From Bacteroidia bacterium (GTDB taxonomy: Bacteria; Bacteroidota; Bacteroidia; UKL13-3), in contig JAGVLJ010000062.1 in NCBI GenBank assembly GCA_020049855.1, forward strand, positions 1 through 34,178: a stretch of 34,178 nucleotides of DNA, given 5' to 3'. How positions within the stretch are numbered: position 1 is the first letter of the stretch; the number at the start of each line of letters is the position of its first letter. Positions 1-34,178 of the stretch are shown piece by piece. The notes under the pieces were generated by a model, which worked only from the letters and a program-made list of their open reading frames with translations, was not told the DNA's origin and did not search any database. The position numbers were made by a program, and so were the translations under genes.

Positions 1-95
1 CACCCGAGGTGTATGCCTACAGCATAGTGGTAACAGCCAAAAACAAACAGGGCCTCAGGCATCAGTTATCGGGTACGGTAACGTTGATGCGGTGA
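1..95 (+). CDS. C-terminal end of a gliding-motility-associated (CHU_C) domain protein, partial
   Basis: An open frame enters from the left edge; its first full codon is at base 3 and it stops with TGA at 93-95. The 30 visible residues end in SGTVTLMR, preceded by VYAYSIVVTAKNKQG. This is the last two beta strands of the CHU_C / type B T9SS sorting domain, whose usual ending is a Y-x-Y-x-V strand followed by GTVTLIR. The rest of the protein lies outside the window, so size and upstream domains are unknown. It converges with pyrH across a 61-base gap with no clear terminator. The domain family is inferred from a short segment, but the pattern closely resembles the ends of the two full-length CHU_C proteins at 23793-29708. 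Confidence 0.65.
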   Translation, partial: PEVYAYSIVVTAKNKQGLRHQLSGTVTLMR

Positions 96-156
96 GAAGT
101 ACAGGTTCTAAGAAGAGAGAGGATGTTCAGTATGGGATTCTTTACTCAAGATAGCA

Positions 157-864
157 TCAGCTCACCAGCGTACCTACCTTTTCTCCCTGCACCACTTTTA
201 AAAAATTATCGCGGTTGTTCATATCAAACACAATAATGGGCAGTTTATTTTCCTGGCAAAGGGTAAAGGCGGTCATGTCCATTACATTCAAACCTTTTTC
301 ATACACTTCGGTAAAGCTTATTTTTTCATAACGGGTGGCTTTCGGGTCTTTCTCGGGGTCGGCTGTGTAAATACCATCTACGCGGGTTCCTTTTAACACC
401 ACATTGGCTTCAATTTCTACCGCACGGAGGGAAGCTGCCGTATCGGTGGTGAAATAGGGGTTGCCTGTTCCGGCACCAAATATCACCACACGTCCTTTTT
501 CCAAATGCCGCATGGCCCGTCTGCGAATAAAAGGCTCACAAATCTGCTCCATTTTAATGGCAGAGAGTAAACGCGTTTTTACGGCCACACGCTCTAAAGC
601 ACCTTGCAGGGCCATGGCATTAATTACTGTGGCCAGCATGCCCATGTAATCGCCCTGTGCGCGGTCAACCAGTCCGCCCTGTACGCCCTGCACTCCGCGG
701 AAGATATTTCCCCCGCCAATTACAATGGCTACCTCGGCACCGGCATCTACCACCGTTTTAATATCTACCGCATATTGCTCCAGAATTTTTGGGTCAATGC
801 CATATTCTTTTTCGCCCATCAGGGCTTCTCCGCTTAACTTAAGCAATACGCGTTTATATTTCAT
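157..864 (-). CDS. pyrH: UMP kinase
   Basis: Uridylate kinase phosphorylates UMP to UDP in the cytoplasm, the step that leads on to CTP synthase (pyrG, also in this window). The 235-residue protein is of normal length and belongs to the amino acid kinase fold. Visible motifs are [12 protein letters not shown] at residues 4-15, the glycine-rich IGGGNIFRG near 49-57, [16 protein letters not shown] in the middle and the ADPEKDPKA segment in the C-terminal half. The ATG at 864 is the natural family start. It lies downstream of tsf on the same strand, but a strong hairpin terminator (903-930) separates them and I see no clear TAnnTTTG promoter in the 74-base gap. It may depend on read-through. The frr gene that often follows pyrH is absent; a convergent gene follows instead. 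Confidence 0.97.
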
Positions 865-902
865 GTCGGGTAGTACTATATTATTTCAAAAAGCAAATGA
901 AC

Positions 903-930
903 AAAAAAAATCCCGACTCAATGGTCGGGA
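903..930 (-). terminator. Intrinsic terminator after tsf
   Basis: The perfect 7-bp arms TCCCGAC (911-917) and GTCGGGA (924-930) enclose a 6-base loop. On the minus strand the stem is followed by eight Ts (the A-run at 903-910). It begins 9 bases beyond the tsf stop codon and sits between tsf and pyrH, so it should end or attenuate the rplM-rpsI-rpsB-tsf transcript before pyrH. Confidence 0.85.
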
Positions 931-938
931 TTTAAAAA

Positions 939-1772
939 TTATCCTAAAGCGATACGTTTAAATGCCTTAACGGTGAGGCCTTTTTCTGCTGCTTCAAGCA
1001 TTTGAGCTACGGTTTTGGAACCGTCTTTCACAAACTCCTGATTAAGCAGGGTGGACTCTTTGTAGAATTTACCCAATTTGCCCTGAGCAATTTTCTCCAG
1101 CATGGCTTCAGGTTTTCCTTCGGCACGTGCCTGTTCTTTACCAATTTCAATTTCGCGTGAAATGGTTGACGGGTCTACATCATCTTTATCCAATGCCAAT
1201 GGGTTCATGGCAGCAATTTGCATGGCTGTGTCTTTTCCTGCGGCTAAGTTGGCATCGCTGCGGCTATTGTTTAATACCACCAATACACCTAAACGGTTTC
1301 CGGCATGAATATAAGGAACAATGTTTTCACCTTCCAAAAAAGCATAATTGGCTACGTCTATTTTCTCACCTATTTTACCTATTTGCTCAGTAAGTTTATC
1401 AGCAACGGTGAGTCCGTCCATGCTCAATGCTTTTAATGCATCTACATTGGCCGCTTTATTAGCCAAAGCCAGATCGGCCAGTTTATGTGCAAAAGAAACG
1501 AAATCTTCATTTTTAGCCACAAAGTCGGTTTCGCAGCTTAACTGTACAATAACACCTGTTTTGTTATCACTACTGGTTTTAGCTATGACAGCACCTTCTT
1601 TTGTCTCACGGTCGGAGCGGCTGGCTGATACTTTTTGTCCTTTTTTACGCAGGTAGTCAACGGCAGCGTCAAAGTCGCCATTGCTTTCTGTCAGAGCCTT
1701 TTTGCAGTCCATCATGCCTGCTCCGGTCATCTGTCTTAATTTGTTTACGTCTGATGCAGTTATTGTACTCAT
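939..1772 (-). CDS. tsf: Translation elongation factor Ts
   Basis: EF-Ts is the guanine nucleotide exchange factor that recycles EF-Tu. The N-terminal UBA-like domain reads VNKLRQMTGAGMMDCKKAL (residues 9-27), followed by the family signature ETDFVAKNEDFV near residue 81, which contacts EF-Tu. The length of 277 residues is normal for Bacteroidota. It lies 82 bases downstream of rpsB, the conserved bacterial order, but a hairpin terminator (1794-1826) lies in that gap, and a second one follows the gene. Output relative to ribosomal proteins is therefore probably set by partial termination. Confidence 0.97.
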   Translation of the reverse strand: MSTITASDVNKLRQMTGAGMMDCKKALTESNGDFDAAVDYLRKKGQKVSASRSDRETKEGAVIAKTSSDNKTGVIVQLSCETDFVAKNEDFVSFAHKLADLALANKAANVDALKALSMDGLTVADKLTEQIGKIGEKIDVANYAFLEGENIVPYIHAGNRLGVLVVLNNSRSDANLAAGKDTAMQIAAMNPLALDKDDVDPSTISREIEIGKEQARAEGKPEAMLEKIAQGKLGKFYKESTLLNQEFVKDGSKTVAQMLEAAEKGLTVKAFKRIALG

Positions 1773-1793
1773 GTTATTCTTGATTTATTACCT

Positions 1794-1826
1794 AAAAAAA
1801 AGGTTTAACTTTTTGAGTTAAACCTT
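1794..1826 (-). terminator. Hairpin terminator/attenuator between rpsB and tsf
   Basis: The perfect 10-bp arms AAGGTTTAAC (1800-1809) and GTTAAACCTT (1817-1826) enclose a 7-base loop. On the minus strand they are followed by a T-tract (A-run at 1794-1799). The stem is only moderately GC-rich, so partial termination is more likely than complete. It lies inside a conserved co-transcribed pair, which suggests an attenuator rather than an operon end. Confidence 0.75.
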
Positions 1827-1854
1827 ATATGAAAAATGATTTTGTGTTTAACCC

Positions 1855-2610
1855 TTAAGCTTCTTCTTTCTCAACTTTAGCTTTGCTTTCAGCTTCTTTT
1901 TCGCCCTCCGCATCTTTCTCACGCTTGCGCTCGCTCAATCCCTCTACAATGGCATCGGTAATGTACTTGGCAATTAACTGGATTGATTTAGCTGCGTCAT
2001 CGTTGGCAGGAATAGCATAATCAACTAAAGTAGGGTCAGAATTGGTATCAACGATGGCAAACGTAGGAATATTCAAACGTTGTGCTTCTGCTACAGCAAT
2101 GTGCTCGCGTTTAATGTCAACGATGAAAAGAGCAGCTGGCAAACGGTTCAGGTCGGCAATACCGCCAAACAGTTTTTGCAGCTTCAATTTCTCGCGGTCA
2201 AACATCAACCGTTCTTTCTTAGAGATATTGGAATAAGTTCCATCAGACGAAAGCTTATCAATGTTCTGCATTTTTTTGATACTTTTTCGGACAGTAGCAA
2301 AATTAGTGAGCATTCCGCCCAGCCAGCGTTCTGTAACAAACGGCATATTTACGCGTTGCGCCTCTGCAGCAACCATTTCTTTGGCTTGTTTTTTAGTGGC
2401 AACGTAAAGAATTTTACGTCCTGATTTTACAATATTTTTAATGGCACTTGCGGCCTCATCCAGTTTTACTACGGTTTTATTCAGGTCAATAATATGAATC
2501 CCGTTTTTCTCCATAAAAATATAAGGAGCCATTTTTGGATTCCATTTGCGGGTAAGGTGACCGAAATGAACGCCTGCGTCCAGTAACTCTTCTGTTGTGA
2601 TCTTTGACAT
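1855..2610 (-). CDS. rpsB: 30S ribosomal protein S2
   Basis: This is ribosomal protein S2 of the small subunit. The N-terminus [19 protein letters not shown] (residues 9-27) and the central [19 protein letters not shown] segment are hallmark S2 sequences, and the [20 protein letters not shown] stretch in the C-terminal half is also conserved. The protein has 251 residues and ends in a charged Glu/Lys-rich tail ([19 protein letters not shown]), a common extension in this phylum. It begins 12 bases after the rpsI stop codon and is followed by an attenuator-like hairpin before tsf. Confidence 0.97.
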
Positions 2611-2622
2611 TCGGGAGGAATA

Positions 2623-3009
2623 TTAACGTTTAACGAATTGGAATCTTTTACGTGCTTTTTTCTGACCGGGTTTTTTACGTTCAACCATGCGTGGGTCACG
2701 GGTAAGCATATTGTCAACCTTAAGCAAAGGTTTGCATTCGGCATTGTTTTCAACCAAAGCACGGGCAATAGCCAGCCTTACGGCCTCGGCCTGCCCTGTA
2801 ATACCTCCACCATCTACATTCACTTTTAAATCAAATTGTCCGGTAGTATTGGTTACGGCAAATGGTTTTTCTAATGCAGCTTGCAGTGTAATAGCAGGAA
2901 AATATGTTTTATAATCCTTTCCGTTTACTTCCATTTTGCCAGTTCCTGCACTCATGTACACTCGGGCTACGGCTGTTTTACGTCTGCCTATTTTATTTAT
3001 CACTTCCAT
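2623..3009 (-). CDS. rpsI: 30S ribosomal protein S9
   Basis: This is ribosomal protein S9 of the small subunit, whose C-terminal tail reaches towards the P-site tRNA. The 128-residue protein starts INKIGRRKTAVARVYMS, carries the glycine-rich VDGGGITGQAEAVRLAIAR segment and ends in the basic tail RKKPGQKKARKRFQFVKR, finishing with the conserved KR. It starts 3 bases after the rplM stop codon, the usual L13-S9 pairing. An overlapping minus-strand open frame at 2481-2768 is only a shadow of rpsI and rpsB. Confidence 0.97.
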   Translation of the reverse strand: MEVINKIGRRKTAVARVYMSAGTGKMEVNGKDYKTYFPAITLQAALEKPFAVTNTTGQFDLKVNVDGGGITGQAEAVRLAIARALVENNAECKPLLKVDNMLTRDPRMVERKKPGQKKARKRFQFVKR

Positions 3010-3012
3010 CGC

Positions 3013-3456
3013 TTAGAATTTTAAAGTTTTTGGTTGTTGTCCTTCGTGTGGATGAGCCGGCCCGGCATACACATGCAAATTACCCAGAATAGTATCACCC
3101 AGTTTGGTTCGGGGAAGCATTCCTTTAATTGCTTTTTCTACAATATAGGTTGGTCTGCGCACCAATAGCGATTTTGCACTCTCAAAGCGTTGTCCGCCAG
3201 GGAAACCGGAGTAAAAAACATACTCTTTAGTTTCCATTTTTTTACCGGTGAAACGAATTTTCTCGGCATTGATAATAATTACATTATCACCGCAATCGGC
3301 ATGAGGAGTATAGCTTGGTTTATGTTTACCACGCAGTATAATAGCCACGCGGCTCGCAAAACGACCTAAAGTTTGACCCTCTGCATCAATCACAAACCAT
3401 TGCTTCTCAATGGTAGCCTTGTTGGCGTGTTTTGTTTTGTAGCTTAACGTATCCAC
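3013..3456 (-). CDS. rplM: 50S ribosomal protein L13 (GTG start)
   Basis: This is ribosomal protein L13 of the large subunit, here 147 residues from the chosen GTG. Family motifs are WFVIDAEGQTLGRFASRVA near the N-terminus, LRGKHKPSYTPHADCGDNVI after it, FYSGFPGGQR in the middle and a C-terminal LHVYAGPAHPHEGQQP. The open frame extends upstream to an ATG at 3513, but that start is rejected. The protein family starts at (V/M)DTLSYKT, and the promoter elements at 3483-3490 and 3511-3514 lie inside the extension, so the upstream ATG would be at or before the transcription start. It is the first gene of the rplM-rpsI-rpsB-tsf unit. Confidence 0.95.
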   Translation of the reverse strand: MDTLSYKTKHANKATIEKQWFVIDAEGQTLGRFASRVAIILRGKHKPSYTPHADCGDNVIIINAEKIRFTGKKMETKEYVFYSGFPGGQRFESAKSLLVRRPTYIVEKAIKGMLPRTKLGDTILGNLHVYAGPAHPHEGQQPKTLKF

Positions 3457-3482
3457 TGTAAATGTCTTAAATTTTGGGAGGG

Positions 3483-3514
3483 CAAAGCTATGGCGATTGT
3501 TTGGAATAAACAAG
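3483..3514 (-). promoter_or_regulatory. Bacteroidetes-type promoter of the rplM-rpsI-rpsB-tsf operon
   Basis: On the minus strand, TAGCTTTG (3483-3490) is an exact match to the Bacteroidetes -7 element TAnnTTTG. CTTG (3511-3514) stands 20 bases upstream, where the -33 element (TTG/TTTG) is expected. The predicted transcript starts around 3476-3479, about 20 bases before the rplM GTG. This placement also decides the start codon of rplM. Confidence 0.7.
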
Positions 3515-3747
3515 CCTACCGAAACAATTAACCTTCAAAAATTTGCCAAAGCAAAAAAATGGGGTTTAATAATTTGATTAACAAGTGGAAAAACCCAAAA
3601 GGGAAAATGCTTTTTTGGAGAAAAATTTAGCCCTTTTTGCGAGTTTCAGGTTGTTTGCCTCCCGTAAATCGCACCCTTTAAACGGGGTAAATATAGCTAT
3701 AGTTAGGGTTTCTAAAATCAGGAAAGCTATGTTATTTCAGTGCGGGT

Positions 3748-4071
3748 CTAATATTTGCACACCCTTGCCTCGGTAGAGCAGGCCACCATAATTATCGAAG
3801 CCTGCCCGCATCCGCCACCCCCCGAAATGCCCACCGATGCAAAATCATGCTGGCCGGCAGGGAGTAAGTACGAGCCTGTTTCTCCCGGATCAAGGGTTCC
3901 GTAATTAGTTCCGTCAATTAAAATTTTGTGTATGGTGGTGTTTGAACCATTGGTAAGTTTAAGCAACCCGTAACCTGGTTTAATACAGTTGTCTTTTTTT
4001 TCTTCGGTACACGAAGTAATAAGACCTGTGCATAACAGGCTTATTAAGAATCCATGTTTAATTGCTTTCAT
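3748..4071 (-). CDS. Small predicted lipoprotein of unknown function
   Basis: Not recognised as a named family. The 107-residue protein starts MKAIKHGFLISLLCTGLITSC: a short basic N-terminus, a hydrophobic core and a lipobox-like LITS-C, so a lipid-anchored envelope protein is expected. The mature part is small and beta-rich in appearance (GLLKLTNGSNTTIHKILIDG, then TLDPGETGSYLLPAGQHDF), contains the run GISGGGGCGQ and ends with two further cysteines, perhaps forming disulfides. An in-frame ATG four codons upstream (4083) is also possible; I prefer 4071 because it gives a compact signal peptide. It has its own -7-like element at 4106-4113 and is divergent from cysC, so it is probably not part of either neighbouring operon. 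Confidence 0.7.
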   Translation of the reverse strand: MKAIKHGFLISLLCTGLITSCTEEKKDNCIKPGYGLLKLTNGSNTTIHKILIDGTNYGTLDPGETGSYLLPAGQHDFASVGISGGGGCGQASIIMVACSTEARVCKY

Positions 4072-4105
4072 GACACTATCCATTTATAATGTTATAATTC
4101 ATGAA

Positions 4106-4113
4106 CAAAGTTA
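4106..4113 (-). promoter_or_regulatory. -7 promoter element upstream of the lipoprotein gene
   Basis: TAACTTTG on the minus strand matches TAnnTTTG exactly and lies 22 bases upstream of the ATG at 4083 and 34 bases upstream of the one at 4071. I find no convincing TTG at the -33 distance, so this is a half-match. Confidence 0.45.
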
Positions 4114-4269
4114 GTCTTGTAACAGCCTTTCTTCATTGATATTCATCATGGTTACCGATGATATGAATCATTTGGTTAAGGGTTAAAACTCCTGTATTGG
4201 GTTTGTGAAATGGCAGGTTGAATTGACCAAAAGACCGATGCCTACTAAGGCCATTTGCTAACAAGTGCT

Positions 4270-4277
4270 TACATTTG
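4270..4277 (+). promoter_or_regulatory. -7 promoter element immediately before cysC
   Basis: TACATTTG matches TAnnTTTG exactly. Its end is only 7 bases before the ATG at 4285, so a transcript from it would be leaderless or nearly so. No TTG lies 17-23 bases upstream. If real, it drives the whole sulfation/export gene run that follows. Confidence 0.45.
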
Positions 4278-4284
4278 CATGATC

Positions 4285-4878
4285 ATGCTGACCAACCTTT
4301 ACCACCATAGACCGGCTGTAACGAAAAGCCAACGCGAACAACTGAATGGGCATAAAAGTTTGTGCTTGTGGTTTACGGGATTAAGCGGGTCGGGGAAATC
4401 AAGCATTGCCAATAAGGTGATAGAACGGCTGCATGAACAAAGCATTCATACGTATTTATTAGATGGCGATAATACCCGAATGGGGCTAAGCAAGGGTTTA
4501 GGTTTTTCAGAACCTGAACGCAAAGAAAACATCAGGCGGGTGGGCGAAGTATGTAACCTAATGAACGAAGCCGGTCTGGTGGTGCTTGCGGCCTTTATTT
4601 CCCCATTTAAAGATGACCGCAATATGGTTCGGCAGCTTTTGCCTAAGGATACCTTTGTGGAAATATATGTGCAATGCCCCCTGCAACAATGCGAACAACG
4701 CGACCCAAAGGGGTTGTATAAAAAAGCCAGAGCAGGAGAAATAAGTAATTTTACAGGGATTGATTCCCCCTATGAGCAACCCGAATCTCCTGAGCTTATT
4801 GTTTACAGCGGGATGAATGATATTGAAACCTGTGCAAGGCAGGTGCTTACTTATGTTGAACCAAGATTGAAACTGTAG
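4285..4878 (+). CDS. cysC: Adenylylsulfate (APS) kinase
   Basis: APS kinase phosphorylates APS with ATP to give PAPS, the sulfate donor for sulfotransferases. The P-loop GLSGSGKSS lies at residues 32-40, followed by [19 protein letters not shown] and the conserved [11 protein letters not shown] segment; the C-terminal [16 protein letters not shown] is also typical. It is a stand-alone enzyme of 197 residues, not fused to CysN. The frame stays open to 4255, but the putative -7 element lies between, and the family N-terminus fits [13 protein letters not shown], so I start at 4285; ATG 4279 is also possible. cysD follows 3 bases after the stop. The nearby sulfotransferases suggest that its product feeds sulfation rather than reduction. 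Confidence 0.95.
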
Positions 4879-4881
4879 CCT

Positions 4882-5784
4882 ATGGGATACCATATCAATT
4901 ACCTGAAAGAACTGGAGTATGAATCAATTTATATTTTGCGCGAAGTAGCGGCACAATTTCAACACCCGGCATTGCTTTTTTCGGGGGGCAAAGATTCCAT
5001 TATCACCTCGTGGCTGGCAAAAAAAGCGTTTGCTCCGGCACGCATTCCTTTTCCATTGGTGCATATTGATACCGGACATAATTTTCGGGAAACGCTTGAT
5101 TTTAGAGATGAATGGGTGAAAATGCTGGGTGCAAAATTGGTAATAGGATCGGTTCAGCAAAGTATTGATGAAGGCAAAGTAACCGAAGAAAAAGGATACA
5201 ATGCCAGCCGAAATGTGTTGCAAACAGTAACCCTGCTTGATACATTGGAGCAACATAAATTTGATGCCGCCATTGGGGGTGGAAGAAGGGACGAAGAAAA
5301 AGCGCGGGCTAAAGAACGCATTTTTTCACACCGCGATGAATTTGGGCAATGGGATCCTAAAAATCAACGTCCCGAATTATGGAATATTTATAACGGACGT
5401 AAACATTACGGGGAGCATTTTCGTGTTTTTCCTATAAGCAACTGGACCGAAATGGACGTGTGGAATTACATACGCATGGAAAACATCCCGTTGCCGTCAA
5501 TTTATTTTGCTCATAAACGCTTGTGCCTGCAACGTGACGGAGTTATTCTTGCCCATGCCGATTTTATGCGATTAAAACCGGATGAAAATCCGGTAGAATT
5601 ACAGGTAAGGTTTCGTACCATTGGCGATATTTCCTGTACAGGTGCGGTTCTTTCTGATGCATCAAATCTGGATGAAGTAATTCGGGAAATTACCTTATCA
5701 AAATATACCGAACGCGGAACCCGCTTTGATGATAAACGGAGCGATACGGCTATGGAAGACCGGAAGAAGGCCGGATATTTTTAA
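4882..5784 (+). CDS. cysD: Sulfate adenylyltransferase subunit 2
   Basis: This is the catalytic subunit of ATP sulfurylase, which makes APS from ATP and sulfate with GTP hydrolysis by CysN. The PP-loop SGGKDS is at residues 34-39, followed by HIDTGHNFRETLDFRD, GGGRRDEEKARAKER and RVFPISNWTEMDVWNYI, all diagnostic of CysD/NodP. The C-terminus RSDTAMEDRKKAGYF is the family ending. The length of 300 residues is normal. It sits between cysC (3-base gap) and cysN (9-base gap), so the three are almost certainly co-translated from one mRNA. Confidence 0.97.
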   Translation: MGYHINYLKELEYESIYILREVAAQFQHPALLFSGGKDSIITSWLAKKAFAPARIPFPLVHIDTGHNFRETLDFRDEWVKMLGAKLVIGSVQQSIDEGKVTEEKGYNASRNVLQTVTLLDTLEQHKFDAAIGGGRRDEEKARAKERIFSHRDEFGQWDPKNQRPELWNIYNGRKHYGEHFRVFPISNWTEMDVWNYIRMENIPLPSIYFAHKRLCLQRDGVILAHADFMRLKPDENPVELQVRFRTIGDISCTGAVLSDASNLDEVIREITLSKYTERGTRFDDKRSDTAMEDRKKAGYF

Positions 5785-5793
5785 CTAAACAAT

Positions 5794-7035
5794 ATGGAGC
5801 TACTTAGATTTATGACTTGCGGAAATGTGGATGATGGGAAAAGCACCCTTATTGGACGGTTATTGTATGATAGCAAAGCCATTTTCGAAGATCAGCTGGA
5901 GGCGGTAAAACGCAGCAGCGAATTAAAGGGGAAAGAGTATGTTGATTTGTCGTTGCTAACGGATGGATTAAAAGCCGAACGTGAACAGGGGATTACAATA
6001 GATGTAGCCTATCGTTACTTTAGTACACCTAAACGTAAATTTATTATAGCCGATACACCAGGGCATGTACAGTACACACGCAATATGGTTACCGGAGCTT
6101 CTACTGCCAACCTCGCATTGGTACTTATTGATGCCCGAAACGGAATTACCGAGCAAACCCGCAGGCACTCATTCATTGCTTCGCTGGTGGGCATTCCCCA
6201 CTTGGTGATTTGTGTAAATAAGATGGATTTGGTATCGTATAGTGAAGAGGTTTTTAATCGGATTACCGAAGATTTTAAAGAGTTCTCAGCCCGGCTTGAC
6301 ATTCACGATATTCATTTTATTCCAACAAGTGCCTTAAACGGGGATAATATTGTTGACCGTTCAGAGAATATGAAATGGTATTCGGGCAGCACACTGATGT
6401 ATTTACTCGAAACCCTCCATATTACCAGCGACCAGAATCTGATAGATATGCGTTTCCCGGTTCAGTATGTGATTCGGCCTCATAGCAAAAACTACCACGA
6501 TTATAGGGCTTATGCAGGGCAAATGGCCAGCGGAATTTTACGAGAAGGGGACGAGGTGGTGGTATTACCTTCCGGACTTACCTCAAAGGTGCGGGCCATT
6601 CGGGAGGATAACTTAAATATTAGAGAGGCGTTTCCTCCCATGTCGGTAAGCGTGCAACTTGACGATGATGTAGATGTGAGCCGAGGAGATATGTTGGTGC
6701 GTGTTCATAATCAACCTACGGTTAGTCAGGATGTAAATGCGCTATTATGCTGGATGGGTAATAAACCATTACAACAAGGGGGCAAGTTTTTTATACGACA
6801 GGGAACCCGCGAAGTGCGCGGCATTATAAAAGATATAATTTACAAGATTGATATAAATACGCTTCATCGGAACGAGCAGGATAAACAGGTAACCATGAAC
6901 GACATTGTTAGAGTGCGATTACACACAGCACAACCACTTATTTTTGATGAATACAGGAAAAATCGCAAAACAGGAAGTTTGATATTAATTGATGAAACCA
7001 GCAATGAAACCATTGCTGCGGGAATGATAAACTAA
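5794..7035 (+). CDS. cysN: Sulfate adenylyltransferase subunit 1 (GTPase)
   Basis: This is the regulatory GTPase of ATP sulfurylase, related to EF-Tu/EF-1alpha. G1 is GNVDDGKST at residues 10-18, followed by GITIDVAYRYF (switch I), DTPGH (G3) and NKMD (G4); EF-Tu-like beta-barrel domains 2 and 3 follow to residue 413. There is no APS kinase domain at the C-terminus, in contrast to the CysNC/NodQ fusions, consistent with the separate cysC upstream. A methyltransferase gene starts 17 bases downstream on the same strand. Confidence 0.97.
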   Translation: MELLRFMTCGNVDDGKSTLIGRLLYDSKAIFEDQLEAVKRSSELKGKEYVDLSLLTDGLKAEREQGITIDVAYRYFSTPKRKFIIADTPGHVQYTRNMVTGASTANLALVLIDARNGITEQTRRHSFIASLVGIPHLVICVNKMDLVSYSEEVFNRITEDFKEFSARLDIHDIHFIPTSALNGDNIVDRSENMKWYSGSTLMYLLETLHITSDQNLIDMRFPVQYVIRPHSKNYHDYRAYAGQMASGILREGDEVVVLPSGLTSKVRAIREDNLNIREAFPPMSVSVQLDDDVDVSRGDMLVRVHNQPTVSQDVNALLCWMGNKPLQQGGKFFIRQGTREVRGIIKDIIYKIDINTLHRNEQDKQVTMNDIVRVRLHTAQPLIFDEYRKNRKTGSLILIDETSNETIAAGMIN

Positions 7036-7052
7036 GAGGAAAAATTAGCATT

Positions 7053-7808
7053 ATGAATATTGACGAGTTAAAACGCAACTGGCATGTACTTGGTAAAAAA
7101 GACCCGATGTGGGCCATTATTACCCGATCGGATAAGAAGGGAAACAAATGGGAGCCCGAAGATTTTTTCAAAACAGGGGAAAATAAAATTGCACAATTGT
7201 TTGAATTTCTGAACGACAATGGAATCTCTGTTACTGCCGATTCGGCAATGGATTTTGGTTGTGGCATAGGGCGACTTACTCAGGCATTAGCTTCCAGATT
7301 TAACTACGTTGCCGGGGTTGATATTGCGGAGTCCATGATTAAATTAGCCAATGAGTATAATAAGCACGGAGATAAATGCCGCTACTTCCTAAATACCAAA
7401 GATGACCTGAGTTTGTTTCATGACAAATCATTTGATTTCATTTATACAATTATTGTGTTGCAGCATATGCGACCTGCGTATGCCAAATCCTATATTAAAG
7501 AATTTGTACGGTTGCTCAAGCCAAATGGAGTATGTACTTTTCAGGTACCAAGCCGTTTTGTCGGGGTAACTGCAACTCCTGCCCGCCCCACGTTTGCCCG
7601 CAGACGATATAATGATTTGTTGCGACTTGCTATGAATAATTTTAAGTGGCTTTTCAAAAACCGGGCGTATATGGAAATGTATGGAATTGAAAAGGAAGAA
7701 ATGATAGCTTATATAACAGGCTTGGGTGTAAAAATTGCCAATGTGAGCCTTGATAAAAGTCCGGGCCCGCAATGGGAAAGTTATCAATACACCATAATTA
7801 AAAGTTGA
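7053..7808 (+). CDS. Class I SAM-dependent methyltransferase
   Basis: The 251-residue protein has a Rossmann-type methyltransferase core. Motif I is AMDFGCGIGRLTQALA (residues 65-80), the acidic end of strand 2 is VAGVDIAESMI with D90, and the post-motif segment FDFIYTIIVLQHMRP (127-141) resembles the methyltransf_11/25 families. The C-terminal part holds a basic stretch and no recognisable extra domain. It starts 17 bases after cysN and its stop is 1 base from the exporter permease start. The position directly before a Wzm/Wzt exporter suggests O-methylation of a sugar, possibly a chain-terminating cap as in WbdD systems, but the substrate cannot be read from the sequence and there is no kinase domain. 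Confidence 0.85.
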   Translation: MNIDELKRNWHVLGKKDPMWAIITRSDKKGNKWEPEDFFKTGENKIAQLFEFLNDNGISVTADSAMDFGCGIGRLTQALASRFNYVAGVDIAESMIKLANEYNKHGDKCRYFLNTKDDLSLFHDKSFDFIYTIIVLQHMRPAYAKSYIKEFVRLLKPNGVCTFQVPSRFVGVTATPARPTFARRRYNDLLRLAMNNFKWLFKNRAYMEMYGIEKEEMIAYITGLGVKIANVSLDKSPGPQWESYQYTIIKS

Positions 7809-7809
7809 G

Positions 7810-8661
7810 TTGAAATTTCAGAAAAAATATTCTGCCCGCAGTAAGGAACAATTGGGGTTTTTAACGGCAGTTAAAACTTTTTTTTCGGATATAATTACCT
7901 ATCGCGCGTTGATTTGGGAAATGAGTAAGATGGAGCTAAAGGCCCAGTATAAAAATTCATTTATTGGAATGGCGTGGCTGTTTTTTATGCCGTTAATAAA
8001 TGTAGCCACTTGGCTGTTGCTTACTAACGGAGGTATTTTTAATCCCGGAGATACCGAGGTGCCCTTTACCGTTTATGTAATTATCGGTTCTACCTGCTGG
8101 GTTTTCTTTTTCGCACTTCAGGATAGTTTAGCTAAATCCATTGTACATGGGTCACATCAGTTTTTATTGTCCGAGTTTCCCCGCATGGTTATCATGTGTC
8201 AGAAGGCAACCACACACCTCATCACAATGATTCTTCCTTTTACACTTTGTTTTGTTGTGGTATTTTTATTTGGTATTCCGCTTACACCAAAAGTGCTCCT
8301 CTTTCCGCTCACTTTACTTCCGCTATTCATACTCGGGTTTGCGTTGGGTTTATTGCTTTCGTTGCTTGAGGTGGTTGCTGTGGATTTAGCCAAAGTATTT
8401 AACCGTTTGTTGTCAGCCATGTTATTTTTAACCCCGGTGGCATTTACGCTCAATCACCCTAAAGGAATTTTGAGCGTATTGGTAAAGTGTAATCCGCTTT
8501 CGTATCTGGTTACCGTGCCAAGGGAAATGCTGCTTCCCGGTGCATTTTATTTATCCAATATGTATTACATGGGAGTGGGTGTAGTTGTATTGTTTTTCTT
8601 TTTTTCACTGCGCACCTTTTATGCTGCCGAAACTAAAATTATGGAGCGTTTAAGTGTATGA
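7810..8661 (+). CDS. ABC-2 polysaccharide/polyol-phosphate export permease (Wzm-type)
   Basis: This is the inner-membrane permease of an ABC exporter for undecaprenyl-linked or similar glycans. The 283-residue protein has the family N-terminal amphipathic segment (ALIWEMSKMELKAQYKNSF, then IGMAWLFFMPLINVATW) followed by about six hydrophobic segments, and a late LNPLSY-like CNPLSYLVTVPREMLLPG motif. The start codon is TTG at 7810; the next ATG (7921) would remove the conserved interfacial helix, so TTG is preferred. The gene overlaps the ATPase start in an ATGA arrangement, indicating translational coupling. Confidence 0.9.
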   Translation: MKFQKKYSARSKEQLGFLTAVKTFFSDIITYRALIWEMSKMELKAQYKNSFIGMAWLFFMPLINVATWLLLTNGGIFNPGDTEVPFTVYVIIGSTCWVFFFALQDSLAKSIVHGSHQFLLSEFPRMVIMCQKATTHLITMILPFTLCFVVVFLFGIPLTPKVLLFPLTLLPLFILGFALGLLLSLLEVVAVDLAKVFNRLLSAMLFLTPVAFTLNHPKGILSVLVKCNPLSYLVTVPREMLLPGAFYLSNMYYMGVGVVVLFFFFSLRTFYAAETKIMERLSV

Positions 8662-9911
8662 TGGGTAGAGAGGATATTCTTTTAACTGTACATGCTGTTT
8701 CGAAGAAATTTTCAGGGAATCTGAAAAAAAGTATGGCCTATGGCATTGCGGATTTAATGCGTATAAGTTTAGGAATACATAGCCGCACAGATGAATTAAA
8801 AGAAAAAGAATTCTGGGTAATTAGGAAATTAAGTCTGGAGTTAAAGCCCGGAGATATACTTGGCATACTTGGCGTAAACGGTGCAGGTAAAACAACCTTG
8901 TTAAGGTTGATCAGCGGGATTTACTCTGTTGATGAAGGGGAGATACAGGTAAATGGCAAAATTGTTTCTTTATTTGCGGCAACGCTGGGTATGCACCCGT
9001 TGTTTACAGGCCGAGAAAATATTTATGTACGGGCAGCAATGTACGGCCTTACGCGGGCCGAAGTTGATAAACGAATTGACGATATAATTGCCTATGCCGA
9101 GCTGGAAAATTTTATTGATTCTCCCATGGGGATTTATTCATCAGGTATGCGGGCCCGATTGGGATTTGCCATAGCGGTTCATGCCGATGCCGATATTATC
9201 ATTATTGATGAAGGACTTGCGGTGGGCGATATGGGTTTCAGGGCAAAGGCATTTAAGACCCTGCGCGAATTGAAGGGGAAAACCGCCATTCTTATTGTGT
9301 CGCATAGCATTAGTCAAATTAGCCAAATGGCCAATAGGATCATGGTGCTTGAAAAAGGGGAAAAAATATTTGAAACTACACAGGTGCAAAAAGGAATTGA
9401 CTACTATATAAATAATTGTGTTCATAGTTCTCCCAATGTAAAAGACAACACATCGGCTAATGCGGGTTTAGTTTCGTCAATGCTCTTTTCAGAAACCCAG
9501 AAAACAAATGAAGCCGATGAGGCTTTGCAACTTGCATATGGCGATGAATTGGGGCTTGAGTTTGTTTTTTGTACTATAGTTGACACACATAAGTTGGTGA
9601 TTCAGCTTGAACTGGTGAACAGTAAAATGGAAACAGTGGCGGTGGCTCATTCCGACACAGCTAAGTTTAAGGTACGCCAAATAGGCGACAGCTACCGGAT
9701 AGTAGTGGTAATACCTCAACTGCCATTACGGGCAGATAAATATAAAATAAATCTAACGGTGCGAAACTGTGAAAACGACCTTCCGGTAGTGATTGCCCAC
9801 GCTATCCATTCATTCGTTATAAAATCTGGAGTACATTCTGCAGCTCATATACAATTAATGGCAATATGGTCGCAGCAACATTTTGATCCACACACTACTC
9901 CTACATTATAA
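8658..9911 (+). CDS. ABC exporter ATPase with C-terminal substrate-recognition-like domain (Wzt-type)
   Basis: This is the ATPase partner of the upstream permease. Walker A GVNGAGKTT is near residue 73, the signature motif YSSGMRARLGFA, Walker B IIIIDEGLAVGD and the H-loop VSHS follow. The first 250 or so residues form the Wzt/TagH-type nucleotide-binding domain. About 165 residues remain after YYINNC; the stretch from QLAYGDELGLEFVF to SFVIKSG looks like a beta-sandwich. In Wzt proteins such a domain binds the modified end of the exported glycan, so this one may read a terminal modification (methyl or sulfate) made by its neighbours. The domain is inferred from position and strand pattern, not from a strong motif. 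Confidence 0.9.
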   Translation: MMGREDILLTVHAVSKKFSGNLKKSMAYGIADLMRISLGIHSRTDELKEKEFWVIRKLSLELKPGDILGILGVNGAGKTTLLRLISGIYSVDEGEIQVNGKIVSLFAATLGMHPLFTGRENIYVRAAMYGLTRAEVDKRIDDIIAYAELENFIDSPMGIYSSGMRARLGFAIAVHADADIIIIDEGLAVGDMGFRAKAFKTLRELKGKTAILIVSHSISQISQMANRIMVLEKGEKIFETTQVQKGIDYYINNCVHSSPNVKDNTSANAGLVSSMLFSETQKTNEADEALQLAYGDELGLEFVFCTIVDTHKLVIQLELVNSKMETVAVAHSDTAKFKVRQIGDSYRIVVVIPQLPLRADKYKINLTVRNCENDLPVVIAHAIHSFVIKSGVHSAAHIQLMAIWSQQHFDPHTTPTL

Positions 9912-9912
9912 T

Positions 9913-9981
9913 ATGAAACCTGAGGTAAATGTAATATGTTTGAAACCATTTCAATCAAAAGTAACAACAGTTAAGGAATGA
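9913..9981 (+). CDS. Possible 22-codon ORF coupled to the sulfotransferase-GT gene
   Basis: An ATG one base after the ATPase stop opens a 22-codon frame beginning MKPEVNVICLK, whose TGA overlaps the ATG of the next gene in an ATGA junction. No similarity is recognised. It could be a coupling leader that brings ribosomes to a gene without a Shine-Dalgarno sequence, or simply chance in a 66-base gap. A second ORF of exactly the same length and arrangement lies at 12827-12895. Confidence 0.2.
   Translation: MKPEVNVICLKPFQSKVTTVKE
9935..9942 (+). promoter_or_regulatory. Possible internal -7 element before the sulfotransferase-GT gene
   Basis: TATGTTTG matches TAnnTTTG, 35 bases before the ATG at 9978, in the first gap of more than 20 bases inside the gene run. 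No -33 TTG is seen at the right distance. It could provide an internal promoter, but a chance match cannot be excluded. Confidence 0.25.
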
Positions 9982-12080
9982 TTTGGCTAGCTTCGTATCC
10001 ACGATCGGGGAATACCTTTTTACGCAACACGCTACATAAATTATATGGCATTCAGTCTTCTGAATTTCATTTTGAACCAAATCTTGCATTTGACAAAAAC
10101 TTCGCCAGCTATCCTGTAGTAAAAACACACCTGTTACCTAAGCAGTTAAAACCTGCCGATAAATCAATAAAATCAATTTATATAATCAGAGACGGAAGAG
10201 ATGCTCTGGTTTCTATGGCTCATCACCGCCAAGATATTGTAGAGCCGGGAAGTGATTTTAATGAAAACCTGCGGGCTGCAATTCTTGCACAGGGAGGAAG
10301 TCATTTTGGGGGGTGGTCAAAAAATGTGGAAGAATGGATTAACCGTGCCGACCTGGTTTTGTTTTATGAAGATTTAATTACCAATCCTCAGGTCTGTATT
10401 GACCGGGTAAGAAAATTAATGAATCTCCCCGAGCCTGATTACTCAAAAATTCCAACGTTTGAGGAAATGAAAAACGGACGTCCGGTGTATGGGGGCGGAT
10501 GGGAAAATGATATTAATAGTGCTGTGGTAGAAAACTATTCGGATAAATTTTTCAGAAAAGGGAAGGCCGGAGGCTGGAAGCTTGAATTGTCGGATGAACT
10601 TCATGATTTGTTCTGGAGTTATCATGGCGAAACAATGGAGCGGTTAGGTTATACCTACAGTGGCGAACGAATAGCACCAAATAATGCCCTTGAGCAAAAA
10701 TTACTCATAAAAACAGGATATAGTTTACCTCAACACACCCCCCGAAAAATTAAAGTACTTATTGATGCCTCTAAATTTTTGTTGTGGTATAATGAAGGGA
10801 CAAAACGGTATGAAACCGAATTGTTGAGAGGATTACGAGAAGTAGTAGCAACTCCTTATTCAAAATGGGATATTGATGTTTACATTGGCGGCAGTGTGTA
10901 TAAAATTTCCGAAGCACTCAGGTATGTAAGCGATAGCAGCAGCTTTGAACAGGACAGCAGGCGGAGTGATTTATTTGCAGAAGAATCGAAGTACCCTTTG
11001 GCCTTTTTGATTCGCGGATACCGTTACCTACTTAAAAAGTTGTTGAAAAAAAATTACCGCAAGTATGTGGAATTGGTACAACTGCTTAAAATATATCCCT
11101 ATCGGCTTCAGCTTAATTACCATCTAAATGTGGTTTTGTCAAAAACTAAACTTGCCCGTTTTTTTGCTCCTGATCTGGAAAAGTATGATATCATTCATTT
11201 ACCACTCATGCAAAATTATCCGTGGTTTATGCGGTGCAAAAATCCTGCATTGGTGGTAACCATTCATGATCTAACACACTTGTATTTTCCACAGTTTCAT
11301 ACCACCGATAATATTAATTGTTGTAATTCGGCCATAGCATTTTTAAAAGCACATTCAAAAGCATATATCATTGCCATATCTGAAAATACAAAACGGGATT
11401 ACCTTAACGAAACCAAAACCAGTGCCGAAAATGTAAAGATGATTTACGAGGCAGCTAACAGAAAACAATTCAAAAAAGTGGTTTACGGAAACCGTCTTTT
11501 AGAGGTGATCTCAACTTATAAGATACCCAGTGGCAGATTTTTTCTGAGTTTGTCAACCATTGAGCCAAGAAAGAATTTGATTAACGCTATTAAAGCATTT
11601 GTTATTTTTTGCGATGCCCATCCCGAAGTGGAAGTGTTTTTTGTGATTGCCGGAAAACATGGATGGAAAAATGCCGATTACGACTCGCTTACTGAACGGC
11701 AACATAAACGCATAGTTGAAATTGGGACGGTAAGTGATGATGATTTACCTGTGTTGTATTCAATGGCTATGGGGTTAATTTATGTATCTCATTACGAAGG
11801 ATTCGGACTTCCTCCGCTGGAGGCAATGAGTTGCGGAACACCTGTGGTTTACGGGAACAATAGTTCGATGGTTGAAGTAGTGGGAGATACGGGATATAAA
11901 GCCAACCCGGATGATGTAAACGATATTATGAGGCAAATGGAAGACTTGTATTTTAATACTGACGTGCGGGAACAAAAGGCAAAAGCCTGCCTTAAAAGAT
12001 CATTCGATTTCAGTTGGTATAAAACGGTTGCAAATACCCTTAATGCCTACGAAGAAGCATATAATAAATATTTAGTTTAG
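9978..12080 (+). CDS. Fused sulfotransferase-glycosyltransferase (GT4)
   Basis: This is a 700-residue two-enzyme protein. Residues 1 to about 235 are a PAPS-dependent sulfotransferase: the 5'-phosphosulfate loop ASYPRSGNTFLRN (5-17) and the 3'-phosphate site SIYIIRDGRDALVSM (66-80), with the late RKGKAGGWK near 193-201 resembling the family's RKGxxGxWK motif. Residues from about 256 (PRKIKVLIDAS) to the end are a GT-B group 1 glycosyltransferase: TIHDLTHLYFP (428-438), SLSTIEPRKNL (524-534) and the E-x7-E donor site HYEGFGLPPLE (E607, E615), followed by MSCGTPVVYGN. No signal peptide or membrane helix is obvious, so it is cytosolic. The fusion suggests that one sugar is added and sulfated by a single polypeptide before export by the adjacent transporter. 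Confidence 0.92.
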   Translation: MIWLASYPRSGNTFLRNTLHKLYGIQSSEFHFEPNLAFDKNFASYPVVKTHLLPKQLKPADKSIKSIYIIRDGRDALVSMAHHRQDIVEPGSDFNENLRAAILAQGGSHFGGWSKNVEEWINRADLVLFYEDLITNPQVCIDRVRKLMNLPEPDYSKIPTFEEMKNGRPVYGGGWENDINSAVVENYSDKFFRKGKAGGWKLELSDELHDLFWSYHGETMERLGYTYSGERIAPNNALEQKLLIKTGYSLPQHTPRKIKVLIDASKFLLWYNEGTKRYETELLRGLREVVATPYSKWDIDVYIGGSVYKISEALRYVSDSSSFEQDSRRSDLFAEESKYPLAFLIRGYRYLLKKLLKKNYRKYVELVQLLKIYPYRLQLNYHLNVVLSKTKLARFFAPDLEKYDIIHLPLMQNYPWFMRCKNPALVVTIHDLTHLYFPQFHTTDNINCCNSAIAFLKAHSKAYIIAISENTKRDYLNETKTSAENVKMIYEAANRKQFKKVVYGNRLLEVISTYKIPSGRFFLSLSTIEPRKNLINAIKAFVIFCDAHPEVEVFFVIAGKHGWKNADYDSLTERQHKRIVEIGTVSDDDLPVLYSMAMGLIYVSHYEGFGLPPLEAMSCGTPVVYGNNSSMVEVVGDTGYKANPDDVNDIMRQMEDLYFNTDVREQKAKACLKRSFDFSWYKTVANTLNAYEEAYNKYLV

Positions 12081-12115
12081 CGAGTGTAAACAGGTTAATT
12101 CTTCTCCAAAAAAGT

Positions 12116-12793
12116 ATGCCGTTAATTGATGCATCAAATCTGGTTTTAATTTCATTACACATTCCCAAAACAGCGGGTACATCCTTTCGTAATATATTGG
12201 TAAAAGTGTACGGAGAAAAGGCAGTAGTTAGGTTTGATATGATTAACGAAAAAATATACATAAATGAACAACTGTTTTCAGGAACCGAACTACCCTCTTA
12301 TATAAAAGTTATTCACGGGCATTTTGTATATAGTGAGTTGACGGAACAAATAAAATTGCCTCACCATGTAAAGCACGTTACCTGGCTACGACACCCCGTA
12401 AGCAGGGTTATATCTAATTATTTTTATCTTGCCGAAATGATGAATTATTATATGCAGGAAGAAGTGCATCACATTGATATAATCAGTAAAATGCAGCGAA
12501 CTCTTACCGAGTATGCGGCTGATGAAAAGAATCGTAATCGCATAAGTAAGTTTCTGGCAGGAATTTCTCTAAGCGACTTTGACTTTGTGGGGTTGGTCGA
12601 ATATTTTGAGGAACACCTTTACCAAATGAGTGAAAAACTCGGATGGCCTAAGCAAATAGCACCGGTACATTACAATGCCACAGGCAGAATTAAAAAAGGA
12701 GATGGAGTGGATGAGGAGCTGAAAACGAAGATTGCCCGATGGAATGACCTCGATATGATTTTATACAAAACTGCTTGCGATTTAAATAAATAA
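12116..12793 (+). CDS. Sulfotransferase family 2 protein
   Basis: This is a second, unrelated-looking PAPS-dependent sulfotransferase of 225 residues. The 5'-PSB loop is ISLHIPKTAGTSF near residues 13-25, the form found in the Sulfotransfer_2 / heparan sulfate 2-O-sulfotransferase group. The 3'-phosphate site is HVTWLRHPVSRVISNYFYL in the middle, with the conserved Arg and Ser. The HGHF segment (near 68-71) between them is also typical. It is cytosolic by appearance and 35 bases downstream of the sulfotransferase-GT fusion. With cysC/D/N upstream supplying PAPS, it probably sulfates a second position on the same glycan; the acceptor is unknown. Confidence 0.88.
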   Translation: MPLIDASNLVLISLHIPKTAGTSFRNILVKVYGEKAVVRFDMINEKIYINEQLFSGTELPSYIKVIHGHFVYSELTEQIKLPHHVKHVTWLRHPVSRVISNYFYLAEMMNYYMQEEVHHIDIISKMQRTLTEYAADEKNRNRISKFLAGISLSDFDFVGLVEYFEEHLYQMSEKLGWPKQIAPVHYNATGRIKKGDGVDEELKTKIARWNDLDMILYKTACDLNK

Positions 12794-12826
12794 TGTTTTG
12801 TTTTTTGTACTTTATCGAGCTAAAAA

Positions 12827-12895
12827 ATGAATTTAAACAACAAAATTCAGTTTATGGGCAAAAGAGCAATTCAAATTAGTAATTTTATCTGGTGA
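12827..12895 (+). CDS. Possible 22-codon ORF coupled to the SGNH-like gene
   Basis: An ATG at 12827 opens a 22-codon frame beginning MNLNNKIQFMGK; its TGA (12893-12895) overlaps the GTG start of the next gene at 12892. It matches in length and arrangement the small ORF at 9913-9981, although the peptides are not similar. It may be a coupling leader or chance. Confidence 0.2.
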   Translation: MNLNNKIQFMGKRAIQISNFIW

Positions 12896-13962
12896 AAAGT
12901 GTTCTAAAAAATTCTTTCTTCATTCTATTGATTTTGCTAGCGGCTTTTGAAGGATACTGGTCTGTAAATTTGCCTTATTCAAAAGCAATACCTGCTGCAT
13001 TTGTAGTACGAAATGAATTTAACAAACGAGCCTGGCCGGAATTTACCTCCGGAAAAAAAAACAGCAATCAAAAGCTGGCAGTACTCATTGGCAACTCCCA
13101 GTCGTGTGGGTACGAGTATGCATCTGATTCATCCGTTATTTACCCATATTTTCTTAGAAAAAATTTAACGGGCAGCAAAATTGTGATCGAGAATTGGTCA
13201 ATACGCGGTATTCGTACCCCGGATATTGAAATTTTAACTACAAAAGCTATGGCCAAAGGTGCCGATATTGTGATCCTGTCGCTTAATCCCACCAATTTTG
13301 ATGCGCCCGAAAACATTAATCTTTCTTTCCCAAATACGGATGTGAAATTGTTGCTTTCCGATTGGAAAATTTACCGAACCATGAAAAGCAGTTTGCTGGC
13401 AAAACACCTCACATTCGAAACTTGGCTAAGTATGAAGGTAACCCTTAGCAGCAACCTTATTAGATCGCGTACTCCGGTATTCACTTCCTTGGCAGAGGGA
13501 CTTAGTCTGAATGATCAGATTTTTTACTTTGGGAATCCAATTACCCGAAACCTGAACCCCGATTTATTAAAAACTAAAAATTTTAGAGACCGCATAAACC
13601 ACAAGGCAAATTTGAATGAAATACAGGCAACCAAAGAGGCTGAATTTATTCAGCGGGTGTCAACCTTTATGCAGTTTTGTCGCTACTTAAAAATGCGGGT
13701 TGAGTTGCTCCGGTTTAAAGGGAAAATCGTGTTTGTTTGGCAGCCAATAGGCATGTCAAAGATACCCGATGAAGATGCCCGTTTGATGAATGCATTTAAC
13801 CATATTGCCTGTTCATCTAAAGAATTAAATGGATTTGGTTTTTATAATCACACCAACGCATTGCCGGTTGAAGTATTTGAAACTTTTGCCCATTTTGATG
13901 CGGCAGGACATAAACTTTATGCCGAAAAATTAACCTTATTGATACAAGATGAACTTCAATAG
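12892..13962 (+). CDS. SGNH-like membrane-anchored protein, likely partner of the MBOAT acyltransferase
   Basis: The 356-residue protein starts with GTG (an in-frame stop lies just upstream). One N-terminal hydrophobic segment (residues about 8-24) suggests a membrane anchor or uncleaved signal. The block I-like motif is LAVLIGNSQS (residues 62-71, candidate nucleophile S69), and a block V-like end is AHFDAAGHKLYAEKL (333-347, candidate H334). The Asp usually three residues before that His appears to be Thr, so either the triad is reduced or my alignment is off. Its 3' end overlaps the MBOAT gene by 14 bases. Such SGNH/MBOAT pairs (AlgJ/AlgI, PatB/PatA, DltD/DltB) transfer acyl groups to envelope polymers, which makes O-acetylation of the exported glycan the likely role. 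Confidence 0.75.
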   Translation: MKSVLKNSFFILLILLAAFEGYWSVNLPYSKAIPAAFVVRNEFNKRAWPEFTSGKKNSNQKLAVLIGNSQSCGYEYASDSSVIYPYFLRKNLTGSKIVIENWSIRGIRTPDIEILTTKAMAKGADIVILSLNPTNFDAPENINLSFPNTDVKLLLSDWKIYRTMKSSLLAKHLTFETWLSMKVTLSSNLIRSRTPVFTSLAEGLSLNDQIFYFGNPITRNLNPDLLKTKNFRDRINHKANLNEIQATKEAEFIQRVSTFMQFCRYLKMRVELLRFKGKIVFVWQPIGMSKIPDEDARLMNAFNHIACSSKELNGFGFYNHTNALPVEVFETFAHFDAAGHKLYAEKLTLLIQDELQ

Positions 13963-15367
13963 TTACCTCTTTTTTGCTCTGCTTATACCGGTTATCATCT
14001 TATACCGTGTGTTGCCGTGGAGCATTGGGAAGGTAATGCTTGTTACAGCCTCTTATGTTTTTTATGGCTATGCCGAGCCATTTTATCTGGTTTTACTTTT
14101 TTATTCATCAGTAGTTGATTTCATAGGTGCCATTATGATTCATGATGCAAAATCGGTGGTAAGGCGCAAAATATGGTTATGGATAAGTATTTTGGGAAAC
14201 CTTGGTTTGTTGCTGGCATTCAAATACACCGATTTTATTATTGAAAACATTAATCACCTTTCAGGGGTACTCGTGTTTGAGCCCATTGAAAAAATGCACT
14301 GGTTACTTCCAGCCGGTATTTCATTTTACACTTTTCAAACACTTTCCTATACGGTTGATGTGTATAGGAGGCAATCGGAACCCTGCCGCAATTTTATCAC
14401 CTTCGCTCTATACGTAGCTTATTTCCCCCAATTAGTGGCTGGCCCTATTGAAAGGGCTTCTCATCTTATCAACCAAATTTCATTAAAGCATAAAGTTGAC
14501 CCCACCGCGTTTATGAAAGGAGTTGAACGCATTCTCTGGGGGCTTATTAAAAAATGCGTGTTTGCCGATCGCCTCGCTTTGTTTATCACCGAGGTGTATG
14601 CCGACCCTCAAAGTATGCCGGCTCCCGTCATTTGGTTGGCTATGATTGGTTTTATGATGCAGTTATACCTTGATTTTAGCGCATATACTGATATTGCCAT
14701 AGGCTTGGCAGCCCTTATGGGTGTGCAACTGGCCGAAAATTTCAGGCATCCGTTGCTGGCACGTAATCCGGTTGATTTTTGGGCTCGTTGGCATATTACA
14801 CTTACCACCTGGTTTCGGGATTATGTTTTTGTATCTCTTGGAGGATTAAAAAGGCAGCAACTGGCCAAGTCAATGTTCAACATTATTCTGGTATTTACAC
14901 TCACCGGCTTTTGGCACGGTGCAAACTGGAATTTTATTTTATTTGGCATTTATGCCGGCCTGGGGGTAGCCGGTTATCAATACCTCAAAATTTTTTCACC
15001 CTGGAAAACTACTAAACCTTTATTCGGAAAATCGGGCTGGGGAGAGGCATTTGCTATTTTATCACACTCGGTTTACATGTATGTAGGCGGAGTTTTTTTT
15101 AGAACGCCCGATTTGCCTACCGCAATTCATCTTTACCGCTCAGCCATTACCAATTCAATTGCCTTACCTTCTACCTATGTACCCTACGCTTTGCTTATTG
15201 GTTTTGTATTTTTAGTGCATTTTATCAGAGAAAAATACAGCCACAAAATCTCTTTTCAAAATCTAATTCAGCCAATTCCCTCGTGGGCGGTAAGCGCATC
15301 CTATGTGCTTATTCTCACTTACGCATCCTATGATTATCAGGTCACGTTTATTTATTTTCAGTTTTAA
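13949..15367 (+). CDS. MBOAT family membrane O-acyltransferase (AlgI/PatA-like)
   Basis: The 472-residue polytopic protein belongs to the membrane-bound O-acyltransferase family. Diagnostic motifs are PAGISFYTFQTLSYTVDVYR (residues 121-140), YFPQLVAGPIERASHL (158-173), DFWARWHITLTTWFRDYVF (276-294, His282) and TGFWHGANWNFILFG (319-333), where His323 matches the invariant catalytic His. It takes acyl groups from the cytoplasmic side and passes them towards the periplasm, normally with an SGNH-type partner, here the overlapping upstream gene. It is the last gene of the plus-strand run; its stop overlaps the stop of the convergent DUF4293 gene by 3 bases, leaving no space for a separate terminator. 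Confidence 0.95.
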   Translation: MNFNSYLFFALLIPVIILYRVLPWSIGKVMLVTASYVFYGYAEPFYLVLLFYSSVVDFIGAIMIHDAKSVVRRKIWLWISILGNLGLLLAFKYTDFIIENINHLSGVLVFEPIEKMHWLLPAGISFYTFQTLSYTVDVYRRQSEPCRNFITFALYVAYFPQLVAGPIERASHLINQISLKHKVDPTAFMKGVERILWGLIKKCVFADRLALFITEVYADPQSMPAPVIWLAMIGFMMQLYLDFSAYTDIAIGLAALMGVQLAENFRHPLLARNPVDFWARWHITLTTWFRDYVFVSLGGLKRQQLAKSMFNIILVFTLTGFWHGANWNFILFGIYAGLGVAGYQYLKIFSPWKTTKPLFGKSGWGEAFAILSHSVYMYVGGVFFRTPDLPTAIHLYRSAITNSIALPSTYVPYALLIGFVFLVHFIREKYSHKISFQNLIQPIPSWAVSASYVLILTYASYDYQVTFIYFQF

Positions 15368-15849
15368 CGAATCCTATCGGCCGAACGCACCAGTTCTTCA
15401 TCATGTTTTATCAGCATCAGTGCCCTAAAATTGAGGTAATACAAAAAAATAAACAGGAGCGAGCCAAATAAGGATCCTTTTATGGAGAGCGTAAGCGAAA
15501 ATCCGGGAACCGAGCGGTATCCATTTGATACTGCAAGCACGTAAAGCAAAGCGAAAAGCAAAAAACTCCAGCGGCTAAGTTTAAGTTGTTTCTTACGGTC
15601 TTTAAAAGCAAACAAAATGTTAAGCACATAGCCGGCCAGCAAAACAGCAGGAACAAGAGTGAGCCACTGGATTTCACTATTAATAAGGGTGTGGTTGGTG
15701 TCATATATTTTGAGCGAACTTAAATTGAGCGAATAAAGCTGCTGTCCGGTTTCAGCGATGCTCCATTGCTCAAAGGTGCTTCCAAAGCACAAGGCGCCAA
15801 TTATCAGCACTATTCCAAGCAGATATAAACTTTGCATGCGTTGTATCAT
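15364..15849 (-). CDS. DUF4293 family membrane protein
   Basis: The 161-residue protein has four predicted membrane segments. It starts MIQRMQSLYLLGIV and ends DEELVRSADRIR, both characteristic of DUF4293, a Bacteroidota-restricted family of unknown function. The open frame extends 34 codons further upstream, but the family begins at MIQR, so I start at 15849. It is convergent with the MBOAT gene and divergent from the thiolase gene, and so probably a single-gene transcript. Confidence 0.85.
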   Translation of the reverse strand: MIQRMQSLYLLGIVLIIGALCFGSTFEQWSIAETGQQLYSLNLSSLKIYDTNHTLINSEIQWLTLVPAVLLAGYVLNILFAFKDRKKQLKLSRWSFLLFALLYVLAVSNGYRSVPGFSLTLSIKGSLFGSLLFIFLYYLNFRALMLIKHDEELVRSADRIR

Positions 15850-15922
15850 ATCCTTTTTATTTTTGGGGCAAGTTACGCCAAAAGGATTATTCGATGCAAT
15901 TAGGGCAATGCCCAAACATTTG

Positions 15923-15930
15923 TACCTTTG
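15923..15930 (+). promoter_or_regulatory. -7 promoter element of the thiolase gene
   Basis: TACCTTTG matches TAnnTTTG exactly and ends 21 bases before the ATG at 15952, the usual distance for a short leader. No clear TTG at -33. It also argues against the upstream in-frame start at 15928, which falls inside the element. Confidence 0.5.
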
Positions 15931-15951
15931 CGGCCTCTCACATTTATTCAT

Positions 15952-17151
15952 ATGAAATCAGTTTATGTTGTAGATGCAGTGCGCACTCCGGTGGCCAAAT
16001 TTGGTGGTGCACTTGCTTCCGTTCGCCCGGATGATTTGGCAGCCCATGTTATTAGCGCACTTGTAGCACGAAACGCGGGCATTGAGGTGGCCGATATTGA
16101 AGATGTAGTGTTGGGTGCAGCAAATCAGGCCGGAGAAGATAATCGTGATGTGGCTCGTATGGCCTTGCTACTTGCCGGACTGCCTGTGCACATAGGTGGG
16201 GTAACGGTAAACCGCTTGTGTGCATCGGGGTTGCAGGCTATTATGGATGCTACCCGAGGTATTTTAACAGGAAACGGAGAAGTTTACATTGCCGGAGGAA
16301 CCGAGAGTATGACACGCGCTCCGTTTGTGATAGCCAAAGCCGAAACCGCTTTTGGCCGCTCACTCGAATCTTATGATACTACCATTGGCTGGCGGTTTAC
16401 CAATAAAAAACTGGCCGAAATGTATCACCCATATAGTATGGGCGAAACAGCAGAAAATGTTGCTCAGCAATGGAACATAACCAGGCAGGCGCAAGATGAA
16501 TTTGCCTTATCATCGCAGTTAAAATACCAGGCAGCTCATGCAGCAGGTAAATTTGCCAATGAGATTATTTCTGTGCCCGTTATACAAAAAAAGGGAGACC
16601 CACTGTTGTTTTCTAAAGACGAACATCCACGGTCAACAAGTACCGAAGAGTTGGCTAAATTAAAACCTGCTTTCAGGAAGGACGGTTCTGTTACGGCCGG
16701 AAACTCATCAGGTATTAATGACGGAGCTGCAGCCTTATACCTTGTATCGGAAGAATACCTGAAAACGCATAACCTTACTCCATTGGCGCGGGTGGTATCA
16801 TCTGCCATTGCGGGAGTTGACCCATCGGTTATGGGAATAGGTCCGGTACCTGCTTCACAAAAAGCATTAAAACGTGCCGGGTTATCCGTTAATGACCTTT
16901 CGCTGGTTGAACTGAATGAGGCTTTCGCATCACAGGGATTGGCCTGTATACAGGAACTTGGGTTTAACCCCGACATCGTAAATGTAAACGGGGGAGCCAT
17001 TGCCATAGGTCATCCGCTTGGGTGTAGCGGTGCGCGTATCTCCACTACCCTGATTCATGAAATGCAGAAACAAAAAAATGCAAAATACGGATTAGCCACT
17101 ATGTGTATTGGCGTTGGGCAGGGCGCTGCTATTGTTTACGAAAAATGCTAA
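15952..17151 (+). CDS. Acetyl-CoA C-acyltransferase (thiolase)
   Basis: Thiolase catalyses condensation or cleavage of acyl-CoAs. The 399-residue protein has all catalytic parts: VNRLCASGLQAIMDA with nucleophile Cys90, GGAIAIGHPLGCSGARIS with His354, and MCIGVGQGAAIVYE with Cys385. YIAGGTESMTRAPFV is also typical. The sequence resembles the acetyl-CoA acetyltransferase and beta-ketoadipyl-CoA thiolase group; which substrate is used cannot be told here, since no other fatty-acid or aromatic degradation genes are adjacent. The TonB-domain gene starts 6 bases downstream and may be co-transcribed. Confidence 0.95.
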   Translation: MKSVYVVDAVRTPVAKFGGALASVRPDDLAAHVISALVARNAGIEVADIEDVVLGAANQAGEDNRDVARMALLLAGLPVHIGGVTVNRLCASGLQAIMDATRGILTGNGEVYIAGGTESMTRAPFVIAKAETAFGRSLESYDTTIGWRFTNKKLAEMYHPYSMGETAENVAQQWNITRQAQDEFALSSQLKYQAAHAAGKFANEIISVPVIQKKGDPLLFSKDEHPRSTSTEELAKLKPAFRKDGSVTAGNSSGINDGAAALYLVSEEYLKTHNLTPLARVVSSAIAGVDPSVMGIGPVPASQKALKRAGLSVNDLSLVELNEAFASQGLACIQELGFNPDIVNVNGGAIAIGHPLGCSGARISTTLIHEMQKQKNAKYGLATMCIGVGQGAAIVYEKC

Positions 17152-17157
17152 AGTAGC

Positions 17158-17670
17158 ATGAAAGGAAAACTATTGTTGTTTTTTTTGTTTTGTACTATTG
17201 CCGTTTTTGCACAACACGATAGTACAAAGCCCCTGTCAGATACATTGAACAGGGAGATTAATGGGCCAAATAAAATGCCCGAGTTTCCTGGAGGGGATGC
17301 TGCTATGTACAAATTAATTTTGGATAATCTCCACTATCCGACTGAGGCAAAACAAAAAGGAATAACAGGGAAAGTATTTGTTAATTTTATAGTGGAAAAA
17401 GATGGCACGGTGCAACAGGTACAGGTAGCAAAGTCGGTAGATTCATTGCTCGATGCAGAGGCGGTGCGCGTGGTGAGTTTACTGGCTAATTTTATTCCTG
17501 GCGAATCACTTGGCAAGCCCGTGCGGGTACTCATGACTTTACCAATTGCTTTTGAATTAAGTACAGTCAACGAACCTGTGCAAAAGTCTCCGGCAGCAAA
17601 AAAACGCTCCCTGCTGATAACCGGGGTGCTTGTTTTGGCGGCTCTAACCGTAATAATGTTAGCTAAGTAG
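17158..17670 (+). CDS. TonB C-terminal-domain protein with signal peptide and C-terminal membrane helix
   Basis: The 170-residue protein begins with a cleavable-looking signal peptide (MKGKLLLFFLFCTIAVFAQ) and contains the Bacteroidota-type TonB C-terminal domain at about 38-135: MPEFPGGDAAMYK, LHYPTEAKQKGITGKVFVNF, EKDGTVQQVQVAKSV and VLMTLPIAFEL. After a short linker with KKR, residues 150-168 form a hydrophobic helix (SLLITGVLVLAALTVIMLA). Usual TonB proteins have the membrane anchor at the N-terminus and the domain at the end, so the order is reversed here. It therefore may not be a classical energy transducer that contacts ExbB/D. The gene is 6 bases after the thiolase and converges with a membrane protein gene with 2 bases between stops. 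Confidence 0.85.
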   Translation: MKGKLLLFFLFCTIAVFAQHDSTKPLSDTLNREINGPNKMPEFPGGDAAMYKLILDNLHYPTEAKQKGITGKVFVNFIVEKDGTVQQVQVAKSVDSLLDAEAVRVVSLLANFIPGESLGKPVRVLMTLPIAFELSTVNEPVQKSPAAKKRSLLITGVLVLAALTVIMLAK

Positions 17671-17672
17671 AA

Positions 17673-19106
17673 CTACTTTCCCGTAAAAATATAAAAACAA
17701 AGGGTATCCTGATTTTTCAGTGGCTTAATAAAGATAGTGTCAAGCTGAAGATGAGGCTTATTAAGCAGAGAATCAAGTACAATATTTTCCCCATACTTAG
17801 CATGTATATCATCCCATATAATAAGTTCATTTTTTTTCAATTCATAGAGGGGAGAAATGGAGGATATTTTTTTTCCGGTATTATCGTAGTAATTCTGATC
17901 AAGTAAAAACGCAATACCCATATCCGAAAAATAGGCCTGGTGAGTTGGAAATTTTGCTTTAACATAAGAGGCCAGTGTATAAGCCATGTAGGTCTGTCCT
18001 TCGTTCAGGTAAAAATCGTCACGAATATTTATTTTGGTGAGTTGAGAGAAAAATGTAATGTAAAATATCAAAGTTATCAATAGTATACCAGCAAACGTTT
18101 TTAATCTTTTTACTGCTAATTTATCAATAAGGAAAAAGAATACATTTAGCCCAATTAAACTAACTAATGCAATTGCAGGCACCACACCTATAATTACACG
18201 GGTAAGTCCTATGGACGCAAACATTCCGGTGACCCAAAAAATACTGTGTGCGGTAAAAACGGATGTAAAGGAGCCTGCTACCAACAGCGATTTATGTAAA
18301 TACACAGTTTTATCGGCTTTTGTTTTAAGCAGTTGAATCAATTCAACGAGCAATGACATCATCCCCAGAAATAGCAAATAGAATGTAATCGGCCCAAACA
18401 TATAATACAATCGTATAAAAAAATAATCCCAGTTGCGTATCCCGTTGGTATCAACTTTACCACTATAAGGATTTTGATGGATGGTCCAGAAAAAATCGTG
18501 ATATATCGGCCAGCCCACTGCACCAAGTACTAAATGACCGATGAGCATAAAAGGAATTGCCTTATAATTTCGCGAGGCTGTAAGATATACAGCCAGCACG
18601 CATAAAATAATGAGCCCTTCCTGTCGGGCAAAAGGAAGGAAGGACAAAATGGTTGTTCCGGCAATTGGTTTGTTATCGCTCAGGTAAAATAATCCTGCAA
18701 TGAGTACTAATGCAAATACAGGCTCGGTGAATGCCGAAACGGTGACCTCAATGGTTTCGGACGCGAAATAGAAAAACAAAATTACCCAGGTAGCGTATTT
18801 TAACTGAAGTTTAAGTGCAGTATGGTAGGTAAAGGCGCACGCCAGAGCCATGACTAAAATATTAAAAAGCTTTGTAGCAGTAAACCCATGGTGTGCAAAC
18901 GGAGCACTTAACAGGGTATATACAGGTTTGCCCCATAAATCAAGAAACATAGTGGGATTGTTCCAGGCACCTCTTGCTATAAGGTAGTGGCAAATACTGT
19001 CACCAAATCCGGCTGTGCCATCGGTAAAAACGGCTGCTACACCCAGCACCAGCGTGATGCCGGTGAGTAAAGAATAGAATACAAGATGTGGTAAGCGCCA
19101 GTTCAT
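17673..19106 (-). CDS. Polytopic membrane protein, probable GT-C-type glycosyltransferase
   Basis: The 477-residue protein has about ten hydrophobic segments and a soluble C-terminal tail of about 100 residues. After the first membrane segment lies GFGDSICHYLIARGAW with an acidic D36, in the place where GT-C enzymes (ArnT/PMT-like, glycosyltransferase family 39 or PIG-M/mannosyltransferase groups) carry their catalytic Asp. The motif SAFTEPVFALVL and the later FLPFARQEGLIILCVLAVY resemble the EPLF and R-P-E segments of this superfamily. It would use a lipid-linked sugar on the periplasmic side. Donor and acceptor are unknown. A complete promoter precedes it (19130-19159). Confidence 0.65.
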   Translation of the reverse strand: MNWRLPHLVFYSLLTGITLVLGVAAVFTDGTAGFGDSICHYLIARGAWNNPTMFLDLWGKPVYTLLSAPFAHHGFTATKLFNILVMALACAFTYHTALKLQLKYATWVILFFYFASETIEVTVSAFTEPVFALVLIAGLFYLSDNKPIAGTTILSFLPFARQEGLIILCVLAVYLTASRNYKAIPFMLIGHLVLGAVGWPIYHDFFWTIHQNPYSGKVDTNGIRNWDYFFIRLYYMFGPITFYLLFLGMMSLLVELIQLLKTKADKTVYLHKSLLVAGSFTSVFTAHSIFWVTGMFASIGLTRVIIGVVPAIALVSLIGLNVFFFLIDKLAVKRLKTFAGILLITLIFYITFFSQLTKINIRDDFYLNEGQTYMAYTLASYVKAKFPTHQAYFSDMGIAFLLDQNYYDNTGKKISSISPLYELKKNELIIWDDIHAKYGENIVLDSLLNKPHLQLDTIFIKPLKNQDTLCFYIFTGK

Positions 19107-19129
19107 TTAAATTTAGAGTAGGATCGCAA

Positions 19130-19159
19130 CAAATATACTTATCAACGTCATTTCTGCAA
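19130..19159 (-). promoter_or_regulatory. Promoter of the GT-C-like gene
   Basis: On the minus strand TTG (19157-19159), a 19-base spacer and TATATTTG (19130-19137) match the Bacteroidetes consensus TTG-N17-23-TAnnTTTG in full. The -7 element ends 23 bases before the ATG at 19106. Confidence 0.65.
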
Positions 19160-19198
19160 CCGTTTAAATCCGGTAATCCGATTATGACTGTCATCAAT

Positions 19199-19206
19199 TA
19201 TCTTTG
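19199..19206 (+). promoter_or_regulatory. -7 promoter element immediately before truA
   Basis: TATCTTTG matches TAnnTTTG and ends 6 bases before the ATG at 19213, so the mRNA would be leaderless or nearly so. No TTG lies at the -33 distance. It supports the ATG start over an in-frame TTG at 19204, which is part of the element. Confidence 0.5.
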
Positions 19207-19212
19207 CCCCCC

Positions 19213-19995
19213 ATGCGTTACGCGTTGCAACTTTCATTTAACGGAACCAATTATCACGGATGGCAAAAACAACTCAATGCACATACCGTGCAGGCCGAGC
19301 TGGAAAAAGCCCTGACCATACTGTTGCGTTTGCCGGTTGAAACCTCCGGATGCGGACGTACCGATACCGGGGTACATGCTGCAGAGTTCTACGTGCATTT
19401 TGATTCAGACGTTGAATTAACTAATGAGTTGGTGTATCGGCTCAATAAAATTTTGCCTCCCGATATAGCCATACAGCAACTTATACCGGTAAGTAATTTT
19501 TTTCATGCCCGTTTTGATGCTGATTACCGGGAATATTTTTATTACCTGCATCAGCAAAAAAATGTATTTGTTCACCTCACTTCATGGTATCAATCTACTG
19601 AACTCGATTTTGATTTAATGAATCAGGCTGCCGCTATGTTAATGGACTATTCCGATTTTAAATGCTTTAGTAAAGTAAATACACAGGTGTTTACTTTTTT
19701 GTGTACGTTATATAAGGCTCGGTGGGAGCAACTACAAAAAGGCCGTTGGGTTTTTAAAATACGGGCTAATCGTTTCTTGAGAAATATGGTGCGCGCAGTT
19801 GTGGGTACGCTGATAGAAGTAGGGAAAGGCGAAATGACCATCGCACAATTTAAGAAGGTGATAGAAGGTGGTAACCGAAGCGAGGCGGGATTATCGGTTC
19901 CGGCTCATGCTTTGTTTTTGCAGGAAGTGCATTATCCCCCCGAAGTTTTTGAATTACATCGGAGCTCTTTTAAAGTTACCAACGAAGATGAGTAA
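19213..19995 (+). CDS. truA: tRNA pseudouridine(38-40) synthase
   Basis: TruA isomerises uridines 38-40 in the anticodon stem of tRNAs. The 260-residue protein starts MRYALQLSFNGTNYHGWQ and carries the catalytic loop SGCGRTDTGVHA with Asp51; FHARFDADYREYFYYL and FLRNMVRAVVGTLIEVGKG follow as expected. An in-frame TTG three codons earlier is rejected because it overlaps the -7 element. The last 8 bases overlap the next gene (ATGAGTAA), indicating translational coupling with the ABC transporter. Confidence 0.97.
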   Translation: MRYALQLSFNGTNYHGWQKQLNAHTVQAELEKALTILLRLPVETSGCGRTDTGVHAAEFYVHFDSDVELTNELVYRLNKILPPDIAIQQLIPVSNFFHARFDADYREYFYYLHQQKNVFVHLTSWYQSTELDFDLMNQAAAMLMDYSDFKCFSKVNTQVFTFLCTLYKARWEQLQKGRWVFKIRANRFLRNMVRAVVGTLIEVGKGEMTIAQFKKVIEGGNRSEAGLSVPAHALFLQEVHYPPEVFELHRSSFKVTNEDE

Positions 19996-21736
19996 GCAGG
20001 GAGAGGCATTAAACATCGGTTTGTTAAACCGCATGTACAAACTCGCTAAACCATACCGAAAACTCTTTAGGGTTGCAATGGTATTTGTTATAGTAAGTGC
20101 TGCATTGGCTCCCTTACGACCTCAGTTATCACAATACATCATAGATCACAAGGTAGCCACTGGCGATGTGCAGGGCCTCGTTTACTGGAGTGTGGTATTG
20201 CTGTTGATTCTATTGGTTCAAACACTGTTGCTTTTTATACAAACTTATGCAACAAATTTATTGGGGCAATCTATTATTAAAGATTTGCGTATTCGGGTAT
20301 TCAGGCATTTAAACAGTTTAAATCTTAAATTTTTTAATCAAACTCCCGTAGGTACTTTAGTTACCCGGAATATTTCGGACATTGAAACCATTGCCGATGT
20401 ATTTTCAGAGGGTATGATAAGTATCGTAGGCGATATTCTACAGCTCGTTTTTATTTTGGGGGCCATGTTTTACACCGATTGGCGGCTTGCTCTGGTAAGT
20501 CTTTCAGTTTTTCCGGTATTGGCCTATGGAGCATACCTGTTTAAAGAGAGCGTAAAAAAATCATTTCAGGATGTACGCAATCAGGTAGCCCGGCTCAATA
20601 CTTTTGTACAGGAGCATATTTCAGGTATGATGGTGGTGCAGTTGTTTAATCGGCAGCAGGTAGAAATGAATAAATTTGTGAGTATTAACAAGGTTCACCG
20701 CGATGCCAACAACAGAGGAATATATGCTTACTCTGTGTTTTTTCCATTTGTAGAAATTATTACTGCTCTGGCTATGGGAATTGTAGTGTGGTATGGCTCG
20801 CGGCAGGTATTACACAATCGCATTTCTCCTGGCGTTATTGTAGAATTCATAATGTATATTAATATGTTTTTTAGACCTATTCGTCAATTGGCCGATAGGT
20901 TTAATACCCTTCAAATGGGAATGGTTTCTGCCGAACGTATTTTTAAACTATTAGATGATACGAGTCATATAGAACATTCAGGTAAACGTACGGATTTAAA
21001 AATTAAGGGGCATGTAAAATTTACTCATGTTTCATTTGGGTATACCGAAAATAAGGTACTGCATAGCCTTTGTTTTGAGGTGGCCGCTGGCACAACGCTG
21101 GCATTGGTGGGCGCAACTGGTGCCGGAAAATCATCCATCATTAATTTACTAAGCAGGTTTTACGAGTATACGGAAGGTACAATTACCATTGATGGCACGG
21201 ATATTAAAGAACTTGATCTTGCGTACCTTCGTAGGCATATTGCGGTGGTACTGCAAGATGTTTTTCTTTTTAGTGGCAGTGTTTATGATAACGTAACCCT
21301 GTTTAATAAAGAAATTCCGATAGAACGGGTAGAGGAAACGGCTAAACTTTTAGGAGCACATGGATTTATTTCAAAACTCCCCGATGGATACCAACAACAG
21401 GTGTTTGAACGGGGTGCTACCTTATCGGTAGGGCAACGGCAATTAATTTCATTTATGCGGGCTATGGTTTCCAATCCCGAAATTCTGGTGCTTGACGAGG
21501 CAACTTCATCTATTGATACCGAAAGTGAAGAACTGATTCAAAAAGCCATTCAGGTGATGATGAAAGGTAGAACCTCTATTGTAATTGCCCACCGCCTTTC
21601 TACCATTTTGCATGCAGATAAAATATTGGTGCTCGAAAATGGAAAAATTATGGAATCAGGAACCCATTTGCAATTGCTCGAAAACGGAAAGTACTACCGC
21701 CAATTGTATGAAATGCAATTCAGTAACAAGGTTTGA
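19988..21736 (+). CDS. ABC transporter, fused membrane and ATPase domains (MsbA-like)
   Basis: The 582-residue half-transporter has an N-terminal ABC exporter membrane domain of six helices (about 1-310) and a C-terminal ATPase: Walker A GATGAGKSS, signature LSVGQRQLISFMRA, Walker B ILVLDEATSSID and H-loop IAHRLST. The frame is open 40 codons further upstream inside truA, but MSKQGEALNIGLLNRMYKLA at 19988 is the natural start. The family exports lipids, lipid A or drugs, so MsbA-like lipid flipping is possible but not provable; paralogues are common. It is coupled to truA by an 8-base overlap, an arrangement with no evident functional logic. Confidence 0.92.
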   Translation: MSKQGEALNIGLLNRMYKLAKPYRKLFRVAMVFVIVSAALAPLRPQLSQYIIDHKVATGDVQGLVYWSVVLLLILLVQTLLLFIQTYATNLLGQSIIKDLRIRVFRHLNSLNLKFFNQTPVGTLVTRNISDIETIADVFSEGMISIVGDILQLVFILGAMFYTDWRLALVSLSVFPVLAYGAYLFKESVKKSFQDVRNQVARLNTFVQEHISGMMVVQLFNRQQVEMNKFVSINKVHRDANNRGIYAYSVFFPFVEIITALAMGIVVWYGSRQVLHNRISPGVIVEFIMYINMFFRPIRQLADRFNTLQMGMVSAERIFKLLDDTSHIEHSGKRTDLKIKGHVKFTHVSFGYTENKVLHSLCFEVAAGTTLALVGATGAGKSSIINLLSRFYEYTEGTITIDGTDIKELDLAYLRRHIAVVLQDVFLFSGSVYDNVTLFNKEIPIERVEETAKLLGAHGFISKLPDGYQQQVFERGATLSVGQRQLISFMRAMVSNPEILVLDEATSSIDTESEELIQKAIQVMMKGRTSIVIAHRLSTILHADKILVLENGKIMESGTHLQLLENGKYYRQLYEMQFSNKV

Positions 21737-21816
21737 GTGAAATAGTAGAAATTGGTTGATATTTTTCTAACTTGCGACCGCTTTAAAGCACTAAGTGAAT
21801 AACTAAAATTTTTAAA

Positions 21817-22704
21817 ATGAGTGTATTAGTTAATAAAAATTCGAAGGTAATTGTTCAGGGATTTACCGGAAGCGAAGGTTCATTCCATGCTTCACAAATG
21901 ATTGAGTACGGTACAAATGTGGTAGGTGGGGTTACTCCGGGTAAGGGTGGAACAACACATTTAGATTGTCCGGTGTTTAATACCGTTCAGGAGGCCGTTA
22001 ATCAGGTAAAAGCCGATACATCCATTATTTTTGTGCCTCCTGCTTTTGCAGCGGATGCCATTATGGAAGCAGCGGATGCCGGGATAAAAGTAATCATTTG
22101 TATTACCGAGGGCATTCCGGTAAAAGATATGGTTATAGCCAAAGAATATATAAAAGGGAAAGATTGCCGCTTAATAGGTCCTAATTGCCCGGGAGTAATT
22201 ACCCCCGAAGAAACCAAAGTAGGTATTATGCCGGGCTTTGTGTTTAAAAAAGGCAAAGTGGGCGTGGTATCTAAATCAGGAACCCTGACTTACGAGGCAG
22301 CCGATCAGGTTGTGAAAGCCGGAATGGGCGTGAGCACAGCCATTGGAATTGGTGGCGACCCAATCATTGGTACCTCTACCAAAGAAGCGGTAGAATTGCT
22401 GATGAATGATCCCGAAACTGAAGCCATTGTTATGATAGGTGAAATTGGGGGAACCTATGAAGCCGATGCCGCCCGATGGATACAGGCTAACGGAAATAAA
22501 AAACCAGTTGTGGGCTTTATTGCCGGACAAACCGCTCCGGCCGGAAGACGCATGGGCCATGCGGGTGCCATTATTGGTGGAAAAGACGATACTGCTGCCG
22601 CAAAAATGAAAATTATGCGTGAATGCGGACTTTATGTGGTGGAATCTCCAGCTGAAATAGGTGCAATGGTGGCCAAAGTACTTGGCGGAAAAGTATCGGC
22701 ATAA
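21817..22704 (+). CDS. sucD: Succinate-CoA ligase, alpha subunit
   Basis: This is the alpha subunit of succinyl-CoA synthetase in the TCA cycle, which carries the phosphohistidine. The CoA-binding N-terminus is [19 protein letters not shown], followed by [33 protein letters not shown], and the catalytic [13 protein letters not shown] with the phosphorylated His. The length of 295 residues is normal. The beta subunit gene sucC is not adjacent, so the two subunits are encoded apart. A hairpin terminator follows 20 bases downstream. Confidence 0.97.
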
Positions 22705-22724
22705 GTTAATAGTTTACATACAGT

Positions 22725-22770
22725 AAAAGAAACAGCTCTGTAAGCGAAAACTTCAGACCTGTTTCTTTTT
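22725..22770 (+). terminator. Intrinsic terminator after sucD
   Basis: The perfect 11-bp arms AAAAGAAACAG (22725-22735) and CTGTTTCTTTT (22759-22769) are extended inwards by TCTG/CAGA (22737-22740 and 22754-22757) after one mismatch, leaving a 13-base loop. The right arm runs into T-rich sequence. It starts 20 bases after the sucD stop. Confidence 0.75.
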
Positions 22771-22930
22771 GCTCTTTTTGCAAAGGAGCGGCTAATTGCC
22801 CTCTTGCAGCGGTGTATTGAGAGAGTGCAAAGGGGTAGGAAGACTGACCTTTGTCATCCTATTCTCAGGCAACATAGCTGGTTGAAGTTTCTAACACACT
22901 TTGTCCGAAGCAGTTTGCCTTCATACGTTA

Positions 22931-22950
22931 ATGTTCTGCTATGTTCTGCA
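22931..22950. repeat. Tandem 10-base direct repeat
   Basis: Two adjacent copies, atgttctgct and atgttctgca, differ only in the last base. They lie 299 bases upstream of the sigma factor start. They could be a protein-binding site but may be chance. Confidence 0.4.
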
Positions 22951-23195
22951 ATTTTATATTCTTCCTTCGTCTGCTAAAGGTTGCTGTCAATTGCCTTTTA
23001 TTCTTCTCAGATGGAATGGTTTTTATTTCGGCAGTGGCTTGCGTTACTTTTTGGGTAATACCCTAAAATGTATTGGCTACCAGGCATATAATTAGTGATT
23101 GAATTAGTTCCCACATTGATAACTGCAAAATGTAGAAAATAGTTTGGTATGAAAAAGCAATGAGCCTTAAATAATGGGGAAGAAATTTTTTTAAA

Positions 23196-23203
23196 TAAAC
23201 TTG
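23196..23203 (+). promoter_or_regulatory. Weak -7-like element before the ECF sigma gene
   Basis: TAAACTTG differs by one base from TAnnTTTG, 45 bases before the ATG at 23249. No TTG is at the -33 distance. If the operon is autoregulated by its own ECF factor, the true promoter may look different. Confidence 0.25.
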
Positions 23204-23248
23204 CAACCTTCTTTATATAGTAAACGTCACGTAGTATAAGAACACAAA

Positions 23249-23788
23249 ATGATAGAGCAGCAGGATGAAAAAGATCTGGTTCTGGGATGTATTAGGGGAG
23301 ACAAGCGATACCAGAAAATGCTTTATGACTTATATGGAAAGAAAATGTACGGAGTTTGCCTAAGATATTGCCAGAATAAAGACGTAGCCAAAGATGTGAT
23401 GCAGGATGCTTTTGTAAAAATTCTCACCAATATCGGGCAGTTTAAATTCACAGGGCCATTGGAGGCCTGGATGAGACGCATTATGGTAAACACCTCCATT
23501 CAGTTTTATCGTAATAGTATCAGCTTAAAAGAGGTAGAACTTAGTGAAGCACATGGCGAGATATGGTATGACGACACTTTTTCAAAATTATCGAAAGATG
23601 AGATTTTGAAACTTATTCAAAACCTGGCTCCGGGATATCGTACTGTATTTAACTTGTATGTAATTGAAGGGTACTCACATGCCGAAATTGGCGAAATGAT
23701 GGGGATAAATGAAAACACTTCCAAGTCGCAACTTTTCAGGGCTAGAGTGATTTTACAAGAAGAGATTAAAAAGATGTATTTAAAATAG
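23249..23788 (+). CDS. ECF-type RNA polymerase sigma factor
   Basis: The 179-residue protein has only sigma regions 2 and 4. Region 2 (about 25-90) reads LYDLYGKKMYGVCLRYCQN, then KDVMQDAFVKILTNIGQFKF and WMRRIMVNTSIQFYR. Region 4 (about 120-173) reads LAPGYRTVFNLYVIEGYSH, then AEIGEMMGINENTSKSQLF, the DNA-binding helix-turn-helix. This is the SigW/RpoE-like ECF architecture. It is followed after 4 bases by a membrane protein with an anti-sigma-like N-terminus, and then by a giant surface protein, an arrangement that suggests an envelope-sensing switch controlling surface-protein expression. Confidence 0.95.
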   Translation: MIEQQDEKDLVLGCIRGDKRYQKMLYDLYGKKMYGVCLRYCQNKDVAKDVMQDAFVKILTNIGQFKFTGPLEAWMRRIMVNTSIQFYRNSISLKEVELSEAHGEIWYDDTFSKLSKDEILKLIQNLAPGYRTVFNLYVIEGYSHAEIGEMMGINENTSKSQLFRARVILQEEIKKMYLK

Positions 23789-23792
23789 TATC

Positions 23793-25106
23793 TTGAAAAA
23801 TAAGAATAACATAGAGCAATTTGATGAGTTCTTTAAAGAGAACATGAAGGGGTTGGAGCCAGAGTTGCCTGCGGAGCTATGGTCAGCTATTGATAACGCG
23901 TATCACACAGGTCAGTCAGCTACAGGCAATATTGCGGTGGCTGTTTCCAAAACTATCGCTTCCGTAATCATTAGGGCAGCAGCAGTTATTGTTCCTACAG
24001 TTGTTATTGGCTATTATCTGGTTGCCTATATACAAAATGATTCAATATCAACAAAAGAGCAAAATCAAATTTTGGTTGCCGAACCAACTAACCAAATTGA
24101 CAATGTACCATCTATGGTGAAGCAGTCAATTACTGAAACACCCAAACAACAGGAAACAACCTCGGTTCAGGTGCAAAAATCAACTAAACCCAAAATAATT
24201 CTCGGCTATTCACAAAATCAAAAGAGTGTAAAACCTTTTGAAAGGGAGCCAAATCCAATTGCAGGTTTAAATGCAAAAGAAGGAACAGCCTTAAAGCAGC
24301 CAACAGAATTGGGTAACAATAGCTCGAAAGCAATGGCTTTGGCAACGGTGAATTTCGATATCGAGCAGCAGGAAATATGTTATGGAGATATTATTAAACT
24401 TACCAATACTGCTTCAGGTTATTTTGCTTCCTTTCATTGGGATTTTGATGATGGACATACACTTGATCAGGTAGCCAAAGAACAGATTACATATCGCTTC
24501 GATCGACCAGGTGTATATAATATCACTTTGGTAGGAATTACCATTGATGGACAAAAAATGAACATCGCCCGTAAAATTAAAGTGGCCATTAGTCAGGCTT
24601 ATTTTGTTATTGATAAATCAGCCTATCCCGAAATAAAATTCAGCAATCAGTCAAAAAATGCTGCAACATATGTTTGGGATTTTGGAGATAATTCTCCTTT
24701 AAGTACTGTAAAAAATCCAATCCATCGGTTTAATGTGGTTGATAAAGCGACCGTGATGCTCATTGCACAGAATGGAACGTGTACCGATACTTTCAGGATG
24801 GATGTTTCATTGGCCCAGACTGATGCTAAAGAGCAAATTTTCATTCCCAACGTTATTACTCCTGATTGGGACGGGATAAATGATGTATGGCAGGTGAAGG
24901 CTTCTAACATTACTTCATATCGCCTTATCATTATGGATAAAACCGGAAAAGTAATTAAAGAAAGCACAGATAATACCGAAGGATGGCGGGGCATTTATGC
25001 GGATGGGAGACCTTGTGCTCCAGGCGATTATTATTATGTATTAACCATGAGCATGAATGGGAAGCCTGAATTTACAAAAACAGGAAGCATTAAATTGATT
25101 CAATAA
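23793..25106 (+). CDS. Single-pass membrane protein: anti-sigma-like N-terminus, PKD-like domains and CHU_C domain
   Basis: The 437-residue protein starts with TTG, 4 bases after the sigma stop. Residues 1-45 are hydrophilic and include NIEQFDEFFKENMKGLEPEL and PAELWSAIDNAY, which resemble the short cytoplasmic N-termini of Bacteroidota proteins encoded next to ECF sigma factors (P-x-x-x-W). Residues about 54-80 form one membrane helix. A Lys/Gln/Thr-rich linker leads to two PKD-like domains (about 187-267 with SFHWDFDDGH, and 268-340 with YVWDFGDNSP), and the last 90 residues are a CHU_C domain: IFIPNVITPDWDGINDVW (349-366), YRLIIMDKTGKVI and GDYYYVLTMSMNGK, ending GSIKLIQ. This is not a standard secreted T9SS cargo, because there is no cleavable signal peptide. 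It is plausibly a membrane-anchored regulator of the adjacent sigma factor. Confidence 0.85.
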   Translation: MKNKNNIEQFDEFFKENMKGLEPELPAELWSAIDNAYHTGQSATGNIAVAVSKTIASVIIRAAAVIVPTVVIGYYLVAYIQNDSISTKEQNQILVAEPTNQIDNVPSMVKQSITETPKQQETTSVQVQKSTKPKIILGYSQNQKSVKPFEREPNPIAGLNAKEGTALKQPTELGNNSSKAMALATVNFDIEQQEICYGDIIKLTNTASGYFASFHWDFDDGHTLDQVAKEQITYRFDRPGVYNITLVGITIDGQKMNIARKIKVAISQAYFVIDKSAYPEIKFSNQSKNAATYVWDFGDNSPLSTVKNPIHRFNVVDKATVMLIAQNGTCTDTFRMDVSLAQTDAKEQIFIPNVITPDWDGINDVWQVKASNITSYRLIIMDKTGKVIKESTDNTEGWRGIYADGRPCAPGDYYYVLTMSMNGKPEFTKTGSIKLIQ

Positions 25107-25109
25107 AAT

Positions 25110-28100
25110 ATGCAGAATTTGAAAATGACAAATAAAAATACTATGTTAGCACAGTTAATTTACCTCAAAAATGTAGTAAGAAACCGTTCCGGAGGACTGG
25201 TTTTTACTGACGAAAAAGAAGATAACCAGAAAAAAATGAAAAGAATGCGATTTAAGTTTCTTTTGTGGATGGCTCTATTTTTAGGGCTTTCATTAGGCTT
25301 TAAAACCTATGCCCAGCCTAAAGTTGTAGCGGCTTTAACAGGGAACAAAGGCTGTGTTTACCAAACGGTTTCGCTTACAGTACTAAATTCACCCAGCAAT
25401 GCAACCGGATTTACTTGGAATTTTGGTCATCCGCCTCCGGGAAACACCGCTCCCTCATTAACCCCTTCAACCCAACATTTCTATGGAACAGCCGGGGCAT
25501 TTGTGGTTACCGTAACCATTACAACACCAAGTGGACCAGTATTCGCACAAAGTGATTCAATCTACATTAACAATTTGCCTAGAACTGCGTTTGTTAGTAC
25601 AAATGGTAATAAATTTTGTAGCCCGGCTACCGTTTGCTTTAAGGATAACACGCTACCGGCCATACCGCTACCTGGTCAGCCAATTGCACCCATTGTAAAG
25701 GAAATATTTCTATTTGGAGATGGTGAAATTACCAATAGCCTGCATGTGCCTCCGGCCAGCCGTGACTTTTGCTACACCTATCCATCGCCCGATTATAATG
25801 TGTACACTCAAACTATTCGCGTTACGGATATTAATGGCTGTATGGACACCTTAAGAAGACCTAATTATATTTATGTGGTGGGAGATTTGGGGGTTAATTT
25901 TTCAGTTAGTGCTCCAATAGGGTGTGCCAAAAATCCGGTTGTTTTTTGTACCGATGCAACTTTTACTAATAAAACCAGAGCGGAGGTTGTATACCCCGAT
26001 TCGGTAAGAAGTTTTAGGTGGGATTTTGGTGATGGTGCTTTTGACACGTCAAATTGGTACACAGTTACGCATACCTATTGTACTAACGGAAGTTTTTCTC
26101 CACGGTTAATTGTAACTGATATTAATGGCTGTTCAGATACCTTTTTACTAAGTAATGGGGTAAGAAACACTTCCTTCCAGTTTGATGTTGATGCAATTGA
26201 TAATCCTGTATGTGCCAATCCCGGTAAAATTTGTTGGAAGCAAACAAATGTGGTAGGAGCCAGTAAATTATGGACGTTCTTTATAAACCCTAATCCTCCT
26301 TTTGATACTGCAACCAAAACATATACTTACGGGCCTTGGAAACCCCTTTCTCCTGACCCTAAAATTTTTACAGAGGACGGAACTTTTACCCCTTGTAGAA
26401 CTATACCATGCGGTATGGCCAGGGCAAGCTTAAAAATTCGGGCTCCGGGATGTTTTGATACCACTTGGGTTTGGGATACCGTTGAGGTGCTGGGGCCGGA
26501 CGCATTAATTGAAACTCCTGGAGGGCCTGCTATTGCAGATAGCGAGCGTTACCAGTGTAAAATAGTTAATCCTGTTAACTTTACCAACCTTTCCTGTCAT
26601 TATAAAGCGTTTAATGTAGTGCGGCTTTGGGATTTTGGAGATAGATATGCCAGGCAATGTACTACTGATACTCGTAATGGAATTAATGTATTTGGTGCCG
26701 ATACTTTAACCTTGCTTGATCCGGTAAAATATCCGGCTTCCTCAAGCAGGCCATGTAACTGTAACTTTTCAAGGGATTCTTTACCGGTGCATATTTATAC
26801 TGATTGGGACACTCTGGCATTGCGTTCAGTTGCAGGATCTACCTTTATACAACCAACTTCACCTCCTTACAGTACAAAAAATTTCCCATGTTACACCGTT
26901 AAGCTTATGCTTTATGATTCAGTAAACAAATGCGGAGATACGGATCAAGTTCAGTTACCCCTTGGGCCTCCAAAGGCTGGGCCAAATGGTTCGGAGTTAG
27001 TACCCGGAGGTCATACTCGTGTTGTACTTAATAATGTCGGATATTCAGATCCAACTACTTTGAAAAAATCAGGAATTGAGTGTTTTGGGCCTGCTCCTAA
27101 CGGAATTATATTCGATTTGAGTAAAACAGTACCTTCATGTACCCGTGCTTGGGTATGCATAAACTACGATTCTGCGGCCGGTATTCAATCGAATAAGTGG
27201 GTGTGTCAACCTGGTCTCTTTACTCAACTAAATAATCAGGGGCCTTGGGTACCTCCACCCGCCCCCAGAGCTTGGCCTAACAGAATAGCAAAAAATTATT
27301 CTGATCCTCCGGGAATTGCCGATACCAATGGCTTTGTAACAATTGGATTGCTTGTAGGCAATGGCTGGACTGATTCAAAAGGAAATCCACATTGGTGTTA
27401 TGATACTGCATACTACCATCGGTTCTTAAGGTTTACACCATTTACTCCGGTTTGGGATATTATGGATTCGGCCAACGGATTTCCTAAAGTGCATGATTGT
27501 ATTCCAATGCGTTTAAGAGGATCTATTCGTAAGAATTACCAAGATAGCCTTTTGGCCATCATATGGGATTGGCAGGATGGAAGTGTAACTATTGATAGTA
27601 TTCTTAGAGAAGGTTTTGTAAAACCCAATAAGGACACAGTAAAAAGTTATACTCGCACTAGGTATTTTACCAATAAGCTAGGTACTATTGACAGCACTGA
27701 GAACTACTCTTTTATTCCTGACACTGTTGTGGGTGAGGATACCCTTGTACATTACTATCTCAAGGCCGGAAGATATTATCCAAGTGTTACCATGGTTAAT
27801 ACCGCTGGTTGTGTTCAGTATAGTTTCCGTGAAGTAGTTGCCGGCTTTTATAATGAAGTGGCTATTGATGATACAATCGTTTGCGTAGGGGATACTGTTA
27901 ATTTTAGAGATAGTGCTTATTATTGGATATATCCTGAACCAATTTTCCCACCTCAAAGAATTTACTATGTTGGTCGCGATCCATTCCTTGGCGGATATCG
28001 TACACAGGCTCCTTTACCTCCTTATCAATTTGAAACATTAAAATGGAGGATTTTGAAGCGTGACAGCACAACAGGGCAGTACACATTAATTGATCAGCGC

Positions 28101-29708
28101 AATGGTGCTAGGTTCGGATATTCGTTCAATAGTGTCGGACTTTACTCAGTAGAGTTGATTGTAACAGATAGTTTGGGTTGTCAGGATACCGCCAGAAAAT
28201 GGTTGACCGTGGTAGGAGTTAAGGCTGGTATTTTTATTCCAAAGCCGGTGTTCTCCTGTAATGATACCGTGCGCCTGTATGATAGGTCTATTGTAATCGA
28301 TCCTTATTACCAGATGTTTGGTATACGAGCCGATAGTATTAAACAAATAAATCAAAACGGGTATTACTGGGAGTTTGGAGATGGCAAAACGCCTAGCGTA
28401 CTCATTAATCCCGTGCACGATTACACAAGCAGCGATACCTTTATTGTTTACCATAAGGTAAGAATTTATAGCGGATGTGAAGCGGATGTGTATGATACAG
28501 TCGTCATTGATGGCCCGCGGTCTAAATTTAAATTTGTTGGAGACTCCATAGGATGTGTGCCTTTTCCCGTTACATTCGACAATCAATCAAACGAGGTAGT
28601 CAACAAGTCTAATTCATTTATCTGGTATTTTGGAGATCCAAACGATGTGTTTAATTCATATTCAACAGATGGAGATACCAATATTACCAAAATTTATACA
28701 AATCCGGGTACATTTTGCATAACATTATTGGCGAAAGACAAACCGGGCTCGCAACCTAACTTTTGTCCTATAAGGATATTCCCTGATACAAATTCTCCTC
28801 TGGCTCAAAAAATATGTATAAAGGTTTTGCCTGTTGATACTGTTAACATCACGGTTGATACAGCGTTGGTTTGTTTGGGAGATACAATACGCATTGATAA
28901 CAGTAAGTCAGGAACCAAATTTACTACCTTTGATTGGTATTGGGGCGATGGCATCAATGAACAAACTGGTCCTGTTTCTGGCAAAACCCATATTTATGCC
29001 GATACTGGAGTATATACCGTGCGCGTAAAAGGTAATTATACACCGCCTCCAGGCGAACGAGAATGTAAATTGGATGATAGTTTGGTAGTGGCGATAAAAA
29101 GTGTAAAGGCAATCTTTGAAGCCGACACCCTATCATCGTCTGCCACTGCGCTGAAGCTACCCCTAATCAGGTTTGTGAATAAATCCGAAAACGGAGTATT
29201 GTTCGATTGGTATTTTGGTCACCCTGATGTAAATAGTTTAGGCGGTTGCGATAACGCCTTGCCGGATGATCAGAAGAAATATAACAATATCGGCAAAACA
29301 TTAACTGATGAAATCAGGCACTGCTATGGCAACGATACTGGTTGGTTTAAGGTTTGTTTGATTGCTTATTCTCCGTATGGTTGCGTGGATAGTACGTGCA
29401 TCATGGTTCACAATAACTTCGATACCTTGTTTAGATGGTATAATGTATTTACTCCGGGTAATGGGGACAATAAAAATGATGTATTTAACTTCCCTATTAA
29501 GGGTCAGGAGATATATGAATTAACCATTTACAACAGATGGGGCGAGATTGTATTTGAGAGCAACGACCCTGATTACGACTGGAATGGTAAGGTGAAAAAT
29601 TCGGGTGCCGATTGTCCTGCCGGAGTATATTATTGGATACTACGCTACAAGTTTAGAGGACGTGGAGATGGCGTAATGAAAAATACCGTTACCCTAATAA
29701 GGGAATAA
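25110..29708 (+). CDS. Giant PKD-repeat surface protein with T9SS type B (CHU_C) C-terminal domain
   Basis: The 1532-residue protein has a signal peptide at about 43-69 (MKRMRFKFLLWMALFLGLSL up to TYAQ), so export and processing after the Gln are likely. The 42 residues before it are hydrophilic; an alternative start is the ATG at 25236. The body contains many PKD-like units recognisable by W-x-F-G-D cores: FRWDFGDGAF, RLWDFGDRYA, YYWEFGDGKT, FIWYFGDPND, FDWYWGDGIN and others, with recurring VTDINGC/VTDSLGC strands and many cysteines that could form disulfides. Residues about 1437-1532 are a CHU_C domain: WYNVFTPGNGDNKNDVFNF, then LTIYNRWGEIVFES, ending KNTVTLIRE. It is probably a T9SS-secreted adhesin or surface filament. 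It is the last gene of the sigma operon and ends at a strong terminator. Confidence 0.92.
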   Translation: MQNLKMTNKNTMLAQLIYLKNVVRNRSGGLVFTDEKEDNQKKMKRMRFKFLLWMALFLGLSLGFKTYAQPKVVAALTGNKGCVYQTVSLTVLNSPSNATGFTWNFGHPPPGNTAPSLTPSTQHFYGTAGAFVVTVTITTPSGPVFAQSDSIYINNLPRTAFVSTNGNKFCSPATVCFKDNTLPAIPLPGQPIAPIVKEIFLFGDGEITNSLHVPPASRDFCYTYPSPDYNVYTQTIRVTDINGCMDTLRRPNYIYVVGDLGVNFSVSAPIGCAKNPVVFCTDATFTNKTRAEVVYPDSVRSFRWDFGDGAFDTSNWYTVTHTYCTNGSFSPRLIVTDINGCSDTFLLSNGVRNTSFQFDVDAIDNPVCANPGKICWKQTNVVGASKLWTFFINPNPPFDTATKTYTYGPWKPLSPDPKIFTEDGTFTPCRTIPCGMARASLKIRAPGCFDTTWVWDTVEVLGPDALIETPGGPAIADSERYQCKIVNPVNFTNLSCHYKAFNVVRLWDFGDRYARQCTTDTRNGINVFGADTLTLLDPVKYPASSSRPCNCNFSRDSLPVHIYTDWDTLALRSVAGSTFIQPTSPPYSTKNFPCYTVKLMLYDSVNKCGDTDQVQLPLGPPKAGPNGSELVPGGHTRVVLNNVGYSDPTTLKKSGIECFGPAPNGIIFDLSKTVPSCTRAWVCINYDSAAGIQSNKWVCQPGLFTQLNNQGPWVPPPAPRAWPNRIAKNYSDPPGIADTNGFVTIGLLVGNGWTDSKGNPHWCYDTAYYHRFLRFTPFTPVWDIMDSANGFPKVHDCIPMRLRGSIRKNYQDSLLAIIWDWQDGSVTIDSILREGFVKPNKDTVKSYTRTRYFTNKLGTIDSTENYSFIPDTVVGEDTLVHYYLKAGRYYPSVTMVNTAGCVQYSFREVVAGFYNEVAIDDTIVCVGDTVNFRDSAYYWIYPEPIFPPQRIYYVGRDPFLGGYRTQAPLPPYQFETLKWRILKRDSTTGQYTLIDQRNGARFGYSFNSVGLYSVELIVTDSLGCQDTARKWLTVVGVKAGIFIPKPVFSCNDTVRLYDRSIVIDPYYQMFGIRADSIKQINQNGYYWEFGDGKTPSVLINPVHDYTSSDTFIVYHKVRIYSGCEADVYDTVVIDGPRSKFKFVGDSIGCVPFPVTFDNQSNEVVNKSNSFIWYFGDPNDVFNSYSTDGDTNITKIYTNPGTFCITLLAKDKPGSQPNFCPIRIFPDTNSPLAQKICIKVLPVDTVNITVDTALVCLGDTIRIDNSKSGTKFTTFDWYWGDGINEQTGPVSGKTHIYADTGVYTVRVKGNYTPPPGERECKLDDSLVVAIKSVKAIFEADTLSSSATALKLPLIRFVNKSENGVLFDWYFGHPDVNSLGGCDNALPDDQKKYNNIGKTLTDEIRHCYGNDTGWFKVCLIAYSPYGCVDSTCIMVHNNFDTLFRWYNVFTPGNGDNKNDVFNFPIKGQEIYELTIYNRWGEIVFESNDPDYDWNGKVKNSGADCPAGVYYWILRYKFRGRGDGVMKNTVTLIRE

Positions 29709-29740
29709 TAGACCATAAAGCATTTTAAAATCTGTGATAT

Positions 29741-29776
29741 GAAACGCTGCCTTTTACGGGGCAGCGTTTCTTTTTT
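29741..29776 (+). terminator. Strong intrinsic terminator of the sigma/surface-protein operon
   Basis: The perfect 10-bp arms GAAACGCTGC (29741-29750) and GCAGCGTTTC (29761-29770) enclose a 10-base loop and are followed by six Ts (29771-29776). It lies 33 bases after the stop of the giant gene. Confidence 0.9.
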
Positions 29777-30174
29777 GTAAGCAAATAATCTATTAATACA
29801 TAAGTCGAAAATCTGAAGCAATAGTGTTATATCGCAAAAACAGTCTTATAATGTAAAGGTGAACATGGAGGAATAGCTTTTAAGCCAAGCAACATCTGGA
29901 GATGACAGACGTACAATATTATTCATTACACAGCCGTTTGGGGGAATCACATATGTACCAAATAGGGGCCACTAAATTATCTGTTACCTGATAGAAACAG
30001 GGTTGTATAAAGCAAAGTGTTGAGGACATCCGAATTGGGACTTAAAAACTTAGAGGTTAGTTTATAATTAAAAAAATCCTTTGGTTTTTAATTATCTGTT
30101 GTATTACCCCTCTCATTGGTTTGACTATTAAGAGGAGATAGATTGTGTGTGTTGTCATTAATTCAAAGAAGCAG
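29777..30174. other. 398-base gene-free region between convergent operons
   Basis: No credible gene is seen on either strand. The region lies between the end of the giant surface-protein gene and the end of yidC. It contains an A/T-only inverted repeat (30064-30095) and no TAnnTTTG promoter that I can place in front of a gene. A short minus-strand frame at 30057-30302 overlaps yidC out of frame and is rejected. Confidence 0.5.
30064..30095 (-). repeat. A/T inverted repeat, possible weak terminator downstream of yidC
   Basis: The perfect 11-bp arms ATAATTAAAAA (30064-30074) and TTTTTAATTAT (30085-30095) enclose a 10-base loop. It lies 80 bases after the yidC stop in the direction of transcription. 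The stem has no G or C, so it would be a weak terminator at best. Confidence 0.4.
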
Positions 30175-32007
30175 TTATTTTTTAATTGGCTTTTTTGGCT
30201 GTTGCTTTTGTTGAGCCATTTCTTCCAGTCGTTGCTGGAATTTAGATTTTTGCACCGGTTTTTTCTTGTTCTCTTGTATTTGGGCGTGCAGTGCTTTTTC
30301 ATCTACAAACTGACGAATGGCCCATTGCTGCCCGAAGGTAATCATGTTAGATACGAAATAATAGTAGCTTAAACCAGCCGCGTAGTTATTAAATACCCCA
30401 AGGAATACAATGGGCATCATATAACCAATCCATTTCATTTGCCCTGTAACACCTGTCATTTGGTTATTCATATAGGTGTATATAAGAGTTGAAATGGTCA
30501 TGAGCAGGGTAAACAAGCTTACGTGGTTTCCATAAAAAGGAATAGCAAAAGAGAACTCAAAAATAGAATCGTATGACGAGAGGTCGGTTGCCCATAAAAA
30601 AGCTTGCTGACGTAATTCAAATGCAGCAGGGAAAAAGCTAAACATAGCAATAAGCACGGGCATTTGAAGCAATACCGGAACGCATCCACCCATAGGGCTT
30701 ACTCCTGCCTGACGAAATAGTTTCATGTTTTCCATTTGTACTTGTTGCGGATCGTCACCAAGTTTTGCTTTTATCTCATCCATCTCGGGTTTTAACAGTC
30801 GCATCTTTATGGTAGAGAGAAATGATTTATACACCAGCGGAAACAGAACCAGTTTTATCACAATGGTCATGAGTAAAATAATCAGTCCATAATTGCTAAT
30901 AAAGCTGGTTAGAAAGTTAAACAGGTGGATGATAACATATTTATTCATCCAACGAAAAATAAGCCATCCCAATGGGATAATTTTTTCCAAATCAATATTC
31001 AGGGTTTCTAAAGTTTTGTATTGGTTAGGTCCGAAAAAAAATTGTAAATTAAGGTTGTGCTGCGCTTCATTTGAATAGGGAAATGCAAGGCGTGCCTCAT
31101 ATTTTTTCAGGTAGCTGCTATCTGTTAAAACGGATGATTTCAGGTTTGCATGAATTTCTGGTGTGGCGGCAATAAGTGTGGCGTTAAAATACTGGTCTTT
31201 AAAGCTCACCCATTTAATTGATTTTTCGGGTATCAGTTCTTCGTCTTTGCTTTCACTCAGGTTTTTTACGTCTGTTCCATTATGGTAATAAATCGCTGCA
31301 TTTCGGCCTTCCACTTCAGGGTTCTTTTCTTGATTTGGGGTAAGAATATTCCATTCAAGGGGCAGTGTTTTGTTTCCGGCAGCCAGCACTTGATTCATGC
31401 CATTAAGTTTTAAACTGTAATCAACCAAAAAGCCTTCTGGTTTTAAAGAGTAAACCTGCTCTATCGTTTGTCCGTCAGCAAGCTTAACGAGAAAACTGAG
31501 GATACCATTCGCATAAGTAGCGGTTGCATTAGCGGTGCTTGGAATGAAGAACAGTTCTTCGGTATTAATCTGTTTGCCATCAATGGTAGTAAGGATGTAA
31601 TTGAACTTATTATTATTTTCATCAAATAATATAAGCGGAGATTTTTTGTCAAATTTTTTGTAATTCTTTAACTCTACCGACAGAATTTTACCTCCTTTTG
31701 ATGCCAGCTTTATGCGGAGTTCTTTATTCTCGAGGGTACAAATGGTATTTTTTCCGGTTATGCTGGAAGCAAAAGAACCAAACTTACTTTTAGCCAATAA
31801 AGTATCTGTTACGAGCAGTTTTTTTTCGAGTTGCTGAATAGTTTTTTGAACTTTTGAAAGGCTATCCTGCATATGCTCGGCCATTGTAACAGAGTCTTGT
31901 TGCTTTTTCATTTGAGCCAGTTCCTCAGGACTTGGCTGGCTAAAATAGCCCCATCCAACAACAATTAAAAAAATGAGCGATAGCCCGATAATAGAATTAC
32001 GATCCAT
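30175..32007 (-). CDS. yidC: Membrane protein insertase YidC
   Basis: YidC inserts and folds inner-membrane proteins, alone or with SecYEG. The 610-residue protein has an N-terminal membrane helix (SIIGLSLIFLIVVGWGYF), a large periplasmic beta domain typical of Gram-negative YidC, and the conserved insertase domain in the second half: NYGLIILLMTIVIKLVLFPL, LKPEMDEIKAKLGDDPQQVQ, and MGGCVPVLLQMPVLIAMFSF. The end is basic (KKKPVQKSKFQQRLEEMAQQ, then KQQPKKPIKK), expected to contact the ribosome. It follows pyrG after 91 bases, with a short hairpin and its own -7 element between. Confidence 0.97.
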   Translation of the reverse strand: MDRNSIIGLSLIFLIVVGWGYFSQPSPEELAQMKKQQDSVTMAEHMQDSLSKVQKTIQQLEKKLLVTDTLLAKSKFGSFASSITGKNTICTLENKELRIKLASKGGKILSVELKNYKKFDKKSPLILFDENNNKFNYILTTIDGKQINTEELFFIPSTANATATYANGILSFLVKLADGQTIEQVYSLKPEGFLVDYSLKLNGMNQVLAAGNKTLPLEWNILTPNQEKNPEVEGRNAAIYYHNGTDVKNLSESKDEELIPEKSIKWVSFKDQYFNATLIAATPEIHANLKSSVLTDSSYLKKYEARLAFPYSNEAQHNLNLQFFFGPNQYKTLETLNIDLEKIIPLGWLIFRWMNKYVIIHLFNFLTSFISNYGLIILLMTIVIKLVLFPLVYKSFLSTIKMRLLKPEMDEIKAKLGDDPQQVQMENMKLFRQAGVSPMGGCVPVLLQMPVLIAMFSFFPAAFELRQQAFLWATDLSSYDSIFEFSFAIPFYGNHVSLFTLLMTISTLIYTYMNNQMTGVTGQMKWIGYMMPIVFLGVFNNYAAGLSYYYFVSNMITFGQQWAIRQFVDEKALHAQIQENKKKPVQKSKFQQRLEEMAQQKQQPKKPIKK

Positions 32008-32033
32008 GTATGTACGGTTCTTAAAACAGAGCG

Positions 32034-32041
32034 CAAAGGTA
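32034..32041 (-). promoter_or_regulatory. -7 promoter element of yidC
   Basis: TACCTTTG on the minus strand matches TAnnTTTG and ends 26 bases before the ATG at 32007. No TTG is seen at the -33 distance. Together with the upstream hairpin it suggests yidC is transcribed separately from pyrG. Confidence 0.5.
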
Positions 32042-32070
32042 ATAGATTGCCCCTTAATTTTGCGCGGAAG

Positions 32071-32090
32071 AAAAATCCTGTAAAAACAGG
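32071..32090 (-). terminator. Short terminator-like hairpin after pyrG
   Basis: Arms CCTGT (32077-32081) and ACAGG (32086-32090) enclose a 4-base loop; on the minus strand the stem is followed by an A/T stretch with five Ts (A-run 32071-32075). It lies just after the pyrG stop at 32099. The stem is only 5 bp, so termination may be partial. Confidence 0.5.
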
Positions 32091-32098
32091 CTTACCAA

Positions 32099-33712
32099 TC
32101 AGGATTTGCTATACTCGATGGCAGCCTTTATAAACTTAATAAAGAGTGGGTGAGGGGTTTCAACCGTGCTTTTGTACTCAGGGTGAAATTGAACAGCTAC
32201 AAAGTACGGATGATCTTTTAATTCTACTATTTCCACCAGTTTGGTATCAGGGTTTATGCCTGAAGCTATCATCCCTTTTGCCTCGTAGTCTTTCAAAAAC
32301 TTATTATTGAATTCATAGCGATGGCGATGACGTTCCTGTACTTTTGGTTTATCGTAAGCCCTGAATGCTTTGGTATCTTTTTTCAATTCGCACCAGTAGG
32401 AGCCCAGTCGCATGGTACCCCCCTTTGCTGTAATTTTTTTCTGCTCAGGCATCATATCAATTACCGCATTTTTAGTTTTCGAGTTCATCTCGGTGCTGTG
32501 GGCATCCTTTAAGCCAATCACATTTCGGCCAAATTCAATTACGGCACATTGCATGCCTAAGCAAATGCCAAAGAAGGGGATATTGTTTTGACGGGCGTAT
32601 TTAATGGCAGTTATTTTTCCTTCAATCCCACGGTCGCCAAAACCGGGAGCAACTAAAATTCCATCCAAATGGTGAAGTTTATGTTCCACATTGCTATCAG
32701 TTATCAGTTCAGAGTGTATGTATTCTAAATCTACTTTACACTCTCGGTTGGCACCGGCATGTACAAATGCTTCGGTGATGGATTTATACGCATCGGGTAA
32801 TTCAACATATTTTCCTACAAGGCCAATTTTAACCTGATGTTTTGGGTTTTTGTGACGGGTTAAAAAACCCAACCAATTGTCGAGGTTAGGTTCTTTAGCT
32901 GAAGAGAGCTTAAGTTTATTTAGTACAATTTTATCAAGTTTTTCCTTAAACATAGCCATTGGCACATCGTAAATGGTGGGCATGTCAAGAGCTTCAATAA
33001 CGGCATTGGGTGAAACATTACAGAATAGCGCAATTTTTTTCTTCAAATCTTTACCAATCGGATGCTCTGCCCTGCACACTAAAACATCGGGTTGAATTCC
33101 GGCTTCGAGCAACATTTTTACCGAGTGCTGTGTAGGTTTTGTTTTTAATTCTTTGCTTGTGCTTAAATAAGGCAATAGGGTAAGGTGAATCACAATACAA
33201 TCTTCGGTCTTCACTTCCCAGTTTAACTGGCGAACTGCTTCGATATAGGGGAGTGATTCAATATCTCCTACGGTTCCGCCAAGTTCGGTAATCACAATAT
33301 CATATTTCCCGCTTTCGCCCAGTAATTTCATTCTGCGTTTTATTTCATCGGTAATATGAGGGATTACCTGCACAGTTTTGCCCAAATATGCTCCTTCCCG
33401 CTCTTGCGTAATTACGTGCTGGTAAATTCTGCCGGTAGTTACATTATTTGCCTGCGAAGTAGTCACATTCAAAAAACGTTCATAATGGCCAAGGTCAAGG
33501 TCTGTCTCGGCTCCGTCTTCGGTTACATAACATTCTCCGTGTTCATAGGGATTAAGTGTTCCGGGGTCAACATTTATATAGGGGTCAAATTTTTGAATGG
33601 TTACCGAGTAGCCGCGAGCTTGCAGAAGTTTGGCCAATGAAGCCGATACTATACCTTTACCTAGTGATGATGTTACCCCGCCAGTAACGAAAACGTATTT
33701 TGCCTGTTTCAT
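32099..33712 (-). CDS. pyrG: CTP synthase (glutamine hydrolysing)
   Basis: CTP synthase makes CTP from UTP using ATP and glutamine. The 537-residue protein has the N-terminal synthetase domain (KYVFVTGGVTSSLGKGIVSA, then KFDPYINVDPGTLNPYEHGE, and GHYERFLN) and a C-terminal class I glutaminase with FGICLGMQ (nucleophile Cys), APGFGDRG and the HPEYKSTVETPHPLF end carrying the catalytic His-x-Glu. RHRHRYEFN is also diagnostic. It is preceded by a full promoter and a structured leader of about 95 bases, so it is probably regulated at the RNA level. kdsB upstream consumes CTP, which makes the neighbourhood sensible. Confidence 0.98.
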   Translation of the reverse strand: MKQAKYVFVTGGVTSSLGKGIVSASLAKLLQARGYSVTIQKFDPYINVDPGTLNPYEHGECYVTEDGAETDLDLGHYERFLNVTTSQANNVTTGRIYQHVITQEREGAYLGKTVQVIPHITDEIKRRMKLLGESGKYDIVITELGGTVGDIESLPYIEAVRQLNWEVKTEDCIVIHLTLLPYLSTSKELKTKPTQHSVKMLLEAGIQPDVLVCRAEHPIGKDLKKKIALFCNVSPNAVIEALDMPTIYDVPMAMFKEKLDKIVLNKLKLSSAKEPNLDNWLGFLTRHKNPKHQVKIGLVGKYVELPDAYKSITEAFVHAGANRECKVDLEYIHSELITDSNVEHKLHHLDGILVAPGFGDRGIEGKITAIKYARQNNIPFFGICLGMQCAVIEFGRNVIGLKDAHSTEMNSKTKNAVIDMMPEQKKITAKGGTMRLGSYWCELKKDTKAFRAYDKPKVQERHRHRYEFNNKFLKDYEAKGMIASGINPDTKLVEIVELKDHPYFVAVQFHPEYKSTVETPHPLFIKFIKAAIEYSKS

Positions 33713-33741
33713 AAATTTTACGCAATAAAATCAAGAGGAGA

Positions 33742-33789
33742 AGTTTGTGTGGCTGAATAAAAGGGATTTAAGCCACAGTTGCACAAACT
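33742..33789 (-). promoter_or_regulatory. Stem-loop in the pyrG leader
   Basis: In the mRNA sense, AGTTTGTG (33789-33782) pairs with CACAAACT (33749-33742), and inside it TGGCT pairs with AGCCA (33775-33771 with 33754-33750). A 6-base bulge lies on the 5' side and the loop has 16 bases. It sits between the pyrG promoter and the ATG, ending 29 bases before the start codon, and is not followed by a U-run. It is therefore more likely a leader element (translation or pausing control) than a terminator. Confidence 0.55.
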
Positions 33790-33814
33790 CTCAATCATGT
33801 TTCTGTACGGGATT

Positions 33815-33846
33815 CAAAAGTAACTAAAAGGGGGTGGGTGCCCAAA
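33815..33846 (-). promoter_or_regulatory. Promoter of pyrG
   Basis: On the minus strand TTTG (33843-33846), a 20-base spacer and TACTTTTG (33815-33822) match the full Bacteroidetes consensus. It lies directly after the kdsB stop and predicts a leader of about 95 bases in front of pyrG. Confidence 0.65.
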
Positions 33847-33850
33847 AAAA

Positions 33851-34178
33851 TCAGAAATGGCTTTTCAAATACTTTTCAACATGTTCCAAATCCGCGGGCG
33901 AATCAATGGAAAGTGTTTCGTAGGTGGTTTCGGCCATATGAATGCGAAAACCATTTTCAATCCAACGCAATTGTTCCAATGATTCGGCTTTTTCAAGTTC
34001 ACTCTGTGCCAGTTGCGTAAGTTGAAGCAGGGTAGATAATCGAAAACCATAAACACCTAGATGCTTTAAATATTGATGTTCTAATTGCCAGTTGGAGGTT
34101 AAGGCATTTCGTAAAAATGGGATGGCATTACGGCTGAAATAAAGGGCGAATCCGTTTTTGTCAGTTACCACTTTTACC
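33851..34178 (-). CDS. kdsB: 3-deoxy-manno-octulosonate cytidylyltransferase, C-terminal part (runs off the window)
   Basis: KdsB activates Kdo with CTP to CMP-Kdo for lipopolysaccharide inner-core synthesis. The frame is open through the right edge, so only about the last 109 residues are seen, with no start codon. Diagnostic segments are KVVTDKNGFALYFSRNAIPF, LKHLGVYGFRLSTLLQL, and LEKAESLEQLRWIENGFRI followed by IDSPADLEHVEKYL, the usual KdsB ending. It indicates a Gram-negative LPS-type outer membrane. Its stop is 5 bases upstream of the pyrG -33 element. Confidence 0.93.
   Translation of the reverse strand, partial: VKVVTDKNGFALYFSRNAIPFLRNALTSNWQLEHQYLKHLGVYGFRLSTLLQLTQLAQSELEKAESLEQLRWIENGFRIHMAETTYETLSIDSPADLEHVEKYLKSHF

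Follow-up and report, generated by a model that had tools for sequence, protein, structure and literature searches.

An ECF sigma factor operon encoding an anti-sigma-like membrane protein with a T9SS-type domain and a giant T9SS cargo

Introduction

To our knowledge, it is an open question how Bacteroidota adjust their output of very large surface adhesins to the capacity of the T9SS. The locus described here is a compact, widespread and testable candidate for such matching. It lies in the window (the whole stretch of DNA that was analysed, 34,178 nucleotides of contig JAGVLJ010000062.1 from a Bacteroidia bacterium), and a sequence-only reading had described it as an ECF sigma factor gene, a gene for a one-helix membrane protein and a gene for a giant PKD/CHU_C cargo. 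Domain searches and coordinates agree with this layout (Table 1). The membrane protein and the cargo were also said to have outer-domain types in common, and Pfam finds both PKD and CHU_C domains in each. The sequence-only reading proposed that the CHU_C domain of the membrane protein might compete with cargo at the T9SS or sense it there, with stalled or successful secretion governing release of the sigma factor.

Table 1. Coordinates of the operon and its features within the window
Feature	Position	Strand	Details
ECF-type promoter-like site TTGCAACC-N16-CGTCA	23201..23229	+	starts 47-48 bases ahead of the sigma ATG
ECF sigma factor gene	23249..23788	+	179 aa; Sigma70_r2 and Sigma70_r4_2
Anti-sigma-like membrane protein with CHU_C end (middle gene)	23793..25106	+	TTG start, 437 aa
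Predicted cytoplasmic anti-sigma-like helices, residues 8-42	23814..23918	+	motif F..F...E..LP..LW..I; N-terminal HMM match E 2e-5
Membrane helix, residues 48-82	23934..24038	+	AlphaFold2 and hydropathy
Disordered tether, residues 83-180	24039..24332	+	pLDDT <40 throughout
Two PKD domains	24348..24812	+	PKD_4, two stretches; pLDDT ~90
CHU_C / type B CTD-like domain without RWG	24840..25103	+	Pfam and NCBIfam
DKTG replacing cargo NRWG, residues 382-385	24936..24947	+	alignment
Giant PKD/CHU_C T9SS cargo	25110..29708	+	1532 aa; signal peptide at about residues 44-69
Intact NRWG motif in cargo CTD	29532..29543	+	alignment

Results

Gene organisation and the T9SS cargo

The gap between the sigma factor and the middle gene is 4 bp, and that between the middle gene and the giant gene 3 bp. 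The sigma factor is 72-90% identical to its counterparts in two congeners, and the TTG start assigned to the middle gene is matched by the starts of its orthologues, in which LKNKNN aligns with MENKNN. The giant protein contains five PKD_4 stretches and a CHU_C domain at residues 1443-1514 that scores above the Pfam cut-off; against TIGR04131 it reaches 32.2 bits, slightly below the 35-bit cut-off. It carries the features of a T9SS type B cargo, namely a signal peptide (judged by eye), CHU_C and RWG. The signal peptide begins about 43 residues into the open reading frame, and the pre-sequence ahead of it (window 25110-25240, about 43 residues, MLAQ..K..V..RSGG) is conserved in the congeners. 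The genome encodes SprA (2401 aa) and three clear PorP/SprF proteins, and CHU_C occurs at 23 places in it; a T9SS for type B cargos is therefore very likely present. No PorP/SprF gene lies within the operon itself. Current annotation makes no distinction between regulator and cargo CTDs, and both go under the name of T9SS type B sorting domain proteins.

The middle protein resembles Dma anti-sigma factors

In the AlphaFold2 model of the middle protein two N-terminal helices (residues 4-19 and 27-42) are followed by a membrane helix at about residues 48-82, a disordered stretch at about 83-180 and then Ig-like domains and CHU_C, modelled with a pLDDT of about 90. The CHU_C domain spans residues 350-434 (Pfam, E 1e-14) and scores 48.5 bits against TIGR04131 (cut-off 35), making it a T9SS type B sorting domain in NCBIfam. 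A Sec signal peptide is absent from the middle protein, in which the hydrophobic helix begins near residue 48, behind the anti-sigma-like region; in all CHU_C-type members this helix is preceded by 34-79 residues. The N-terminus probably faces inside, a topology on which the positive-inside charge counts are neutral.

The sequence-only reading had called the N-terminus anti-sigma-like, and this likeness proved to be homology. We used an HMM of the N-terminal region trained on 58 proteins without CHU_C, each encoded behind a related sigma gene. With a limit of E <=0.1 and duplicate locus copies counted, 55 of 58 CHU_C-type rows among 1520 ORFs are found by this model, which recognises the middle protein of the window in the same set at the E-value given in Table 1. 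Anti-sigma-like proteins also make up the other matches below 0.1 that lie outside the training loci. When 57 of the training proteins were scanned, 27 matched OMP_b-brl_2, 15 OMP_b-brl and five the NCBI anti-sigma model. The N-terminus is thus homologous to anti-sigma-like proteins, many of which have outer-membrane barrel ends. The case for a sigma/anti-sigma pairing is strong, and residues 1-47 of the middle protein would be expected to bind the sigma factor. In some anti-sigma-like proteins (Niabella and others) two to five tandem copies of the motif PPAxxWxxI precede the membrane helix (L080 8577-9533, L084 8548-9486, L085 8548-9387, L086 8546-9415 and L146 7778-9799); in L080 they recur about every 32 residues. 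A single protein of this kind may carry more than one sigma-binding unit.

Dma anti-sigma factors consist of a helical anti-sigma domain, a membrane helix, a long disordered tether and a C-terminal barrel, and they pair with ECF21 sigma factors (PMC13088901). The middle protein likewise has an N-terminal anti-sigma domain, a single membrane helix, a long disordered tether and an adjacent ECF sigma factor, a likeness drawn from the published layout and from homology to the barrel-bearing relatives found here. The sequence-only reading had not named this close published relative. However, it ends in PKD and CHU_C domains where Dma proteins have an outer-membrane barrel, and the present operon additionally encodes a giant T9SS cargo. 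By its N-terminal homology and its arrangement of helix and tether it is therefore a Dma-like protein in which a T9SS-type domain takes the place of the barrel. As it has no barrel we do not class it as a Dma protein; it plausibly works like one.

The trio is conserved within and beyond the family

Co-occurrence of the ECF sigma factor, the membrane CHU_C protein and the CHU_C cargo had been offered as a check on the locus, and the trio is indeed conserved in the family and outside it. Our search of 64 family genomes found it in six more, the congeners G046 and G047 and four genomes of genus g3 (G020, G021, G022 and G024). The cargo of G047 (85% identical) runs off the contig end, and the G023 contig breaks off within the middle gene. 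In the family's other genera the same position is taken by a shorter form of about 290-320 residues without PKD, made up of the anti-sigma-like motif, a membrane helix, a linker and CHU_C; the CHU_C cargo behind it has about 1860-2430 residues. AlphaFold2 gives one such relative the N-terminal helices, the membrane helix, a disordered stretch of 124 residues and a folded CHU_C domain. When 395 genomes of the class were scanned with a profile of the short form, at least 11 other families proved to have full-length relatives, and in further families there are long forms beside cargos of 1550-2050 residues. An ECF sigma factor adjoins the middle protein in the same direction in 20/20 loci from other families, these loci having been picked by the middle protein.

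Of 46 distinct CHU_C-type loci, 33 have a gene for a CHU_C protein next in line and 13 do not; among 60 non-CHU_C loci there is no such case. Seven CHU_C-type and two non-CHU_C loci were set aside for contig ends. Fisher's test gives p 3e-17; because it ignores genome kinship, and because some of the control lineages may have few CHU_C genes at all, we read this as a strong contrast and not as a probability. Loci of the CHU_C type cluster strongly on the sigma factor tree, with 7 changes against 39 in shuffles. The CTD tree forces at least three label changes and shows 11 as drawn, its 83 columns being too few for the question of a single gain.

In short-form loci a second giant CHU_C gene often stands opposite the sigma factor on its far side. 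Most of the family, the two congeners included, have such a gene facing the sigma factor (about 920-1565 aa; L040 4491-7526, L039 6260-9310, L078 3265-7962 and many more). The 545-base gap upstream of the sigma gene in the window holds no second giant CHU_C gene.

A conserved promoter-like site precedes the sigma gene

Ahead of the sigma gene lies a conserved ECF-type promoter-like site, TGCAACC-N16-xRTCW, at the same distance from the gene in both congeners. The pattern TGCAAC-N15-18-xRTCW is found upstream of 35 of 53 CHU_C-type sigma genes, against 0.2 expected, and of 23 of 64 other sigma genes; it occurs upstream of 0/53 anti-sigma genes. In its strict form, TTGCAACCT..VRTCW, it occurs once in the genome. 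The distribution fits an autoregulated operon in which the cargo would be read from the same promoter. A search for the regulon in the organism's own genome with a looser pattern came out near chance (12 sites, with 9 in the reversed control) and was set aside. A related strict-pattern site stands 33 bp before another giant CHU_C gene of the genome; it is not recovered in the congener G047, and we therefore keep it only as a hint. Promoter-like sites of the same type were noted at L236 2359-2420, L238 3490 and L247 1501. They stand before another giant CHU_C gene (33 bp) and ahead of glyA, where the site is conserved in G047.

The regulator CHU_C domain has lost RWG

RWG is present in none of the 53 anti-sigma-like CHU_C domains, in contrast to 56 of 59 other CHU_C proteins, and it is intact in 33/33 direct downstream cargo partners. 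Its loss is a sequence signature by which the CTDs of regulators can be told from those of cargos. Neither this signature nor the promoter-like site was part of the sequence-only reading. The anti-sigma-like domains keep PNVFTPNGDG.ND, W.G, G.Y and the ..LIR end, and TIGR04131 is matched by all 15 short forms tested. The T9SS extended translocon complex supplied the top Foldseek match of a short form, to one of its chains, but at E 0.011 the hit was set aside as too weak. For SprB, each of five conserved CTD motifs is reported to be needed for secretion or shuttle recognition (PMC12618676), and RWG may be one of these five. The anti-sigma CTD is 38% identical to the CTD of its own cargo and 36% to those of other cargos, so that cargo-specific mimicry through CTD similarity is unsupported. 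In the same study, CTDs that share one shuttle have identities of 44% and more; those usual in the present loci, 30-45%, fall mostly under this level. With RWG missing and the CTD hardly closer to its own cargo, the domain is unlikely to be a plain mimic of the cargo signal, and the loss of RWG together with the low CTD identity favours a non-exported dock over a copy of the cargo's signal.

The same observations could be read without a dock. The PKD and CHU_C ectodomain might be a periplasmic sensor of cargo or of misfolded surface proteins, acting through Ig-like contacts and touching neither the T9SS nor the outer membrane; CHU_C would then have been borrowed from the cargo as a stable fold, and a periplasmic backlog would free or hold the sigma factor. 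The loss of RWG in 53/53, the lack of special likeness to the partner cargo's CTD and the short forms that do without PKD all suit this explanation. We nevertheless consider it unlikely, for two reasons. No fewer than 116 residues separate the membrane helix from CHU_C in 53/53 members, a long spacing also seen in barrel-bearing Dma proteins and suggestive of a reach across the periplasm, and it is CHU_C rather than some other fold that has been retained beside CHU_C cargos.

Alternatively the CTD of the middle protein may be a working T9SS signal, so that the translocon pulls on the tether, or exports a cleaved ectodomain, and releases the sigma factor, with the cargo competing. We regard this as improbable. 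The domain retains its fold and every other CTD motif, and the TIGR04131 matches of the short forms (15/15) point the same way, but RWG, found in 56/59 other CHU_C proteins, is seen in 0/53 of these, and the five SprB motifs are each reported as required for secretion (PMC12618676). Finally, that the middle protein is a plain secreted and cleaved surface protein that chances to follow a sigma gene, as its T9SS-type domain might suggest, is very improbable indeed and was rejected, since it has no N-terminal signal peptide (34-79 residues lie ahead of the hydrophobic helix in all members), has anti-sigma-like homology by the N-terminal HMM and adjoins a sigma gene in 20/20 other-family loci.

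Discussion

We favour, with moderate confidence, the interpretation that the middle protein is a Dma-like anti-sigma factor whose RWG-less CHU_C domain docks near the T9SS without being exported, within an autoregulated cargo operon. The giant T9SS surface protein would be driven by the ECF sigma factor, with the membrane anti-sigma factor of the latter encoded between the two. The cytoplasmic helix pair would bind the sigma factor, and beyond the one membrane helix the disordered tether would span the periplasm. CHU_C would most likely dock, unexported, on an outer-membrane T9SS partner, either a PorP/SprF-type barrel or the translocon region. PorP/SprF barrels are the likeliest partners, as type B CTDs have been shown bound to them (PMC9143113, PMC12618676). 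The state of the dock, for example its occupancy by cargo, would be relayed along the tether so that the sigma factor is held or freed, and free sigma factor would transcribe the operon from its own promoter, allowing cargo supply to track secretion capacity. CHU_C would bind and sense a partner at the dock, and cargo occupancy would alter the signal. Either a vacant or a blocked dock may free the sigma factor; the sequence fits both directions.

More tentatively, and with some doubt on our part, a non-exported copy of a T9SS signal domain may read the occupancy of the shuttle or translocon and couple it to transcription of the giant cargo, as a secretion-capacity sensor. If true, the locus would represent a trans-envelope class of anti-sigma factor and a sensor of T9SS secretion capacity. 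The locus also extends the Dma anti-sigma factors, known from vesicle and glycan regulation, to T9SS biology.

The sequence-only reading knew of no established description of such a design, and the open-access literature we searched contains none, nor any description of CHU_C-bearing anti-sigma factors. The closest idea among the precedents is PorA, by a different route. In Porphyromonas gingivalis the CTD protein PorA feeds into PorXY-SigP (PMC7712824), and as in the present operon a CTD-bearing protein is placed upstream of an ECF sigma factor and T9SS gene expression. SigP is activated by PorX, and PorA homologues are reported in Porphyromonas only (PMC7712824). In contrast to the middle protein, PorA is a small surface protein that acts via a two-component system.

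RsgI has domain types in common with the secreted system under its control. In Clostridium thermocellum it is likewise a membrane anti-sigma factor whose outer part senses the outside, but the system is Gram-positive, carbohydrate-sensing and of the sigma-I family, with no T9SS (PMC12203970). The T9SS type B cargos SprB and PG1035 (PMC12618676, PMC9143113) have the CHU_C/TIGR04131 domain in common with the middle protein; they differ in having a Sec signal peptide and RWG, whereas the middle protein has neither.

The same genome has a second sigma/anti-sigma-like pair (L170 1958-4150 and 5146-10428), in which the anti-sigma-like protein has 547 aa and no CHU_C; only one gene stands between this pair and another giant CHU_C gene (1760 aa). 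In one family the CHU_C-type anti-sigma gene is followed by a divergent second ECF sigma gene with an anti-sigma-like gene of its own (L208 8542-9123, L209 7293-7883).
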